Assembly: GCF_937951745.1 (NCBI RefSeq)
Contig: NZ_CALFBQ010000018.1
Location: forward strand, 1 to 64,000
Source: an uncultured Chloroflexus sp.
Lineage (GTDB): Bacteria > Chloroflexota > Chloroflexia > Chloroflexales > Chloroflexaceae
Reading direction: 5' to 3'
DNA length: 64,000 nt
Under the pieces are notes generated by a model. It had not been told where the DNA came from. It saw nothing but the letters and a program-made list of their open reading frames with translations, and searched no databases. Made by a program: the position numbers and the translations under genes. Below, piece by piece: positions 1-64,000 of this stretch. Positions within the stretch are counted from its first letter, which is position 1. Each line of letters begins with the position of its first letter.

Positions 1-161
1 TCAGAGGGGCGAAGGAGCAAAAAGATGCTTACCGCGATGCCAATCAAGGCCAGTATAATCAACAGTCGGCGCCAGTGGCGTCCATGCCGGCGCTGTTCAG
101 GATGATCGTCGCTTTGTTCGATAATGCGCTCTGTTCGCGTCCGTCGCCAAGGCCATTGCAT
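1..161 (-). CDS. Membrane-anchored protein, N-terminal part only
   Basis: This gene enters from the left edge, so only its first 53 codons are visible. The ATG at 161 is preceded by a clear Shine-Dalgarno AAGGAG (169-174, spacing 7). The visible protein has a basic N-terminus of about 33 residues (begins MQWPWRRTRTE) followed by one hydrophobic segment (LLIILALIGIAVSIFLLL). This predicts a short cytoplasmic arm and one membrane anchor, with the rest outside the cell. The function cannot be inferred from this fragment. The 204 bases between it and the next gene (162-365) hold no convincing gene. Confidence 0.7.
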   Translation of the reverse strand, partial: MQWPWRRTRTERIIEQSDDHPEQRRHGRHWRRLLIILALIGIAVSIFLLLRPS

Positions 162-365
162 GTTCCAGCTCCTTGCCATCCTGCGCCACATTGCCTCTTA
201 TTGTAAGCAGTTTTGACGATATTTCAAGCGAGCAGGAAGGAGTTTGACTTTATGGTTGCTCAAAGTGAGCCAGAAGAATGGCTTACAGGGTTTGAGGTCA
301 TGGGGTTGTCTGATCAGAGAACTGTTGACAGGCAACGGTTCTCTAATCGGTGCCAAACCTTCGCA

Positions 366-1307
366 TTAGCGCAACCGTGTGCCATCGATTACGATCGCGC
401 TGCCGCCAAACGTTTTGGCAGTGTGTTTCATCATCGCAGCAACACGCGATAACTCGTCAACTGTGGAGGTAGGCGTGCTCGATACACCACCAATGGCGAT
501 AGCGCCGATCGGGATATGAGCGAGATTACCAGCGCGGTCATGCCCAACCAAGTAGCCACGCGCGCGATCAGCTTCGTTGTACAGCACACCGGACGCTTGT
601 TCGTATTGGTGGACGATCCAGCGGGCAAGATCGGCGGCAATTGCTGTAGGGCAAAGCACGACGAAATCATCACCGCCGATATGACCAAGAAAGATCGCAT
701 GGTTGGCAAAATGGTTTTGCGCCTGTTCACAAATCTCGGCCACGAGCCGGATCGCCTGATCGCCACGGGCGAAGCCGTAGGCATCGTTAAAGGCCTTAAA
801 ATCATTCAAATCAATGTACAGCAGCGTAAATGCCTCACCGCGCTGGAGGCGATAGCGAATCTCTTCGCTAATCAGGAGATTACCGGGCAGACCGGTGAGC
901 GGATTACGGACTGAACGCTGAGTAGTGCGGCGCAGCAACGAGCGAATGCGGGCGATCAATTCGGCTGCATTGAACGGTTTGGTGACATAATCATCAGCGC
1001 CGGTGTCAAAGCCAATCACGACATCGGTCGGACTAGTGCGGGCGGTGACGATGATGATCGGCAAATGGGCGGTGCGGGTATCGTTACGCAACTGGCGAAT
1101 AGCCTCATAGCCGTCGATCACGGGTAGCATAAGATCGATCAAGATCACATTGGGCAACTGCTCTTGGGCTAGCTGAATGAGCTTGAGACCATCTTCGGCG
1201 AACAAGACCGCAAAACCGGCCCGAACTAATGTTTCGCCGAGAAAGAGGCGAAGGTTCGGGTCGTCGTCCGCAATCAGAACCGTCGGCAAATGAATATCTT
1301 CAGACAC
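366..1307 (-). CDS. Response regulator with GGDEF output domain
   Basis: A receiver domain (residues 1-125; acidic pocket ADDD, phospho-acceptor Asp58 in ILIDLMLP, Lys in VTKPF) is followed by a diguanylate cyclase-type domain (about 145-310) with NPLTGLPGN, YIDLNDFKAFND and the signature GGDDF. The fourth residue of GGDEF is Asp, and no RxxD inhibitory site lies before it, so cyclase activity is likely but unproven. I chose the GTG at 1307: its reading frame overlaps the stop of the upstream dehydrogenase gene by 8 nt, a normal translational-coupling arrangement, and it puts the receiver at the N-terminus. An upstream ATG at 1343 would add 12 residues. Its partner histidine kinase is not next to it. 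Coupling to a metabolic dehydrogenase is unexplained. Confidence 0.88.
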   Translation of the reverse strand: MSEDIHLPTVLIADDDPNLRLFLGETLVRAGFAVLFAEDGLKLIQLAQEQLPNVILIDLMLPVIDGYEAIRQLRNDTRTAHLPIIIVTARTSPTDVVIGFDTGADDYVTKPFNAAELIARIRSLLRRTTQRSVRNPLTGLPGNLLISEEIRYRLQRGEAFTLLYIDLNDFKAFNDAYGFARGDQAIRLVAEICEQAQNHFANHAIFLGHIGGDDFVVLCPTAIAADLARWIVHQYEQASGVLYNEADRARGYLVGHDRAGNLAHIPIGAIAIGGVSSTPTSTVDELSRVAAMMKHTAKTFGGSAIVIDGTRLR

Positions 1308-2244
1308 TGAGCAAAACCTTAAGTTGGCCGGGAGCAGCAGCAAACGCCTCTAACCCTGCGGTAAGCGGATAACGGGCGCTGATCAGGGGTTGCGTTTCGA
1401 TCAAGCCGCGCTCGAGCAAGCGGAGCGCTGGGGCGAACGGGCCACAGCGTGAGCCAATTAGTTGCACTTCGTCAACCACCAGAATGCTCAGATTCAGGTG
1501 GGTTTCGGCGGCAAACGTGCTCTTGAGCACTAGCCGCCCTCGTGGGCGCACTAGTTGCCGAGCGATTGCCAAACCAGCCGGGTTGCCAGTACAATCAATC
1601 ACAACATCAAAATGGTGTGGTGGCACATCAGTGCTCGGTACGCACGTAACGCCTTGCCGCCGGTAGAGATCCCATCGTTCAGGGTGGCGGCCAATGAGCG
1701 TCAAATCGCAACCGGTAAGCCGCAACACTTGAACAATCATCGCGCCTAATTTACCATCACCCACCACAGCCACTCGTTCGGTTGGGCGAATGTGACTCTG
1801 CTCCACAATTTCCAACGCAGCGGCCAGCGGTTCGGTGAAGACAGCGGCCTCATCGCTCACCCCGGCTGGCACTTCGTGCAAACACGCTTCGGGGAGAGTA
1901 AAAAGATCGGCCATCGCGCCGTCGCGCCGGTCGATACCAAGCGTGGTGCGGTATGGGCAATGACTTTCATTGCCGCGCAAGCAGGTGGGGCAGTGGCGGC
2001 AGGCGGCATTGATTTCGCCAACGACGCGCCGCCCGTGCCAATATGGATTATCGGCCGCGATCACAGTGCCAACGAATTCATGGCCTAGAACGCCGCGAAA
2101 ATTCATGTACCCGCGTGTGATTTCGAGATCGGTATTACATATACCCACCAGACGTGGACGGATCAGCGCTTCTCCCGGTGGGCGTTCAGGTTCAGGGTAA
2201 TCGGCGCTATACCGCAGGTCGCCATCAAAAACAATTGCTCGCAT
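1300..2244 (-). CDS. Zinc-dependent alcohol dehydrogenase family (MDR) protein
   Basis: This is a medium-chain dehydrogenase/reductase of 314 residues. A GroES-like N-domain carries the catalytic zinc ligands (GICNTD, GHEF, with a Glu further on), and the structural-zinc lobe has four cysteines in ACRHCPTCLRGNESHC. The Rossmann part has a GDGKLG dinucleotide loop. The ATG at 2244 (MRAIVFDG) is the usual family start; an in-frame extension to 2319 reaches into the fmt promoter region and has no homology. The family includes sorbitol and threonine dehydrogenases, and the substrate cannot be told. It is divergent from fmt and overlaps the start of the downstream GGDEF regulator. It is not BchC, which lacks this zinc-lobe pattern. 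Confidence 0.85.
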   Translation of the reverse strand: MRAIVFDGDLRYSADYPEPERPPGEALIRPRLVGICNTDLEITRGYMNFRGVLGHEFVGTVIAADNPYWHGRRVVGEINAACRHCPTCLRGNESHCPYRTTLGIDRRDGAMADLFTLPEACLHEVPAGVSDEAAVFTEPLAAALEIVEQSHIRPTERVAVVGDGKLGAMIVQVLRLTGCDLTLIGRHPERWDLYRRQGVTCVPSTDVPPHHFDVVIDCTGNPAGLAIARQLVRPRGRLVLKSTFAAETHLNLSILVVDEVQLIGSRCGPFAPALRLLERGLIETQPLISARYPLTAGLEAFAAAPGQLKVLLSV

Positions 2245-2340
2245 AAGGTTGCAGACTTCGCTTTGAAAGATATCAAACTCTATTATACTATATGCCGCTG
2301 CTTGCCGTGTTGCGGGCAAGCGTGACCAAGGAGTAGCATC

Positions 2341-3294
2341 ATGCGAGTTTTGTTTTTAGGCAGTCCATCATTTGCCGTCCATGCGCTCGACGCCTTGGTG
2401 GCTGCCGGGTATGATATTGTTGGCGTTGTCACCCAACCTGATCGCCCAGCCGGACGTGATCGCCGGCTGACGCCGCCGCCGGTTAAAGTAGCGGCGCTCG
2501 CCCACGGCCTGCCGGTATTCCAGCCCGAAACGTTGCGCGATCCGGCGGTGGTCGCCACACTGGCAGCGTTGCAACCTGATGTTGGCGTGGTGGCGGCGTA
2601 TGGCGAGATCTTGCGACGGGCAGTGTTAGCGATCCCGCCGCTCGGCTATCTTAATATCCACCCCTCGTTGCTCCCGCTCTACCGTGGCCCAACCCCGGTA
2701 GCCGGTGCGATTTTAGCCGGTGAGACAGTGACCGGCGTCACGATTATGCTGCTCGATCCGGGCATGGACAGCGGCCCCATTTTGGCGCAAGCCGTAGTCG
2801 ATCTGCCGCCGACAGCGCGGGCTGGCCCGTTGACCGATGAGTTGTTCCGCTTAGGAGCCGAACTGTTAATCAAGACATTGCCTCGTTATGCCCGCGGCGA
2901 GATCGAGCCGCGCCCGCAGGATCACAGTCAAGCAACCGTGACCAAGATGCTCAAAAAAGAAGATGGGCGAATCGATTGGTCACTACCGGCCATTGTGATC
3001 GAGCGGATGACGCGGGCCTACGATCCGTGGCCGGGAGCTTATACCTTTTGGCAGGGCCAGCCGTTGCGGGTAATCAGCGCAGCGGTGAGCGCAACGGCGG
3101 CTGCGGCGAGGCCGGGGGTGGTGGTTGGGCGCAGCGCGCGTGGTAATCCATTGGTGCAAACCGGCAGCGACGCACTAGAGCTTATTGAGGTGCAGCCAGC
3201 TAGCCGGCGTCCGATGAGTGGTGCGGCGTGGTTGGCCGGGATCCACGCGAGTGAGATCCGGTTGGGCGAAACGGCGCAGAATAGTAATAGTTGA
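2341..3294 (+). CDS. fmt: Methionyl-tRNA formyltransferase
   Basis: The product transfers a formyl group from 10-formyl-tetrahydrofolate to Met-tRNA(fMet) in the cytoplasm. It has the N-terminal formyltransferase fold (FLGSPSFAV at the start; the conserved NIHPSLLP with catalytic Asn and His; LLDPGMDSGPIL) and the C-terminal OB-like domain (from about residue 205, RMTRAYDPWPGAY). The length, 317 residues, is normal. AAGGAG lies 8 nt before the ATG. The partner gene def, often adjacent in other bacteria, is not next to it here. Confidence 0.96.
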   Translation: MRVLFLGSPSFAVHALDALVAAGYDIVGVVTQPDRPAGRDRRLTPPPVKVAALAHGLPVFQPETLRDPAVVATLAALQPDVGVVAAYGEILRRAVLAIPPLGYLNIHPSLLPLYRGPTPVAGAILAGETVTGVTIMLLDPGMDSGPILAQAVVDLPPTARAGPLTDELFRLGAELLIKTLPRYARGEIEPRPQDHSQATVTKMLKKEDGRIDWSLPAIVIERMTRAYDPWPGAYTFWQGQPLRVISAAVSATAAAARPGVVVGRSARGNPLVQTGSDALELIEVQPASRRPMSGAAWLAGIHASEIRLGETAQNSNS

Positions 3295-3324
3295 AGCTAA
3301 TCTAACGCGACGCGTTATTTCATC

Positions 3325-3353
3325 TTGCGTTCTGGTCATGAACCGCGTATAAT
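3325..3353 (+). promoter_or_regulatory. Sigma-A-type promoter for the SCP2 gene
   Basis: TTGCGT (3325-3330), a 17-nt spacer and a perfect TATAAT (3348-3353). Transcription would start near 3360, about 58 nt before the ATG at 3418. Confidence 0.65.
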
Positions 3354-3417
3354 CACACTCACAGGATTTGCCGAAGACAGTGCGTCATCATTGGGTTGAT
3401 GGCGCAGGAGATGAAGT

Positions 3418-3852
3418 ATGCCATTCTTCAAAGACGAGGAAGAACTACGGTACATTTTAGGCACGCTTTATGATCGGGTGAAGTGTGATGCGCAGATTGC
3501 GCCGCGGATTTGTGAAGGCCGGATTGTCATCCAGTTTCGTTACGAAGAGCCGCATGGCGTCGTCACGATCGATGCCGCGCATCCACCAACCCAACCCGGT
3601 GCATACTGTGATGTCTTCTGGGGTGAGGTCAGCCTGAAACCAGACGTCGAGATGAGTATGAAGGCTGATATTGCGCATCAATTTTGGCATGGCAAGATCA
3701 ATCTGATGACGGCGCTGGCTCGACGTCAGATTATCGCTAAGGGGCCAATTCCAAAGATTTTGAAACTCTTACCGGCAGTTGAGCCTTTGTATACGATGTA
3801 CCCAAACATGCTGCGAGAGATGGGGCGCGAAGATCTGGTCTTAACCAAGTAG
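3418..3852 (+). CDS. SCP2 sterol-binding domain protein
   Basis: A 144-residue protein made almost wholly of one SCP2-like lipid-binding fold. The central beta-sheet part (IVIQFRYEEPHGVVTID) and the C-terminal helical part (HQFWHGKINLMTALARRQI, then KILKLLPAVEPLY) match the family pattern seen in bacterial proteins that bind lipids or acyl-CoA. It has no signal peptide and is cytoplasmic. It has its own promoter and is followed after 22 nt by the SH3b membrane protein. The natural ligand is unknown. Confidence 0.75.
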   Translation: MPFFKDEEELRYILGTLYDRVKCDAQIAPRICEGRIVIQFRYEEPHGVVTIDAAHPPTQPGAYCDVFWGEVSLKPDVEMSMKADIAHQFWHGKINLMTALARRQIIAKGPIPKILKLLPAVEPLYTMYPNMLREMGREDLVLTK

Positions 3853-3874
3853 TACCGGTTTACTCGCTGCGCCT

Positions 3875-4468
3875 ATGCCAACCACGAGCGAGATGTATGA
3901 ACGCGGCGCCGCTGATGCCGAACGGGGCGAGTTTAACCCTTTCTATTACCAGCACTACTACTACTACCGGCAAGGGTACGACTCGGTGCGACGCCGCTAC
4001 CGGCCTCGGTTTCCGCTGGCCGGACTCTTCATTGTGATCACCATTATTGCACTTGGCGGAGCTGTCACGGTGTGGCTGATCGGGCAGCGTGGCTCTTCCG
4101 CAGTCGCCCAACCGGTCGCCTCACCGGCGGCCGTGATCGAGACTCCCACGCCGACCTCATTACCCCCCTCGCCGACACCGCTTCCTTCACCTACGCCGAT
4201 CCCGACCCCGCCGCCGCCAACATTGCAGATTGGCGGGCGAGCAGTGGTAGTCAATGTGGGTAATGCGCCATTGCGGTTGCGGGCTGCACCCGGTTTGCAG
4301 GCACGAGTGGTTGGCTCACTGCCCGGCGGAAGAGAAGTGGTGTTGCGCGAGGGACCGGTGCTCGCTGATGGATACACATGGTGGCAGGTTGAGGTTGGCA
4401 ATCAGCGTGGATGGTGCGCTGTGGTCGCGCCGGATGGGACGCAGTTCTTAGAACCGGCAGGCCAGTAG
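3875..4468 (+). CDS. Membrane-anchored SH3b-domain protein
   Basis: 197 residues. A Tyr-rich cytoplasmic N-terminus (YYQHYYYYRQGYDSVRRRYR) precedes one transmembrane helix (about 49-70). A Pro/Thr/Ser-rich linker typical of surface-exposed Chloroflexi proteins (about 85-120) follows, then a bacterial SH3 (SH3b) domain (about 125-192; VVVNVGNAPLRLRAAPG and WWQVEVGNQRGWCA). Such domains bind peptidoglycan or cell-surface polymers. The protein is therefore an N-in, C-out envelope protein. It follows the SCP2 gene closely and may share its transcript. The exact role is unknown. Confidence 0.8.
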   Translation: MPTTSEMYERGAADAERGEFNPFYYQHYYYYRQGYDSVRRRYRPRFPLAGLFIVITIIALGGAVTVWLIGQRGSSAVAQPVASPAAVIETPTPTSLPPSPTPLPSPTPIPTPPPPTLQIGGRAVVVNVGNAPLRLRAAPGLQARVVGSLPGGREVVLREGPVLADGYTWWQVEVGNQRGWCAVVAPDGTQFLEPAGQ

Positions 4469-4491
4469 AGGCGGGTATACACCCACCTCTC

Positions 4492-5172
4492 CTATTGCCT
4501 CGTCGGCGTGGCCGTCTCGAGTAGTGCGGCATACGGGCCACGCTGGGTAGGTGGCAGCAGCGCAGCAATCTTGAGCATCATCTCAGTGGTTAGGCGTTCC
4601 ATAACATCAGCCGGAATCTTGTTATCGGGCAACGGCTCAATCCAGTACGGTTCGCCAATCGTAATATGCACTGGTTCGCGGCGCAAGGTGCCGCGGAAGC
4701 CGTGCTCGGTGCCGGTAATTGCCATCGGCACGATCGGTACGCCAGCCTGCATTGCCAACCGAATCGCGCCGCCGCGCCCCGGCTGTAAAATGCCATTACG
4801 GCTGCGGTGGCCTTCGGGGAAGATGAGTAGCACTGCCCCATTCCGCAACGCTTCGGCGGCCGCATCGAGCGCCGCCAAATCGCGCTTGCCGCGCCGGATT
4901 GGGATCACATTCATATTGCGGAAGAACCAGCCGGCTATTGGGTTGGCAAAAATCTCGATCTTGGCCAGCCATGACAATCGATAGCGGAATGGTAGCAATG
5001 CGCCAACGGCTGGGATGTCCACCCAATTAATATGGTTCATCACCAGAACCATCCCGCCTTGTTCGCGGGGTGGCAACCGCTCAACCCCCTCGATCGACCA
5101 GCGCCACCAGCCAATCAGGCGGAAAAAGTAAATGATGATATAGAGCAACCCGTAGACGACATAAGCAAACAT
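4492..5172 (-). CDS. plsC: 1-acyl-sn-glycerol-3-phosphate acyltransferase
   Basis: The product acylates lysophosphatidic acid to phosphatidic acid at the membrane. It shows the PlsC motifs: NHINWVD (the HX4D catalytic pair), FPEGHRSR (motif III; His replaces the usual Thr) and VPIVPMAITG. One hydrophobic N-terminal helix is present. I chose ATG 5172 (226 residues) because GAGGG lies just before it and the start avoids a 38-nt overlap with the upstream DUF2231 gene; an ATG at 5220 is the alternative. It is probably the last gene of a minus-strand run from 7118. Confidence 0.9.
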   Translation of the reverse strand: MFAYVVYGLLYIIIYFFRLIGWWRWSIEGVERLPPREQGGMVLVMNHINWVDIPAVGALLPFRYRLSWLAKIEIFANPIAGWFFRNMNVIPIRRGKRDLAALDAAAEALRNGAVLLIFPEGHRSRNGILQPGRGGAIRLAMQAGVPIVPMAITGTEHGFRGTLRREPVHITIGEPYWIEPLPDNKIPADVMERLTTEMMLKIAALLPPTQRGPYAALLETATPTRQ

Positions 5173-5182
5173 TACGCCCTCA

Positions 5183-5614
5183 CTAGCGGCCCAGATCAAA
5201 CCCAAAGACAAGCCGGCCACCTAACCACCCACCCACAAGGAGCAAGCTTGCGCCAGCGATATGCCAAGCGAGGTAGGCCTTCCGTTGGGTAGAGTCGTTG
5301 AGAATGGCCGGTTGCCGGCGCCGCATCAGCCAGACCCGGCCATAACAGGCACTGGCGGCCAAACTCGCCGCGGCGTGGCCGTTCGTCCATACGATCACTG
5401 GATCGTCAATGGCAAGGCCGACCAATTGGCGCGCAGCGTCAAATAAACCGCTGACGATAGCAATGAGCGCGCCGAGTAAACCGAAGATTAGGCAATGAAA
5501 AGCGCTTTGATCCCATTGCATACGCCCAGTGCGCAGCGCAATCAACGTAAAGAGACTGCTGGCTAGCAGCAGCCCAATCGGAATATGGACAGTGGCAGGA
5601 TGCAATGCATACAT
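5183..5614 (-). CDS. DUF2231 family membrane protein
   Basis: 143 residues with four predicted transmembrane helices and the family hallmark near the N-terminus, LHPATVHIPIGLLL, whose two histidines are conserved. A third His lies in WTNGHAAAS. The conserved His pattern suggests heme or metal binding in the membrane, but the family has no assigned function. It lies 10 nt upstream of plsC and 8 nt downstream of yigZ, consistent with one transcript. Confidence 0.8.
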   Translation of the reverse strand: MYALHPATVHIPIGLLLASSLFTLIALRTGRMQWDQSAFHCLIFGLLGALIAIVSGLFDAARQLVGLAIDDPVIVWTNGHAAASLAASACYGRVWLMRRRQPAILNDSTQRKAYLAWHIAGASLLLVGGWLGGRLVFGFDLGR

Positions 5615-5622
5615 TGCCTTAA

Positions 5623-6246
5623 TTATACCATAGTCGTCACCGGCTCGATGTGTGCTCGGCCAGCGCTTTGCTCACGAATGTGTTGCGTTATGGTAGTAAT
5701 CTGATCAACCGGAAGATCGGCGATAATCATCACATCAGCGGCAAACGACTCACTGACAATCACTGTAGCGTTCGTTTCGAGTATCCGACGAGTAGGAAAG
5801 TAGTCAGAATAGGGCAAGCGGATCGTCATCCGTTGATAGATCACCCGTTGAGTACGCGGCACAATGGCGAGCACGGCGCGGGTAGCATCGCTGTAGGCGC
5901 GCACGAGCCCGCCGACACCGAGCAGAGTACCACCAAAGTAGCGGGTGACGATCACCGTAATGTCGCCAAGATCGGCCCCGCGAAGGACTGCCATCATCGG
6001 GCGACCGGCAGTGCCAGCCGGTTCGCCATCGTCACTCATGCCGGCAATGGTACTCGTGCCATAGCCAATCAGGTAGGCGAAGCAGTGATGGGTAGCGTCG
6101 GGCATCTCGGTGCGGGCTGATGCAATGGCTATGCGCGCAGCTTCAACGGTAGCAGTAGGGATGGCTTGGGCAATGAAGCGTGATCCGCGCACGACGATTT
6201 CAGTGCGGGCTGGGGCGGCTGGAATAGGATAGTGTGTAGCACTCAT
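5623..6246 (-). CDS. YigZ/IMPACT family protein
   Basis: 207 residues. The N-terminal UPF0029/IMPACT fold is marked by FAYLIGYG and SDDGEPAGTAGRPM, followed by ITVIVTRYFGGTLLG. The C-terminal part (about 135-205) is the ferredoxin-like DUF1949 region. In other organisms the family is linked to translation or ribosome-associated control, but a biochemical role is not firm. The ATG at 6246 overlaps the stop of the preceding gene as ATGA, which implies translational coupling and fixes this start over the in-frame ATG at 6264. Confidence 0.88.
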   Translation of the reverse strand: MSATHYPIPAAPARTEIVVRGSRFIAQAIPTATVEAARIAIASARTEMPDATHHCFAYLIGYGTSTIAGMSDDGEPAGTAGRPMMAVLRGADLGDITVIVTRYFGGTLLGVGGLVRAYSDATRAVLAIVPRTQRVIYQRMTIRLPYSDYFPTRRILETNATVIVSESFAADVMIIADLPVDQITTITQHIREQSAGRAHIEPVTTMV

Positions 6247-7118
6247 AGCTCTTGAGCTTGCCAAAGCGGATTGGCAAGTTCGTCAATAGCTGCTTCTACT
6301 GCTGCTAACTCGGCGGTAAGTGAATAGTAACGGGCACGGCCTTCGGCATGGCGCGCGGCCCAGAAGGGCTGGAACGGTTCGGGGATCGGATTGCGCAACG
6401 CGCGGGCAACCTCGGCGAGCAGTTCGCGAAATTCGAGTTCCCACCAGCGTTGCAGCGCCGCGCTCAGCGTGCTGCCGGGAGGGCCAAAATCGGCCAGTAG
6501 CCGGCGGGCAAATTCGCGGGAGAGCGCATACTGCTCGTGGGCCATTGCTACGGCCTGCGCCGCTAGTTCAGCAAGGCGACCGGCAATGGTGGTTGGCGGC
6601 GATGGCAAGGCAATGGTGTCAGTAACTTGCTGTAAGCGGCAGCGACCGGCGCTAGCTGCAAGCAGGGCTAATGAAAGATGATCGGCAGGCGCGAGGAGGC
6701 GGATCGGGGCGATAGGGATGGCATTGCCGGCATCCCATGCAATTGCTGGGCGTTCACCAACGCCGATCAAGATACGCGGGATAGGGGCGGAGAGCGCAGG
6801 TGTCGCTGCGGGCGGCAATTCCCACCATAACGGCTCTGATATGTCAGCATAGGCGCTCAGCCGCCGCCCGAGGCCGGGGTGACGCTGAATCAAATCTGCC
6901 AAGCTGCCGATCGCGTTGTTTTGGCTATAACCGGGTGGCAGGGCGAGCAGCCAGTGGTCGCCAGTCGGCGTATACCACGGACGAAGCGTGCCGGTATCAA
7001 TCACCGGTCGTAAAAAGGGTGCGCAAGCCGGCTCGAAGATAACCGCTTGATCGCGTTCGGTGCGGGTATACAGCAGGGCGTGATGGGGAGCTGGAATACC
7101 GTCAAGGAGTGTGCGCAT
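6243..7118 (-). CDS. Stand-alone type IIG-like DNA specificity domain protein
   Basis: 291 residues that read like the C-terminal part of type IIG restriction-modification enzymes (TaqI/Eco57I-like specificity domain plus the helical tail). An N-terminal RPWYTPTGDHWLLALPPGY is followed by SEPLWWELPP, PRILIGVGERPAIAWDAG and DHLSLALLAASAG, the usual 'write-out, WYEL, DNA-contact, LLALLNS' order. The C-terminal tail has the ARRLLADFG and LQRWWELEFRELL pattern and a final coiled coil. No methyltransferase (NPPY) or nuclease motif is present here or beside it. The ATG at 7118 lacks a good Shine-Dalgarno; 7145 is the alternative. It overlaps yigZ by 4 nt. It could be an orphan adaptor, an anti-restriction factor or a remnant kept under selection. 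Confidence 0.6.
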   Translation of the reverse strand: MRTLLDGIPAPHHALLYTRTERDQAVIFEPACAPFLRPVIDTGTLRPWYTPTGDHWLLALPPGYSQNNAIGSLADLIQRHPGLGRRLSAYADISEPLWWELPPAATPALSAPIPRILIGVGERPAIAWDAGNAIPIAPIRLLAPADHLSLALLAASAGRCRLQQVTDTIALPSPPTTIAGRLAELAAQAVAMAHEQYALSREFARRLLADFGPPGSTLSAALQRWWELEFRELLAEVARALRNPIPEPFQPFWAARHAEGRARYYSLTAELAAVEAAIDELANPLWQAQEL

Positions 7119-7258
7119 AGCTTTATGGGTCGTGTTACAATACACATTAGGATATAGTATACAACTGTATCACACATTGCTCGGCAACTGCGCTGATGCG
7201 CCCATCATGGCAAACGCCGCCTATTCGTAACACTTTCTGGTAGTTTAAGGAGCAGTCC

Positions 7259-10200
7259 ATGACCGAATTGGCCGCACACGCGCCATCGGTTGCGGTAAGC
7301 GCCTCATTATTACCCCTCAAGTTCTCGCCGCCGTCGGTACGAGAAGATGAAATGCTGCGCCGGGATTTGCAAGCGTTATTAGCCGAAGTACGCTTGCTGC
7401 CGGTAACAGCGGTAGTGGCGCCGGCTGGGTATGGCAAAACAACCTTATTGGCCCAGTGGGCTGATCAACTCGCGCGCACCGGAGCGCAAGTGGCGTGGCT
7501 TAGTTTTGAGGCGAGCGATCAAGAACCAGCCTTGCTGCTCGCGTATCTGATCGGCGTGATCCAGCGGATTTTGCCTCATGCTGGCGAGCAAGCATTGCGC
7601 ATTCTGCAGAGCGTATCCGGTTTGGAACGGGATTGGCCGCTGGTGGCTGGCGCATTGCTGAGTGATGTGCAACGTGAGCTGCAATCACAAACAATATTGA
7701 TGCTCGACGATGTGCATCTGGTGAGCGATGGCCCGATCACGGCTGATCTGCTGGGCTATCTCTTACGCGCCGCACCGCCTAATCTGCACATTGTGATGGC
7801 TTCGCGTCGTCCGTTGACGTTTGCCCCGCTTCCACGCCTGCGCGCTGAAGGACTTTTGCTCGAGGTCGGGGCGAATGATCTCTTGCTGCAACGGCACGAG
7901 GCGATCGAGTTGTTGCAACGAACTGGGGTGGCGTTGGCGGATGCTGAACTTGATCTGTTGCTTGAACGCACCGGCGGTTGGATGTTGAGTGTGCAGTTGG
8001 CGGTGCGCACGTTGGCACGCCAGACGCCTGAGCAGCGCCGGGTGTATCTGCAAGGCTTGGCGACAAATCAGCATGATCTGTTTGAGTATTTGGCTTCAGA
8101 GGTGTTGGCAGCGTTGCCGCCACGTTTAGTCGATCGCCTGATCTGCGCTGCGCTGCTCGGTCAAGCAAACCCATCGTTGCTCGATGAGGCGCTTGGGGTT
8201 GATGACAGCGCCCAACTGATCGAACAAGCGATTGCGCTTGGTCTGCCGCTGACGGTTGACACCGGCGCATCCAATGGTGAGCGGATTTTCCGCTTTCATC
8301 CGCTCTGGCAGCGCCTGTTGGCCGATCGAGCACTTACCCGGTTTGATCGAGTTACGGTGCGCGACTTGCACCAACGGTTTGGGATGGTGCTGGCGCGTCA
8401 TGATCAGATCGAAGCGGCGTTGCGCCATTTGGCGGCGACTGATAACCCAGCAGCGATTGCGCACGCCCTGCGCGAGTATGCATGGCCATTGATCGACTCG
8501 CCCCAGCGCGACAGTTTGCGGAATTGGATTGAGCGTCTCCCGCCGGAAGTGCGCGATCGCGATCCTGAGTTGCTCCACATGCACGGTTGGAGTTTGTTTA
8601 ATACCGATCGCGAACGCGCGTTGCAGTTGATCAGCCAAGCTGCTGAACAATACCGGCTGGCCAACGCTCCGGCGCAAGAGCTGCGCGCGTTGCGCGATAT
8701 GGCCGTTCTCCTGTTCTGGTCTGATGCGCCGGTTGAGTTTGCAGCGGTGTGCCGTCGTGTTATAGCGGCGGCGGCGCGCACCAACGATGCGTGGTCGCGC
8801 GGTGCAGCCTTGGTCGGTTTGATGGCGTTGGCCTATAGTCAAGGACGATTTCGGGCAGCATTGCGGATTGCGCGTTGGGCTGATCGCCGCCCGCTGAGTG
8901 TGCTCTGGCAGTGGTTGCTGGCCGCGCTGCGGGCATCGATCTATACCCAGCAGGGCTGCCCGGCAGAGGCGATGTCTGCGATTAATGCTGCGCTTGAGTT
9001 GCCCCGGATCGATCGGAACGATATGCTGCGCCAGTCGTTGCTGTTGTTGCAGGCTATGGCGCTCTTTCAGCAGGGTAAAGGCGAAGCCGCTCTCGATCAA
9101 GTGCAGGAATGTTATTACCGTTTGAGCGATTATGTTCCCGGGAGTGTGTTGGCCGGCAACGCAGCCTTAATCTTGGCGCTGTTGTTGATCGAGCATGATC
9201 GATTTGAAGAGGCTGCCACATCGTTGCAGCGCGTACGGCAGATCGTGGCCCATCTTGATGACCGCCTGTTAGGGGCGCGTGCCCGGATTGTTGAAATCTA
9301 TGGCATGTTGCGCAACCACCAGCCTGCCGCAGCGGCAGCGCATGCGCTGGCATTCTGGCAAAAACTGCGTGATCAGCCGGCGGCAAGCGCTCAGCACTCT
9401 CCCTATTGCGATAGCCGGTATCTTAATACGCAGGATCTCTGGTTGCAGAGTCTGTTGCTGATTGCTATCGGCGAAGGTGGCGAACGTGATCAGGCGCTGG
9501 CGCTGGCAGATGAACTGCTCTCGTTCATGGATCGGCGCTATGATGGTTTGTTCCGTGCCCTGATCCACATCTACCGGGCTTATTTGGTGGCGCAGTGTCA
9601 GAGCAGCTCGCCTGCGATTAAGGAAGATTTGCTATCGGCATGCACGATTTGCGATCGTGTTGGTGTTGAGTCGCTGCCCTTTTTGCCGCGCCCGGCGATG
9701 CTCTGGGCGATCAAGACCGCATTGCAGCTTGGCTTGTCGAGCCGGGCGATGATCGCTGCCCTCCGCCAGTTTGACACGACGACGCTGGCCTCTATTCTTA
9801 TTCCGTTGCTTGATGAATCTTTTCCGGTTGCGTTGCGCGTGCGTAGCGCGGGCCTGATCGGTGATCTGAGCGTCGTTAATGCGTATGGGACGCTGCGGGC
9901 ATTATTAAAGGATCGCTCGCCCCACGTTCGCCAAGCTGCTCAGGAAGCACTCGAGCGGTTGAGTTATCGCCCGCCTTACCGGCTGATGATCCGCGCTCTG
10001 GGCGGCTTTCAAGTGTTGCGCGGCGATCAAGAAGTGCGCGATCGCGATTGGCGGAGTGTCAAAGCTCGCCAGTTGCTGCAATTGTTGCTGATTGAGCGCG
10101 GGCGGATGCTGCCACGCGAGCAGATTATGGATATGCTCTGGCCCGGTCTCGATAACGAGTCGGCTTCCAATAATCTGCGGGTGACGATCAGTCGGTTGAT

Positions 10201-10753
10201 TAAGGCGCTGGAGCCGGATCGGCCAGAAGGTGCGCCGACCTACTATATTCTTCAGCAAGGTGATACCTACGGCTTTAATATCGAGAGCGACCATTCGTAT
10301 GATGTGGCTGATTTCGTGCAGGCAGTGGAGCACGGACGGCGCGAATTGCAGCGTAACCGTCGCACCGAAGCACGCGAGGCTTTCCAAGTAGCCGTGTCTC
10401 TCTACGCTGGCCAGTTTTTGCCTGATAGCTTGTACGAAGATTGGTCGGTGGTGGAGCGGGAACGATTAGGGCTGTTGTTTACCGATGCAGCGCTCAGTTT
10501 GGGCCGCATTCTGTTTGACGAGGGGAAGTATCACGACGCTATCGCGTTAGGGTGGCGGGTGCTTGAATACGATAAAGCGCAGGAAGAGGCGTACCAGTTG
10601 CTGATTCGCGGGTATGGGGCAATTGGTGAGCGCAGCACGGCTATCCGGTTGTACCAACGGTGTGTTGCCGCGCTGCGTGATGATCTCGGCGTTGATCCGT
10701 TGCCCGAGACAGTAGCACTGTTTGAACAGGTGCGCGGTAAACGTGCATCGTAA
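7259..10753 (+). CDS. Large MalT/SARP-type transcriptional regulator
   Basis: 1164 residues. The N-terminal STAND-type NTPase has Walker A APAGYGKTTLLAQWA (residues about 58-72) and Walker B-like TILMLDDVHLVSD. A long helical TPR-like region (about 370-860) follows, then a short HEAT-like stretch (DRSPHVRQAAQEALERL, about 890). The C-terminus is a SARP module: a winged-helix DNA-binding domain (LGGFQVLRGDQ to SRLIKAL, about 915-1000) and a bacterial transcriptional activator (BTAD) domain (about 1020-1160). This order, ATPase and TPR first with the DNA-binding domain last, is that of AfsR/MalT-like signal-integrating regulators. ATP and an unknown ligand probably control it. AAGGAGC lies 8 nt before the ATG. 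Its targets are not evident. Confidence 0.88.
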   Translation: MTELAAHAPSVAVSASLLPLKFSPPSVREDEMLRRDLQALLAEVRLLPVTAVVAPAGYGKTTLLAQWADQLARTGAQVAWLSFEASDQEPALLLAYLIGVIQRILPHAGEQALRILQSVSGLERDWPLVAGALLSDVQRELQSQTILMLDDVHLVSDGPITADLLGYLLRAAPPNLHIVMASRRPLTFAPLPRLRAEGLLLEVGANDLLLQRHEAIELLQRTGVALADAELDLLLERTGGWMLSVQLAVRTLARQTPEQRRVYLQGLATNQHDLFEYLASEVLAALPPRLVDRLICAALLGQANPSLLDEALGVDDSAQLIEQAIALGLPLTVDTGASNGERIFRFHPLWQRLLADRALTRFDRVTVRDLHQRFGMVLARHDQIEAALRHLAATDNPAAIAHALREYAWPLIDSPQRDSLRNWIERLPPEVRDRDPELLHMHGWSLFNTDRERALQLISQAAEQYRLANAPAQELRALRDMAVLLFWSDAPVEFAAVCRRVIAAAARTNDAWSRGAALVGLMALAYSQGRFRAALRIARWADRRPLSVLWQWLLAALRASIYTQQGCPAEAMSAINAALELPRIDRNDMLRQSLLLLQAMALFQQGKGEAALDQVQECYYRLSDYVPGSVLAGNAALILALLLIEHDRFEEAATSLQRVRQIVAHLDDRLLGARARIVEIYGMLRNHQPAAAAAHALAFWQKLRDQPAASAQHSPYCDSRYLNTQDLWLQSLLLIAIGEGGERDQALALADELLSFMDRRYDGLFRALIHIYRAYLVAQCQSSSPAIKEDLLSACTICDRVGVESLPFLPRPAMLWAIKTALQLGLSSRAMIAALRQFDTTTLASILIPLLDESFPVALRVRSAGLIGDLSVVNAYGTLRALLKDRSPHVRQAAQEALERLSYRPPYRLMIRALGGFQVLRGDQEVRDRDWRSVKARQLLQLLLIERGRMLPREQIMDMLWPGLDNESASNNLRVTISRLIKALEPDRPEGAPTYYILQQGDTYGFNIESDHSYDVADFVQAVEHGRRELQRNRRTEAREAFQVAVSLYAGQFLPDSLYEDWSVVERERLGLLFTDAALSLGRILFDEGKYHDAIALGWRVLEYDKAQEEAYQLLIRGYGAIGERSTAIRLYQRCVAALRDDLGVDPLPETVALFEQVRGKRAS

Positions 10754-10755
10754 TT

Positions 10756-10974
10756 TTAGGTGGTGGAACTGGAAGAGTTTCCAGCGGGATTGGTTGAAGG
10801 GTTGTGCTGTAAATGGTTGGCGATAAAAGCTAAGAGCTCGTCGAGTTGGTCGATCCGGCTTTCAAGACCAGTGCCAATGTGTTGAATTCGCCCGTGCCAC
10901 TGTTGTACCGCAGCATCTTCATGCTCGGACACCACAATCCGCACCAGAAATGATTCGACTCGCCGAGTCGCCAT
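10756..10974 (-). CDS. Small conserved-looking hypothetical protein
   Basis: 72 residues beginning MATRRVESFLVRIVVSEH, with a WHGRIQHIGTG segment and a Ser/Thr/Asn-rich tail. The ATG at 10974 is preceded by AAGGAAAG at suitable spacing; an in-frame ATG at 10998 would add eight residues. The 'VRI...W.GRIQH' pattern resembles small proteins I know from Chloroflexi genomes, with no known function. It ends 2 nt from the stop of the convergent SARP regulator and is divergent from leuB. Confidence 0.6.
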   Translation of the reverse strand: MATRRVESFLVRIVVSEHEDAAVQQWHGRIQHIGTGLESRIDQLDELLAFIANHLQHNPSTNPAGNSSSSTT

Positions 10975-11088
10975 ATTTTTCTTTCCTTGCTCTATCATCT
11001 GTCACACGACTAGCAAACTTAGTAGTATCATACTGAGGCGTTCTTACCATTTTATAACCATGATCTAGATGTTATTGCGAGGATTGCT

Positions 11089-12165
11089 GTGCAAGCTGTG
11101 ATTGCAGTATTAGCCGGAGATGGGATCGGGCCGGAGGTAGTGGCGGAGGGGGTAAAGGTGTTGCAGGCGGTGGCGTCCCGCTTTGGCCACACCTTTACCC
11201 TGCGCGAGGCGTTGATCGGCGGGTGCGCGATTGATGCTGCCGGTGAGCCGTTGCCTGCCGAAACGGTGGCACTGTGCCGCGAGGCTGATGCGGTGTTGCT
11301 TGGTGCGGTCGGCGGCCCCAAGTGGGATGATCCGCAGGCGAAGGTGCGGCCTGAACAGGGCTTGCTCGGTATTCGCAAGGCGCTCGGTCTGTTTGCCAAT
11401 CTGCGCCCGGTGCAGGTGCATCCGCGCTTGATCGATGCTTCGCCGCTGCGCCCTGAGCGGCTGCAAGGCGTCGATCTGATCGTCGTGCGTGAGTTGACCG
11501 GCGGGATCTATTTTGGCGAGAAGCGGCGCGAACGTGGCCCGGATGGCGAGTGGGCCAGCGATCTCTGCATCTATACTGAAGAGGAGATTGTCCGCGTCGT
11601 GCGGGTTGCTGCGCAATTGGCTCGCCGTCGGCGCGGTAAACTGACGTTGGTTGATAAAGCAAATGTGCTCGAAACAAGTCGCTTGTGGCGGAGTGTTACC
11701 ACTCACTTGGTTCATAATGAGTTCCCTGATCTGCAATTCGAGACGATGCTGGTTGATGCGTGTGCGATGCATCTCATCCGTCGTCCCGCCGATTTTGACG
11801 TGATCGTGACCGAGAATATGTTTGGCGATATTCTCACCGACGAAGCGGCAATGCTGGCCGGTTCGATGGGGATGTTGCCGTCGGCGTCGCTGGGCAGCGG
11901 GCGGATGGGGCTGTACGAGCCGATCCACGGTTCGGCTCCCGATATTGCTGGGCAGGGGAAGGCCAACCCCTTGGCGACGATTTTGAGTGTGGCGATGCTG
12001 TTGCGCCACTCGCTCAATCTGGCCGCCGAAGCGGAATGTGTCGAAGCGGCTGTAGCAACGGTAATCGAGCACGGGATTGTTACCGCCGATATTGCCGCTC
12101 CCGGCCAGCCTACCTATAGCACTGCTGCGGTTGGCAATGCGGTCGCCGCTGCGGTGGCTGAGTAG
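11089..12165 (+). CDS. leuB: 3-isopropylmalate dehydrogenase
   Basis: Catalyses the NAD-dependent oxidative decarboxylation of 3-isopropylmalate in leucine synthesis. 358 residues, full length. Family motifs: GDGIGPEV near the N-terminus, [10 protein letters not shown], the catalytic Lys in [11 protein letters not shown], and [10 protein letters not shown] with the metal-binding aspartates. The start is GTG at 11089 with GAGGA 6 nt before it. No other leu gene is adjacent. Confidence 0.96.
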
Positions 12166-12186
12166 TGAGGTTTACTGCAGAGGGCG

Positions 12187-12235
12187 CCAAGGACGCAGAG
12201 GGTGTCGTTGTACGTTTCATCCTCTGCGCCCTTGG
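12187..12235. repeat. Inverted repeat after leuB, CGCAGAGG class
   Basis: CCAAGGACGCAGAGG (12187-12201) is nearly complementary to CCTCTGCGCCCTTGG (12221-12235). It forms a long hairpin just after leuB and may help end transcription. The sequence belongs to the same family of CGCA(A/G)AGG repeats seen at 21838-22083, 25437-25554 and 27629-27726. Confidence 0.6.
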
Positions 12236-12288
12236 TGTCGTTTAGCACGAACGCTGCCTTTCTTTCAGCGCCATCCTAACCTCCCCCC

Positions 12289-12510
12289 GCTTTAAGGGAC
12301 GGACAGAGCATGTGATCGAGTGTAATTCATTGATCGCTGTACAATGCCGTAAAGCCCGGTACTGCCTTCCCCTCTCCCCTATCAGTGGGAGAGGGACTAG
12401 GGGTGAGGGCCAGCAGCCCGCGCAGTGTGATGCGTAACCCTAGGCTTCCGGATCAGATGTGCTGTCTATTTCTGTCCCTCATGCTAGGGGAGGATTCGTC
12501 CTCCCCTGCG
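12289..12510. repeat. Dispersed element, copy A
   Basis: This non-coding stretch shares an ordered series of blocks with 28530-28760. The blocks are GACAGAGCATGTGATCGA, then TGATCGCTGTACAATGCC, AAGCCCGGTACTGC, a CCCTCTCCC hairpin (12370-12378 with 12387-12395), GGGTGAGGG, and a final GGGGAGG/CCTCCCC inverted repeat (12487-12505 region). It fills most of the 443-base gap between leuB and mcmA2. No gene is seen in it. Confidence 0.65.
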
Positions 12511-12608
12511 TGCTCTGCGGTATACTTGAACCAGCGCGTACTGCCCTGTGCTATACTGGCAGCCACGCAACCGAATCTCACTCGTTATCGCAACAGAAGG
12601 AGCGCTCA

Positions 12609-13016
12609 ATGGAGCGAAAGATTCGCGTGCTGGTCGCAAAACCCGGTCTCGATGGCCACGACCGCGGCGCCAAGGTCATCGCCCGCGCCCTGCGCAATGC
12701 CGGGATGGAGGTGATCTATACCGGTCTGCAACAGACACCGCAGATGATCGTTGAGGCAGCGTTGCAAGAGGACGTTGATGTGATCGGTCTTTCGATCCTC
12801 TCTGGCGCGCATATGACGCTGCTGCCTAAAGTGATGCAGTTGCTGCGCGAGCAGGGTATGACCGATGTGCTGGTCGTCGCCGGCGGGATCATTTCCGACG
12901 AAGACGCCGAGATTCTGAAGCGCGAGCATGGTATTGCCGAAGTGTTTGGTCCCGGCTCGTCAACGCAGGCAATTATCGACTTTATCCGTTCTAACGTCCA
13001 GTTGACCCGGGGTTAA
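12609..13016 (+). CDS. mcmA2: Methylmalonyl-CoA mutase B12-binding (small) subunit
   Basis: 135 residues forming a single cobalamin-binding flavodoxin-like domain: [13 protein letters not shown] with the base-off DxHxxG motif, [11 protein letters not shown] and [12 protein letters not shown] with the SxL and GG loops. It corresponds to the C-terminal domain of methylmalonyl-CoA mutase encoded alone, as in archaea and many bacteria where the catalytic chain is a separate gene. The ATG at 12609 has AAGGAG 6 nt upstream; a longer in-frame extension would run into repeat DNA. It is followed after 3 nt by meaB, so the two are one operon. Likely role: succinyl-CoA/methylmalonyl-CoA exchange in the 3-hydroxypropionate bicycle. 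Isobutyryl- or ethylmalonyl-CoA mutase is the alternative. Confidence 0.88.
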
Positions 13017-13019
13017 GCT

Positions 13020-13943
13020 ATGAGCGAGCACGAATTGGTGACGCGCTTGCGCAACGGTGAGCGGCGGGCATTGGCGCGCGCCATTTCTCTGGTTGAACAC
13101 GGAGGGCCGGTGGCACGTGCAGTGATGGCGGCGGCTTATCCCTACGCTCAGGCCCATCGGGTGGGCATCACCGGCCCTCCCGGTGCTGGTAAATCTACCC
13201 TTGTGACTGCATTAGCGCAAGAGTGGCGTCGTCGTGGCGTACCAGTCGGAATTGTCGCCGTTGATCCGTCGTCGCCGTTCAGCGGCGGCGCGGTGCTCGG
13301 TGACCGCATCCGCATGCAGGCGCTCGGCGGTGATCCCGGTGTATTCATTCGCAGTATGGCCAGCCGGGGCCGGATGGGCGGGTTGGCGCGTGCTACGGCT
13401 GATGCTGTTACGCTGATCGCAGCAGCCGGCTTTCCAATCGTGATCATCGAGACGGTTGGCGCAGGGCAGGATGAAGTTGATATTGCCCAGACTGCCGATA
13501 CCACGATCGTGGTGGAAGTACCGGGTATGGGCGATGATGTGCAGAGCATTAAAGCCGGCATGCTCGAAATTGCCGACATCTTTGTCGTTAATAAAGCCGA
13601 CCGGCCCGGTGTCGATCAGACGGTGCGTCAGCTCCGCACGATGTTGCAATTAGGCGGCGCGTCGGCTGATGGTTGGTCGCCGCCAGTGTTGACGGCGGTA
13701 GCAACCACCGGCGAGGGTTGCGCGCAGATTGTCGATGCGGTCGAGCACCACCGGCAACACCTTGTCCGTGATGGCGTACACGCTGGCCGGACGCGGTTGT
13801 TGGCCGAGCGTGAGTTAGTCGCCGCTGTGCAGGAATTGATCCTCGAACGGTTGCGCGGCCAGCGTTGGGAGGAATTGGTGAGTGAGATTGCATCTCGCCG
13901 GCGCGATCCGTATGCCGCCGCGAGTGAGTTGTTGGATGGATAG
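13020..13943 (+). CDS. meaB: MeaB/ArgK-type GTPase, mutase chaperone
   Basis: 307 residues of the G3E family. Walker A GPPGAGKSTL, then VDPSSPFSGGAVLGDRIRM, the switch region ETVGAGQDEVDIA and the base-recognition NKAD. A C-terminal helical dimerisation arm is present. The family loads and protects adenosylcobalamin-dependent mutases, using GTP. It starts 3 nt after mcmA2, which fits that job directly. The large catalytic mutase subunit is not in this window. Confidence 0.93.
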   Translation: MSEHELVTRLRNGERRALARAISLVEHGGPVARAVMAAAYPYAQAHRVGITGPPGAGKSTLVTALAQEWRRRGVPVGIVAVDPSSPFSGGAVLGDRIRMQALGGDPGVFIRSMASRGRMGGLARATADAVTLIAAAGFPIVIIETVGAGQDEVDIAQTADTTIVVEVPGMGDDVQSIKAGMLEIADIFVVNKADRPGVDQTVRQLRTMLQLGGASADGWSPPVLTAVATTGEGCAQIVDAVEHHRQHLVRDGVHAGRTRLLAERELVAAVQELILERLRGQRWEELVSEIASRRRDPYAAASELLDG

Positions 13944-13949
13944 GGCGAG

Positions 13950-14131
13950 GGCGCGGTAGGGGCGCGGTAAGCCCCGCCCAAACAAGGGTGATGGGTATGG
14001 CGCGGTAGGGACGCGGCATGCCCCGCCCGAACAAGGGTGATGGGTATGGCGCGGTAGGGGCGGGGTATGCCCCGCCCAAACAAGGGTGATGGGTATGGCG
14101 CGGTAGGGGCGCGGTAAGCCCCACCCGAACG
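13950..14131. repeat. 49-bp tandem repeat, about 3.7 copies
   Basis: Units begin at 13950, 13999, 14048 and 14097 (period exactly 49 bp); the last is cut short near 14131. Each starts GGCGCGGTAGGGGC, has a GC-rich inverted repeat (GGGGC ... GCCCC) and, in complete units, ends AACAAGGGTGATGGGTAT. A few substitutions separate the copies. It lies between meaB and the phosphohexomutase gene and contains no credible gene. Confidence 0.9.
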
Positions 14132-14164
14132 ACAGATCCCGGATTATATCTAGGAGGTATTTCC

Positions 14165-15508
14165 GTGCAGGTTAATCCGTCAATTTTCAAGGCCTACGAT
14201 ATTCGTGGTATCTACCCGACTGAATTAAACGAAGAGGTCGCTTACCTGATCGGGCGTGCGTTTGTGACGTTCCTCGGCGCTGAGACGGTGATTGTTGGCC
14301 GCGATATGCGAACTTCTGGCCCTGCTCTGTTCGATGCAGTCACTCGTGGAATTATGGATCAAGGGGCTGACGTGGCCGACATCGGTATGGTCAGCACCGA
14401 TCAATACTACTTCGCTTGTACCCAGCTCGGTTTACCCGGTATGATGGTGACGGCGTCGCATAATCCCAAGCAGTACAACGGCTTCAAAATGGTGCGCCGT
14501 ATGCCCTACCTTTTGTCAGGTGATGAGGGCATTCAGGATTTACGCCGGTTGGTTGAGAGCGAAGCGTTTCCAACCCCGACCCGGCGCGGTGAACGCCGTG
14601 AATACGATTTTAAAGAGCAATTCGTGCAGAAAGTGCTCTCGCTGATCGATGTCGAGGCGATGAAGCCGTTGAAGGTGATTGTTGATACCGGCAACGGTAT
14701 GGTCGGCCCGATCCTGCAAGAGGTGTATGCACGCTTGCCAATCCAATTAACCGGGATGTATCTCGATCCCGACGGCACCTTGCCCAATCACGGTCTCGAT
14801 CCGCTGATGCCAGAAAATCGAGCTGAATTACAGCAGCGGGTCAAAGACGAAGGCGCTGATATTGGCTTTGCCTTCGATGGCGACGGCGACCGCTTCTTTG
14901 CCATCGATGATCGCGGTGAGTTCATTTCCGGTGACTTTCTTACTGCGATTTTGGGCCGCTACTTGCTCGAAAAAGAGCCGGGGGCGAAGATTCTCTACGA
15001 TGTGCGCGCGTCGTGGGCGGTGCCCGATGAGGTGCGCGCTGCCGGCGGTATTCCGCTGGTTGAACGAGTAGGTCATGCCTTTATCAAGCGACGCATGGCG
15101 AATGAAGACGCAATCTTCGCCGGCGAGGTCTCTGGGCACTATTACTTCAAAGCCTTCGCGTTTGCTGACTCGGGCATCATTCCCTCGCTTTACCTACTTG
15201 AGATGCTGTCAAAGCAGGGGGTGAAGATGAGCGAGCTGCTTAGCCGTCTCGAATCGCGCTACTTCATTTCCGGCGAGATCAATTCGCGGGTGAGTGATGT
15301 GCGGGCGAAGCTTGATGAGATTGCCGAACGGTATAGTGATGGCAAGATCGAGCGACTTGATGGTGTCTCGGTTAGCTATGACACATGGCATTTTAATGTG
15401 CGCGGTTCTAACACCGAACCGCTGATCCGCCTGAACCTCGAGTCGATTGCCTCGCGCGCTGAAATGGAGGCCAAACGCGATGAGGTGTTGGCGGTGATCC
15501 GGTCGTAA
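14165..15508 (+). CDS. manB: Phosphomannomutase/phosphoglucomutase
   Basis: 447 residues of the alpha-D-phosphohexomutase family, interconverting hexose 1- and 6-phosphates. The four domains show their loops: the catalytic serine loop VTASHNPKQYNG, the metal loop FDGDGDR, the sugar-specificity loop GEVSGHYYF (GEMSGH/GExSGH type) and the phosphate-binding RGSNTEP. The GEVSGH loop fits dual glucose/mannose use. GTG start at 14165 with AGGAGG 8 nt before it. It probably feeds nucleotide-sugar and polysaccharide synthesis. Confidence 0.92.
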   Translation: MQVNPSIFKAYDIRGIYPTELNEEVAYLIGRAFVTFLGAETVIVGRDMRTSGPALFDAVTRGIMDQGADVADIGMVSTDQYYFACTQLGLPGMMVTASHNPKQYNGFKMVRRMPYLLSGDEGIQDLRRLVESEAFPTPTRRGERREYDFKEQFVQKVLSLIDVEAMKPLKVIVDTGNGMVGPILQEVYARLPIQLTGMYLDPDGTLPNHGLDPLMPENRAELQQRVKDEGADIGFAFDGDGDRFFAIDDRGEFISGDFLTAILGRYLLEKEPGAKILYDVRASWAVPDEVRAAGGIPLVERVGHAFIKRRMANEDAIFAGEVSGHYYFKAFAFADSGIIPSLYLLEMLSKQGVKMSELLSRLESRYFISGEINSRVSDVRAKLDEIAERYSDGKIERLDGVSVSYDTWHFNVRGSNTEPLIRLNLESIASRAEMEAKRDEVLAVIRS

Positions 15509-15530
15509 TGCCAGTTTGGTGACGTCATGC

Positions 15531-15554
15531 GGAGCCGCACAGCCGTGCGGCTCC
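15531..15554. terminator. GC-rich hairpin after the phosphohexomutase gene
   Basis: A perfect 10-bp stem GGAGCCGCAC / GTGCGGCTCC with loop AGCC, 22 nt after the stop codon. There is no T-run, so it may stall or protect the transcript rather than act as a classic terminator. The core CCGCAC-GCCGTGCGG recurs at 32618-32633. It lies at the start of a 425-base gap (15509-15933) that otherwise holds the acoA promoter. Confidence 0.55.
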
Positions 15555-15736
15555 ACCGGTGAACTGTAAACAAATAAATGGCGAACGCCAACGATACAAC
15601 AACCGTCGCACCGCATGGGGTTGGTACCGCACGGCCAATGATCGATGAACATGTGACATACGCCGGAATCGTTGCTCCACCCTATCCCCCTCCATTCACC
15701 AATGGCTATTCCTCGTTCATATCGGGACAATCACCC

Positions 15737-15765
15737 TTGACACATCTACTCTGAACCAGTATCAT
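15737..15765 (+). promoter_or_regulatory. Sigma-A promoter of the aco-like cluster
   Basis: Consensus TTGACA (15737-15742), 17-nt spacer, TATCAT (15760-15765). The predicted start near 15772 leaves a leader of about 160 nt before acoA at 15934, long enough for regulation. The rest of the gap (15555-15736) shows no gene. Confidence 0.7.
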
Positions 15766-15933
15766 AGAGATATCAAACGTATTCCTAAGTAGAATTAATA
15801 CCCCACCGACGAACCCCTCATCTCTCCCTCCATGTCGGTGTGACTGCCCGCAATCCCAGTTCTGATGCTCCTCACCGGCTCGCTGGCGAGCCAAGAATAT
15901 AGGCGTTGTTCGCTGTTGAACGGAGAAACGGCT

Positions 15934-16950
15934 ATGGAAATCAGTCGGGATAAGCTCCTTTGGGCGTATGAGCGGATGCGGCTCATTCGCGAATTCGAGG
16001 ATCGGCTCCACACCGATTTTGCCGCTGGTAAAATCCCCGGTTTTGTTCATCTCTATGCTGGAGAAGAGGCGGTTGCGGTAGGCCTCTGCGCGCACTTGCG
16101 CGATAATGATTTCATCACCAGCACCCACCGCGGCCACGGTCACTGTATCGCCAAAGGGGTCGATCTGCGCGAGATGATGGCCGAGATTTATGGGAAAGCG
16201 ACCGGCGCGTGCAAAGGCAAGGGCGGCTCGATGCACATTGCCGATGTGAACAAGGGGATGCTCGGTGCGAACGGGATCGTCGGCGGCGGGCCGCCGCTCG
16301 CGTGTGGCGCTGGTCTTACCGCCAAACTCAAAGGCACCGATCAGGTGACGGTCTGCTTCTTCGGTGATGGTGCTTCCAATCAGGGCACCACCTTCGAGGG
16401 TCTCAATTTGGCCGGCATCTGGAAGCTGCCGGTGGTCTTTGTGTGTGAAAATAACGGCTACGCCGAGACCACCTCGCCGCAGTATTCGGTCGCTGGCCAA
16501 GATATTGCTGCCCGTGCGCGCGGCTTCGGTATGCCGAGTATTGCCATCGATGGCCTCGATTTCTTTGCCGTGTATGAAGCGGCTGGTGAGGCGATTGCGC
16601 GCGCTCGGCGCGGCGAAGGGCCAACCTTCATCGAGGCCCAGACTTACCGCTATTATGGCCACTTCGAAGGTGACTCGGTCCGCTATCGCAACCGCGAAGA
16701 AGAAGAACACTATCGCTCGCGCGACTGTCTCTACCGCTTCCGCCAGACTGCGACTGCGCAAGGGTTGTTGACTGAGGCCGAGCTTGATGCGATCGATGCT
16801 CGTGCCCGCGCCGCGATCAACGAGGCGAGTCAGTTTGCGGCTGATAGCCCGATGCCCGATCCGGCTGAATTGCTGACTGACGTTTATGTTGACTATCCGA
16901 TGGCGGCACTCTGGCCATTTCAAGAACCGGCAGTTCCGGTGTATCGCTAG
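15934..16950 (+). CDS. acoA: 2-oxo acid dehydrogenase E1 alpha (acetoin/pyruvate type)
   Basis: 338 residues. The thiamine-diphosphate motif is complete: FFGDGASNQGTTFEG (about 165-179) to PVVFVCENNGYAETT. The active-site region THRGHGHCIAKG and the GKGGSMH loop are typical of E1 alpha chains of the acetoin/pyruvate branch. ATG 15934 is preceded by GGAGA; longer in-frame starts lack homology. It is the first gene of a four-gene run (E1 alpha, E1 beta, lipoyl-hydrolase protein, AcoX). The AcoX-like partner favours an acetoin dehydrogenase-type role, but pyruvate remains possible. Confidence 0.88.
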   Translation: MEISRDKLLWAYERMRLIREFEDRLHTDFAAGKIPGFVHLYAGEEAVAVGLCAHLRDNDFITSTHRGHGHCIAKGVDLREMMAEIYGKATGACKGKGGSMHIADVNKGMLGANGIVGGGPPLACGAGLTAKLKGTDQVTVCFFGDGASNQGTTFEGLNLAGIWKLPVVFVCENNGYAETTSPQYSVAGQDIAARARGFGMPSIAIDGLDFFAVYEAAGEAIARARRGEGPTFIEAQTYRYYGHFEGDSVRYRNREEEEHYRSRDCLYRFRQTATAQGLLTEAELDAIDARARAAINEASQFAADSPMPDPAELLTDVYVDYPMAALWPFQEPAVPVYR

Positions 16951-16986
16951 TGCTTGCTAAAGTATTCTCAATGGTGAGGTGAAACC

Positions 16987-18021
16987 ATGACGGCAATGGT
17001 CGAAGAGGCGGTACGTACCCTGAGTTACCGTGAGGCAATTAACGAGGCGTTGCGCCTTGAAATGCGGCGTGACCCGACGGTGATTTTGATGGGTGAAGAC
17101 GTGACCGGTGCATCGCATAGTGAAGACGAAAGTCATCTCGATGCGTGGGGCGGGGTGTTAGGGGTCACTAAGGGGTTAGTGCATGAGTTTGGCCGCCAGC
17201 GGGTGCGCGATACACCGATCACTGAGTCGGGCTTCGTCGGCGCTGGGGTTGGTGCGGCAGCCACCGGCTTGCGCCCGGTGGTCGAGCTGATGTTCATCGG
17301 TTTTATGGGTGTCTGTCTCGATCAGATCGTTAATCAGGCCGCCAAGATGCGCTATATGTTTGGTGGCAAGGCTCGCATTCCGCTTGTGATTCGGACGATG
17401 ATCGGCGCTGGTTTCCGCGCTGCTGCGCAGCATTCTGATTCGATCTACTCGACCTTCGTTCACTTCCCCGGTCTCAAGGTGGTGGCGCCAGCAACTCCTG
17501 CCGATGCTAAGGGCTTGTTAGCGGCAGCTATCCGTGACGATGATCCGGTGATCTTCTGCGAGCATAAGCTGCTCTACGATGTGAAAGGGCCGGTGCCCGA
17601 AGGCGAGTATGTGATTCCGCTCGGCCAAGCTGAGATCAAGCGTGAGGGCGGTGATGTGACGATTGTGGCGATTTCGCGCATGGTGCTGCACGCGCTCGCC
17701 GCCGCCGAGCGGTTGGCGCAACAAGGAATCAGTGCTGAAGTCGTTGACTTGCGCTCACTTTCACCCCTTGATGAGACGACGGTGCTTGAGTCGATCCGCA
17801 AGACGGGCCGACTCGTGGTGGTTGATGAAGACAATCCGCGTTGTAGTGTGGCAACTGATATTGCCACGCTGGCAGCGACGCAGGCGCTCGAATTTCTCAA
17901 CGCACCTGTGAAGCTAGTCACGCCACCCCATACGCCGGTACCCTTTAGCCCGACGCTCGAAGACGCTTACATCCCCTCGCCGGAACGCATTGTGGCCGCG
18001 GCGCGGGCGACGCTTGGCTGA
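16987..18021 (+). CDS. acoB: 2-oxo acid dehydrogenase E1 beta
   Basis: 344 residues; the partner chain that completes the alpha2beta2 E1. It starts with the family pattern LSYREAINEALRLEMRRD and ILMGEDV, contains TPITESGFVGAGVGAAATG and FVHFPGLKVVAPATPADAKG, and ends with the transketolase C-domain (SAEVVDLRSLSPLDETTV, PHTPVPFSP). GAGGTG lies 6 nt before the ATG. It lies 36 nt after acoA and 30 nt before the lipoyl protein gene. Confidence 0.92.
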   Translation: MTAMVEEAVRTLSYREAINEALRLEMRRDPTVILMGEDVTGASHSEDESHLDAWGGVLGVTKGLVHEFGRQRVRDTPITESGFVGAGVGAAATGLRPVVELMFIGFMGVCLDQIVNQAAKMRYMFGGKARIPLVIRTMIGAGFRAAAQHSDSIYSTFVHFPGLKVVAPATPADAKGLLAAAIRDDDPVIFCEHKLLYDVKGPVPEGEYVIPLGQAEIKREGGDVTIVAISRMVLHALAAAERLAQQGISAEVVDLRSLSPLDETTVLESIRKTGRLVVVDEDNPRCSVATDIATLAATQALEFLNAPVKLVTPPHTPVPFSPTLEDAYIPSPERIVAAARATLG

Positions 18022-18051
18022 GCGTGGCGGGCCGTTGTTGCAGGAGTTGTC

Positions 18052-19449
18052 ATGCCTACCGAGGTCGTGATGCCCAAGTGGGGCTTGAGTATGCAGGAAG
18101 GAAAGATTAACCTCTGGCTCAAGCGCGAGGGCGAAGCGGTACAGAAGGGCGAACCGATTGCCGAGGTCGAGACCGAGAAGATTACGAATGTGGTTGAGGC
18201 GCCGGCCAGCGGTACGCTGGCCCGGCTCTGTTACCCTGAAGGCAGTGTGGTGGCGGTGACGAAGGTCATCGCCTACATCACCGCTCCCGGCGAGCATTTG
18301 GCTGATGTGGCTTCCAATGGCACGACCGAAACGGTAACTACTGCTCCCGCGCCGGCAGTGGCGGCGCCAAAGCTAGCTTCACCATCGCTGCCAGCAGCGG
18401 CAGGTGGGGTGCGCGCGATGCCAGCGGCGCGCAAGTTGGCTCAAGAGCATGGGATCGACTTGAGCACGTTAACCGGTAGTGGCCCTGCTGGTGCGATTGT
18501 CAAAGAGGATGTCGAGCGCGTGATTGCTGCCCGTTCGGCGCCGGTGCAGCCGGTGCAGCGCGTACAGTTTTACAGCGCCGGGTATCGGCTCGATGGGCTG
18601 CTTTATACGCCACGCGGTCTACCGGCAGGTGAGCGGCGGCCCGGCGTCGTCTTGCTGGTCGGCTACACCTATCTGAAGACGATGGTGATGCCCGATGTAG
18701 CCAAGGTGTTGAACGCTGCTGGCTATGTGGCGCTCGTCTTTGACTATCGTGGTTTTGGTGATAGTGAAGGCCCACGTGGTCGCTTGCAGCCGCTCGAACA
18801 GGTGGCCGATGCACGGGCGGCGCTGACCTTTCTCGGCGAGCAGCCTACCGTTGATCCTGATCGATTGGCAGTGGTGGGGATTAGCCTCGGCGGTGCGCAT
18901 GCTATTACCACTGCTGCGGTTGATGAGCGGGTTAAAGCTGTAGTGGCGCTAGAACCGCCGGGTAACGGGGAGCGCTGGTTGCGTAGCCTGCGTCGTTATT
19001 GGGAGTGGCACGAGTTTCTTGCTCGTTTGGATGCGGATCGTCGTCAACGAGTGCGTACTGGCGTCTCGGCATGGGTCGATCCGTTAGAGATTGTGTTACC
19101 CGATCCTGAATCACGTGCGTTTCTCGATCAGGTTAGTGCTGAGTTTCCGCAGATGAAGGTCACGGTGCCGTTAGAGAGTGCTGAGGCGCTGATCGAGTAT
19201 GTGCCTGAAGCGGTGGTCGATGACATCGCGCCGCGCCCGCTGTTGATCATCCACGGCGACCAAGATCGGTTGGTGCCGTTGGTAGAAGCTCAATCGATTG
19301 CCGCCTCTGCTGGTGCTTCGTGTCGATTAGAGGTAGTGCCCGGTATGACCCATTTCAATTGGGTGCTACCCGGTAGTTCTGGGTTTGCGCGCGTCACCGC
19401 TAGCATGGTTGCATTTTTGCGCGAGACATTGCCGGTGGCAGTGGGATAG
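18052..19449 (+). CDS. acoC: E2-like lipoyl / E3-binding / alpha-beta hydrolase fusion
   Basis: 465 residues in three parts. A lipoyl domain (1-80) has the acceptor Lys43 in VETEKITN. An Ala/Pro linker leads to a peripheral subunit-binding domain (about 121-160; MPAARKLAQEHGIDL, GPAGAIVKEDV). The C-terminal alpha/beta hydrolase (about 170-465) has nucleophile Ser278 in GISLGG, an acid at Asp405 in HGDQD and His434 in GMTHF. The usual E2 acyltransferase domain with its HxxxDG motif is absent. AcoC proteins of acetoin systems have a lipoyl-hydrolase layout, but this hydrolase reads more like the dienelactone-hydrolase/S15 branch and an E3-binding domain is retained. It probably takes an acyl group from E1 on the lipoyl arm; whether it transfers to CoA or hydrolyses is open. 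Confidence 0.85.
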   Translation: MPTEVVMPKWGLSMQEGKINLWLKREGEAVQKGEPIAEVETEKITNVVEAPASGTLARLCYPEGSVVAVTKVIAYITAPGEHLADVASNGTTETVTTAPAPAVAAPKLASPSLPAAAGGVRAMPAARKLAQEHGIDLSTLTGSGPAGAIVKEDVERVIAARSAPVQPVQRVQFYSAGYRLDGLLYTPRGLPAGERRPGVVLLVGYTYLKTMVMPDVAKVLNAAGYVALVFDYRGFGDSEGPRGRLQPLEQVADARAALTFLGEQPTVDPDRLAVVGISLGGAHAITTAAVDERVKAVVALEPPGNGERWLRSLRRYWEWHEFLARLDADRRQRVRTGVSAWVDPLEIVLPDPESRAFLDQVSAEFPQMKVTVPLESAEALIEYVPEAVVDDIAPRPLLIIHGDQDRLVPLVEAQSIAASAGASCRLEVVPGMTHFNWVLPGSSGFARVTASMVAFLRETLPVAVG

Positions 19450-19461
19450 GTCTTGATGTTA

Positions 19462-19489
19462 AGAGAGCTGCACAGTCGGGCAGCTCTCT
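19462..19489 (+). terminator. Hairpin between acoC and acoX
   Basis: AGAGAGCTGC (19462-19471) pairs with GCAGCTCTCT (19480-19489) around an 8-nt loop. No T-run follows, so it may reduce rather than stop transcription into acoX, or stabilise the upstream message. Confidence 0.5.
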
Positions 19490-19552
19490 GGTGTGCTCTG
19501 GTCTAACCATCATTGTGGAGCGCGGGATGCATCCATCTCGCGGCATATTGTT

Positions 19553-20584
19553 ATGATGACCGTCGGTATCATCGCCAATCCAGCCTCAGGTAAGGACATC
19601 CGACGGCTGGTTGCCCATGGATCGGTCTTCGATAATGAAGAGAAGGTTAGCATCGTCAAACGAGTCTTGTTGGGGTTAGAAGCCGTTGGTGTGCAGCGAG
19701 TCTGGATTATGCCAGATCGTTTCGGCATTGGTCTGAAGGCGCTCGACAATTTGCCATTACAGATCGAAGCCTCCTTGCTTGACATGCCGGCGTGGTTTAC
19801 TCCTGACGACTCGCGGCGAGCAGCGCAACTGCTGGCCGAGCGCGGCGTTGGCTGCATTGTGACTCTCGGTGGCGACGGCACCAACCGCTTGGTGGCGAAG
19901 GGGTGCGGTGAGGTGCCGCTGATGCCGATCTCAACCGGCACCAATAATGTCTTCCCGATGATGATCGAAGCTACCACTGCCGGCCTCGCCGCTGGCTTGG
20001 TGGCGTGCGGACGTGCATCAGCAGCGGTCACGCGTGCGCCGCGGATTGATGTCTACCGGCTACGAGCCAATCAGGCCGAAGCTGATCTGCCTGCTGATGC
20101 GCCGCCTGACGATATTGCCTTGGTTGATGCGGCGGTGTACGATGAGCGGTTTGTCGCTGCGCGCGCAATCTGGGATAGTACGCGGATCAGTGATATAGTG
20201 CTGACCCGCGCCGAGCCGGGCAATATTGGGTTGTCGTCAATCGGGGCCAATTTTCTGGCCGGCAACTACCCGTCGGGCCATGGATTGTACCTGCATCTGG
20301 CAGCAAGCGGCCAACCGGTACGGGCGCCGGTCGCGCCGGGATTGATGCAAACAGTCCATGTTGCCGCGCATCGTGTGCTAGCTCCCGGCGATACCGTGCG
20401 TGTGCATCGCGACCGGCCCGCTGTGTTAGCATTCGATGGCGAACGCGAGTTGGAATTGCACACTAACGATTGGGCGTTGTTACGCCTAAATCCTCACGGC
20501 CCGCGAGTGATTGATCCGCGACGGGCAATTGCGGTGGCGGCGCAAGCTGGGTTTTTTACTACGCCGGTGCCAGTATCGTCGTAA
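19553..20584 (+). CDS. acoX: AcoX-like NAD kinase-family protein
   Basis: 343 residues. An ATP-NAD kinase/diacylglycerol kinase-type fold with the nucleotide motif TLGGDGTNRLV (about 105-115) and the following STGTNNVFP. It starts MMTVGIIANPASGKD. AcoX proteins are encoded in acetoin-catabolism clusters beside acoABC; their reaction is not established. The position, 103 nt after the lipoyl-hydrolase gene, supports that identity. ATG 19553 or 19556 lacks a strong Shine-Dalgarno; an upstream in-frame ATG at 19493 would add about 20 non-homologous residues. It converges with fadA across a symmetric terminator. Confidence 0.8.
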   Translation: MMTVGIIANPASGKDIRRLVAHGSVFDNEEKVSIVKRVLLGLEAVGVQRVWIMPDRFGIGLKALDNLPLQIEASLLDMPAWFTPDDSRRAAQLLAERGVGCIVTLGGDGTNRLVAKGCGEVPLMPISTGTNNVFPMMIEATTAGLAAGLVACGRASAAVTRAPRIDVYRLRANQAEADLPADAPPDDIALVDAAVYDERFVAARAIWDSTRISDIVLTRAEPGNIGLSSIGANFLAGNYPSGHGLYLHLAASGQPVRAPVAPGLMQTVHVAAHRVLAPGDTVRVHRDRPAVLAFDGERELELHTNDWALLRLNPHGPRVIDPRRAIAVAAQAGFFTTPVPVSS

Positions 20585-20605
20585 GGGCGGGTATAAAACC
20601 CGCCC
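20585..20605. terminator. Bidirectional terminator between acoX and fadA
   Basis: Perfect 8-bp stem GGGCGGGT / ACCCGCCC with loop ATAAA, directly after the acoX stop and 23 nt from the fadA stop. It serves both convergent genes. Confidence 0.7.
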
Positions 20606-20628
20606 TACGCGTTCCGTCGGCTTAACGA

Positions 20629-21807
20629 TTACTCTACCCGTTCAAAAATCCCCGCTGCTCCCATGCCACCGCCGATACACATCGTCACCATCCCGTACCG
20701 GCCGCCGCGCCGTTCCAATTCATCGAGGATCTGCACGGTCAATTTCGCACCGGTACAGCCGAGCGGGTGACCAAGCGCAATCGCGCCGCCGTTTACGTTG
20801 ACCCGCTCTTCGTCAAGACCGAGCTGGCGGATGACGGCAATCGCTTGGGCGGCAAAGGCCTCGTTCAGCTCGATCAGATCAATGTCGGCCAGCGTCAACC
20901 CAGCCTGCTTCAGCGCCTTTGGTATCGCCACCACCGGCCCAATCCCCATCACCTCCGGCTCGACGCCACCCACCGCAAAGCTCACAAAGCGCGCTCGCGG
21001 CTTCAGTCCTAGCTCAGCCGCCTTCTCGGCGCTCATCACTACCACCGCCGCCGCGCCATCACTCGTCTGCGACGAGTTGCCGGCAGTGACCGTCCCTTCG
21101 GCGGCAAAGACCGGCTTCAACTTCGCCAGCGCCTCTGCCGAGGTGTCGGCGCGCGGGCCTTCGTCGCGGTCAAAGATGTATACTTGCCGCTGAGGACGAC
21201 CATCCGCTCCCGGCTCGACAATTTCAATCTCGACTGGCACGATGCTGCGGTCGAACAGGCCGGCTGCCTGCGCTGCCAACGCGCGCTGGTGCGAACGCAG
21301 TGCGAAGGCGTCTTGATCGGCCCGGCTGATCTCGAACCGGCGGGCAACGTTCTCGGCGGTCAAACCCATGCCCAAGTAAACCGCCGGATCGTGCTGGGCT
21401 AGATAGGGGTTGGGTGAGAATTTATTGCCGCTCATCGGCACCATGCTCATGCTCTCGGTGCCGCCGGCGACAACCACCTCGTTCTGGCCGGCCATAATCT
21501 GGTAGGCGGCCATCGCAATCGTCTGCAAGCCCGACGAACAGAAGCGATTGACGGTCACCCCGCAGACGCTGTCAGGCAAACCGGCGCGCTGAGCAGCGAT
21601 GCGGGCCACATTCAGGCCCTGCTCGCCTTCGGGCATTGCACAGCCCATAATCACATCTTCGACCAGTGCCGGCTCAATACCTGCTCGCTCAATGGCTGCT
21701 TTGATCACAATCGCCGCCAAATCATCGGGGCGCACCGTGCGCAACGCGCCGCGTCCAGCTTTGCCGACTGCCGTGCGTACCCCGGAAACAATCACTGCTT
21801 CTCGCAT
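20629..21807 (-). CDS. fadA: Acetyl-CoA acyltransferase (thiolase)
   Basis: 392 residues of the thiolase family, cleaving 3-ketoacyl-CoA with CoA. Nucleophile Cys in [10 protein letters not shown] (about residue 90), His in [10 protein letters not shown] and the second Cys in [11 protein letters not shown]. It is the full family length. GGAG precedes the ATG. It lies downstream of fadN on the same strand, separated by 279 bases of repeat DNA, and the two together make a beta-oxidation module like B. subtilis fadN-fadA. Confidence 0.94.
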
Positions 21808-21837
21808 CGCGATAACTCCTTTGTTATACGAGTCACG

Positions 21838-22083
21838 CCAAGACGCAACGTGTTGTCAACGCTTAGGCGCAAAGTTCGCCAAGAACGCGAAGATATCTGA
21901 TGGGTTTCCTCCCCAACGCGCTGATGCCAAACCATATCAAAAACCTTTGCGTCTTTGCGATCCCCATCGCCATACCTCATTATGGCTCGGCACGTCCTCC
22001 ATATCAAAAACCTTTGCGCCTTTGCGTTTACCTTCCTCTGCGCCTTTGCGCGTATCATCCTCTGCGTCGTTGCCCTCTCTGCG
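21838..22083. repeat. Cluster of CGCAAAGG / CCTTTGCG repeats between fadN and fadA
   Basis: The gap holds several short related repeats. CCATATCAAAAACCTTTGCG occurs twice (starting 21930 and 21999), followed by further CTTTGCG/CTCTGCG blocks up to 22083, and GGCGCAAAG on the other orientation near 21871. No reading frame in it is credible. It separates two genes of one pathway without an obvious terminator. Confidence 0.6.
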
Positions 22084-22086
22084 GCT

Positions 22087-24507
22087 TTAATTCCGGAGCG
22101 GCTTGCCGTGTTCGAGCATGTAGCGAGCGCGAGCTTGGGTGCGCTCGTCCTTCAACAGCTCAATCACTGTCGTTCGCTCAAGGTTATGCATGTATACGTC
22201 GTCAACCCACTGCGCGCTGCTCAATTCGCCGCCGCACAAGACATACGCCAGTTTCTCGGCCAGCACCGCATCGTAGGGGGTGGCAAAGCCGCCTTCGCGC
22301 ATCTGGTAAATCGCGATCCGCGCCGCCGCCAACCCATCGCGGCCAAGCGCGTAGCACGGCTTAGCGGTGATGTGCGGTGTATAACCATCGGCCACTAGCC
22401 GCAGCACTTCACGCTTGGCCTCGCCAATCAGATAATCGGGGTTGAAGACGATCCGGTCGGTTGGGCGCAGCAAGCCCAACTCCTTCGCTTCGTGGGCGCT
22501 AGTGGCGACCTTCGCCAGCGCAATCGTTTCAAACACCTGCTGGAAGGCTTTGAGCGGATCGTTGCCGCTCCGCGCCGCCGTAGCGATAATCCGCCGGTTC
22601 ATCTCGGTGCAGCCGCCCCACGCTGGAATGACACCGACGCCAAACTCAACGAATCCCATGTAGGTTTCGGCGGCAGCCACCGCCGCCGCGCTGTGCATTG
22701 ACAACTCAACCCCGCCACCCAGCGTCTGGCCGAACGGCGCGCTGACAATCGGCTTGGCGCTATCGCGCATACGGCGGAAGGTCTGCTGCACCAACGCCGC
22801 ATACTCGTCGATGTCGTCCCATGCGCCGGCCATCACCGCCGCGCCAACGTCGTTCAGATCGAGACCAGCCGAGAAGCGCGGGCCTTGGTTGCCGACGACC
22901 ATACCTACCCACGGCCCCTGCTCAAGTTCATCGAGGGCCTTGATCAGCACCTCAACCGCTTGCCCACCGATGGTATTGGCCTTCGAGTGCAGCTCGTAGC
23001 AGAGCACGCCATCGCCGAGATCGATCACGCTGGCGCTCTCATTGCCAAACAGCTCGCGTCCGGCAGTCTTGAGCGCAGCCAGATCGATGGCGCGCGGATC
23101 GCGCGCGATTGGTTCGAGTTGGCCGGTAGCGACATTGTACGCCGCTGGCGTGCCATCTACCTCGCCGTAGAAACGGCCTTCAGCAGCGATAAGCTGATCA
23201 ACCCACGCCGGCAGACTCTCGCCAAAGGTGCGCATGCGTTCTGCGGTTTCAGCGATGCCCATCGCCTGCCAAAGCTGGAATGGCCCCATTTCGTGGGCGA
23301 ATCCCCAACGCATCGCGTTATCAACATCGGCCACGCTATCGGCAATTTCGGGCAAGCGGCGGGCGGCATACGCCATCATCGGGTAGATCGCCGCTGCCAC
23401 CAGCTTCGCGCCGCGATCGCCGGTTTCGGCTCGGTCGAGGATAAAGCGTAGCCGGTCGGGCAACGGTTTGATCTTGCGCGCTGAGGCGATCAGTTCATCA
23501 ACCGATGTGGTACCTTGCGGCGGCACATACTCGAGCGTCTGCAAATCGAGCGGCCAAAACTCGCGCTTACCGTCGCGCTTGACCTCTTTGTAGAAGCCTT
23601 GCCCAACCTTCTTGCCCAACTTGCCAGCGGCGACCATCCGCCGCGATAGATCGTTGTGACGGTACACCTCACGGCTCTCGTCAGCGGGGATGGCGTCGTA
23701 CAGATTACTGGCCACGTAAGCCATCACGTCGATCCCAACTTGATCGAGCAAGCGGAAGCTAGCCGTATTAGGCCTCCCAATCAGCGGACCGGTCAGCGCA
23801 TCGACCTCTTCCACCTGATAGCCATGTTCGAGAGCGAAATTGAGCAGCACCTGCCCGGCATACACAAAGATGCGGTTGCCGATAAAGTTGGGCCGGTCTT
23901 TGCAGATCACCACCCCCTTGCCCAGCCGCTCTTCAGCGAAGCGGCGGAAGGCAGCGACCACTGCCGGATCGGCCTCGTCGCCGGGGATGATTTCGAGCAG
24001 GCGCAGATAACGGGGCGGATTGAAGAAGTGGCTGCCGAAGAAGTGGCGGCGGAAGGCCTCGCTGCGGCCTTCGGCGATGATCCGGATTGGGATGCCGGAG
24101 GTATTCGTAGTGACAATTGCGTTCGGACTCCGCACCTTCTCTAGTCGCGCCATCAACGCCTGCTTGGGGCCGATCTGCTCGACAATTGCCTCGACGATCC
24201 AATCGCATTCAGCCAGCCGGTGAAAATCGTCTTCCGTATTGCCCAGCGTAATCAGTTCGGCGCTGCGCTCGCTGTAGAGATTAGATGGGCGTGCTTTGCG
24301 CATACGCTCAAATCCCTGCTGCACAATTCGGTTGCGCACCTGCGGATGGCTGAGGGTCAAGCCTTTTGCTTCCTCCTCGGCGGTGAGTGAGGTGGGCGGC
24401 ACATCGAGCAACAATACCGGAATCCCGGTACCGGCGACCAGCGCAGCGATCGCGGCCCCCATCGTCCCGGCGCCGATCACGCCAACTCGCTTGATCTGAT
24501 AGGTCAT
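22087..24507 (-). CDS. fadN: 3-hydroxyacyl-CoA dehydrogenase / enoyl-CoA hydratase fusion
   Basis: 806 residues carrying out two beta-oxidation steps. The N-terminal NAD-binding domain begins at once (VGVIGAGTMGAAIAAL), followed by HADH C-domains (HFFNPPRYLRLLEIIPG; FIGNRIFVYAGQ). The enoyl-CoA hydratase part comes last (about 490-700; RFSAGLDLNDVG oxyanion region and catalytic Glu in GFVEFGVGVIPAWGG). This order, dehydrogenase first and hydratase last, is that of FadN (YusL) and opposite to E. coli FadB. AGGAGGACC lies before the ATG. fadA follows on the same strand. Confidence 0.93.
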   Translation of the reverse strand: MTYQIKRVGVIGAGTMGAAIAALVAGTGIPVLLLDVPPTSLTAEEEAKGLTLSHPQVRNRIVQQGFERMRKARPSNLYSERSAELITLGNTEDDFHRLAECDWIVEAIVEQIGPKQALMARLEKVRSPNAIVTTNTSGIPIRIIAEGRSEAFRRHFFGSHFFNPPRYLRLLEIIPGDEADPAVVAAFRRFAEERLGKGVVICKDRPNFIGNRIFVYAGQVLLNFALEHGYQVEEVDALTGPLIGRPNTASFRLLDQVGIDVMAYVASNLYDAIPADESREVYRHNDLSRRMVAAGKLGKKVGQGFYKEVKRDGKREFWPLDLQTLEYVPPQGTTSVDELIASARKIKPLPDRLRFILDRAETGDRGAKLVAAAIYPMMAYAARRLPEIADSVADVDNAMRWGFAHEMGPFQLWQAMGIAETAERMRTFGESLPAWVDQLIAAEGRFYGEVDGTPAAYNVATGQLEPIARDPRAIDLAALKTAGRELFGNESASVIDLGDGVLCYELHSKANTIGGQAVEVLIKALDELEQGPWVGMVVGNQGPRFSAGLDLNDVGAAVMAGAWDDIDEYAALVQQTFRRMRDSAKPIVSAPFGQTLGGGVELSMHSAAAVAAAETYMGFVEFGVGVIPAWGGCTEMNRRIIATAARSGNDPLKAFQQVFETIALAKVATSAHEAKELGLLRPTDRIVFNPDYLIGEAKREVLRLVADGYTPHITAKPCYALGRDGLAAARIAIYQMREGGFATPYDAVLAEKLAYVLCGGELSSAQWVDDVYMHNLERTTVIELLKDERTQARARYMLEHGKPLRN

Positions 24508-24931
24508 TGGGTCCTCCTTGACCGTGTCTCTCCGTTGCGGACTCTCGTGCGCTTGTCACGCGGTTGCATATTCGTAACCGTGTGTTTAGACGCACTGCGT
24601 CATGGAATAAGCGTATCATACCACAAGTTGAGCGAATTGGGGAAGGGGCAGGATTAGCATGTTTTGCCCGGCCTGTGTCCCCGGTCTGAAGGGGCTAGGC
24701 GAGAGGGTGTGACGCGCGCTGCGCGGGCTGCTTGTGCGGATGTTGGTCGAGAGAAAACTTGTGGTGAATGCTTGATGAGAGATGAAGATAGGGCGAGATA
24801 ACGTTAGTAATGGTGAGAGTCCGATACCGCGAGAGCAATGGCAGGTGCGTTCAGAGGGCTGGGTGAGCGGGTGAAAGCCGTTGTTCACGCTAACGTAGCA
24901 TGCAAACAATAAGGGGGACTGATTGCCCTGT
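24508..24931. other. Divergent intergenic region, no gene seen
   Basis: 424 bases between fadN and the Rrf2 regulator. A weak minus-strand TATGAT (complement of 24615-24620) could serve fadN. Reading frames here have Ser/Pro/Thr-rich, non-homologous translations and no Shine-Dalgarno. I see no RNA gene. Confidence 0.5.
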
Positions 24932-24960
24932 TTGACGCCCGTTGCCCTTATTGCTACAAT
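24932..24960 (+). promoter_or_regulatory. Sigma-A promoter of the Rrf2 regulator gene
   Basis: TTGACG (24932-24937), 17-nt spacer, TACAAT (24955-24960); predicted start near 24967, 26 nt before the ATG at 24993. Confidence 0.7.
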
Positions 24961-24992
24961 GTTAAGTGATCTACTTGACTATGGAGGCAACA

Positions 24993-25433
24993 ATGCGCAT
25001 CTCGAGCAAAGGAGACTACGGGTTGCGCGCGCTATTTGATTTGGCGCAGCGCTATGGCGAGGGGCCGATCCAGAGCGAAGCTATCGCTGGCCGACAGGGG
25101 ATTCCGGTCAATTACCTCAACCAACTGCTAATCACGCTGCGCCGGGCGGGGTTGGTTGAGAGTCTGCGCGGGCCGCAAGGTGGTCATCTCCTTGCTCGTT
25201 CCCCCGAGACGATCACGTTGCTTGAAGCGCTGACGGTGCTAGAGGGGCCGATCTTGCCGGCTGAGAGTGGTCGTGACGACTTACAACCTACCGAGCCGTT
25301 TGATCGGTCACTGATCGATGAAGTCTGGAGTGAATTGCGTGCGGCCATCGAGCAGCGCTTGGCCTCGATGACGCTCGATGATCTTTGTCAGCGCAAGCGT
25401 AGTCATGATGGGGCAGTGATGTATTATATTTAA
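24993..25433 (+). CDS. Rrf2-family transcriptional regulator without Fe-S cysteines
   Basis: 146 residues. The N-terminal winged helix (MRISSKGDYGLRALFDLA; IPVNYLNQLLITLRRAGLVE; GPQGGHLLARSPETITL) matches Rrf2 proteins. The only cysteine is near the C-terminus (DDLCQRKR), so the three-Cys [2Fe-2S] site of IscR/NsrR is missing. That places it nearer to CymR-type or other cluster-free members. GGAGG precedes the ATG at 24993. It is divergent from fadN, but a regulatory link is only a guess. Confidence 0.85.
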   Translation: MRISSKGDYGLRALFDLAQRYGEGPIQSEAIAGRQGIPVNYLNQLLITLRRAGLVESLRGPQGGHLLARSPETITLLEALTVLEGPILPAESGRDDLQPTEPFDRSLIDEVWSELRAAIEQRLASMTLDDLCQRKRSHDGAVMYYI

Positions 25434-25436
25434 TGC

Positions 25437-25554
25437 AAAGGCGCTCAGATCGCAAAGGGGTATTGGGTAAAGGGAGATCACGCCCATCCGTTCTTCTGCT
25501 CCCTATCATAAAACCTTTGCGCCTTTGCGTTTTACCATCCCCGCTCCTTTGCGT
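25437..25554. repeat. CGCAAAGG / CCTTTGCG repeat cluster
   Basis: GCAAAGGCGC and CGCAAAGG near 25437-25460 face CCTTTGCGCCTTTGCG (25515-25530) and CCTTTGCG further on, so the transcript could fold into a long hairpin. It lies between the convergent Rrf2 and DUF2085 genes and may act as a terminator. Confidence 0.55.
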
Positions 25555-26406
25555 TTACAGAATCAACCCCATACTCTCCATCCAGAACCGCAACCACGAC
25601 ATCGCGCCTGCGATCAAAAGCGTTGGGAACAGTGCAATCGTCGCCGGGCCAGCCAGTTGGCGCAGACTCGTCACTTTGCCTTCATAGCCCATAAACAGGC
25701 TGGTCAGCAGTAAACAGACCAAATAGAGCACGCCGAGAATGCCGAAGAAGGCGAGGAATGCCAGCGGCCAGAAGGTGATGCCGAGATTGCCGTAGATAGC
25801 GGCCAGCGCCAACAGATCAATGACGATAATGCCGAGCAGTTCCCACCAATTGGCAAAGATCGGCTGGTGCGGATCGACATTTTGGCGTAGGGTGTTATTG
25901 AGCACGATATGCAACGCGCTGGCAATCGTGATCCCCATGCCCATCCCAGTGAGGGTGCGCAAAAAGTTGTCGGGCTGGTACCAGTTGGGCAGCCCTAGAT
26001 CAAGGAGGAGCGAATTGAAGCCGTCAACCGCCATAATACCGACGAAAGCCACCAGCGTCAGCGCAATCGGCCACGGCGGAATCTTACCGGCCCGCCCGCG
26101 CCCGATTGCGTACAGATAGAGGAAGGTGAGCATAAAGCTCAGATAGATGCCGCTGTTGCGCGCGCAGAGCGGAAATTGCAACCCGCCGACAAAGATGTTG
26201 TGCTGCTGGGCGCAAATGCCATGCACTACCGCGTACATCTTCCATTCCAGCGGCATACCGGGGCTAAAGAGCAGGGCTATCAGCAGCGCGCTGAAGCTAC
26301 CGAGAAAGATTGGCCCCCACGGAATAGGCCGCCTCCCAGCCTCCTTCCGCGCCGCAATCCGCTCTTGCGCCATACGGAGAATCTCATCAGGAGAACGTTC
26401 GCTCAT
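25555..26406 (-). CDS. DUF2085 membrane protein
   Basis: 283 residues with about seven transmembrane helices and a basic cytoplasmic N-terminus. The family signature is present: HGICAQQH in one loop and PLCARNSGIYL before the next helix, so two conserved Cys and a His face one side. The family is unassigned. The ATG overlaps the stop of the upstream TlpA-like gene as ATGA, so the two proteins are made together. The conserved cysteines make DUF2085 a plausible redox partner of the thioredoxin-like lipoprotein; this is inference. Confidence 0.82.
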   Translation of the reverse strand: MSERSPDEILRMAQERIAARKEAGRRPIPWGPIFLGSFSALLIALLFSPGMPLEWKMYAVVHGICAQQHNIFVGGLQFPLCARNSGIYLSFMLTFLYLYAIGRGRAGKIPPWPIALTLVAFVGIMAVDGFNSLLLDLGLPNWYQPDNFLRTLTGMGMGITIASALHIVLNNTLRQNVDPHQPIFANWWELLGIIVIDLLALAAIYGNLGITFWPLAFLAFFGILGVLYLVCLLLTSLFMGYEGKVTSLRQLAGPATIALFPTLLIAGAMSWLRFWMESMGLIL

Positions 26407-26954
26407 CGAACCTCCGCTAATCGCTCGGCCAGCCGCACGGCGGTTAACGCGCCAAGGTGGCGGGCAGCGATAGTACCATCGCGATTAATAAAGAAGGTAG
26501 TCGGTAAATTTGTCACGCCGTACCGCTCACCAATGGTGCCGTCGCGATCGGTGATTAGGGGGAAGCTGACCCCTACTTTCGGCGCGAAGGCGGCGATCGC
26601 TTCGGTCGACTCATTACGGTTGACCGCCAGAATCACCAGATCGGGATTCGTGCGGCGGGCTGCCTCAAATTCCGGCATCTCTTCGATGCAAGGCAAGCAC
26701 CACGTGGCCCAAAAGTTGACGATCACCGGCTTGCCACGTAGATCGCTCAATTTGTAGGTGCCATCGGCCAGTGTGTAGCTGAAATCGGGCGCTTTCTCGC
26801 CGGGAATGGCGGCCCAGTCTGGTTTGGTGTCGATGAGTTTGCTTTCAGATGCGATTGGTGTTTCGCCAACCACGAGTGGTTGGTTGACTTGCGGTGTGCC
26901 AGTGCAGGCAGCAAGGATGAAGATGAAGCTGAGCAAGATGATAGCGTGTCTCAT
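26403..26954 (-). CDS. TlpA/ResA-like thiol-disulfide lipoprotein
   Basis: 183 residues. A lipoprotein signal peptide ends in the lipobox ILAAC (Cys17). A thioredoxin fold (about 48-183) has the active site ATWCLPCIEE and the cis-Pro loop NLPTTFFI. It is anchored outside the cytoplasmic membrane. Family members reduce or form disulfides, for example in cytochrome c assembly or copper-centre maturation. Translationally coupled to the DUF2085 gene. Confidence 0.9.
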   Translation of the reverse strand: MRHAIILLSFIFILAACTGTPQVNQPLVVGETPIASESKLIDTKPDWAAIPGEKAPDFSYTLADGTYKLSDLRGKPVIVNFWATWCLPCIEEMPEFEAARRTNPDLVILAVNRNESTEAIAAFAPKVGVSFPLITDRDGTIGERYGVTNLPTTFFINRDGTIAARHLGALTAVRLAERLAEVR

Positions 26955-27064
26955 AGTCTCATTCTACCATGGTACAATCAGTTGCACCGCTGAGCGCAGC
27001 GAGTCACGTACTCATGCTGCGTTCCTCTGTATCCTCTGCGACTCTTTCAAGCGAAGCGGGCCAA

Positions 27065-27094
27065 TTGCGCCGGTGTCACTTCCGGCGGTATAAT
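27065..27094 (+). promoter_or_regulatory. Promoter of the HD-domain gene
   Basis: TTGCGC (27065-27070), 18-nt spacer, perfect TATAAT (27089-27094). The start would be near 27101, leaving only about 16 nt before the ATG at 27117. Confidence 0.6.
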
Positions 27095-27116
27095 GCTTCG
27101 CCGATGATAACCATCA

Positions 27117-27626
27117 ATGGCAACAAGCGATCGTCTCATGTCTGTATCATACCGCATTCGCCAACTTCGCAACGCCTTGCGTGCCGAAGTTTCACCCGCC
27201 GAATATGAGCTGGTTGCGCAATTGCTGACTCCAGCCGAACAACAATTGTTTTGGCAGATGCCGCTCTACGACCAGCGCCACTGTCTCGATGTCTACCACA
27301 CACTGATCGCCGCCGGCGAGCGTGATGAGTTGTTGTTGCGCGCGGCGCTTTACCACGATTGCGGCAAGGTTGATGATGCAGGCCGCCCGATGGCGCTCGG
27401 CTGGTATGTGCTGGCGACAATCCTCAAGCGCTGGCCGGCGCTTTATCTGATTGCCGCCCGGCTCGTGCCGGCAATCGCCGTCTATGCCGAGCATGCTGCC
27501 CGCGGCGCGCGGATGGCGGCAGCGGCCGGGTCTCCACCCGAAATTGTTGAGACGATCCGTCATTATCACGATCCGCATCCGACCGGTCGTGCTGCCCGCT
27601 TGCAGTGGGCTGACGAGCAGAACTAG
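27117..27626 (+). CDS. HD-domain metal-dependent phosphohydrolase-like protein
   Basis: 169 residues. The HD pattern is seen as QRHCLDVYHTL (first His), ALYHDCGKVDD (the HD pair) and a later HAARGARM with ETIRHYHDPHP. Such short HD proteins hydrolyse nucleotide phosphoesters, with no fixed substrate. Two starts are possible, ATG 27117 and ATG 27138, neither with a Shine-Dalgarno. The promoter position favours a very short leader and 27117. The gap before it (26955-27116) has no other gene. Confidence 0.78.
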   Translation: MATSDRLMSVSYRIRQLRNALRAEVSPAEYELVAQLLTPAEQQLFWQMPLYDQRHCLDVYHTLIAAGERDELLLRAALYHDCGKVDDAGRPMALGWYVLATILKRWPALYLIAARLVPAIAVYAEHAARGARMAAAAGSPPEIVETIRHYHDPHPTGRAARLQWADEQN

Positions 27627-27628
27627 CA

Positions 27629-27726
27629 GGGCGCGAAGGGGTGGGGAACGCAAAGGCGCAAAGGGATGATTGTGTAGCTTAACATAATTTTACCATAATG
27701 ATAAAAAATCTTCGCGTCTTGCGTTT
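27629..27726. repeat. CGCAAAGGCGCAAAGG repeat before scpA
   Basis: GCGCGAAGGGG and AACGCAAAGGCGCAAAGG (27647-27664) are followed about 45 nt later by CTTCGCGTCTTGCG (27711-27724) in the opposite sense. Same repeat class as 21838-22083 and 25437-25554. Confidence 0.55.
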
Positions 27727-27738
27727 GTACCAAGCATT

Positions 27739-28485
27739 ATGCCCTACGAAATTACGTTACCTGTCTTCACCGGCCCGCTTGATCTACTGCTCCGCCTGAT
27801 CGAACGGGCCGAACTCGATATCACTACCATCGCGCTGGCGCAAGTGACCGACCAGTATCTGGCTCATGTGCGCGCGCTGGAAGCGGTCGAACCGGACGAG
27901 CTGGCCGAGTTTGTGAGTTTGGCTGCTCGTCTGGTGCTGATTAAGTCGCGCGCGCTCTTGCCCCGTTCGCCGAGCGCGCCGGCAGCGCCGGTTGATGAAG
28001 ATGCCGAGCAGTTGGCTGCCCAACTTGAGTTGTACCGACGCTTTAAGCGAGCCGCCGAGCTGCTGCGCGTTTGGCACGAGAGCGGACGCAGCACCTTCGT
28101 CCGGGTTGCGCCGCCGCCGCTCACGATCGCTCCGCCCCCATCCAGCTACCGCGTCGCCGATCTGTTGCAGGCGCTGGCCCGCCGCGCTCAGTTGCAGTTG
28201 CCACTCGAACCGGAAGAACGGATCGTGCTGGTGCCTCGTCTGACCGTAGCTGAAGTCGCTGCGCGCATTCGCGCCCGTCTCGAACACGCGGCATGGTTCG
28301 ATTTTAGCGATCTGCTTACCGCGCAACCAACCCCCGAAGAGGTGATCGTATCGTTTTGGGCGATGTTGGAATTGCTCAAGCGGCGCGCGATTGTGGTCGA
28401 GCAGATATCGTTATTTGGCCCGATTCTGATCGGGCGCGGCGAGTCGCCGATTGAGACCAGCGAAGCCGATGAGCGTGAGTTGTAA
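27739..28485 (+). CDS. scpA: Segregation and condensation protein A
   Basis: 248 residues. The kleisin subunit that bridges the SMC head domains: N-terminal FTGPLDLLLRLIERAELDIT and the helical motif LAEFVSLAARLVLIKSRALL, then a variable middle, and a C-terminal winged helix (TPEEVIVSFWAMLELLKRR). It acts with SMC (gene at 59291-62860) and ScpB, which is not adjacent as it is in many bacteria. No clear Shine-Dalgarno at the ATG. Confidence 0.93.
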   Translation: MPYEITLPVFTGPLDLLLRLIERAELDITTIALAQVTDQYLAHVRALEAVEPDELAEFVSLAARLVLIKSRALLPRSPSAPAAPVDEDAEQLAAQLELYRRFKRAAELLRVWHESGRSTFVRVAPPPLTIAPPPSSYRVADLLQALARRAQLQLPLEPEERIVLVPRLTVAEVAARIRARLEHAAWFDFSDLLTAQPTPEEVIVSFWAMLELLKRRAIVVEQISLFGPILIGRGESPIETSEADEREL

Positions 28486-28529
28486 TCAGTGCCGGTATGT
28501 GCGACAATGCAAATACATAAATACCCCTC

Positions 28530-28760
28530 CCCGTAGCGGGTTAAGGGTAGACAGAACATGTGGTCGATCATAACCGTTAATCGCTGTGCGATGCCTCAAC
28601 GCCCGGTGCTACGCTCCCCTCTCCCACGCCAGTGAGAGAGGGGCTGGGAGCGAGGGTGAACTGGCGCATCGCAACGCCATCAACCACATTTGCGCTTGTG
28701 GGTTCTGCCCCCTCCTCCCCCAGCGGGGGAGGCTGGGAGGGGGCATAAAACTCTCCCTCA
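28530..28760. repeat. Dispersed element, copy B
   Basis: Shares the block order of 12289-12510: GACAGAACATGTGGTCGA, TTAATCGCTGTGCGATGCC, ACGCCCGGTGCTACG, a CCCCTCTC/GAGAGGGG hairpin (28616-28623 with 28636-28643), GCGAGGGTG, and a terminal CCCCCTCC...GGAGG inverted repeat (28708-28745). It occupies most of the 320-base gap between scpA and the kinase gene and ends close to the kinase start, so it may carry regulatory signals. No gene seen in it. Confidence 0.65.
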
Positions 28761-28805
28761 GCGGGGTGTTGAGAGGGGAGCTGCCAAACGTTACGAGCAA
28801 CAACT

Positions 28806-30986
28806 ATGACTGGCGCTTCGCATCCTACAGCCGCAAACCAATCACTCCCGCTCGGCGACTGGCTGGCGTTTGGCGATGCACTGCGCGCCGATGACTCGCC
28901 GGAAGGTTTGCTTGGCGAAGTGGTGGAGACGCTGCGGCGAATTGTTGGCAGTCCTTGCGTCTATGCGCGGCTGCGCGATGATGAAAGTGATACACTGCAC
29001 GCCGTCGCCTTCGCCGGCGTCGCTCTACAGTTTGCCGAACAGTTACAGGCCGCGCCGGTTGAGCCAGTGCTGTACCAGCCCTTGTTGCGGCCCGAATACC
29101 GGCTCAGTTATTCGTACCTCGTTCCGGCGGAGGCCTTGCCTGCCAGTGTACCTGACACAGTAGCCATTGCGCCGGCGGCAGCGTTGCTGACGCCATTGCG
29201 GGGGCGTGGCGAGCGGCTCATCGGGGTGATCGTGATTGCGTGGCCGCAGCCGCCCGATCTGGCAACGGTGCGGATGGTCGAAGCGATTGCACGCCAAGCG
29301 GCGCTGGCGGTGGAAAACGTGCGGCTGGCTGAGCGCAGCGCTCGTCTGTTGGCGAAAGAGCAACTATTGGCCGAATTGGGGCGCGCTGTCGGCGCGACCC
29401 TTGATCTTGAGGTCATCTTGCGCCAGACCGTTGATCGATTGGCTGCGGCGTTCGGCGGCGGTGTAGTGGCGCTGCTCAATGAAACCAACGACCTGCTCGT
29501 CGCTGCGGCATCGCCATCGTTGGCAGACATGGTTGGCCAACGATTGCCATTGCTCGATGGAATGTTGGCATGGGTAGCGCAGAGCGGCCAACCGTTCGTG
29601 ATTGACGATTGCCGGACAGCCACACGCGAGGCGTTGATGTTCGGGCCAGAGGTGGCCTCGTGCGTGATTGCGCCATTGCGTAGTGGCGGCAGGGTCATCG
29701 GCGTCCTGAGTGTGGTAAGCCGCCGCGCCGGTGCATTTAGCGATGAAGATGTCGATCTGCTCGAAGCGATTGCCGCGCAGGTCAGCGGGCCAATTGTCAG
29801 CGCCCAGCTCTACGCCGAGTCGCAGCAGTTGGCGGCGCAAGTGCAGCGCCGCGCCGACCAATTGGCGGTGCTGAATTCGATTGCACGCATCGTCACCGCT
29901 ACACTCGATCTGCGCGAATCGTTACCGCTGGCTACCCAGCGTATTCAGCAAGGTTTTGGCTACCCGCAAGTCGATCTGTTCTTGCTTGAAGATGATGCCA
30001 GCGAGTTGGTGCTCGTTGCTTCCGCCGGTCAGTATGCGCCCTCGCGGGTGGGCTATCGCCAACACATCAATCTCGGTTTGGTGGGGCGGGCTGCGCGCAG
30101 CGGGCGCATTGTGCGCGCCGAAGATGTGGCCAGCGAAGCCGATTATCTCGGTTTGAGCGAGCGGCTCGATATTCGTTCAGAGTTGTGTGTGCCCTTGATC
30201 GCTAATGGAAAAACCTTAGGAGTTCTAAATATCGAATCGCCGCAACCGGCTGGCTTGACCGCTGAGGATGCAGCGGTGCTCGAAACGGTGGCCGATATGC
30301 TGGCTGGTGCAGTTGAGAATGGCCGGCTGTACCAACGCGCTCAACAGGCGGCGGCGCTCGAAGAGCGCAACCGTTTGGCCCGCGAGTTGCACGATAGCGT
30401 CAGCCAGCAACTCTTTAGCATGACTCTGACGGCTCAAGCGGCCCGCGCCCAGTTTGAGCGGAATCCGGCCCGCGTGCCAGCTTTGCTCGACCGGCTGCAA
30501 GAGACGGCTACTGCTGCGTTGGCCGAAATGCGCGCGCTCATTTTTCAATTGCGCCCGCCAGCGTTGCGCGATCAGGGGTTGGTAGCCGCTATTCAACAAC
30601 ATGCCCAGCATTTGGCCCATCGCGAAGGACTACGGATCGAGCTGAACGTGATCGGCGATGAGCGCTATGCTCGTGGTATGGAACAGCCGCTGTTTCGGAT
30701 TGTGCAAGAAGCGCTCAACAATATCGTCAAACACGCCGCGGCCCGTAATGTCCAGATTCACCTCGAATTTACTGCCGATCAGGTGCGCATTCGTGTGATC
30801 GATGACGGGCAAGGCTTCGACCCCGCCGCGCGACCTTCGGGTGAAGGTCGCCATCTCGGTTTGCTCAGCATGCGCGAACGGGCTGCCGAACTTGGCGGTA
30901 CTTTCGCTGTCTATTCGCATCCCGGTGCGGGCGCTGAGATCGAGGTGGTGGTACCGCTACGCGGGCGGAATGCGGGGAGTGAGTAG
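28806..30986 (+). CDS. Soluble GAF-domain sensor histidine kinase (NarX-type)
   Basis: 726 residues with no transmembrane segment. Three GAF sensor domains (about 35-175, 190-335, 355-510) precede a HisKA_3 dimerisation/phosphoacceptor helix with His in LARELHDSVSQQLFSM (about 518-585) and an HATPase domain (about 625-720; ALNNIVKHAAARNVQ, DDGQGFDP, GLLSMRERAAELGG). It therefore senses a cytoplasmic small molecule or redox/light-linked cofactor. The cognate NarL-type regulator is 200 nt downstream. Start ATG 28806 has only a weak Shine-Dalgarno. Confidence 0.9.
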   Translation: MTGASHPTAANQSLPLGDWLAFGDALRADDSPEGLLGEVVETLRRIVGSPCVYARLRDDESDTLHAVAFAGVALQFAEQLQAAPVEPVLYQPLLRPEYRLSYSYLVPAEALPASVPDTVAIAPAAALLTPLRGRGERLIGVIVIAWPQPPDLATVRMVEAIARQAALAVENVRLAERSARLLAKEQLLAELGRAVGATLDLEVILRQTVDRLAAAFGGGVVALLNETNDLLVAAASPSLADMVGQRLPLLDGMLAWVAQSGQPFVIDDCRTATREALMFGPEVASCVIAPLRSGGRVIGVLSVVSRRAGAFSDEDVDLLEAIAAQVSGPIVSAQLYAESQQLAAQVQRRADQLAVLNSIARIVTATLDLRESLPLATQRIQQGFGYPQVDLFLLEDDASELVLVASAGQYAPSRVGYRQHINLGLVGRAARSGRIVRAEDVASEADYLGLSERLDIRSELCVPLIANGKTLGVLNIESPQPAGLTAEDAAVLETVADMLAGAVENGRLYQRAQQAAALEERNRLARELHDSVSQQLFSMTLTAQAARAQFERNPARVPALLDRLQETATAALAEMRALIFQLRPPALRDQGLVAAIQQHAQHLAHREGLRIELNVIGDERYARGMEQPLFRIVQEALNNIVKHAAARNVQIHLEFTADQVRIRVIDDGQGFDPAARPSGEGRHLGLLSMRERAAELGGTFAVYSHPGAGAEIEVVVPLRGRNAGSE

Positions 30987-31028
30987 GGAGTGGGAGGAGG
31001 GGATGGTACGTTTCAGAATCGGGAAGCT

Positions 31029-31058
31029 CCCTCTTCCCCCGCGTGCGAACGAAGAGGG
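31029..31058. repeat. CCCTCTTC hairpin between kinase and regulator
   Basis: CCCTCTTC (31029-31036) pairs with GAAGAGGG (31051-31058). It belongs to the CCCTCTCCC-hairpin class found at 12370, 28616 and 55277. Confidence 0.5.
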
Positions 31059-31185
31059 GGGGTAAGGGTCAAGTATCTAGAGACTACCCGATATTAGGTC
31101 ATACCAAGCAATACGTGGTCGGCGCAAGCTGATGGTACATGGCGCCGCCATTCCTTAGCTTATTCATTCCGCAGGAGGCCGGCTG

Positions 31186-31839
31186 ATGGAACAAATAACC
31201 GTGCTGTTGATTGATGATCATCGCGTCGTGCGTCAAGGCTTGCGCGATTTCCTCGAACTGCAACCCGACATCGAGGTGGTCGGCGAAGCGGGCAGCGGTG
31301 AAGAGGGGGTGGAACTAGCCCGCGAGCTCTTGCCCGATGTTGTGCTGATGGATTTAGTCATGCCCGGCATTGATGGCGTCGAGACCACCCGCCGGCTCAA
31401 AGCGGTCAGTCCCTCGTCTCAGGTAATAGTACTGACCAGCTTTGCCGACGATGATAAAGTGTTTCCGGCGATCAAAGCCGGCGCTATCTCGTACCTGCTC
31501 AAAGATATTTCACCGGAAGAGCTGGCCCATGCCGTCCGTGCCGCCTGCCGCGGCGAAGCCGTCTTGCATCCCGATGTCGCGGCCAAGTTAATGCAAGAGT
31601 TCAACACACCGCGCCCCAACGAAGCGCCGGTCGAGCAACTAACCCCACGCGAGATGGATGTGTTGCGGTTAGTCGCTAAGGGCATGTCAAACAAGGAGAT
31701 TGCCGATACACTGATCGTCTCGGAAAAGACGGTTAAAACCCACATCAGCAACATTCTCTCAAAGCTCCACTTAGCTGATCGCACACAAGTGGCGATTTAT
31801 GCCTTACGCAAGCGGCTTGTGCCGATTGATGAGGAGTAA
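31186..31839 (+). CDS. NarL/LuxR-type response regulator
   Basis: 217 residues. Receiver (1-120) with DDH acidic pocket, phospho-acceptor Asp56 in VLMDLVMPG and Lys in YLLKDIS; C-terminal LuxR helix-turn-helix (about 150-206; LTPREMDVLRLVAKG, SNKEIADTL, TVKTHISNILSKL). AGGAGG lies before the ATG. Its position right after the HisKA_3 kinase makes them a two-component pair. The MBL hydrolase gene follows after 17 nt and may be co-transcribed. Confidence 0.93.
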   Translation: MEQITVLLIDDHRVVRQGLRDFLELQPDIEVVGEAGSGEEGVELARELLPDVVLMDLVMPGIDGVETTRRLKAVSPSSQVIVLTSFADDDKVFPAIKAGAISYLLKDISPEELAHAVRAACRGEAVLHPDVAAKLMQEFNTPRPNEAPVEQLTPREMDVLRLVAKGMSNKEIADTLIVSEKTVKTHISNILSKLHLADRTQVAIYALRKRLVPIDEE

Positions 31840-31856
31840 GCCATAAGGACAACCCT

Positions 31857-32615
31857 ATGATAAACGCACGGATTGTTTTGCTCGGCACTGGCACCGGCTT
31901 GCCCGATCCCGATCGCGCTTATACCCATCTAGTTTGGGACGGGCCGGGAGGGTCGTTGCTGGTTGATGTTGGCGGCGAGAGCTACCGCCGTTTATTGGCG
32001 GCGGGGATTGACCCGCAAACCTTACAGGGTGTCATTCTCACCCACAGCCACTGCGATCACGTCAATGGTCTGCCGGCGTTACTATTCAGCCTGCGTTTAG
32101 GCGGGCGCACCGAGCCGCTGCCGGTCTACGGCCTCGCGCCAACCCTCGAACTAGCGCGTGAGTACGTGCTAGCAGCAGGTTTGGAAGAATGGGCGGATCT
32201 GGCGGAATGGCGACCGATCGCCGCTAGCGACCGGCTGCTTCTGACGGATGGTTTAGAGATAGCGACGGCGTTAACCGCGCATAGCCGGCCATGCATTGCC
32301 CTGCGTTTTACCGTGCCATCGTTGCCGGCGGTGTGCTACTCGGCTGATACCGAGCCATGCCCAGCAGTGACCGAACTGGCCACCGGTGCGCATCTCCTGA
32401 TTCACGAGGCGACGGTTGCTGAGCCGTTGGCCGGTCACACCACCCCGCGTCAAGCCGGTGCGGTAGCCGCTGCCGCCGGAGTGCGCCAACTGGTGTTGGT
32501 GCATTTCAGTCCGCGCTGGACAATGCCGGTCGCGCAGGCGTTGGCCGAGGTGGCCGCAGGCGGCTTCAGGGGCGTAGCGCAGGTTGGTCACGATTTACAA
32601 TCGTTCCCATTGTAG
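31857..32615 (+). CDS. MBL-fold metallo-hydrolase (RNase Z-like)
   Basis: 252 residues. It starts with RIVLLGTGTGLPDPDRAYT and has the metal motif LTHSHCDHVNGLP (HxHxDH), a later YSADTEP and IHEAT, and a distal His in LVHFSP. This arrangement is that of the RNase Z/ElaC and phosphonate-PhnP branch of metallo-beta-lactamases, but a full tRNase Z exosite arm is not obvious. The substrate is unknown. AAGGAC precedes the ATG. Probably in one operon with the response regulator. Confidence 0.85.
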   Translation: MINARIVLLGTGTGLPDPDRAYTHLVWDGPGGSLLVDVGGESYRRLLAAGIDPQTLQGVILTHSHCDHVNGLPALLFSLRLGGRTEPLPVYGLAPTLELAREYVLAAGLEEWADLAEWRPIAASDRLLLTDGLEIATALTAHSRPCIALRFTVPSLPAVCYSADTEPCPAVTELATGAHLLIHEATVAEPLAGHTTPRQAGAVAAAAGVRQLVLVHFSPRWTMPVAQALAEVAAGGFRGVAQVGHDLQSFPL

Positions 32616-32617
32616 CA

Positions 32618-32633
32618 CCGCACGGCCGTGCGG
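32618..32633. terminator. 16-nt GC palindrome after the MBL gene
   Basis: CCGCACGGCCGTGCGG is a perfect palindrome 2 nt after the stop codon. It is the same core as the hairpin at 15531-15554. No T-run follows, so termination is possible but not certain. Confidence 0.5.
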
Positions 32634-32766
32634 CTCCCGCCGATGCCGACGCGCGAAATTGATGACCGGTTGCGCATCCGACTGGTTCAACGCCAAAGCG
32701 GATTCAGAGGCGCAGCGTAGGTTGGTCACCGCCATATCGCTTGATCCTGTGCAACCCTGACACAAT

Positions 32767-32795
32767 TTGCACACTCTGGCAAATCATGGTATCAT
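32767..32795 (+). promoter_or_regulatory. Promoter of the aapJQMP operon
   Basis: TTGCAC (32767-32772), 17-nt spacer, TATCAT (32790-32795); predicted start near 32802, giving a leader of about 140 nt. Confidence 0.65.
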
Positions 32796-32877
32796 TCTCC
32801 CAATCCGAACGACATGAAGTCAATGTAGCGCAACGATGCCGCGTGGGGCCAGTTCGCCTCATTTCCAAAGGGACCGC

Positions 32878-32920
32878 ACGGTTCGCAGCGCCGGAAGGTC
32901 CGGCGTGAGCGCGCAACCGT
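32878..32920 (+). promoter_or_regulatory. Structured leader hairpin before aapJ
   Basis: ACGGTT-CGC (32878-32886) pairs with GCG-AACCGT (32911-32920, one bulge). Inside it, CGCCGGA/TCCGGCG forms a 7-bp stem with an AGG loop (32889-32905). The hairpin ends 22 nt before aapJ, just ahead of its Shine-Dalgarno, and could affect translation or attenuation. It matches no riboswitch I recognise. Confidence 0.45.
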
Positions 32921-32942
32921 ATCAGATTGTATAGGAGAGGAC

Positions 32943-34103
32943 ATGCGTAAACACATCACCCTAGTTCTGGCCGGTTTGCTTAGCTTGATATTGGCTGCCT
33001 GCGGCGGCCAAGCTCAGCAGTCGCCCACCACAGCGCCGGCCCAACCGGCCACCACGGCTCCTGAGCAGCCGACTGCTGCACCGGCGCCGACCGCTGCACC
33101 TGCTGCGACCGCAGCGCCTGCCGGCGGCACGCCTGCCCAACCCGCAGCCGGCGGTCAGATTGAGCGGATTCTGGCCCGTGGCACGCTGATCTGCGGTGTC
33201 AACAATAATCCGCTGCCCGGCTTCGCCACCGTCGATACGGCTGGTGTCCGCCGTGGTTTCGATGTCGATTTCTGCCGCGCAATTGCTGCGGCGTTGTTCG
33301 ACGATCCGGACAAGGTTGAGTATCGTCCGCTTAGCGCCCAAGAGCGCTTTACCGCCTTGCAGACCGGCGAAATTGATGTGCTGATCCGCAATAGTACGTG
33401 GACGTTGGGCCGCGATGGCAATCTTGGCCTCGACTGGGCGCCGACGACGTTCTACGACGGCCAAGGCATGATGGTGCGCAAAGACAGCGGCATCGAGACG
33501 CTGGAGGATATGGACGGTGCGACTATTTGTGTCCAGACTGGCACTACCACCGAATTGAACTTGGCCGACCAGTTCCGCGCCCGTGGTCTCACCTTTACGC
33601 CGGTGGTCTTCCCAGATGGCGACTCGACCCGCGCTGCGTATGATGCCGGCCAGTGTGATGGTTTCACTACCGACAAGTCGGGCTTGATTTCGAGCTTGAC
33701 TTTGCTTAGCAACCCGGCTGATCACAAGATTCTTGAAGTGACAATGTCGAAGGAACCGCTTGGCCCAGCCGTCCGGCAGGGTGATGCGCAGTGGTTCGAC
33801 GCCGTGCGCTGGATTGTGTTTGCGACCTTCCAAGCTGAGGAATATGGCATTACGTCGCAAAATGTGAATGATTTTCTCAGTAGCGACGTACCTGAGATCC
33901 GCCGCTTCCTTGGCATTGAAGGCGATCTGGCTAAGGGCATTGGTTTGTCGAACGACTTTGCAGTGCGCATTATTCGCCACGTGGGTAATTACGCCGAGAT
34001 CTACGATCGCAACCTCGGCCCCGATACGCCCTTCAACCTGCCGCGTGGTCTGAATGCGCTCTACACCGAAGGCGGTCTGCTCTACTCGCCGCCCTTCCGC
34101 TAG
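32943..34103 (+). CDS. aapJ: Amino-acid ABC transporter substrate-binding lipoprotein
   Basis: 386 residues. Lipoprotein signal with lipobox ILAAC (Cys20), a Thr/Ala/Pro-rich linker, then a polar amino-acid binding fold of the AapJ/BztA type (RGTLICGVNNNPLPGFA; GFDVDFCRAIAAALF; LIRNSTWTLGRD; ICVQTGTTTELNLADQF; LSNDFAVRIIRHVGNYAEIYDRN is split by the family-typical C-lobe). It captures amino acids outside the cell for AapQMP. First gene of the operon, with its own terminator hairpin behind it. Confidence 0.93.
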   Translation: MRKHITLVLAGLLSLILAACGGQAQQSPTTAPAQPATTAPEQPTAAPAPTAAPAATAAPAGGTPAQPAAGGQIERILARGTLICGVNNNPLPGFATVDTAGVRRGFDVDFCRAIAAALFDDPDKVEYRPLSAQERFTALQTGEIDVLIRNSTWTLGRDGNLGLDWAPTTFYDGQGMMVRKDSGIETLEDMDGATICVQTGTTTELNLADQFRARGLTFTPVVFPDGDSTRAAYDAGQCDGFTTDKSGLISSLTLLSNPADHKILEVTMSKEPLGPAVRQGDAQWFDAVRWIVFATFQAEEYGITSQNVNDFLSSDVPEIRRFLGIEGDLAKGIGLSNDFAVRIIRHVGNYAEIYDRNLGPDTPFNLPRGLNALYTEGGLLYSPPFR

Positions 34104-34154
34104 GCATCGAACGGCTAGCTTATGGCGGATAGGTTCGCTTGGGGGTGAATTGGA

Positions 34155-34177
34155 GGGGCGACGCAACACGTCGCCCC
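34155..34177 (+). terminator. Terminator-like hairpin after aapJ
   Basis: GGGGCGACG / CGTCGCCCC stem with loop CAACA, followed by TTTAAT. It sits between aapJ and aapQ (271-base gap) and would allow more binding protein than permease to be made, common in such operons. The same stem recurs at 46867-46892. Confidence 0.7.
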
Positions 34178-34374
34178 TTTAATAAAAAAAGATGTTGCAT
34201 TGCAACGCCGCGCAAAACAGCGGCTGCTGGCTGATGATGAGGCGTGATCATCTCTCGCGATGGTCAGCGTTGACCGTACTACTGTGTTGTAAATCAAGAT
34301 GATTGAGACAATTTGGGAGAGGTTATTGGTTGCTTTCTACTCTACTTGGATAATTCTCATATAAGGAGTAGCCT

Positions 34375-35577
34375 ATGGCGGCTGGTTCTCCACCACTTCC
34401 TTCCGATAAAGGAACAATTCCGTTTTATCGCGACACTCGCATTATTGCGATTATCGTGCAAATCGTCTTTGCAATCGCGGTCATAGCTTTGCTCTGGTAC
34501 CTCTACTCGAACATGATGAATGGGTTGCGGCAGGCTAATCTGTTGCCGACATTCGCGTTTTTGTCGGTTCCTGCCGGCTTTCCAATCGCCGAAAGCGTGA
34601 TCCCGTATGATCCCTCAATGACATACGGACGCGCGTTTGTGGTCGGGATTTTGAATACGGTGCGAGTAGCGGGTATTGGCATTGTTCTTGCAACCATCCT
34701 AGGTTTAATTCTTGGCATTGCTCGCCTCTCTGACAACTGGCTGTTGCGGAATGTGGCGCTGGTGTATGTGGAAATTGTGCGCAATGTGCCGTTGCTCTTG
34801 CAATTGATCTTCTGGTTTTCGCTGACCCGTCTGTTCCCCCGTATTCAAGAGAGTATTGATATTGGCGGCCTGCTCTATCTGCATAACCGCGGCGCGACGC
34901 TGGCATGGCCGCAGGCGGCCAACGATTTCGATACGTGGATGGTCTGGGTGTACGGCGGGATTGCGTGCGGAATCATCTATTACACGATCCGCCGCATCCA
35001 GTTTGCCCGCCGCGACCGGCCCGGCGTGGCAATGCCGCAAGCCTTCTTGATTGCCGTGGGTGTGGCCTTCATCGGGTTCTTTACGACCTATTTCGTCTAC
35101 GGCGCATGGCCGGTGAGCCTCTCCATCCCCGAATTGCAGCGGTTTAATTTCGTAGGAGGCATTACCGTCACCAATAGTTTTGCCGCTCTTTTGGTTGGCT
35201 TGGTGATCTACACCGCTGTGTTTATCGGCGAGATTGTGCGCAGCGGTATTTTGGCAGTTAGTAAAGGTCAGCGTGAAGCGGCGCGCGCGCTAGGATTAAC
35301 CCCCGGCCAGACGATGCGGTTGGTGATTCTGCCCCAAGCGCTGCGCGTGATTATCCCGCCGCTCACGAGCCAATATCTGAACCTGACCAAGAACAGCAGC
35401 TTGGCAGTGGCTATCGCCTATCCTGACTTGTTCTACGTAGCGAGCACGATAAATAATCAGACCGGCCAAGCTGTTCCGGTGATCTTGATGTTGATGGCGA
35501 GTTACCTCTCGGTCAGCCTGCTGACGTCGCTGTTTATGAATTGGTACAACCGCCGCATTCAACTCGTTGAGCGCTAA
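34375..35577 (+). CDS. aapQ: Amino-acid ABC transporter permease AapQ
   Basis: 400 residues, HAAT/PAAT-type inner-membrane permease. N-terminal helix, a large extra segment of the AapQ type, a permease motif near the C-terminus (EAARALGLTPGQTMRLVILP, EAA loop) that contacts the ATPase, and IVRNVPLLLQLIF before it. The extended length is normal for this branch. AGGAG precedes the ATG. The stop is 10 nt before the aapM start. Confidence 0.92.
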   Translation: MAAGSPPLPSDKGTIPFYRDTRIIAIIVQIVFAIAVIALLWYLYSNMMNGLRQANLLPTFAFLSVPAGFPIAESVIPYDPSMTYGRAFVVGILNTVRVAGIGIVLATILGLILGIARLSDNWLLRNVALVYVEIVRNVPLLLQLIFWFSLTRLFPRIQESIDIGGLLYLHNRGATLAWPQAANDFDTWMVWVYGGIACGIIYYTIRRIQFARRDRPGVAMPQAFLIAVGVAFIGFFTTYFVYGAWPVSLSIPELQRFNFVGGITVTNSFAALLVGLVIYTAVFIGEIVRSGILAVSKGQREAARALGLTPGQTMRLVILPQALRVIIPPLTSQYLNLTKNSSLAVAIAYPDLFYVASTINNQTGQAVPVILMLMASYLSVSLLTSLFMNWYNRRIQLVER

Positions 35578-35587
35578 GGAGACGCCT

Positions 35588-36820
35588 GTGGCAACCGAAG
35601 TTAGTCGCCCAACTTCCCGTCGCGCGCCGCGCCAGCAGATCGGTTTGATTGAGTGGTTGCGCACAAATCTCTTTTCGACGTGGTACAACGTCATTATCAC
35701 AGTGGTGTTGCTCTATATCATCGTGCAGACGGTGACGAGCTTTGTTTCGTGGATGGTGACTGCTCCCGGCTGGCCAGCGGCGTTTACCAATATCAAGCTG
35801 TTGCTAACGTGGACGTACCCGGTTGATCAGCTTTGGCGTCCACAGGCGGCAATGGCATTGGTGATGTTGTTGCTTGGTCTGAGTTCAGGTTTGTGGGGCG
35901 GTATCGTGCGCATGGTGGCGTTAGGTGCCGCAGCGATCAGTGTTGGTCTCGGTGTTGTCGCGTTTACCTTCCCTGATTTGCCCGGTCAGACCTCGCTTCC
36001 CGGCTGGCTCTTCATGTTTATCTGTGCGGTATTGCTAGTTGGCGGTGATCAGGTGGCCCGTCTCATCGGGAATAAAGTGCGCTGGCCGCTGATCATCGCG
36101 TGGCTGCTGGCTTACCCGGCTGTGATATTGATCTTGCGCGGCGGCATCGGCTTGCCGGTGGTTGAGACAAAGCTGTGGGGTGGGTTGATCCTGACGCTTA
36201 TTCTTGCCGTGAGCGGGATTGTGCTCTCGTTCCCACTTGGGGTGCTGCTGGCGTTGGGCCGGCGCAGCTCGTTGCCGGTTATCCGCACCTTCTGTGTACT
36301 CTATATCGAGTTAATCCGCGGGGTGCCGCTGGTAACAGTGCTCTTTATGGGTGCGCTGTTGCTGCCGCTCTTTCTTCCCGGCGGCGAGAGCATTGATGCG
36401 CTGGTGCGGGCTGTCATTGCGGTGACGCTCTTCAGCGCAGCGTATCTGGCCGAGAATGTGCGCGGCGGTTTGCAGTCGATTCCGAAAGGCCAAGTTGAGG
36501 CGGCACGTGCGCTAGGCCTGAACGTTGTGCAGACGACGCTGCTGATTACGCTGCCGCAGGCGCTGCGCGCAGTGGTGCCGGTGCTGGTTGGCCAGTTCAT
36601 TGCGCTGTTCAAGGATACGTCATTGGTGGTCATTATTGGTCTTGTCGATCTGCTCGGCGCAGCGCAGAATATCGTCGGCCAGCCTGAATGGCTGGGCATT
36701 CCCGGCGGTGTGTGGCGCGAGACGTTTCTCGTCATTGCAGCGATTTACTGGGTGTTTAGCTTTACTATGTCGCGCATTAGCAAGCGGATCGAGGATCAAA
36801 TTGCGCGCAGCCGGCACTAA
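35588..36820 (+). CDS. aapM: Amino-acid ABC transporter permease AapM
   Basis: 410 residues; partner permease to AapQ. Membrane helices fill the N-terminal two-thirds, with the C-terminal permease core and EAA loop VEAARALGLNVVQTTLLITLP. I set the start at GTG 35588 because AAGGAG (35576-35581) lies 6 nt before it. A TTG at 35567 inside the aapQ gene would add seven residues. Short spacing indicates one transcript and coupled translation with aapQ. Confidence 0.9.
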   Translation: MATEVSRPTSRRAPRQQIGLIEWLRTNLFSTWYNVIITVVLLYIIVQTVTSFVSWMVTAPGWPAAFTNIKLLLTWTYPVDQLWRPQAAMALVMLLLGLSSGLWGGIVRMVALGAAAISVGLGVVAFTFPDLPGQTSLPGWLFMFICAVLLVGGDQVARLIGNKVRWPLIIAWLLAYPAVILILRGGIGLPVVETKLWGGLILTLILAVSGIVLSFPLGVLLALGRRSSLPVIRTFCVLYIELIRGVPLVTVLFMGALLLPLFLPGGESIDALVRAVIAVTLFSAAYLAENVRGGLQSIPKGQVEAARALGLNVVQTTLLITLPQALRAVVPVLVGQFIALFKDTSLVVIIGLVDLLGAAQNIVGQPEWLGIPGGVWRETFLVIAAIYWVFSFTMSRISKRIEDQIARSRH

Positions 36821-36859
36821 TGCGGCTTGTTCCCTGTTTGCGAGCGAAGGATGTGATAT

Positions 36860-37609
36860 ATGAGCGGAAATGGCAGTAGCGAACCAATTATCATCTGCGA
36901 AAACGTTAATAAATGGTACGGTAATTTCCATGCCTTGAAGGATGTGAGTCTGCGGGTAAAACGCGGTGAAGTGGTTGTGATCTGCGGCCCTTCCGGCAGC
37001 GGCAAGAGCACTTTCATCCGTACCATCAATCGGCTCGAAGAACATCAGGAAGGGCGAATTATCGTTGATGGCATCGAAATGACCAACGATATTCGCAATA
37101 TTGATGCCATTCGCCGTGAAGTGGGTATGGTGTTCCAGCAATTTAACCTCTTTCCCCACCTCACGGTCTTGCAGAACATTACTCTCGCCCCAATCTGGGT
37201 GCGCAAGAAGACCCGCAAAGAGGCTGAGGCGAAAGCCTTTGAGTTGCTCGAACGGGTGGGTATTCGTGAGCAGGCTCACAAATACCCCGGTCAACTATCT
37301 GGCGGCCAGCAGCAGCGGGTGGCGATTGCGCGCGCCTTGGCGATGGAACCGCGGATTATGCTATTCGACGAGCCGACCTCAGCGCTTGACCCTGAAATGG
37401 TGAAAGAGGTGCTTGATGTGATGAAGACGCTGGCCCGCAGCGGTATGACGATGCTTTGCGTGACCCACGAGATGGGGTTTGCCCGCGAAGTGGCTGACCG
37501 GATTGTCTTTATGGATCAGGGCCAGATTGTCGAGGAGGGCACTCCCGACCAATTCTTCACTAATCCGCGTAACGAACGAACGAAACTGTTCCTTAGCCAG
37601 ATTTTGTGA
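36860..37609 (+). CDS. aapP: Amino-acid ABC transporter ATPase
   Basis: 249 residues. Walker [11 protein letters not shown]-loop [13 protein letters not shown], signature [15 protein letters not shown], Walker [13 protein letters not shown] and the H-loop VTHEMGFA. Energises AapQM. Full length for the polar amino-acid transporter ATPases. It ends the operon, just before a bidirectional hairpin. Confidence 0.95.
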
Positions 37610-37616
37610 TCGGGTG

Positions 37617-37645
37617 GGGCGTGTATCCGTTGCCGGATAAACGCC
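37617..37645. terminator. Bidirectional terminator between aapP and the glycosyltransferase gene
   Basis: GGGCGT-TATCCG pairs with CGGATA-ACGCCC around a 4-nt loop with one mismatch per arm. It lies between two convergent stop codons. Confidence 0.65.
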
Positions 37646-37651
37646 CTGCGC

Positions 37652-38872
37652 TCATTCGTCGTCGTCCTCACTTTGGCGGCGGGCAATGGCAGCAGCATAG
37701 ATCCCCTCAATCGCAATCGCGGCCCGTTCCCACGACAATTCGGTCACGGCCCGCGCTCGCGCTCCGGCAGCGCGCTCGGCGGCCAGCTCACGGTTGGTCA
37801 GCGCAAGCTCGAGCTGAGCGGCGAAATCTGCGGCGTTGCCCAGTTTGGCGTAGAAACCGTAAGGCCCCAGAATCTCACGGTTGACCGGTGTATCAAAGGC
37901 AACCGTCGGCAACCCCATAGCCATATAGTTGCCGATCTTGCCGTTGCCTTCGGTCAAGCTCATCTTGGGCGCGACCGCCACCTCGCCGAGGGCCAGATAG
38001 CTGTGCAAATCGCGGTAGATGATCCGACCCGGCAAGGTGACGTGATCGGCGATGCCTAAGCTGGCAGCGAGGTTGCGGTAGCTTTGTGGATCAGGGTGAC
38101 CCATAATCAAAAAGTGCAGATCAGGGTGGCGCTGACACATCTGCTGGGCCACTTCAAGCAGCAGATTGGTGCCTTGGTAGGGCGCTAGCAGCCCAATATA
38201 CACAACGATCCGGCGATCAGGCGGAATACCCAATTGCGCGCGCAGTTCGGCGCGCTGGGCGGCCCATGCCGGCGAGCCGTCGTAGGGGCGAAAACGTTCG
38301 GTATCTACGCCATCAGCAATCGTAAAGAGGCGTTCTTCCGGCACCGAGCGGTCGCGGCGCAGTAGATTGGCCGCGTTATGGGTTGAGGTCATGACCGCAT
38401 CGGCGGCACGGTTGAGCATCCGTTCGAGCCGGGCCAATGGCACAAACAGCGGGTTGGTGCGCCGGATGAAGCCGTGGTCGAGCATTTCGCTGGTCATACT
38501 GCCTTGATAGTCGAGGATCAAGGGCCGGTTGAGTAAGCGTTGTAGCGGTAACCCGATCGCAGCGGCTTCGTGGGTGTGGGCATGAATGATGTCAGGGCGA
38601 ATGCGTAAGGCGGTGCGCAAGGCGCGCCACCCCAACCCTACGTCGAGGTAGAGCTTGTGGCGTGATGAACCGACGACAGCGCGCTTGATCCACGGCACAT
38701 CCCATGAGCGATAGATGGTGATACCCGGAATGTCATCACCGTTGTGGTACGTGACCAGCACAATCCGGTGACCGCGTCGTTGCAAAGCGCGGATCTCTTC
38801 CAAAATCCGCACGTGGTTGCCGTAGTCGGAAAAGAAGCTGGTCGAGGCAATCATTAAAATGGTGTACGGCAT
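37652..38872 (-). CDS. Family 4 glycosyltransferase
   Basis: 406 residues, GT-B fold. The N-terminal half has the Gly-rich start and PDIIHAHTHEAA; the C-terminal half has VVYIGLLAPYQGTNLLLE, the GLLxxxKG-equivalent region, and the retaining EX7E-type donor site (SLTEGNGKIGNYMAMGLPTV). Probably adds a sugar from a nucleotide-sugar donor to a lipid or polysaccharide. Start MPYTILMIAS. It is downstream of the 38905-39462 gene, 32 nt away, on the same strand. Confidence 0.88.
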   Translation of the reverse strand: MPYTILMIASTSFFSDYGNHVRILEEIRALQRRGHRIVLVTYHNGDDIPGITIYRSWDVPWIKRAVVGSSRHKLYLDVGLGWRALRTALRIRPDIIHAHTHEAAAIGLPLQRLLNRPLILDYQGSMTSEMLDHGFIRRTNPLFVPLARLERMLNRAADAVMTSTHNAANLLRRDRSVPEERLFTIADGVDTERFRPYDGSPAWAAQRAELRAQLGIPPDRRIVVYIGLLAPYQGTNLLLEVAQQMCQRHPDLHFLIMGHPDPQSYRNLAASLGIADHVTLPGRIIYRDLHSYLALGEVAVAPKMSLTEGNGKIGNYMAMGLPTVAFDTPVNREILGPYGFYAKLGNAADFAAQLELALTNRELAAERAAGARARAVTELSWERAAIAIEGIYAAAIARRQSEDDDE

Positions 38873-38904
38873 AGTAGTGCGTGGCGCTAGCCAAGAATAG
38901 CCGC

Positions 38905-39462
38905 TTACCGGGCGGCGTCGGCGCGACGTTGCACGGCAAGGTGCAACGGTGGCCCGGTCGGCGGTATTGTGCCAGCCAGAATCGCTTCATAGTGGAGTTC
39001 GGGATACGGTAGCCCTAATTGGCCGATCCATTCTTCGGGCAATGGGTCGGGATCAAAGACGAGATGAACGACGCCGCGCTCGCCGTAGAAGGTGGTTTCG
39101 ACGGCTTCAAACCGCTCTTCGCAAACGGTGTCGCCGTCGTACAAGCCGCGCGCCCAACTGACGCCATTGCCGCCGACTTCAATCCAGACACTACGGGTAT
39201 GCAGCCGGACCGCCAAGGCGCGGGCAAGATTCCGGTCGGCAAAATAGCGGGGATCTTCCCAGATTGCGACCCACCCTTGGGTGGCGGGCGCAATGAAAAA
39301 GTGGCGGGAGGTTTTATCAGGTATCATAATAATGCCGCTAATCGCATGCGGCGGGAGGTCAACCGTAATCCATCCCTGTTCGGCAAGAATAGCGGCCAGC
39401 GCTGTCGCAACGGCAGCGTTATCATGATGGGCAACGTAAATCGCGGCGCTGTTGTTCATCAT
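38905..39462 (-). CDS. Hypothetical protein in operon with glycosyltransferase
   Basis: 185 residues; I do not recognise a family. An N-terminal nucleotide/Rossmann-like alternation ([20 protein letters not shown]) is followed by a His- and Trp-rich central part ([37 protein letters not shown]). No signal peptide or membrane segment. A very good minus-strand promoter (TTGCAC, complement of 39493-39498; 17 nt; TACAAT, complement of 39470-39475) places the mRNA start at about the ATG at 39462, so the message is probably leaderless. It is followed by the glycosyltransferase gene after 32 nt, suggesting a shared job in a surface-polymer process. Confidence 0.7.
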
Positions 39463-39469
39463 CGGCGCT

Positions 39470-39498
39470 ATTGTATGTCAGCCATCGTTCTTGTGCAA
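39470..39498 (-). promoter_or_regulatory. Promoter giving a leaderless message for the 185-residue protein
   Basis: On the minus strand: TTGCAC (39498-39493), 17-nt spacer, TACAAT (39475-39470). The start site falls at or within 1-2 nt of the ATG at 39462. Confidence 0.65.
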
Positions 39499-39511
39499 AT
39501 GGAGTACATTG

Positions 39512-40147
39512 ATGAATCTGGCCGAATTACGCAAGGAATACACGCAACGCGGCTTATCGGAAAGCGAAGCGGACACTGACCCGATTGCTCAGTTTACCTG
39601 CTGGCTGCGCGAGGCGGCTGAAGCTGGCCTTATCGAACCAAACGCGATGACGCTGGCGACCATTGATCCCGATGGGCGACCCTCGGCGCGGATGGTCTTG
39701 CTCAAAGGGATTGATGAGCGTGGCTTCGTCTTTTTCACCAATTACGAGAGCCGCAAAGGGCGGGCGTTAGCGGCGCATCCGGCGGTGGCATTGGTCTTTT
39801 ACTGGCCGGAACTCGAACGGCAAGTGCGGGTTGAAGGCTACGCCGAGCAAATCAGCGCTGAGGAATCGGATGCCTACTACGCTACTCGTCCGCTCGAAAG
39901 TCGGATCGGGGCGTGGGCCTCGCCCCAGAGCAGGCCCATTGCCAACCGCGCCGAACTCGAACAGCGCGTTGCCGAGGTGACAGCTCGGTTTGCCGCGCAA
40001 GAACCGCCGCGCCCGCCCTTTTGGGGCGGGTATCGGGTGATCCCCGATCGGATTGAGTTTTGGCAAGGGCGGCCATCGCGTCTGCACGACCGGCTCTGTT
40101 ATACGCGCACCCCTGCCGGTTGGCAGCGTGAGCGGCTTGCGCCATAA
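39512..40147 (+). CDS. pdxH: Pyridoxamine/pyridoxine 5'-phosphate oxidase
   Basis: 211 residues. FMN-dependent oxidase making pyridoxal phosphate. Typical order: [71 protein letters not shown] and the C-terminal [13 protein letters not shown] 39512 has GGAG 7 nt before it; an in-frame extension to 39452 lacks homology and overlaps the divergent promoter. Confidence 0.95.
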
Positions 40148-40154
40148 TTAGCCG

Positions 40155-40183
40155 TTGCCCCGACTGGCAGTATCGTTTATAAT
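40155..40183 (+). promoter_or_regulatory. Promoter of the bactofilin gene
   Basis: TTGCCC (40155-40160), 17-nt spacer, perfect TATAAT (40178-40183). The leader to ATG 40286 is about 96 nt. Confidence 0.68.
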
Positions 40184-40285
40184 GGCAACAACGATTTCCC
40201 GATCATGATCGGGCAGTCTTCCGGCCTCTTACGTACAAATGCTTGTAGATACAGGTGGCCGGCTATGTGGAGGAGGATCGCGCGC

Positions 40286-40711
40286 ATGTTTGGTACTAAT
40301 CGCAAATCCGCTCAACCGCAACCAATGGTCAATGGCCGGCCAGAGACGGTGATCGGAGCCAATACTCGCTTTGTCGGCACGCTCAATGCCGAGGGTAATG
40401 TCCGCATCGATGGCGCGGTGGAAGGCGATATTGAGGTTGTCGGCAATCTGATCATTGGTGAAACAGGGCGGGTAATTGCGACAATAAAGGCGCGGAATGT
40501 GCATGTGTCAGGCGCGGTGAAAGGCCAAATTACCGCGCTCGAACAGTTGGAAATCTCGCCGACCGGTAAGGTCTGGGGTGATATTACCACTGCTGCCTTG
40601 CATATTGAGCCGGGTGGTCTCTTCCGCGGCCAGAGCTCGATGACGACCAATATCGAAGAGCCATTGCTGTTGGAAGCGCCCCGTGAATCACGGTCATCGT
40701 CTGAGTCGTAA
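40286..40711 (+). CDS. Bactofilin family cytoskeletal protein
   Basis: 141 residues. A right-handed beta-helix domain (about 20-115) of repeating short strands: TVIGANTRFVGTLNAEGNV, RIDGAVEGDIEVVGNLIIG, VHVSGAVKGQITALEQLEI. Disordered tails flank it. Bactofilins polymerise without nucleotide and attach at membranes or the cell wall. ATG 40286 is preceded by GGAGGAGG 9 nt upstream; ATG 40265 upstream is less well supplied. It precedes an FtsB-like protein after a hairpin, which suggests a cell-shape or division link. Confidence 0.88.
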   Translation: MFGTNRKSAQPQPMVNGRPETVIGANTRFVGTLNAEGNVRIDGAVEGDIEVVGNLIIGETGRVIATIKARNVHVSGAVKGQITALEQLEISPTGKVWGDITTAALHIEPGGLFRGQSSMTTNIEEPLLLEAPRESRSSSES

Positions 40712-40729
40712 ACGCTTGCGGTTGATTGC

Positions 40730-40761
40730 GCGCGGGAAAGCATAGCTTAGCGTTCCCGCGC
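40730..40761 (+). terminator. Hairpin between bactofilin and FtsB-like genes
   Basis: GCGCGGGAA (40730-40738) pairs with TTCCCGCGC (40753-40761), loop 14 nt. It has no T-run and may tune read-through into the downstream gene. Confidence 0.5.
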
Positions 40762-40773
40762 AAACACCTTCGT

Positions 40774-41265
40774 ATGCCACGCTCTCGCCAACCCTCGTCA
40801 CCTGCAACTCTCATGATTGGCCTCCGGCGCAGTTGGGCAATGCTGCGTGGTCGGGTGCGGCGCTGGCTGGTCGCGACGTTTCCCGGTAACGGACGCACGC
40901 TAGCCTCATTGGCGCTGATTGCGATGCTGCTGATTATGACTGGCGGGATGGCGGTGAATCTAGTGAATCAATTGGTCATTGCGCGCCATCTTGAGCGTGA
41001 GTTGGCGGCTGCTAACGACCAAGTGGCCAGTTTGCAAGCGACGACGCAGGCGCTAGAGGCGCGGCTTGAGTACGAACGCTCAGATGCCGCGGCAGAAACT
41101 TGGGCGCGCGATCTGGGATTGGCCCGTGAGGGTGATGTCGTGATCGTGCCGGAACGGGCGCCGGAGGTTGCGCTGGCCACGGCTCCGGCGGCAGTGCCGT
41201 CTCCTGTCCCGTTGCCGCCGCCGCCGCCTAACTGGCAGCGTTGGTGGCAGGCATTCTTTCCCTAG
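40774..41265 (+). CDS. FtsB/DivIC-like septum formation protein
   Basis: 163 residues from the ATG at 40774 (TTG at 40726 and ATG at 40813 are alternatives, none with a strong Shine-Dalgarno). A basic cytoplasmic arm, one transmembrane helix (TLASLALIAMLLIMTGGMAV) and a heptad coiled coil right after it (HLERELAAANDQVASLQATT) fit the FtsB/DivIC group. The C-terminus is Pro-rich. Identification rests on topology and coiled coil rather than on strict motifs. Follows bactofilin in the same direction. Confidence 0.65.
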   Translation: MPRSRQPSSPATLMIGLRRSWAMLRGRVRRWLVATFPGNGRTLASLALIAMLLIMTGGMAVNLVNQLVIARHLERELAAANDQVASLQATTQALEARLEYERSDAAAETWARDLGLAREGDVVIVPERAPEVALATAPAAVPSPVPLPPPPPNWQRWWQAFFP

Positions 41266-41299
41266 AGTGATGTTTAAGAGGCCGGTTGCCGTCCCGTCT

Positions 41300-44200
41300 T
41301 CAATCCTCTGCAATGTCATCACGTTGTTCCAACTCGCTGATTAGCCCTTCAAGCTGATTTACGAGCGCGATTTCGAGAATGGCGATGCGCGAGCTGCTGG
41401 CAATGGCGATGGCTTGCCAGATCAGGCTGCGCGCTGTCGCGCCATCTTGACGGTTTGCGTGCAAGAGTGCCTGTGTGCGCAGCCCTAATACCTGCCCATA
41501 GCGATCACCAATCGAGCGTGCAATGTGTAATGCCTGCTGTAATTGGCGCTCGGCTTCATCGAGCTGATTACCGGCCAGCATCATGTGACACAGCCCGATC
41601 AATGCGCGATTTTCGACGATCCAATCATTGGCCGTGCGAGCAAGCGCACTTGCCCGCTGAAAGCGCTGGTGCGCCTGTTGAAACGTGCCCATTTCAAAGA
41701 GGATCCAGCCTTGCAGTTCGTGGCTTTGCGCGGCGATATTCTCGATGGGCATGAGGCTTGCGACAGCGTGATCCGGGGTTGATTGGCGCACCAACATCGC
41801 GCAGAGCCGGTCAACCCGTTGGAGGAGGGTGAGGGCTTCCCGCTCTTCACGCTTGAGCGCTAAGCCTTGGGCCTTGATGAGCCAGATGTTGGCCTGCAAC
41901 AGGCGGCTGAGCAGGGCATTGTGGTGACTGAGCCGATCGACTTGCATTTGGGCATAGGTGAGATGCGCATCAAAGAGGTGTAATGCCCCGCTGATGAGGA
42001 TGTGGCGCAGGTGTAATACTGCCGCGATGGCAGTGATATGCGGTTGATCGCGCTCGCGCAACAAGCTTTGCAAGAGCGCGAAATCTTCGCTTTGGTGCAG
42101 ATGATTGCCAGTGCGATCGTTGAGCAACATCCGCAAGGCAAGGAGTTCGGCGCGGCGTTCGACATAGCCCGGTAAGCCAATGCCTTGTTCGATATAGCGT
42201 AACGCGCTGTTGAACAGAGAACGGCGCGCACTGATTAGAGCAGCTTGCTGGCAATGCTCAATGACCTCCGGCCATAGTTCGGCGCGCCGCGCATGGTGGA
42301 TAATGACATCGTATACAGCGAGCGGAGCTTCACGCTGGGCTAATTCGGCATAATATGCGGTCGCATACCAATGGTAAATGGCTTGATGCAGTTCGCGCCG
42401 TTGCGCAAAAAGCAGACTTGTGTAGGCGGCTTCGTGAGCAATCCCGAAACTAAAGCGGTATACCGGCTCTGGATCGGCCATCTCGGTTTCGATGAGTTGA
42501 TAGCGAGCGAGCGTTTCCAAATCGTGTTGCAGTTCGGTTTCATTGATACGTGCGGGGTGGATGTGATGTAGCAAGCGGAATGGGAAACTACGCCCAATCA
42601 CCGCAGCAACTTTGAAAGTCAGACGGGTGCGTTCGTCCATTTGATCGATCCGAGCTTGCACAATGCCAATCGCCGAGCTGGAGAGTTGGACGTGCGGAAG
42701 CGGGCCGAGCAGGCGCGCCTCATCGTGTTCAATCGCAATCAGTCCCTTTTGCAATAAGAGTCGCACATATTCTTTGATGAAGAGCGGTTGTCCGGCTGCA
42801 TATCGTTCGAGATACTGAAGAAGACGAGGGTCAATTGTGCGTACCCCGATCAGTTCGCAAATGAGATTTGCCCGGTCGGCGACCGGCAGCCGCTCGAGCA
42901 GATGATAGGTTGTAAACGGGAGTTGGCGCAATGATTGGACGAACGGCACGAGATGTTCCGGCAAGGGGCGATATGAGAGTGCGACTAACAATGGTAAATG
43001 CGGCGTCAGTGTGTCGATAATCTTTTGGAGCAACCGTAACGATTCAGGATCGGCCCAATGGACATCCTCAAGTATGATCAAGATGGGTTCGCGTTTCAGC
43101 CGGTTTAACAGTAGTTCGACCACTAATGGGGCAAGGTCGATCAGCTTTGCCGGCGGTGGAAATCCTTCCACGTCGAGGAGCCGTGTTAGCGCGGCTACTT
43201 GATGGGGCAAGGCCGTTGGCAGATCGATCAATGCCTGTTGCAAGCGCACGCGGCGCACATGCATTGGCGCATGATCGTCAATGTCGCATAAATCGCCAAC
43301 AATCGCACGCCAAGGGTGGAGGGGGCGTTCTTGAGTGCCGCTGTGGCATTCGCCCCGAAAGCCGTGACGCCCTCGCTTGAGCCATTCCAAACTAAGGTAG
43401 TACAACAGTGTTGATTTGCCAATACCTGTCTCGCCCTCGATAAGCAAGATATTGCTGTGATAGCTTGATCGATCAATAATCTGATCGATCATCAGACGTT
43501 CTTGGGCACGTCCGATCAGGGTGATATGACTGGGCAAGGCGGCACGCAACGCATGCGAACCGCGTTCGTCAGTGCGTATGCGATCGGAAAGCACTGTGGC
43601 CGCGGGAATATTGCGATCGTACCCCTTGATACTCATCAGTTGCGGCGGGCTGGTGCGGTAGCGGCCAACCGTGTCTTGCCGCACCCGCCCTGAAACCAAA
43701 ATCTCCCCATGGGCGGCATGTTCCATGAAATGCGCGGCAAGATTCATATCTTCGCCTTGCGCGGTGTATACGCGGCGGAGCCGGCTGCCGACTTCACCCA
43801 CGAAGAGGGAACCAACAGTGATGCCCGCTTTCCGAATCACCCCCCGGTCGCGCAGCTCAAGCGCGCAGCCGATTGCGCGGCTAGTATCATCGCCGTGCGC
43901 AACCGGTGCGCCAAAGAGAAAGACCATAACGGCGCCTTTGTTCCCAACCTCAATCTCGTTCAACCATCCGCCCCACCGCATCGCAACTGATTGCGCTTGC
44001 ATCACTAATGGTTGCAGTTCGATCGGGTTTTCAGGCAGATCAAAGGCGGCAAAGACCGGAACGCACCAGCGATATTCGGCCACGAGTGTGTTGAGGCGGA
44101 GGCGGCGGGCAAAGCTCGGTGGCAGAAAGTGTTCCCACGTCAAGATGGGTGCATCAATTGGCGGTTGATACTCGACCACTGGTGCAGGCTGGCTATTCAT

Positions 44201-44752
44201 TATGAGCAATTTCACCTCGCCCGGTTGCGCTTGTTGTTCGGCCAGACTCGCTGCGTTGATCGGTTGGCCGATCAAGACGGGATGGATGCCTTGATTCGGG
44301 ATGCCTACCAAGGCGAGATGGACTGGTCCAACGCTCACCCCAACGCGCAATTCGAGATTATACGGTCCGGCAGGCGTTATGATTGGATTAAGGGCGGCGA
44401 TAGCGTTATGCAACGCATACCCACAGTGAATAGCGAGTGCGGGATCATTGATGTTGGGCCACCACGCGGTGAAGGCGTCGCCAGCGATGTGGATTACGTC
44501 ACCGCCATTGGCGGCAATGGTTGCAATCATGGTCTCGAAGTAGTTGCGCAAAATGTTATGCAGCCGCTCGGCTCCGTCAGGGAGGGTGGCAAAGATTGCA
44601 GTTAAGTGGGTAAATCCGCTCAAATCAGTGTACAGAATGGTTGCGTGGTAGGTTTGTACTTGCCCCGGACGGAGCAGGCCGGCACCAAGCGCATCGCGCA
44701 GGGCTGCGGGTACGTAAGGCCGAAAGAGTTGACTGGAGGTTTGCTGTTCCAT
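41300..44752 (-). CDS. sAC-like protein: two cyclase homology domains, AAA ATPase, TPR
   Basis: 1150 residues. The first class III cyclase homology domain (about 35-185) has metal aspartates in YTDLSGFT and IAGDAFTAWW. In the second (about 230-380) the region GAVMVFLFGAP / TVGSLFVGEVG / MNLAAHFMEH is recognisable but metal positions are degenerate. An ATPase of the STAND/AAA type follows (Walker A EGETGIGKSTL; Walker B ILIILEDVHWAD), then a long helical TPR-like region to the C-terminus. The layout is that of human soluble adenylyl cyclase (ADCY10). The adenine-selecting Lys of sAC (in KFAGD) is replaced by His here (IHIAGD), so nucleotide specificity is uncertain. No membrane segment. Convergent with the FtsB-like gene. 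Confidence 0.87.
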   Translation of the reverse strand: MEQQTSSQLFRPYVPAALRDALGAGLLRPGQVQTYHATILYTDLSGFTHLTAIFATLPDGAERLHNILRNYFETMIATIAANGGDVIHIAGDAFTAWWPNINDPALAIHCGYALHNAIAALNPIITPAGPYNLELRVGVSVGPVHLALVGIPNQGIHPVLIGQPINAASLAEQQAQPGEVKLLIMNSQPAPVVEYQPPIDAPILTWEHFLPPSFARRLRLNTLVAEYRWCVPVFAAFDLPENPIELQPLVMQAQSVAMRWGGWLNEIEVGNKGAVMVFLFGAPVAHGDDTSRAIGCALELRDRGVIRKAGITVGSLFVGEVGSRLRRVYTAQGEDMNLAAHFMEHAAHGEILVSGRVRQDTVGRYRTSPPQLMSIKGYDRNIPAATVLSDRIRTDERGSHALRAALPSHITLIGRAQERLMIDQIIDRSSYHSNILLIEGETGIGKSTLLYYLSLEWLKRGRHGFRGECHSGTQERPLHPWRAIVGDLCDIDDHAPMHVRRVRLQQALIDLPTALPHQVAALTRLLDVEGFPPPAKLIDLAPLVVELLLNRLKREPILIILEDVHWADPESLRLLQKIIDTLTPHLPLLVALSYRPLPEHLVPFVQSLRQLPFTTYHLLERLPVADRANLICELIGVRTIDPRLLQYLERYAAGQPLFIKEYVRLLLQKGLIAIEHDEARLLGPLPHVQLSSSAIGIVQARIDQMDERTRLTFKVAAVIGRSFPFRLLHHIHPARINETELQHDLETLARYQLIETEMADPEPVYRFSFGIAHEAAYTSLLFAQRRELHQAIYHWYATAYYAELAQREAPLAVYDVIIHHARRAELWPEVIEHCQQAALISARRSLFNSALRYIEQGIGLPGYVERRAELLALRMLLNDRTGNHLHQSEDFALLQSLLRERDQPHITAIAAVLHLRHILISGALHLFDAHLTYAQMQVDRLSHHNALLSRLLQANIWLIKAQGLALKREEREALTLLQRVDRLCAMLVRQSTPDHAVASLMPIENIAAQSHELQGWILFEMGTFQQAHQRFQRASALARTANDWIVENRALIGLCHMMLAGNQLDEAERQLQQALHIARSIGDRYGQVLGLRTQALLHANRQDGATARSLIWQAIAIASSSRIAILEIALVNQLEGLISELEQRDDIAED

Positions 44753-44996
44753 TGGTAGGGGTAGCTTGTTGGTTGTTCAACTCTATTGTACCCTGACTCA
44801 GGCGGCGAAAATCGGTATGGTATACTGTCAAACGATGGTTGATGTCATTTCTAGCAACCATCGGTGGCAAAAGCTGATTCTTCGCCGCGTCGCGCAAATG
44901 CTGGTTACGGTCTGTGAAGCCCGTTTCCCAATATGTTCGTATCCTTTCCCATCTAGCCCGAACAGTGGCAGATTCTCGATGGGAAGATGATGAGCG

Positions 44997-46232
44997 TTGA
45001 GTAAAGAACGTTATTCACAGTCTGGTTTGGATGAGAAAGAAAGGCTATCTGTGAGTCCTGAACGATTGCAAAAAGTGTTGGCTAGCGCCGGCATCGCTTC
45101 ACGACGCGATTGTGAAGAATTGATCGCTGCGGGACGGGTGATGGTAAATGGCCGGGTGGTCACTGTACCCGGTACGCGTGTTGATCTTGAGCACGACGAG
45201 GTGTTGGTTGATGGTCAGCCACTGCGGATGCCGGCCAAGCGCACCTATATTATGCTTCATAAACCGGCCGGAGTGGTTTCAACGGCGGAAGACACCCACG
45301 GTCGTCCAACAGTTGTCGATCTCGTTGATGTGCCGGCGCGTGTCTTTCCAGTTGGCCGACTCGATCTCGATAGTGAAGGGTTGATTCTCCTCACTGATGA
45401 TGGCGAACTAGCCCATGCTCTGACCCATCCGAGCTTTGAGGTTGAAAAAGAGTATCGGGTGTTGTTAGATCGGGCATTAACGCCTGATGCGCTGCGGAGT
45501 TGGCGGAATGGCGTGTTGCTCGATGGCGAGATGACGGCGCCAGCGTGGGTTGAGTTGATTGGTACGGTGCCGGAGGGGGTCTGGGTGCGGATTGTGTTGC
45601 GCGAGGGGCGTAAACGCCAGATTCGCGCGGTAGCGAAGCTCTTGGGCTATGAGGTGCTGCGCCTGATCCGGGTGCGTGAAGGCGAGTTGGAGCTCGGTGA
45701 TTTGCCACCGCGCGCATGGCGGCATCTAACCGACGAAGAGGTCGCTGCGCTCCGCGCCCACATTCCTACACGCTGGTCGGTGCCGGAACGGTCTAGGGAG
45801 TCTGTGCCGGCGGCGTGGCGTGGGAGTGGATCGGCAGAGGCAGTGCGCGAATCACCAGTTGCATCAGAACGTGCCCCACGTGCGCAACGGGTAGAGCGGT
45901 CTGTGCCCCGCGAGCGTAGTGAGGAGCGCCCGCCGCGCAGTCGGAGTGACGAGCGGGGGTCGGGGCGGGGATGGCGTGAGGAGCGCCCGCCGCGCAGCCG
46001 GAGTGACGAGCGGGGGTCGGGGCGGGGATGGCGTGAGGAGCGCCCGCCGCGCAGCCGGAGTGACGAGCGAGGGGCGGGGCGGGGTGGTAATCAAGCACGC
46101 CGTGAACCGCCATCCCGGCGTAGCTCAAATACCGACCAGTCATCCCAGCGTCGTTCGGAACGAACGGATCAATCGACACCCGATAGTCGCCGGCGTGATC
46201 CACGGCCTCGCCGTTATGACGATCAAGAATAG
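44997..46232 (+). CDS. rluB: 16S/23S rRNA pseudouridine synthase RluB/RsuA type, with repeat tail
   Basis: 411 residues. An N-terminal S4 RNA-binding domain (LQKVLASAGIASRRDC) is followed by the RsuA-family catalytic domain with Asp in FPVGRLDLDSEGLILL and GRKRQIRAVAKLLGY. The last third (about 265-411) is Arg/Ser/Glu/Asp-rich, disordered and contains three 19-residue repeats encoded at 45921-46091. The start is TTG at 44997 after GGGAAGA; GTG at 45049 or nearby could also serve, so the N-terminal ~18 residues are unsure. The gap before it (44753-44996) shows TATACT at 44821 but no good -35. Confidence 0.88.
   Translation: MSKERYSQSGLDEKERLSVSPERLQKVLASAGIASRRDCEELIAAGRVMVNGRVVTVPGTRVDLEHDEVLVDGQPLRMPAKRTYIMLHKPAGVVSTAEDTHGRPTVVDLVDVPARVFPVGRLDLDSEGLILLTDDGELAHALTHPSFEVEKEYRVLLDRALTPDALRSWRNGVLLDGEMTAPAWVELIGTVPEGVWVRIVLREGRKRQIRAVAKLLGYEVLRLIRVREGELELGDLPPRAWRHLTDEEVAALRAHIPTRWSVPERSRESVPAAWRGSGSAEAVRESPVASERAPRAQRVERSVPRERSEERPPRSRSDERGSGRGWREERPPRSRSDERGSGRGWREERPPRSRSDERGAGRGGNQARREPPSRRSSNTDQSSQRRSERTDQSTPDSRRRDPRPRRYDDQE
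45921..46091 (+). repeat. 57-bp in-frame tandem repeat, three copies
   Basis: Units start at 45921, 45978 and 46035. Each codes EERPPRSRSDERG(S/A)GRG(W/G) plus two residues, an RS/RG-rich basic-acidic motif suited to RNA binding. The first two copies are almost identical at DNA level, pointing to recent expansion by slippage or unequal exchange. Confidence 0.92.
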
Positions 46233-46273
46233 CTTCTATCAATACAAACTCTAGATCATATGCTCTAATCTGC

Positions 46274-46301
46274 TTGACAATGGTTGGAATAGTGGTATAA
46301 A
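46274..46301 (+). promoter_or_regulatory. Promoter of the auracyanin gene
   Basis: TTGACA (46274-46279), 16-nt spacer, TATAAA (46296-46301). Start near 46308; a strong AAGGAAGG lies about 10 nt before the ATG. The good signals fit an abundant electron carrier. Confidence 0.7.
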
Positions 46302-46349
46302 TTGAGCGGTGCAATTTTGTGATAGATACCGCAAGGAAGGAACACAGCA

Positions 46350-46841
46350 ATGAAAATCTGGTTACGCATGATAGCGTTCGCCGTTCTGACTGCGCTTGCA
46401 ATGGTGTTAGTCGCCTGTGGCGGCGGTGGGAACAGTGGCGGTTCGAGCGGTGGCGGTCAGAGCAGCGGGCCGGTCACGTTAGAGATCGGCTCGAAAGGTG
46501 AAGAATTGGCGTATGATAAGACCGAGTTGCGGGTTGCTGCTGGCCAGACGGTGACGCTGCGCTTCAAGAACAACTCAGCGGTGCAGCAGCACAACTGGAT
46601 CTTGGTCAAGGGTGGCGATGCTGAAGCGGCAGCGATTGTCAATGCCGGTCTGACGGCTGGCCCGGCAGCAAACTACTTGCCGGCTGACAAGAGCAATGTT
46701 CTAGCTGAGTCGCCGCTGGCCAATGGCAATGAGACGGTGGAAGTCACCTTTACTGCGCCAGCAGCTGGCACCTATATCTACATCTGTACGGTACCCGGCC
46801 ATTATCCACTGATGCAAGGTAAGCTGATTGTCACCAATTAA
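46350..46841 (+). CDS. Auracyanin A-type blue copper lipoprotein
   Basis: 163 residues. Lipoprotein signal with lipobox VLVAC (Cys23), a Gly/Ser-rich linker of about 20 residues, then a cupredoxin domain (about 45-163). Copper ligands: His in VQQHNWIL, and Cys, His and Met in ICTVPGHYPLMQG. The axial Met is present. The sequence is, from memory, very close to auracyanin A of Chloroflexus, the electron shuttle between the alternative complex III and the reaction centre. It is membrane-tethered on the outer face. Its own promoter and a terminator frame it. Confidence 0.93.
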   Translation: MKIWLRMIAFAVLTALAMVLVACGGGGNSGGSSGGGQSSGPVTLEIGSKGEELAYDKTELRVAAGQTVTLRFKNNSAVQQHNWILVKGGDAEAAAIVNAGLTAGPAANYLPADKSNVLAESPLANGNETVEVTFTAPAAGTYIYICTVPGHYPLMQGKLIVTN

Positions 46842-46866
46842 TTTGGTCATCGTAGCAGACAATGAC

Positions 46867-46892
46867 AAGGGGCGACGTTTTTGTCGCCCCTT
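46867..46892 (+). terminator. Intrinsic terminator of the auracyanin gene
   Basis: AAGGGGCGAC / GTCGCCCCTT stem around GTTTTT, then TGCTTC. Same GGGGCGAC stem as at 34155-34177. Confidence 0.75.
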
Positions 46893-46922
46893 GCTTCATT
46901 TCACAAAGGAATTGTTGCTGAT

Positions 46923-47366
46923 CTACGCGGTGACTGCACGCTGATTTGGCTCTGCTGTGCGGTAAAGGCGTACCATTAAGTTCAAGAGGTGCTGCTCCAC
47001 TTCAGTGGCTACTACTCGTTCGGATGGAGAGAGCGGTAACCGGCCAAGCTCCTCAAAATACCAGCGGATCATCGCTGTCGTATGTTCATATGACACTCCC
47101 CAGCGTGGCAAGACGCCACGGGCCCAGCGCAATTCGGTTTCAGCAATTTCAAGGGCGTCAAACAAGAGCATTGCCCGGATCAAATCGCTGAGAGGGCGCA
47201 CAGCTACTTCTGCCATACGTTCGATTGGGCCGTAGTTTTCTTCTAAGCGCAAGGTGTGCGTCAGTTCGGGAAATGCGCGTAACAGCCGGGCGGCAACACG
47301 CTCAGCGATAGTTTGCCGATGATCATCAACGCGGCGGGCAAGTTGGGTGGCAGCGATCTCATCCAT
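46923..47366 (-). CDS. Hypothetical all-helical protein
   Basis: 147 residues, no known family recognised. The composition is that of a helical bundle (VAARLLRAFPELTHTLRLEE; ERMAEVAVRPLSDLIRAMLL), and a Trp/Tyr-rich part (WARGVLPRWGVSYEHTTAMI) is notable. It is soluble. ATG 47366 has AAGGA 8 nt upstream; ATG 47375 (three extra residues) is too close to the Shine-Dalgarno. It converges with auracyanin. Confidence 0.65.
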   Translation of the reverse strand: MDEIAATQLARRVDDHRQTIAERVAARLLRAFPELTHTLRLEENYGPIERMAEVAVRPLSDLIRAMLLFDALEIAETELRWARGVLPRWGVSYEHTTAMIRWYFEELGRLPLSPSERVVATEVEQHLLNLMVRLYRTAEPNQRAVTA

Positions 47367-47469
47367 ACGTGCCATCCTTCCTCTCTATGCCACTTTATTA
47401 TAGCACGCCGCTCTTAAGGCCGGCTCTGTGCATAAGGCATGAATTACATGGAAATTCTTCGTGCAAATC

Positions 47470-47889
47470 TTAGCAACTAAACCACGATTGCGCTACGCGC
47501 ACTACAGCGCGCAACCGGGGACGTTGGATGCGCTCGATGGCTTCCGCTAACGGCACCCACTCGGCGGCAATGATTTGCTCACTCCCTCCGGTTGGCCGGG
47601 CGCAACCTTTGATCGCGCGCAGCAAATAGTAATCAACCAGCTTGCGCTGCGTTCCTCGCGGCCCATTGATCAGGTAATCAGTCCTGCCAATCAGATCAAT
47701 GACTTCCGCGATAACGTGGGTCTCTTCATACACCTCGCGCACTATCGCCTTGCGCGGTGGTTCGTTTACTTTAAGTTTGCCCTTTGGGAGTGACCAAAAA
47801 CCTTTACGCTTCCGAATCAACAAGATTTCAATTGTTTGATCAGGTTGCGACCGGAACACGACGGCGCCAACGCCATATACCGTTTTCAT
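47470..47889 (-). CDS. Nudix hydrolase
   Basis: 139 residues. A Nudix box GKLKVNEPPRKAIVREVYEE is complete up to the final Gly, which is replaced by His (EETHV), a tolerated change. The Arg/Lys-rich start (LLIRKRKGFWSLPKGKL) resembles diadenosine polyphosphate/NUDT2-like or GDP-mannose hydrolases. Substrate unknown. Single gene. The region between it and gpx (47890-48121) has no gene but holds the gpx terminator. Confidence 0.85.
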   Translation of the reverse strand: MKTVYGVGAVVFRSQPDQTIEILLIRKRKGFWSLPKGKLKVNEPPRKAIVREVYEETHVIAEVIDLIGRTDYLINGPRGTQRKLVDYYLLRAIKGCARPTGGSEQIIAAEWVPLAEAIERIQRPRLRAVVRVAQSWFSC

Positions 47890-48067
47890 GACCGTTACGC
47901 TTTCTGAAGCAATGAGCCAGTAGTTGTGTCGCTAGAAGGCTGCCATGGGTTTGCATGTTGTTATGTTCTATCGTACCGCATAGAGGCGTATCGTGTGGTT
48001 GATTTGTGACCAAGATAAGGAATACAGTAGTTACAGATGATAAGCTTGGGCGTTCACTACATGAAGA

Positions 48068-48090
48068 AAGGCGTAGCAAAGCTACGCCTT
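48068..48090 (-). terminator. Terminator downstream of gpx
   Basis: AAGGCGTAGC / GCTACGCCTT perfect 10-bp stem with a 3-nt loop, followed on the minus strand by TTTCTTC. Confidence 0.7.
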
Positions 48091-48121
48091 GACGGAGGAT
48101 GGGCAGTCGGACAGAGGTCGT

Positions 48122-48619
48122 TCAGCTCACTGTCGCGGGTTGTTGGCGCAGCAAGGCCACAATGTCGTCTTCGATCATTGACGGCAGATCGGTCGGCGCG
48201 TAGCGCCGGCGCGGCTTGCCGTTGCGGTCAACCAGAAATTTGGTGAAGTTCCATTTGATCGCGGTGCTGCCAAACAATCCCGGTTGTTGAGTTTTGAGAT
48301 AGGTGAAGAGCGGATGCTCATGAGGGCCGTTCACGTCAACCTTCGCGAAGAGCGGAAAGGTGACCTGATACGTCCGCTCGCAGAATTGGGCAATCGATTC
48401 ATTGTTGCCCGGCTCTTGCATAAATTGGTTGCTGGGAAAACCGAGCACGCTGAAACCTTGATCGCGATAGCGGCGGTAGAGTTGCTCAAGGCCAGCGTAT
48501 TGCGGCGATAACCCACACATGCTCGCGACATTGACGATCAGCAGCACTTGACCGCGATAGTCGGCCAGCGACTGCATCGTGCCATCGATCCGTTGGGCCG
48601 TGAATTGGTATATTGACAT
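48122..48619 (-). CDS. gpx: Glutathione peroxidase family (thioredoxin-dependent) protein
   Basis: 165 residues. The catalytic tetrad is present: Cys in ASMCGLSPQY, Gln in FPSNQF, Trp and Asn in KWNFTKFLVD. The first motif reads SPQ where TPQ is usual. Cysteine rather than selenocysteine; a second Cys in FCERTYQVTF may resolve through thioredoxin. Cytoplasmic peroxide reduction. ATG 48619 has AAGGAG 7 nt upstream; an in-frame ATG at 48658 lacks support. Confidence 0.92.
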   Translation of the reverse strand: MSIYQFTAQRIDGTMQSLADYRGQVLLIVNVASMCGLSPQYAGLEQLYRRYRDQGFSVLGFPSNQFMQEPGNNESIAQFCERTYQVTFPLFAKVDVNGPHEHPLFTYLKTQQPGLFGSTAIKWNFTKFLVDRNGKPRRRYAPTDLPSMIEDDIVALLRQQPATVS

Positions 48620-48843
48620 AATATTGCTCCTTGCAGGGTATGTGCAAATTGTATACAAGGGTATTATCCCACAAATAATACTACTGGCAAGGTAAAATAA
48701 TTGCGGGGTTGTAGTTGTTGCGACAAATTATCTGCTAGCGATAGATGGTGCAACAGTTGGCACGCCTCCGCCCTGCGGATTGCCATCTCTGCGCACAAGC
48801 GTGTGCGCGTAGAGAGGTGATAGGTCAAAGCGCATAGCGCGCT

Positions 48844-48872
48844 TTGACAACGACGAATAAAGATGATATATT
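48844..48872 (+). promoter_or_regulatory. Promoter of the fmdB-cobW pair
   Basis: Consensus TTGACA (48844-48849), 17-nt spacer, TATATT (48867-48872); start near 48879, 34 nt before the ATG at 48913. A GCGCACAA/GTGTGCGC-type palindrome lies upstream (48793-48810). The 293-base gap (48620-48912) has no gene. Confidence 0.72.
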
Positions 48873-48912
48873 GTCTCATATGTCTTGTTGCTGTGTTCAC
48901 CGGTAGGTTGCG

Positions 48913-49149
48913 ATGCCACTGTACGTCTATGAGTGCCCTGAATGCGAGATAGAGTTAGAGGAGCTGCGCCCGATGTGGCGCGCTGATGATCCGGTCGAGT
49001 GTCCGGTTTGCCACGGGCTTTGCTTGCGCGTCACCAGCACGTGTTATGTCCGGCGCGCGCCAGAACCGATCTACGCGACCCCGGCTCACGTGGCACAGGT
49101 GAGGCACGGTCTCGATTGCCCTTGCTGCCGCCCTCGCCGGCGTGGGTAA
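48913..49149 (+). CDS. FmdB-type zinc-ribbon protein
   Basis: 78 residues. It begins MPLYVYECPECE, the family start, with the zinc-ribbon pairs CPEC and CPVC and a further CPCC near the end. Small zinc-ribbon regulators/accessory proteins of unknown action. Its stop overlaps the Shine-Dalgarno of the CobW-type GTPase gene, so the two are one unit. Confidence 0.85.
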   Translation: MPLYVYECPECEIELEELRPMWRADDPVECPVCHGLCLRVTSTCYVRRAPEPIYATPAHVAQVRHGLDCPCCRPRRRG

Positions 49150-49160
49150 GGAGAACCCGC

Positions 49161-50225
49161 ATGGAAATGTCTGCCCATCCAGTTCCAGTGACGATTCTGA
49201 CCGGTTTCCTTGGCTCTGGCAAAACCACCTTGCTCAACCGGATTCTGCACGCCGATCACGGTTTGCGCACGGCGGTGCTGGTGAATGATTTTGGCGCGAT
49301 CAATATTGATGCCCAGTTGGTGGTTGGGCTTGAAGGCGATACGATTGCGCTGGCCAACGGTTGTATTTGCTGCACCATCCGCGATGATCTGCTGCGCGCG
49401 GCATTGCAACTCTTAGATCGGCCAGTACCGCCGGAGTATCTTATTATTGAGGCGAGCGGGGTGAGTGATCCATGGGCCGTGGCCGATACGTTTCTCATGC
49501 CTGAACTGCGCCCATATTTCCGTCTCGATAGCGTGATCACGGTTGTTGACGCCGATTATGTGCGCCAGCAGCCGGACTATGAGGCGCTGATTGTCGAACA
49601 GATTAGTGCTGCTGATATAGTTGTACTCAACAAAGTTGACTTGGTTACGCCTGATCAACTGGTCAGCATCGAAGAGTGGGTGCGCCGGATCGTGCCACAG
49701 GCGCGAATCTTGCCGGCGACATATGGTGACGTACCGTTGTCGCTTGTGCTAGATGTAGGCCGCTTTCAGCAGCGCGCAGCGCTACACTTTGTTGCTGTCA
49801 CCAATCAGAGCGAAGAGCATGATCCTGCGGCAGATGATCATAGCGAACACCACCACCATGACCACGGCGCCGAATTCGCCACGTGGCATTACGTCTGTGA
49901 CCGTCCGTTTACGCTCAATGCGTTTCGACGAACCATTCTCAACTTACCGCCGGCCATTTTCCGCGCTAAAGGGGTGGTCTATCTGGTCGAAGTTCCCCAG
50001 CGGCGCGCCGTCTTGCAGGTGGTAGGGACGCGGGTGCATGTGACGGTGAGTGAGCCGTGGGGTGACCAGTCGCCTCAGACTCAGATGGTGTTTATTGGTG
50101 TGCCGGGAGCGATGGATGAAACCGCGCTGCGCGCTGCCTTCGATCAGTGTTTGCATCAGCCGGATCAGCCGGTCATGGAAGCGATAGCCGCTTCACAAGC
50201 GTGGCAGCGTCCGGTGGGATCGTGA
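49161..50225 (+). CDS. CobW/G3E-type metal-trafficking GTPase
   Basis: 354 residues. GTP-binding motifs LTGFLGSGKTTLLN (Walker A), the CxCC metal motif GCICCTI, EASGVSDPW and NKVD, then a C-terminal CobW domain. A His-rich stretch (HSEHHHHDHG, about residues 228-237) should bind Zn2+ or Co2+. AAGGAG lies 7 nt before ATG 49161; the frame runs further upstream inside fmdB without homology. Family members insert or traffic Zn or Co. Co-transcribed with the zinc-ribbon gene. Confidence 0.9.
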   Translation: MEMSAHPVPVTILTGFLGSGKTTLLNRILHADHGLRTAVLVNDFGAINIDAQLVVGLEGDTIALANGCICCTIRDDLLRAALQLLDRPVPPEYLIIEASGVSDPWAVADTFLMPELRPYFRLDSVITVVDADYVRQQPDYEALIVEQISAADIVVLNKVDLVTPDQLVSIEEWVRRIVPQARILPATYGDVPLSLVLDVGRFQQRAALHFVAVTNQSEEHDPAADDHSEHHHHDHGAEFATWHYVCDRPFTLNAFRRTILNLPPAIFRAKGVVYLVEVPQRRAVLQVVGTRVHVTVSEPWGDQSPQTQMVFIGVPGAMDETALRAAFDQCLHQPDQPVMEAIAASQAWQRPVGS

Positions 50226-50311
50226 AGAGCGGGCCAATGACGGAGCGCAGCGTCATTTTTTATGTTATACTACAAATCTTGTTGGATCCGTCGCTCGTTG
50301 CGCAGGAAGTC

Positions 50312-50821
50312 ATGTATCGCCAGTATTCGTTCTGTTCATTCTGCGGCCATCCGTTTGCCGAACATCAGTCATGGCCCCGCATTTGCTCTCACTGTGGTAG
50401 CACAACCTATCGCAATCCCTTGCCAGTGGTCTTGTTGTTGCAGCCAGTTGATGATGGACTCTTGCTGATCCGGCGGGCGGCGCATCCGCGCCGGGGGCAG
50501 TTGGCGTTACCCGGCGGTTTTATCGAGATGGGAGAGCGTTGGCAAGACGCAGCCGCCCGCGAGCTGTACGAAGAGGCTGGGATAGAGATTGATCCGGCGT
50601 TGGTCAGCGATTTTGCTGCGCGCAGCACTCCCGATGGCTATCTGCTCGTGTTTGGGATCGGGCCGCAACTGCGCAGCGAGGATCTACCAGTCTTTCTCCC
50701 CAATAGCGAAGCTGCTGATCGGGTCATTATCACTGCGCCGGCTGAGCTAGCCTTTCCACTGCATACCGAGATGGTCTTGCGGTTCTTCACCCAACTGCGC
50801 CAATGGCGGCCTTTGATGTAG
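50312..50821 (+). CDS. Zinc-ribbon Nudix hydrolase
   Basis: 169 residues. A four-Cys zinc ribbon (CSFCG ... CSHCG) precedes a Nudix domain with a complete box, GGFIEMGERWQDAAARELYE followed by EAGI. The layout resembles NudC-like/ADP-ribose-type hydrolases. Substrate unproven. ATG 50312 has AGGAAG just upstream; a longer frame starting at 50147 overlaps the CobW gene. A TATACT at 50266 could be its -10. Confidence 0.85.
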   Translation: MYRQYSFCSFCGHPFAEHQSWPRICSHCGSTTYRNPLPVVLLLQPVDDGLLLIRRAAHPRRGQLALPGGFIEMGERWQDAAARELYEEAGIEIDPALVSDFAARSTPDGYLLVFGIGPQLRSEDLPVFLPNSEAADRVIITAPAELAFPLHTEMVLRFFTQLRQWRPLM

Positions 50822-50888
50822 CGGGGACGCTGTTGGCAGCAGTTCGCGCTTCCCCATAGGCCGCGGTGGCAGGGGAAGCGCATGGTGG

Positions 50889-51565
50889 TTAGATCAATCC
50901 GTACTGCATGAGGCGATCGTGATCGGTGAGGAGTGAGGAGGTTGCTTCATCGGCTATCACGCGACCGTCGCGATCACGATCACGCGCGGACATACCTCGG
51001 TGACCAGTGCCAGATCGTGGGTTGCGACGAGCATCGTTTGCGGTAGGGTACGGAGCAGGGTGCTCAATTCGCGACGGGCGCGTGGGTCAAGACCGGCGGA
51101 AGGCTCATCAAGCGCCAGCACGCTCGGCTGCATGGCCAGCACCGTCGCCAAGGCCACCCGTTTCCGCTGACCGAGGCTGAGCCGGTGGGGTGGACGCTGT
51201 TCATAGCCGGTCATCCCGACCGCCTGCAATGCCTGCCGGACACGCCGGTCAACCTCGGCCGGTGCCAGACCCATATAGCGCGGTCCAAACGCAACATCGT
51301 CACCGACGGTTGGTGAGAAGAGCTGATCATCGGGATGTTGCATGACCAATCCTACCCGTGCCCGAATCTGACCGAGATTCGATGACGTCACGGGCAGGCC
51401 GTCGACCACGATCGTGCCGCTTGATGGGCGAAGCGTCCCGTTGAGCTGAAGCAAGAGCGTGCTCTTGCCGGCTCCATTCACTCCCAGCAACGCTACCTTT
51501 TCCCCAGCAGCGATCGTCAGATCAATTCCACGGAGGGCGGGTGTCCCATCAAGATAGGAGTGCGT
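50889..51565 (-). pseudogene. Broken cobalt/ECF-type ABC transporter ATPase (cbiO-like)
   Basis: Homology to CbiO/EcfA ATPases starts in-frame at about 51565 ([13 protein letters not shown]) directly after a TAG at 51566-51568 with no ATG/GTG/TTG start before the Walker A; the first start-like codon comes only near 51490 inside GVNGAGKST. Motifs are otherwise sound: [49 protein letters not shown]. Near 50970 the frame breaks one nucleotide short: after RVIVI the expected C-terminus ([10 protein letters not shown] ... MQYGLI) continues in another frame to a TAA at 50889-50891. So both ends are damaged. Transport partner genes (cbiM, cbiQ) are not adjacent. Sequencing error at the 3' break cannot be excluded. 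Confidence 0.75.
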
Positions 51566-51585
51566 CTACGTGCCCCAAGATACGG

Positions 51586-51591
51586 TATAAT
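51586..51591 (+). promoter_or_regulatory. TATAAT immediately before the 113-residue gene (leaderless)
   Basis: A perfect -10 ends 9 nt before the ATG at 51601, so transcription would begin at about the ATG. The -35 region (about 51563-51568) is poor. It overlaps the lost 5' end of the cbiO-like pseudogene. Confidence 0.55.
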
Positions 51592-51600
51592 GCGTGTGCT

Positions 51601-51942
51601 ATGAGTGGACACTACACCATTCCAACTCGCATCCGGCTTACCGAGGTGCAACGCGACCAGCTTTACTGGCTGCTCCGCGAGCGCGGTATCGAGCTGGATG
51701 ACTTCATGACCGAGCTGGTGAACGATTATCTGGCCGGCCAACCATTGCCGCCAGCACCGGCGCCGGTCGATCGGCAGGCGACCATTCGTGAGCAGTTGCG
51801 GCTGCGTCGCAACCAATTGCGCATGTTGCGCGCCCAACTGCATGATCCGCACAATCCGCCGCCTGACTGGTTGCGGGCGATGGTGGCTGAGTTGGAAGAC
51901 GAAATTACCCGCCTTGAAGTTGAATTGCGCCGAGAAGAGTAG
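51601..51942 (+). CDS. Small hypothetical protein upstream of tlyA
   Basis: 113 residues. The first half ([20 protein letters not shown], then [16 protein letters not shown]) has ribbon-helix-helix-like spacing; the second half is a charged coiled coil ([36 protein letters not shown]). It could be a small DNA-binding or oligomerisation protein; function unknown. ATG 51601 has no Shine-Dalgarno and is likely leaderless. tlyA starts 2 nt after its stop. Confidence 0.65.
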
Positions 51943-51943
51943 C

Positions 51944-52735
51944 ATGGCCCGCCAACGTCTCGATACGCTGCTAGTCGAGCTTGGTCTGGCAGAGACGCGC
52001 GCGCGGGCGCAGGCGCTGATCATGGCCGGGCAGGTGCTGGTCAACGGCCACGTGCAGACCAAGGCCGGCACGATGGTACCTCTCGACGCCCAGATTGATG
52101 TGCGTGGCGGCTTGCCCTACGTCAGCCGCGGTGGCTTCAAGCTCGCGCATGCGCTAGATCAGTTTGGGCTTGATCCGGCAGGGTTGACAGCGATCGATGT
52201 TGGCGCTTCCACCGGCGGGTTTACCGACGTATTGTTGCAACGCGGTGCGGCGCGGGTGTTTACGGTTGATGTCGGCTATGGCATTCTCGACCACCGGCTG
52301 CGCACCGATCCACGGGTGGTTGCGCTCGAACGCACCAACATTCGCCACCTCACCGCGCTGCCTGGTGGCGTGCTGGTCGATTGCGCCGTGATCGATGTCA
52401 GCTTCATCTCGCTGCGGCTCGTCTTGCCGGCAGTACAGCGACTCATCACACCAACCGCGTGGATTGTGGCGCTGATTAAGCCGCAGTTTGAAGCCGGACC
52501 GCAACACGTGGGCAAAGGCGGTGTGGTGCGCGATCCGGCGGTGCATGCGCAGGTGATCCACGATATTCTGTCCTTTGCAACGACGCACCAGCTCAACCCT
52601 GCTGGCCTCACCCGCTCGCCGATTACCGGCCCGGCGGGGAACGTCGAATTTCTCGTCCTCTTCCATCCCCAGCGCCCGTCTATCGAACCCCAACGCGCGA
52701 TCATAGCCTGTGTGGAGGGAGGCGGAGCGTCGTAG
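51944..52735 (+). CDS. tlyA: 16S/23S rRNA 2'-O-methyltransferase TlyA
   Basis: 263 residues. N-terminal S4 domain ([20 protein letters not shown]) and an FtsJ-like methyltransferase with the SAM motif [16 protein letters not shown], followed by [22 protein letters not shown] and HPQRP. Methylates cytidine ribose in rRNA. ATG 51944 lies 1 nt after the previous stop and replaces a longer frame with no homology. Confidence 0.92.
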
Positions 52736-52875
52736 CGACACAGCGCCGCTGCATCGCTACCGTATGTCACTACGTTGCCCGTCATCTGCACACCTTTGTT
52801 TACCCAGTTTTTACCCTGAGTGAATGACTTACAACCGGCAAAATCGGGTAAAGATGTTACATTTATTGCATACGT

Positions 52876-52895
52876 TGACATTTCAAACAATGTCA
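52876..52895. promoter_or_regulatory. Palindromic operator candidate in front of bchJ-bchE
   Basis: TGACAT-N8-ATGTCA is a perfect 20-bp inverted repeat 12 nt before the bchJ start. A related half-site, GTTACATTT, lies 21-22 bp upstream (52855-52863) in line with GTTGACATTT. TTGACA at 52875-52880 resembles a -35 but has no -10 at the right distance. This looks like a dimeric-regulator site. Confidence 0.6.
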
Positions 52896-52906
52896 GTGGG
52901 CATAGT

Positions 52907-53518
52907 ATGCAAGATGTAGCACACGTCGCTGAAGTTGCCCGGATCGGGCCAAATTCGATCATCCAGACCATCGCGGCCTTACGCGAGCAGTATGGCGCCG
53001 AGACCACCGCAGCTTGGCTGCGTCGCAGTGGGCGAGGCCATTTCCTTGAAACGATGCCCGACCACATGCTGGCCGAGAGCGAATTTGGCGCGATGATCCG
53101 TGACTTGCGCGACTGGCTAGGGATGCCGGCGGCGATGCGAGTGCTTGACCGTTCGGGCGAACTCACCGCGAACTATGTGGCGACGAACCGGGTACCGGCA
53201 CTAATCAGGCTGCTCTTACCGCGCTTGCCGGTGGGGTTGGCGTTGCGTATCTTTCTTCCAGCCATTGCCAAACATGCGTGGACGTTCGCCGGCAGCGGGC
53301 AATTTGGCTATACGTTACGGCCACAATGGCAGTTGACGCTGGCCAATAGCGTGGAAGCTCGTGGAGTGCAGGCTGCCGAGCCGGTGTGCAGTTACTACCG
53401 GGCGGCGTTTGAAGGCTTGTTGCGACGGGTAGTGAGCGATCGGATCCGTGTGCGCGAGGTGGCATGCCGGGCTATGGGTGCGCCGCGCTGCACGTTTGCC
53501 GTATCACGTGAGGGGTAA
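52907..53518 (+). CDS. bchJ: BchJ-type V4R-domain bacteriochlorophyll protein
   Basis: 203 residues. N-terminal helical part (MQDVAHVAEVARIGPNSI; HFLETMPDHMLAESEFGAM) and a C-terminal 4-vinyl reductase (V4R) domain (about 130-200; ERGVQ-type region ARGVQAAEPVCSYYRAAF, then EVACRAMGAPRCTF with conserved Cys). Formerly called 4-vinyl reductase, BchJ is now seen as an accessory of Mg-protoporphyrin handling. ATG 52907 is chosen because an upstream in-frame GTG at 52820 would put the palindrome inside the gene. It precedes bchE by 77 nt. Confidence 0.88.
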   Translation: MQDVAHVAEVARIGPNSIIQTIAALREQYGAETTAAWLRRSGRGHFLETMPDHMLAESEFGAMIRDLRDWLGMPAAMRVLDRSGELTANYVATNRVPALIRLLLPRLPVGLALRIFLPAIAKHAWTFAGSGQFGYTLRPQWQLTLANSVEARGVQAAEPVCSYYRAAFEGLLRRVVSDRIRVREVACRAMGAPRCTFAVSREG

Positions 53519-53595
53519 TCCGGGGGCGTCGATTTCGTTTGTCTTTGCGTTGTTGTAGTTCAGACTTGGTCGTCAGAAAGGAAGAGAGGCCACGC

Positions 53596-55251
53596 ATGCG
53601 GATCATGATGATCCAGCCGAACTACCATGCCGGTGGGGCTGAAATTGCTGGGAACTGGCCGCCGAGCTGGGTCGCCTACATCGGCGGCGCATTGCGCACC
53701 GCAGGCTTCAACAACCTGCGTTTCGTCGATGCGATGACGGAAGATCTGCCCAATGAGCAATTGCGCCTGATCTTGCGCCATAATCGGCCTGATGTGGTGA
53801 TGGCCACGGCGATCACGCCGATGATCTACAAGGCGCAAGAGACGTTGCAGATCGCGCGTGAAGAAGTGCCGAATGCTCGTCTCATTCTTGGCGGCATTCA
53901 CCCGACCTTCATGTATGGTCAGGTCTTAACCGAGGCGCCATGGATCGACTACATTGTGCGCGGCGAGGGTGAAGAGATTATCGTCGAGCTGATGCAGTCG
54001 ATTGAGGCCGGCACCGACCGGCGCGACCGGGCCAACATCAAGGGGATTGCCTACCTCGAGGACGGCAAGGTGGTGGCGACGCCGGCCCGTGATCCGATCG
54101 CCGATCTCGACAAGCTCACCCCGGATTGGAGCCTCTACGATTGGAAGCGCTATATCTACGTGCCGCTCAATGTGCGGGTGGCCGTGCCCAATTTCGCCCG
54201 CGGCTGCCCCTTCACCTGCCGCTTCTGCTCGCAGTGGAAGTTCTGGCGGCGCTATCGCTCTCGCAGCCCGCAGAAGTTTGTTGATGAGATCGAGACGCTG
54301 GTGCGCGAGCATCAAATTGGCTTCTTCATTCTGGCCGATGAAGAGCCGACCATCAACCGCAAGAAGTTCACCGCGCTCTGCGAAGAGCTGGTACGGCGCA
54401 AACTGCCGGTTTACTGGGGCATTAACACCCGTGTGACCGACATTCTACGTGATGAAGCGCAGTTGCCGCTCTGGCGCGCCGCCGGGTTGGTGCATATCTC
54501 GCTCGGCACCGAGGCTGCTGCTCAGATGAACCTTGACCGCTTCCGCAAGCAGACGACGATCGAGCAGAATAAGCGCGCGATCGAGCTGATTAAGAAGCAC
54601 GGCATGGTGGCCGAGGCCCAGTTCATTATGGGCATGGAGAATGAGACGCCGGAGACGATCGAAGAGACCTATCGCTACGTGCTCGACTGGAAGCCGGATA
54701 TGGCCAACTGGAATATGTACACGCCGTGGCCGTTTGCCGAGCTGTTTGAAGAGCTGGGTGATAAGGTCGAGGTGCGCGACTATGCAAAGTACAACTTCGT
54801 GACGCCGATTATGAAGCCTGAGCTGATGGATCGCGAAGATGTGCTCAAGGGTGTGTTGCGCAACTATGCCCGCTTCTATATGCGCAAGGCCTTCCTTGAG
54901 TACCCGTTTATCAAGGATCCGTTCAAGCGGCGCTACATGCTCGGTTGTTTGCGCGCCTTTATGAAGACCACCGTCACTCGCCGCTTCTATGACCTTGGTC
55001 GCATCCACATGCGTGGTGCCCAGCTCGAGATCGATCTCGGCTTTGACGAGTCGCGCGTGCTGACGCCGGAGCAGATCGCGGCGATGAAGCAGCGCAAAGA
55101 GATGAATGCCGATACCACCTTCGGCGGCGCGGCTCCCGGCATCGATCCCGAAGAGATCAAGATTCAGGCCGAGAATCCGCTCAACTTGCCGTTGGAAGTG
55201 GCGGTGAACGAGAACGCTCATGCGGCGACTCCGGCCAAGCCGGCGTCATAA
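53596..55251 (+). CDS. bchE: Mg-protoporphyrin IX monomethyl ester oxidative cyclase (anaerobic)
   Basis: 551 residues. Radical SAM/B12 enzyme forming ring E of bacteriochlorophyll without O2, with water as the oxygen source. The N-terminal cobalamin-binding domain (1-170; YHAGGAEIAGNWPPSWVAYI, VDAMTED, VRGEGEE) and the radical SAM core with CxxxCxxC at Cys204, Cys208 and Cys211 (RGCPFTCRFCSQWKFW) are intact. ILADEEPTINRKKF and YTPWPFAELF follow the BchE pattern. AGAGG is 7 nt before ATG 53596. Cobalamin dependence gives the cbi- and B12-related genes here a practical link. The C-terminal tail is Ala/Pro-rich. Confidence 0.96.
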   Translation: MRIMMIQPNYHAGGAEIAGNWPPSWVAYIGGALRTAGFNNLRFVDAMTEDLPNEQLRLILRHNRPDVVMATAITPMIYKAQETLQIAREEVPNARLILGGIHPTFMYGQVLTEAPWIDYIVRGEGEEIIVELMQSIEAGTDRRDRANIKGIAYLEDGKVVATPARDPIADLDKLTPDWSLYDWKRYIYVPLNVRVAVPNFARGCPFTCRFCSQWKFWRRYRSRSPQKFVDEIETLVREHQIGFFILADEEPTINRKKFTALCEELVRRKLPVYWGINTRVTDILRDEAQLPLWRAAGLVHISLGTEAAAQMNLDRFRKQTTIEQNKRAIELIKKHGMVAEAQFIMGMENETPETIEETYRYVLDWKPDMANWNMYTPWPFAELFEELGDKVEVRDYAKYNFVTPIMKPELMDREDVLKGVLRNYARFYMRKAFLEYPFIKDPFKRRYMLGCLRAFMKTTVTRRFYDLGRIHMRGAQLEIDLGFDESRVLTPEQIAAMKQRKEMNADTTFGGAAPGIDPEEIKIQAENPLNLPLEVAVNENAHAATPAKPAS

Positions 55252-55276
55252 GTGGCGGCCCTCACCCCCTTACCCC

Positions 55277-55293
55277 CTCTCCCGGCGGGAGAG
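55277..55293. repeat. CTCTCCC hairpin after bchE
   Basis: CTCTCCC / GGGAGAG with loop GGC, flanked by ACCCCCTTACCCC. Same class as at 12370, 28616 and 31029. Confidence 0.5.
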
Positions 55294-55384
55294 AGGGAGA
55301 AGGGATTGGTGAGCAAAGGCCACAACCAGACGCAACCCATGCGAGTGTTTTCGTATCTTTTGTAGCTCTTGGTGGCTACGCTTC

Positions 55385-55408
55385 AGCCCGGCCCTTTAGG
55401 GCCGGGCT
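55385..55408. terminator. Bidirectional terminator between bchE and dnaG
   Basis: AGCCCGGCCC / GGGCCGGGCT perfect 10-bp stem with loop TTTA, then TGGTTT on the plus strand. It lies between two convergent operons. Confidence 0.75.
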
Positions 55409-55452
55409 TGGTTTACGAAGCCCGCTGCTGTAAACCGCATCTGCACCAGAGT

Positions 55453-57426
55453 TTATCCTTGTCCTAAGAGATCGCGCAGATCGGGGAAGGTGCTCGACCG
55501 GCGGGGTTGGGTGATCTGTTCGGCGTAGGTACTCAATTCACGAATGTGGTGCAAGATGCGCTGAATCTCTTCCTCGTTGTCGAGTTCGCGTAGGCGTTCG
55601 TTGTAACGGTGGATGCGAGCCATCACCTGTGCTTTACGCAAGATGCGAGCGCATTGTTCAGCTTCGTGGCGGTAGCGCACGTCGTCGGGCCGGCGGTTGA
55701 GCGTCGCGATCAATGCTTGGGCTTCGCTGGTGAGCGGTTCGCCAAGGGTTTCAACCCACGCCTGCAAACTCTCGGCATCGGTGGGGCGCAGTTCGAGCGG
55801 GGTGGCAAGGTAAGCGCGCCAAATCGCTTGATGCAACGGCTCTTCGAGCAGGTCTTCCAAACCGGCCCCGAACAGTTCGCCTGCCTCGCGCCAGCGGGCA
55901 TTGTACTCTTCGAGCAGTTTTTCAATCGCGACATTGACGCTGGGGTAGCGCAGCGCCAGCGCCAGCAGGTAGGCTTCGGTCTTGCGGCGACGCTCGTCGA
56001 GTGGCGAGGCAGCAATCGGCGCCGGTGCGGGTGGCGGCGGGGGTGGCGGCGGGCTATTGCGGCGCGCTCGTTCGTTGCGCCGAGCCGGTTGCACTCGCGC
56101 CCGCAGCAGATCGACGATCAGCTCGCTGCGCACGCCGGTCATTTGCTCAGCGCGGGCTACGTAGACGCGCTGAGCCGCGCCGTCAAGCTCACTCAGCAGC
56201 GGGATGATCCGCTCAAGCGCCAGCCGCTGTTGGGCCGGATCGTGCATATCGAGGCCGGCGGTGTAGGCTTCGAGGTAAAAATCCATCACCGGCGCAGCTT
56301 CCTCAACCAACTGTTGCCAGAGTGCGGGGTCAGCAGCGATCACCTCGTCGGGATCGCGCCCCGCCGGCAATCTGATGATGCGAATGGTGACATCGTTTTC
56401 GAGTCGCACAATGCCTTGGGCAGTTGTCACTATCCGGCCCTCGCCCTCCTCTTCAGTAGCGGCGCGGATAGTTTCGAGACCGCGCAAGGTCGCTTTCTGG
56501 CCGGCAGCATCGGCGTCAAGCGCTAGATAAACGGCGTCGGTTAGGCGTTTGAGCTGGTTGATATGCGCTTTGCTTAACGCCGTGCCGAGCGGCGCCACTA
56601 CGTTGCGGAAGCCGTGTTGATGGGCGGTAATGACATCAACGTACCCTTCAACCACGATGGCGCGATTAGTGGCGCGGATGGCGTCGCGGGCGAGGTCGAG
56701 GCCGTAGAGCACCTCGCTCTTCTTGAAGAGCGGGGTTTCCGGCGTGTTGAGATACTTGGGTTGGGCGTCACCCAATGCTCTGCCGCCAAAGCCGATTACT
56801 TCGCCGCGCGCGTTGCGGATGGGAAAGATGATGCGGTTGCGAAAGCGATCATACGGGCCACGCTCGCCGGGGATGGCGAGACCGGCGGCGATAATGTCTT
56901 CGACGCTATAGCCCTTTTTGTCGTGCAGATAGGTAAAGAGGTGGCCCCAGTCGTCGAGGCTATAGCCGATCTGAAAGGCATCAATCGCCTCTTGGTTGAT
57001 GCCGCGGCGAGCGACATATTCGCGACCGGGAGCGCCGCGACTGAGGTTGAGCAGCACATAGTTGAAATAGCGAGCAGCGACGCCGTTGATCTCTAGCAGC
57101 CGCGCCCGGCGTGCGTCTTCTTGGCGTTGGGCGTCATTTTTGGGTTCGAGCCGGATGCCGGCCCGTTCAGCCAATAACTCCAAAGCCCCTTTGAAATCGA
57201 GGCCCTGTTTGCGCATTACGAAATCGAAGGCCGTGCCAGAGGCGTGGCAACCAAAGCAGTAGAAGCTCTGGGTGTCGGGGTAGACGTGGAAGGCGGGGGT
57301 GCGGCTGTTGGGATGAAATGGACAAAAACCGACAAAGCTGCGCCCACTGCGCCGCAGTCCTACCCCCATCGAATTGATGAGGTCAACGATGTCGATGTTG
57401 GCTTTGATTTCGTCGATGACGCTCAT
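55453..57426 (-). CDS. dnaG: DNA primase
   Basis: 657 residues. N-terminal zinc-binding domain (GFCPFHPNSRTPAF ... YCFGCHASGTAFDF), catalytic TOPRIM core with acidic motifs (VVEGYVDVITAHQHG; LALDADAAGQKA), a Pro-rich linker (SPPPPPPPPAPAP) and a C-terminal helicase-binding domain. The ATG at 57426 (MSVIDEIKANIDIVD) is the family start; a GTG at 57489 adds 21 unconserved residues. It follows dgt on the same strand. sigA, its usual neighbour in many bacteria, is not adjacent. Confidence 0.95.
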   Translation of the reverse strand: MSVIDEIKANIDIVDLINSMGVGLRRSGRSFVGFCPFHPNSRTPAFHVYPDTQSFYCFGCHASGTAFDFVMRKQGLDFKGALELLAERAGIRLEPKNDAQRQEDARRARLLEINGVAARYFNYVLLNLSRGAPGREYVARRGINQEAIDAFQIGYSLDDWGHLFTYLHDKKGYSVEDIIAAGLAIPGERGPYDRFRNRIIFPIRNARGEVIGFGGRALGDAQPKYLNTPETPLFKKSEVLYGLDLARDAIRATNRAIVVEGYVDVITAHQHGFRNVVAPLGTALSKAHINQLKRLTDAVYLALDADAAGQKATLRGLETIRAATEEEGEGRIVTTAQGIVRLENDVTIRIIRLPAGRDPDEVIAADPALWQQLVEEAAPVMDFYLEAYTAGLDMHDPAQQRLALERIIPLLSELDGAAQRVYVARAEQMTGVRSELIVDLLRARVQPARRNERARRNSPPPPPPPPAPAPIAASPLDERRRKTEAYLLALALRYPSVNVAIEKLLEEYNARWREAGELFGAGLEDLLEEPLHQAIWRAYLATPLELRPTDAESLQAWVETLGEPLTSEAQALIATLNRRPDDVRYRHEAEQCARILRKAQVMARIHRYNERLRELDNEEEIQRILHHIRELSTYAEQITQPRRSSTFPDLRDLLGQG

Positions 57427-57507
57427 GGTGCCAATGCTGTGAATGCCATGGTCGTGATGGTTATCGTAGACGGTATCAAGGAGACGCACGACCGTGCATC
57501 TCAGCCG

Positions 57508-58575
57508 TTACCCGCCCCACGTGCGCGGGATAAATATGCGTTTGAATACGGTCAATGCGTACCGGTCGGTCATACCGGCGATATAATCAATGACCGCTTG
57601 TTCAACCGGCTCGCCCCGCCGTTCGATAATCGCCATCAACTCAGCGGGCAGCTCTTCGGGATGGCGCATAAAATGGGTGTAGAGCGTTTCAATAATGAAA
57701 CGCACCTTCTCATCTTCCGCTTTCGCTTCTGACCGCCAATAGACAGTTTGGTAAAGAAAATCGCGCAGCTTGTTGGTGGCAGCCAAGATGGTCGGACTCA
57801 TCGAGATCAATGGCGGGTCAGGCGGAACGCCTTCGCCGGTTGCCCACCAGTTATGCTCGATCATATCGCCGACCATGGTGGCAAGGCGTTTGCTGTGGCT
57901 GTCACCGAGCAGCTCGATGCAATCGGCGGGCAGGTCTTCGGTGCGCAGAATGCCGGCGCGAATAGCGTCGTCAATGTCGTGGTTGATATAAGCCACGCTA
58001 TCGCAGAGTTTGATAATCTGGCCTTCGAGGGTGCTGGCGGTGCCCCACGCTTTGGCAGTGATGTCGCGTCGCCCCTTGGAGTGCATGTAGATCCCCTCGC
58101 GCACGGCATAGGTAAGGTTCATCCCTTCGCCGTGCTGTTCCAGCACTTCGACAATCCGGCGCGATTGTTCGTTGTGGCGAAAGTGGCTGGAACAGATCCG
58201 GCTGAGCGCAGTTTCACCAGCGTGACCAAACGGCGCATGACCAATATCGTGACCGAGACCGATCGCCTCGGTCAGGTCTTCGTTGAGGCGCAATGCGCGG
58301 GCGACGGTGCGCGCCACCTGCGTGACCTCCAGCGTGTGCGTGAGCCGGGTGCGGTAGTGATCGCCCAAGGGGGCGATAAAGACTTGGGTTTTGTGTTTGA
58401 GCCGGCGAAACGGTTTCGAGTGCAAGATGCGGTCACGGTCGCGTTGGTAAGCAGTGCGAATCGGGCAGGGCGGTTCGGGCCGGTCGCGCACGGCATCGGC
58501 GCTCTTGGCCGCGTATGGCGAGAGGATTTGCGCTTCGAGCGCTTCATGCATTTCACGCACCGAAGGCCGGGTCAT
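57508..58575 (-). CDS. dgt: Deoxyguanosinetriphosphate triphosphohydrolase-like protein
   Basis: 355 residues of the HD superfamily; hydrolyses dNTPs to nucleoside and triphosphate. Motifs: NRDRILHS-like start, RTRLTHTLEVTQVART (His), IGLGHDIGHAPFGHAGE (HD pair) and the later VAYINHDIDDA. GGAGC lies 7 nt before ATG 58575, which is better than ATG 58638. It precedes dnaG by 81 nt to the chosen ATG and probably shares its transcript, a pairing found in many Gram-positive-like genomes. Confidence 0.93.
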   Translation of the reverse strand: MTRPSVREMHEALEAQILSPYAAKSADAVRDRPEPPCPIRTAYQRDRDRILHSKPFRRLKHKTQVFIAPLGDHYRTRLTHTLEVTQVARTVARALRLNEDLTEAIGLGHDIGHAPFGHAGETALSRICSSHFRHNEQSRRIVEVLEQHGEGMNLTYAVREGIYMHSKGRRDITAKAWGTASTLEGQIIKLCDSVAYINHDIDDAIRAGILRTEDLPADCIELLGDSHSKRLATMVGDMIEHNWWATGEGVPPDPPLISMSPTILAATNKLRDFLYQTVYWRSEAKAEDEKVRFIIETLYTHFMRHPEELPAELMAIIERRGEPVEQAVIDYIAGMTDRYALTVFKRIFIPRTWGG

Positions 58576-58679
58576 ACGGGTGCTCCGTTGGTGTGGAATG
58601 TAGGGGTACAGCGTTGCTATGTTTCTTGGGTAGGACACAGCAACGCTGTGTCACTACTTTACCACACGTTGCGTCTAGG

Positions 58680-59294
58680 TTAGGGTTGTTCTTGCACCGC
58701 TTTTGCGCGCAATTCGGTCGAAGAGATGTCATGCCGGAAGAGGTGTTCGGGCACCGGGATGAAGAGCGATTCGTACCCCGCCGGCAAGGTGAGATCGGCA
58801 AGCGTGTGAAACCGCCCGTCGATCTGCCTACCGGCGACGAAGAAGCGGCAGTTGGCGGCGGCAATGGCAGCGAAGGCGGCTGACATCGCCTCGGCGCTGC
58901 CGTAGTAACGCGGATCGACGAGCCGCAGCGCGGTATCGTACCCCAGCACAAAGGCACGTCTGGGGTAGAGGCGCGCCTTTTGCACGAAGAGCGGCGCAGC
59001 AGCGAGAATGACATAATGCTTGCCGCGGAATTGGGCGACGCGCCGTTCAATCTCGGCCAGCGGCAACTCGCCTTTGTCAGCATTGCGTATCGTCAGCTCG
59101 AAATGCACTGGCTGGCCGGTCATCACCACCACTGCTCGTTGCAACCCCAGATGCCCGGCGTGAAGCGGGTTGAAGCTGCCGGGAAAGATCGCTCCCGGCG
59201 GGGGATCGTCGTGGCGCAATGCGCCATCAGGCGTGATCGTCAACGATCCGATTCGCCCGCTCAAGAGGTCGGCCAATTCGGCAGCATGGATCAT
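58680..59294 (-). CDS. Conserved nucleotidylyltransferase-family protein
   Basis: 204 residues. A nucleotidyltransferase alpha/beta-phosphodiesterase fold with the signature FPGSFNPLHAGHLGLQRA (HxGH) and the late ISSTELR. Between them ELTIRNADKGELPL, FVLGYDTALRLVDPRYYG and FFVAGRQIDGRFHTL match, as I recall, the C-terminal domain of a plant CinA-like fusion protein rather than NadD or CoaD. The nucleotide and acceptor are unknown; NMN/NaMN adenylylation or phosphopantetheine-type transfer are possible. Its ATG overlaps the smc stop by 4 nt, so it is coupled to smc. Confidence 0.8.
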   Translation of the reverse strand: MIHAAELADLLSGRIGSLTITPDGALRHDDPPPGAIFPGSFNPLHAGHLGLQRAVVVMTGQPVHFELTIRNADKGELPLAEIERRVAQFRGKHYVILAAAPLFVQKARLYPRRAFVLGYDTALRLVDPRYYGSAEAMSAAFAAIAAANCRFFVAGRQIDGRFHTLADLTLPAGYESLFIPVPEHLFRHDISSTELRAKAVQEQP

Positions 59295-62200
59295 GCCTCT
59301 TCCCCCACGTACTCTTCCACGCGCAACGAGACTACCCGCGAAGCGCCATCGTCACCCATGCTCACTCCGTAAAGCGTATCGGCTACTTCAATCGTACCAC
59401 GATTATGGGTGATCACGATGAATTGAGTGCGATCGGTCAGGCGTTGTAACATCTCGCGAAACCGGCCCACATTGCTCTCATCGAGCGCAGCGTCAGTTTC
59501 GTCGAGAATACAGAATGGGCTCGGATTGACTTTCAAAATCGCGAAGAGCAACGCCACTGCGGTGAGTGTGCGTTCGCCGCCGGAGAGCAGGGCAATGTTT
59601 TGCGGACGTTTGCCCGGCGGGCGGGCGATAATCTCGACGCCTTGCTGGGGGCGTTTGCCATTACTCTCGCTGCTGTCGAGATCGGTCTCGATCAGCTCAA
59701 GGCGGGCGCTGCCGCCGCCGAACAGTTCTTGGAAGGTGGCGCTGAATTCGGCGGCGACGGCTTGAAAGGTGTGCTGGAAGCGGTCGTTCATCGCGCGATC
59801 GAGTTCATCAATAAGTTGGTGGAGAGTCGCGCTGGCGGCGCGGAGGTCATCGGCTTGCGCGGTGAGGAAGGCAGAGCGGTTGTTGGCCTCTTCATACTCT
59901 TCCAGTGCCAGCGGGTTGACCGTGCCGAGGCGGATGATGCGGCTGCGTAACGCTTCAATCGCTGCCGGCAGTTCGGCTAACGGTGGGCTATCGTTGGCGG
60001 GAGGCGGTGCGGTCAGGTCAATACCATCGGCGACGGCCCGCTCGAAGAGCGTTTCAAGGCGGTCAGCAGCGCGTTGCGCTTCGCGGGCCAACCGGCTATG
60101 GGCGGCTTCGGCGGCTAATAGATCGGTAGTAGCTTGCGCTTCAGCGGCTTCGAGGCGAGCCAATTCGGCTTCGGCGGCAGCCAATTCGGTTTCCGCCGGC
60201 TCAATCTGCGCCTGCAGGCCGTGCAGTTCGGCCAGCAATTGCTGCTGACGAGCCAGTGCCGCCGCATATGCCGTTTCGCGTTGGGTGCGCTCGTCGCGCA
60301 ATGCCTGTAGCGTGGTTTCCAGTTCGCTGCGCTGGCGCACGAGGTTGGCGAGCGTGCGTTCGTGGCCGGCGAGCACTTCAGAGAGCATGCCCTGCCGGCT
60401 TTCGGCGGCGCTGAGTGCAGCGCGCAGGTTGGCCAACCGCTCTTGGCTGGCGCGATCAGCGCTAGCCTGCTGCTCTTGCCGTTCGCGCACTGCGGTGAGA
60501 GCTGCTTCAGCAGCGGCGCGTTCGGCGTGCAAACCGGTTTGGCGTTCGTGCAAGGCGGTCAACTGTTCGGCGAGCGTTGCTAACTCTTGCCCCAGCCGCT
60601 CTTGTTGCGCCATCACCCATTGTTGTTCTTGTTCCACTTGCCGGGTGCGGCGTTGGGCCTGATCGAGCGCATTGCGGGCCGCTTCACGTCGGCGCTGCGC
60701 TTCACGTTCGGCGTGCTCGGCGCTGCGCAGGCGGGTAGTAGCCGACTGCAACTCTTGATCGAGCGCGACGCGCTGCCGGTCAATCGCCTCAAGCGCGGCT
60801 CGCGCCGCCGCAACCTGTTCTGGCAGTTCGCGCAGCTCGCGCTCACGGCGCAACGCGCCGCTCTCACGGGTAGGAGCGCCGCCGGTGACAGCGCCACCAC
60901 TCTGCACTTGCTCGCCGGCAAGCGTGACAATTGTCCAGCCGGACGGCAAATGGCGCAGCTCGGCGCGGGCGGTCGCCAAATCGGCGACAACCAGTGTGCG
61001 GCCAAGCAACTGTGCGACCACCACGGCATAGCGTGGATCGTACTCGACCAGCTCGGCAGCGACGCCGATTACCTGCGCCGAGAAGGCAGGGCGGCGGGAA
61101 TCGCTGCTGGGCCGGCGCAGCGTATCGAGCGGCAAGAAGGTAGCCCGACCGACGCCGGTGCGGCGCAATTCGGCAATCGCCTCTTCGGCATCGCGCCACT
61201 GTTCGACCACGATGTGTTGCAGGCGCGCGCCAAGCGCAACTTCGATCGCGGTTTCCAATTCGGCGGGCACACGGATGATCTGTTGCACCAGCGTAAAGCC
61301 GGTGCGGCCGTTGCGTTCGGCCCATTCCAACGCCGCCTTAACACCGGCAAACGCACCGGCATGCGAGCGGGCAAGGCGGATAAGTGCCTCTAGGCGGGCT
61401 TCACGTTCGGCTAGTGTGTGGCGGCGGGTAGCGCGCTCTTCGTCGGCGGCGGCGCGGGCCGCGCGCAGGCGATCGAGTTCTTGGCGCGCGGCTTGTACCG
61501 CCGCTGTGTTCTCCTGATACGCTTGTTCAGCGGCGACCAGCGCAGCTTGCGCTTCAGCCACGGCAGCTTGGGCCGCGCCGGTTGTGCCGGCAGCCTGTGC
61601 CAAAGCGGTGGCCAAGCGTTCGCTTTCGGCGCGCAAACGGGCCTGTTGGGCGATTATCTGCTCGATCTGGCTCGCGACCGTCGCTTCGGCGCGGGCAGCT
61701 TGCAACGCGCGCTCTTGCGCAGCCTTGAGTTCGGTAGCCAATCTGATCCGCGCATGTTCGCCGGCCTGCCGTTCGCGTTCGGCCAGCGCCAAATCACGCC
61801 GGGCTGCCGCCACCTCTTGCGCGGCCTGCGCGGCCTCGGCAGCCACGCGATCACGCTCTTGCGCGGCCAGCCGCTGCTGTTCCGCCAGTGCCGACATTTG
61901 CCGCTCTAGCTCGTCGTGGCGGCGCGCGGCAGCGGCGATCCGCTCATACTCGACGGCCAGCTCGCGTTGCAATGTCTCGGCTTGGTGGTGCAGCGCCGAA
62001 GCCTGATGGTGCAACGCACCTAGCGCCTCGCGCTGTTCGCGCAGCGCAACGCGGCGGGCCTGCACCGCCGCTGCCGCTTCAGCCTGCACCGCGCGCCGGC
62101 GAGCCAGCTCGTCATCGGCCTGTTGCGCCTGCGCTTGCGCCTGTTGGGCTTGGGCTTGGGCCTCGCGCCACTGGGCATGGTGCCAGTGGGCCAACAACGT

Positions 62201-62860
62201 CTGCAATTCGGCCTGCCACTCGCGGTACTGGCGAGCTTGACCGGCCTGCCGGCGCAACGCGCGCAAGCGCGGCTCCAGCTCGGCCAGCAAATCGGTCACG
62301 CGCTGCAAATTGGTCTCGCTCTCGCGCAAACGGCGGAGGGCCTCGGCCTTGCGCAGCTCATAGCCGCCGATTTCTGCCGCGTCTTCAAACAGGCGACGGC
62401 GCTCAGCGGGGCGTAGGGTGAGGGCAGCGTCAACCAACCCCTGATTGATAATCGTATACGAACCGCCGAGTGGCTCGATTGCAGCCAGCAAATCGCGCAG
62501 ACGGACGCGAGCGCGGTTGATGAAATACTCATTGTCACCGGTGCGGGTGACGCGGCGGGTGATTGTCACCTCATCAAAATCGAGCGGCAGCAAGCGGTCG
62601 GTATTGTCAATCGTCAGCGCGACTTCGGCCAGACCGGCGGGCGGGCGACGGCCACCGCCGGCAAACAGCAGCTCGCTGGCCTGTTTGCAGCGCAGCGTCG
62701 CCATACTCTGCTCGCCCAGTACCCAACGCACCGCGTCGGCCAAATTTGACTTGCCGCTACCGTTCGGGCCAACCACGGCAGTAATCCCCGGTTGAAACTC
62801 GAACACGGTGCGGGCAGCGAAAGTTTTAAAGCCTTGGATTTCGAGCCGTTTGAGATACAT
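59291..62860 (-). CDS. smc: Chromosome segregation SMC ATPase
   Basis: 1189 residues. N-terminal ATPase head (Walker A GPNGSGKSNLADAVRW), a long coiled coil (about 170-500), the hinge (about 505-650; GFTLVQQIIRVPAELETAIE region), a second coiled coil (about 665-1000) and the C-terminal head (LLSGGERTLTAVALLFAIL, CILDETDAALDESN). Full length. It condenses and organises the chromosome with ScpA (27739-28485) and ScpB. It starts at ATG 62860 and ends inside the next gene. Confidence 0.97.
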   Translation of the reverse strand: MYLKRLEIQGFKTFAARTVFEFQPGITAVVGPNGSGKSNLADAVRWVLGEQSMATLRCKQASELLFAGGGRRPPAGLAEVALTIDNTDRLLPLDFDEVTITRRVTRTGDNEYFINRARVRLRDLLAAIEPLGGSYTIINQGLVDAALTLRPAERRRLFEDAAEIGGYELRKAEALRRLRESETNLQRVTDLLAELEPRLRALRRQAGQARQYREWQAELQTLLAHWHHAQWREAQAQAQQAQAQAQQADDELARRRAVQAEAAAAVQARRVALREQREALGALHHQASALHHQAETLQRELAVEYERIAAAARRHDELERQMSALAEQQRLAAQERDRVAAEAAQAAQEVAAARRDLALAERERQAGEHARIRLATELKAAQERALQAARAEATVASQIEQIIAQQARLRAESERLATALAQAAGTTGAAQAAVAEAQAALVAAEQAYQENTAAVQAARQELDRLRAARAAADEERATRRHTLAEREARLEALIRLARSHAGAFAGVKAALEWAERNGRTGFTLVQQIIRVPAELETAIEVALGARLQHIVVEQWRDAEEAIAELRRTGVGRATFLPLDTLRRPSSDSRRPAFSAQVIGVAAELVEYDPRYAVVVAQLLGRTLVVADLATARAELRHLPSGWTIVTLAGEQVQSGGAVTGGAPTRESGALRRERELRELPEQVAAARAALEAIDRQRVALDQELQSATTRLRSAEHAEREAQRRREAARNALDQAQRRTRQVEQEQQWVMAQQERLGQELATLAEQLTALHERQTGLHAERAAAEAALTAVRERQEQQASADRASQERLANLRAALSAAESRQGMLSEVLAGHERTLANLVRQRSELETTLQALRDERTQRETAYAAALARQQQLLAELHGLQAQIEPAETELAAAEAELARLEAAEAQATTDLLAAEAAHSRLAREAQRAADRLETLFERAVADGIDLTAPPPANDSPPLAELPAAIEALRSRIIRLGTVNPLALEEYEEANNRSAFLTAQADDLRAASATLHQLIDELDRAMNDRFQHTFQAVAAEFSATFQELFGGGSARLELIETDLDSSESNGKRPQQGVEIIARPPGKRPQNIALLSGGERTLTAVALLFAILKVNPSPFCILDETDAALDESNVGRFREMLQRLTDRTQFIVITHNRGTIEVADTLYGVSMGDDGASRVVSLRVEEYVGEEA

Positions 62861-62865
62861 CTGGG

Positions 62866-62902
62866 CTAACCGTAACGGTTAGGAACGCCGCAGAGCGTTC
62901 CT
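62866..62902. repeat. Two palindromes upstream of smc
   Basis: CTAACCGT-A-ACGGTTAG (62866-62882) and, partly joined, AGGAACGC/GCGTTCCT (62881-62902). They lie 5 and 20 nt upstream of the smc start and could be bound by a regulator of smc. The second is a strong stem. Confidence 0.5.
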
Positions 62903-62987
62903 ACATTTGCGCATTGCAGTGATAGTGCCAAGCGTACCGGCTCATTATTGTACCCTAGACCGGTGCAGTGGTAAAGCGAAAACCTGC

Positions 62988-63016
62988 TTGATCGGCCTCT
63001 TATGAGCGGCTATAAT
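62988..63016 (+). promoter_or_regulatory. Promoter of recO
   Basis: TTGATC (62988-62993), 17-nt spacer, perfect TATAAT (63011-63016). Start near 63023, leader about 117 nt. The region 63024-63139 has no further gene. Confidence 0.7.
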
Positions 63017-63139
63017 ACAGCGTGCAAGAGAATTGCAATGGTCATGAACTGATCAACGATCAAGTGAGTATCATTATCTGGCGGGCAATCAATGAATTCC
63101 CGCGCAAGGCGCATCGCCAGCCTAGCCTGACGGCGCGCA

Positions 63140-63910
63140 ATGGCGACCAGATCCATGCGAGAGCGAGTCTATCGCAGTGAAGCGGTGATCCTTCGCCGCA
63201 GCGATGTGGCTGAAGCCGACCGCCTGTTACTCATTGCTACGCCAACCGGGAAGCGATGGGTCATCGCCAAAGGCGCGCGCAAGATGAAGAGCCGGCTCGC
63301 AGGCCATATCGAACTCTTCACCCACGCGCAGATGATGCTTGCCGTCGGGCGTAATCTTGATATTGTCACTCAGAGTCAAATTGTGAATACCTTTCCGGTG
63401 CTGCGCACCGATTTAACGCGGCTTGGGTGCGGCTATTACGTCGCCGAATTGTACGATCGCCTCACCACTGAAGCGGAGGAGAATCCGCCGCTGTTCCAAT
63501 TGTTAGTTGAGGCGTTCGGATCGCTCGATCGTAGTCCTCTGCCTGAGCTAGCGCTGCGCAGTTTCGAGTTGCACCTACTGCACTTGCTTGGCTATCGCCC
63601 ACAACTCCACCGCTGTGTGGTGTGCGATGAACTGCTCACCCCTGAAGCCGATCGCTACAGTCCGGCGCTTGGCGGTGTGCTCTGCCCGCGTGATCGAGCG
63701 GCTGACCCGGCTGCCTTGCCGATGAGCGAAGCGACCTTTCGCCTCTTACGCTACCTTCAGGCCCAACCAGTCGCCGCTAGTGAAGAATTGCGCATCTCGG
63801 CAGCGACACGCCGGGAAGCAGCCGAGTTGCTGCGCGCCAGTTTGCGCCATCTGCTGGAACGCGATCTCAAATCTGCTGATTTTCTCGATCGTCTACTTTC
63901 GTCGCGGTAG
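63140..63910 (+). CDS. recO: DNA repair protein RecO
   Basis: 256 residues. N-terminal OB-fold (YRSEAVILRRSDVAEADRLL; GKRWVIAKGARKMKSRLAG) and the helical C-domain with a zinc-binding CVVCDELL and later LCPRD. Mediates RecA loading in recombinational repair with RecR/RecF. ATG 63140 or 63155 (MRERVYRSE) could start it; neither has a clear Shine-Dalgarno. It is followed 44 nt later by another gene. Confidence 0.93.
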   Translation: MATRSMRERVYRSEAVILRRSDVAEADRLLLIATPTGKRWVIAKGARKMKSRLAGHIELFTHAQMMLAVGRNLDIVTQSQIVNTFPVLRTDLTRLGCGYYVAELYDRLTTEAEENPPLFQLLVEAFGSLDRSPLPELALRSFELHLLHLLGYRPQLHRCVVCDELLTPEADRYSPALGGVLCPRDRAADPAALPMSEATFRLLRYLQAQPVAASEELRISAATRREAAELLRASLRHLLERDLKSADFLDRLLSSR

Positions 63911-63954
63911 GATAGTATGACTACAACGTTGCCAACAACAGAGGAGGGCGGGCC

Positions 63955-64000
63955 ATGAACTACGTAGAAAGCCTGCTCGGGCGGGGAGAACAAATCCTAT
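63955..64000 (+). CDS. Start of a gene cut by the right edge
   Basis: Only 15 codons are visible (begins MNYVESLLGRGEQIL). A good GAGGAGGGCG stands 4 nt or more before the ATG. The 'LLGRGEQIL' beginning recalls short bacterial PH-domain membrane proteins, but too little is present to assign a family. Confidence 0.5.
   Translation, partial: MNYVESLLGRGEQIL

Follow-up and report, generated by a model that had tools for sequence, protein, structure and literature searches.

The bchJ-bchE locus and its palindrome

The window, as we call the whole 64,000-nucleotide stretch of Chloroflexus DNA that was analyzed, carries the genes bchJ and bchE, and a perfect dyad lies in front of them:

52876 to 52895, no strand assigned: dyad TGACATTTCAAACAATGTCA, that is TGACATT-N6-AATGTCA, 11 bp before the bchJ ATG (52907)
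52907 to 53518, plus strand: bchJ, matching TIGR02019 (BchJ) with 291.5 bits (cut-off 74.3)
53596 to 55251, plus strand: bchE, anaerobic Mg-protoporphyrin monomethyl ester cyclase, matching TIGR02026 (BchE) with 911.7 bits (cut-off 481.35)

The original prediction had placed a TGACAT-N8-ATGTCA palindrome in front of bchJ-bchE and this is confirmed, the arms being actually 7 bp long and the spacer 6 bp, as against the 6-8-6 form given at that time. The palindrome is real but, as a palindrome, unremarkable, because the window contains 41 perfect 6-8-6 dyads, the reported one included, as well as 15 perfect 7-6-7 dyads, and because some dyad with 7-bp arms (spacer 4-12) appears in about 7% of shuffled versions of the 171-bp intergenic region. 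The 4.25-Mb genome contains the exact word at two places, here and inside a 574-aa ORF, and has no second exact intergenic copy. As a genome-wide motif the palindrome was rejected: when one mismatch is allowed it is found at 8 places, with no obvious pigment gene among the minority of them whose genes were named.

Eight Chloroflexus genomes were compared, among them the window genome (G000), a putative C. aurantiacus (G024), and a putative C. aggregans (G041); seven upstream regions were aligned and the eighth (G060, locus L043) was read directly. The left arm and the centre of the dyad (52876-52892, 17 bp) are nearly invariant across the genus, and the three bases of the outer right arm (52893-52895) are kept in 5/8, 6/8, and 4/8 genomes, respectively. 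The right arm is eroded in four of the eight (G012, G041, G027, and G024), so that the palindrome is not conserved upstream of bchJ in relatives, and the conservation of both arms that would characterize a dyad operator was not found across the genus. The symmetric right arm would rather be an addition in the clade of the window genome. Nor is there support for the palindrome marking a regulon, as had been proposed, since its right arm is not kept and its one-mismatch places do not, as far as seen, lie at photosynthesis genes; inspection by eye of the aligned acsF, csmA, and pufL regions disclosed no copy of the dyad. The palindrome is unsuitable as a motif for regulon searches and the dyad itself is probably not the functional unit, a judgment that belongs to the whole explanation preferred below. 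The view that this is the right place for control holds for the position, given the near invariance of the left 17 bp; oxygen or light as the signal is its presumptive part.

Another repeat lies in the neighborhood. It is an inverted repeat, GTAGCGACACAGCG / CGCTGCATCGCTAC, found at 52732-52760, behind the gene upstream of bchJ, and longer arrays of this repeat (ACACAGCGSCGCTGTGTC), which resemble mobile palindromes of the REP type, are present in that place upstream of bchJ in two relatives (L010 and L011).

A conserved block and the predicted bchJ promoter

The conservation upstream of bchJ is linear and extends beyond the dyad:

52786 to 52839, plus strand: upstream conserved block TGCACACC TTTGTTTACCC...GACTTACAACCGGC, seen in the alignment, a putative activator region
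52850 to 52892, plus strand: conserved linear block AAAGATGTTACATTTATTGCATACGTTGACATTTCAAACAATG (also written AAARATGTTACATTTANNGCATACRTTGACAYYTCARRCAATR), with few changes in 8/8 Chloroflexus genomes
52854 to 52863, plus strand: predicted extended -10 ATGTTACATT (TG-N-TACATT), matching ATGCTACAAT at 8/10 positions, from which the start site is predicted
52857 to 52862, plus strand: TTACAT, the partial half-site of the original prediction, inside the predicted extended -10

The second, partial half-site reported upstream of the dyad is indeed present, at a distance of 19 bp from start to start and not of about 21 bp. The core of the linear block, TTACATT-N10-RTTGACA, is matched without mismatch at bchJ in each of the eight genomes and nowhere else, and the block therefore defines no multi-gene motif either; no copy of it was seen by eye upstream of csmA, acsF, or pufL.

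All eight Chloroflexus genomes possess ATGTTACATT. The bchM, bchN, and hemN promoters of Chloroflexus contain ATGCTACAAT or ATGCTAAAAT, and the bchM and bchN promoters of other genera contain TGNTATAAT. By our own estimate, an 8/10 match of ATGTTACATT to ATGCTACAAT is expected by chance in about 6% of cases in such a region, which counts against the promoter reading. If ATGTTACATT is taken as an extended -10, bchJ is predicted to start near 52870 with a 37-nt leader containing the palindrome, which because of this predicted start would lie inside the message. Positions 52850-52892 would then comprise the bchJ core promoter together with the beginning of its transcript, and the conserved GCATACGTTGACATTTCAAACAATG, which closely follows the extended -10, may form a promoter-proximal control segment.

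Other promoter assignments were considered and rejected. When the TTGACA at 52875-52880 is taken by eye as a sigma-70 -35, none of the species shows a -10 lying 16-18 bp away, and a consensus scan yielded no promoter-like site for this reading; ECF or sigma-54 promoters do not fit by their spacing (by eye). The TACAAC at 52830, taken as a -10 in the same architecture, is the best candidate in three genomes, but ATGTTACATT is preferred because it is the best one in two others. Six Chloroflexus genomes have in common, upstream of pufL (L083-L088), a strong TTGACA-N17-TATTAT promoter and an upstream block, TTTATAATGCAAAATTAAATAT, both of them conserved.

A 21-bp box before pigment and heme genes

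A different element of 21 bp, with the consensus GTAGTTY-NN-A-N-T-NN-G-N-ACTAC, recurs before bacteriochlorophyll and heme genes. It was traced from a conserved TGTAGTTCAGA element in the bchJ-bchE gap across families, followed by a search for GTAGT-N11-ACTAC, and the bchM box reads GTAGTTTTGATTCCGTACTAC. Chloroflexus has two boxes before bchM and one each before a unit made of a small orf, acsF, and bchH, before bchN, and before hemN-hemY. In other genera the box additionally precedes bchJ and pucC-like genes. Genomes similar to Roseiflexaceae have it downstream of bchJ, in front of a radical-SAM gene that belongs to the TIGR04053 family and bears a further resemblance to heme b synthase.

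Such sites before pigment and heme genes are far above chance. Indeed, the box was found before bchM in 17/30 cases, behind bchM on the acsF/bchH side in 18/30 (at most one mismatch), before bchN in 12/30, and around bchJ in 9/29 and 6/29, against a shuffle background of 0.2-0.7% for these gene-anchored counts. Positions that the search left free are conserved as well among 46 distinct sites (A10 in 44, T12 in 38, and T6 in 35). With the centre included, the box is present in 32 of 33 phototrophic versus 6 of 27 non-phototrophic Chloroflexales genomes (Fisher p = 7e-10), counts that are not independent since the phototrophic ones include many close relatives; a genome was called phototrophic when it had a BchM match above the cut-off (32 genomes), G042 being added with a partial BchM match. 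The phototrophic genomes hold 80 sites (reversed-pattern control 5) and the non-phototrophic ones 6 (control 11). The box's conservation, its specificity for phototrophs, its constant distance from the -10 (see below), and its gene set are counted here as established.

An undescribed regulon had been suspected at this operon and, apparently, a phototroph-specific one exists, but it works through this different motif and not through the palindrome. The bacteriochlorophyll and heme regulon that touches the bchJ-bchE operon in this way is apparently undescribed: no description of the box was found in the open-access literature, a search outside of which lies the Chloroflexi collection of RegPrecise 3.0, with 5 genomes and 30 regulator groups (PMC3840689), that may list it. 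Similarly, the open-access literature yielded no paper naming a regulator for the bacteriochlorophyll genes of Chloroflexota.

Two candidate regulators were unconvincing, namely a MarR-type gene that stands beside the box in one genome only and a conserved protein of 140-190 aa, without Pfam match, encoded beside pucC-like genes. The latter protein (YVRWVVRRHKN...QRTICYLGNIRQIG), of which one copy was tested against Pfam, is encoded near box-bearing pucC-like genes in at least four genera (L191:2117-2542, L193:1915-2391, L187, L192, and L196). Another conserved protein, of about 110 aa with EGEGFVRLQSEHEHFHFHVDLPPGMEIQPGDTLEI in the central part, is encoded ahead of acsF in two families (L114:7736-8071, L119:7154-7486, and L120:5916-6257); it has no NCBIfam or Pfam match and is a possible partner of AcsF.

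Geometry of the box relative to promoters

The box starts 12-14 nt behind an extended -10 resembling TGNTAYAAT in 16/16 bchM regions (promoter-proximal copy) and 12/12 bchN regions. The bchJ dyad, starting 12 nt behind its predicted extended -10, occupies the slot of the bchM and bchN box with a different sequence. The hemN boxes lie farther behind the promoter than 12-14 nt, the bchJ boxes of genus g2 follow the best -10 by 4-7 nt, and no fixed distance to a -10 is kept by the boxes of acsF or by those behind bchJ. The two full boxes of Chloroflexus bchM are about 82 bp apart (80-83; L106:7169-7271 and orthologues), and only the upstream copy adjoins a clear extended -10, a pair that may allow looping or a second promoter.

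Because of the distance of 12-14 nt, a bound dimer would cover about +7 to +28 at bchM and bchN and would block or gate the start of transcription. Repression is, from this position, the more likely direction of control. The box would presumably be read by a DNA-binding protein, and the signal may be oxygen or light. A regulator common to the pigment genes would thus act through the 21-bp box and not through the palindrome. The likely explanation overall, in our judgment, is that 52850-52892 are the bchJ promoter and the start of its message, and that the pigment regulon acts through the separate 21-bp box.

Alternative readings

The RpaB/HLR1 sites of cyanobacteria consist of two TTACA-like direct repeats at a fixed short spacing, and the conserved block of bchJ, which contains TTACA-like repeats, could similarly be composed of direct repeats, GTTACATT-N10-GTTGACATT with GCATAC in between, recognized by a response regulator of the OmpR/PhoB type. 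Its ACATTT repeats are 19 bp apart and both TTACATT and TTGACA are conserved in 8/8 genomes. However, the spacing and the second repeat seem not to fit, the strict pattern TTACA-N5-TTACA being found at one place with two mismatches (TTGCATACGTTGACA, 52866-52880), and the upstream repeat falls on the predicted extended -10, which leaves this reading unlikely.

It is also quite unlikely that the dyad is a true operator in the window clade only (G000, G048, G033, and G060), bound by a dimeric repressor or activator that elsewhere is absent or reads a degenerate site. The perfect 7-bp arms and the nearly invariant left 17 bp agree with this, as does the position 12 nt behind the extended -10 that the dyad shares with the bchM and bchN boxes, but the right arm has decayed in the four other genomes while the rest of the site is nearly fixed, dyads of this kind are common in the window, and the genome offers no further exact intergenic copy.

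We give little credence to the dyad being the inner stem of a leader hairpin that regulates translation, with TTGCATAC and GTATGCAA paired across the bchJ start codon. Such a hairpin has an MFE of -26.3 kcal/mol (z -3.1) in the window genome and folds in G000, G048, and G033, and in G012 with two wobble pairs, but the three most distant species (G041, G027, and G024), whose left strand is unchanged, no longer form it, no pair (0) has compensating changes, and no Rfam family is found at the gathering score or near it. Just as improbable is a leader RNA hairpin in place of a DNA operator at the GTAGT-N11-ACTAC box: the sites are indeed located within predicted leaders, close to the ribosome site, and on the sense strand their left arm is the more conserved one, but the arms are kept as one sequence and not as any pairing sequence, the constant distance is that to the -10, the sites ranging from -61 to -217 with respect to the start codon, and the DNA operator is favored because the inner positions of the box do not covary.

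A half box before bchE

The bchJ-bchE operon of the window has no full box; only the left part of one is found, in the gap between the two genes:

53555 to 53575, plus strand: half-degenerate box GTAGTTCAGACTTGGTCGTCA, 20 bp upstream of the bchE ATG, with 9/9 informative positions in the left part and 1/5 in the right arm

This half box is present in 16/16 bchJ-bchE gaps of the genera g1, g3, g5, g6, and g8, with 8-9 of 9 left positions and 0-1 of 5 right-arm positions, and 9/9 left positions are reached in 0.02% of shuffled gaps. The genera g2 and g20 have a full or nearly full box before bchJ and none in the bchJ-bchE gap. Judged by its sequence, the bchE copy is a conserved half box, at which a dimeric operator may not form because the right arm is absent in all five genera. 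The putative regulator would act on this operon at 53555-53575, so that bchE could be controlled independently of bchJ.

Comparison with known regulators

PpsR/CrtJ of purple bacteria (TGT-N12-ACA) provides a close parallel in that it has an operator at pigment genes, a link to phototrophy, and a plausible control by oxygen or light, and genes of anaerobic tetrapyrrole synthesis, among them hemN and bchE, would fall under FNR/FnrL. However, as correctly stated in the original prediction for the palindrome, neither site is present: the control regions of bchJ and bchE contain no exact TGT-N12-ACA, the box here being GTAGT-N11-ACTAC behind a -10, and no TTGAT-N4-ATCAA within two mismatches. LysR-type regulators bind T-N11-A boxes and a T-N11-A lies inside the dyad of the 21-bp box but, unlike classical LysR activation sites, the box lies behind the predicted transcription start at bchM and bchN; no LysR gene was found linked to the box.

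Diel expression and meaning for pigment control

In hot-spring mats, C. aggregans bchM, acsF, bchN, bchL, bchB, and bchH-III all reach their maximum at midday and bchJ reaches its own at 15:00; under high oxygen and light, bchE declines to 1/32 of its diel mean (PMC8004040). These data agree with the box genes being under common control and bchJ and bchE under separate control, and do not indicate the responsible site. Since bchE varies in C. aggregans and the putative C. aggregans genome lacks the right arm of the palindrome, bchE would be regulated without that arm.

Control of bacteriochlorophyll by oxygen and light is known physiologically in Chloroflexota, an early-branching group of phototrophs. 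On balance, it seems fairly probable that a putative, undescribed regulator peculiar to phototrophic Chloroflexales governs the synthesis of bacteriochlorophyll and the late steps of heme synthesis (bchM, acsF-bchH, bchN, hemN-hemY, pucC-like genes, and bchJ/bchE) through a 21-bp operator fixed behind an extended -10, at least at bchM and bchN, and through a conserved half-operator by which bchE is treated differently from bchJ in switching between the aerobic and the anaerobic cyclase. A defined operator, a named gene set, and a fixed promoter geometry make this regulator directly findable, and the box offers one testable route to the opposite oxygen responses of acsF and bchE.
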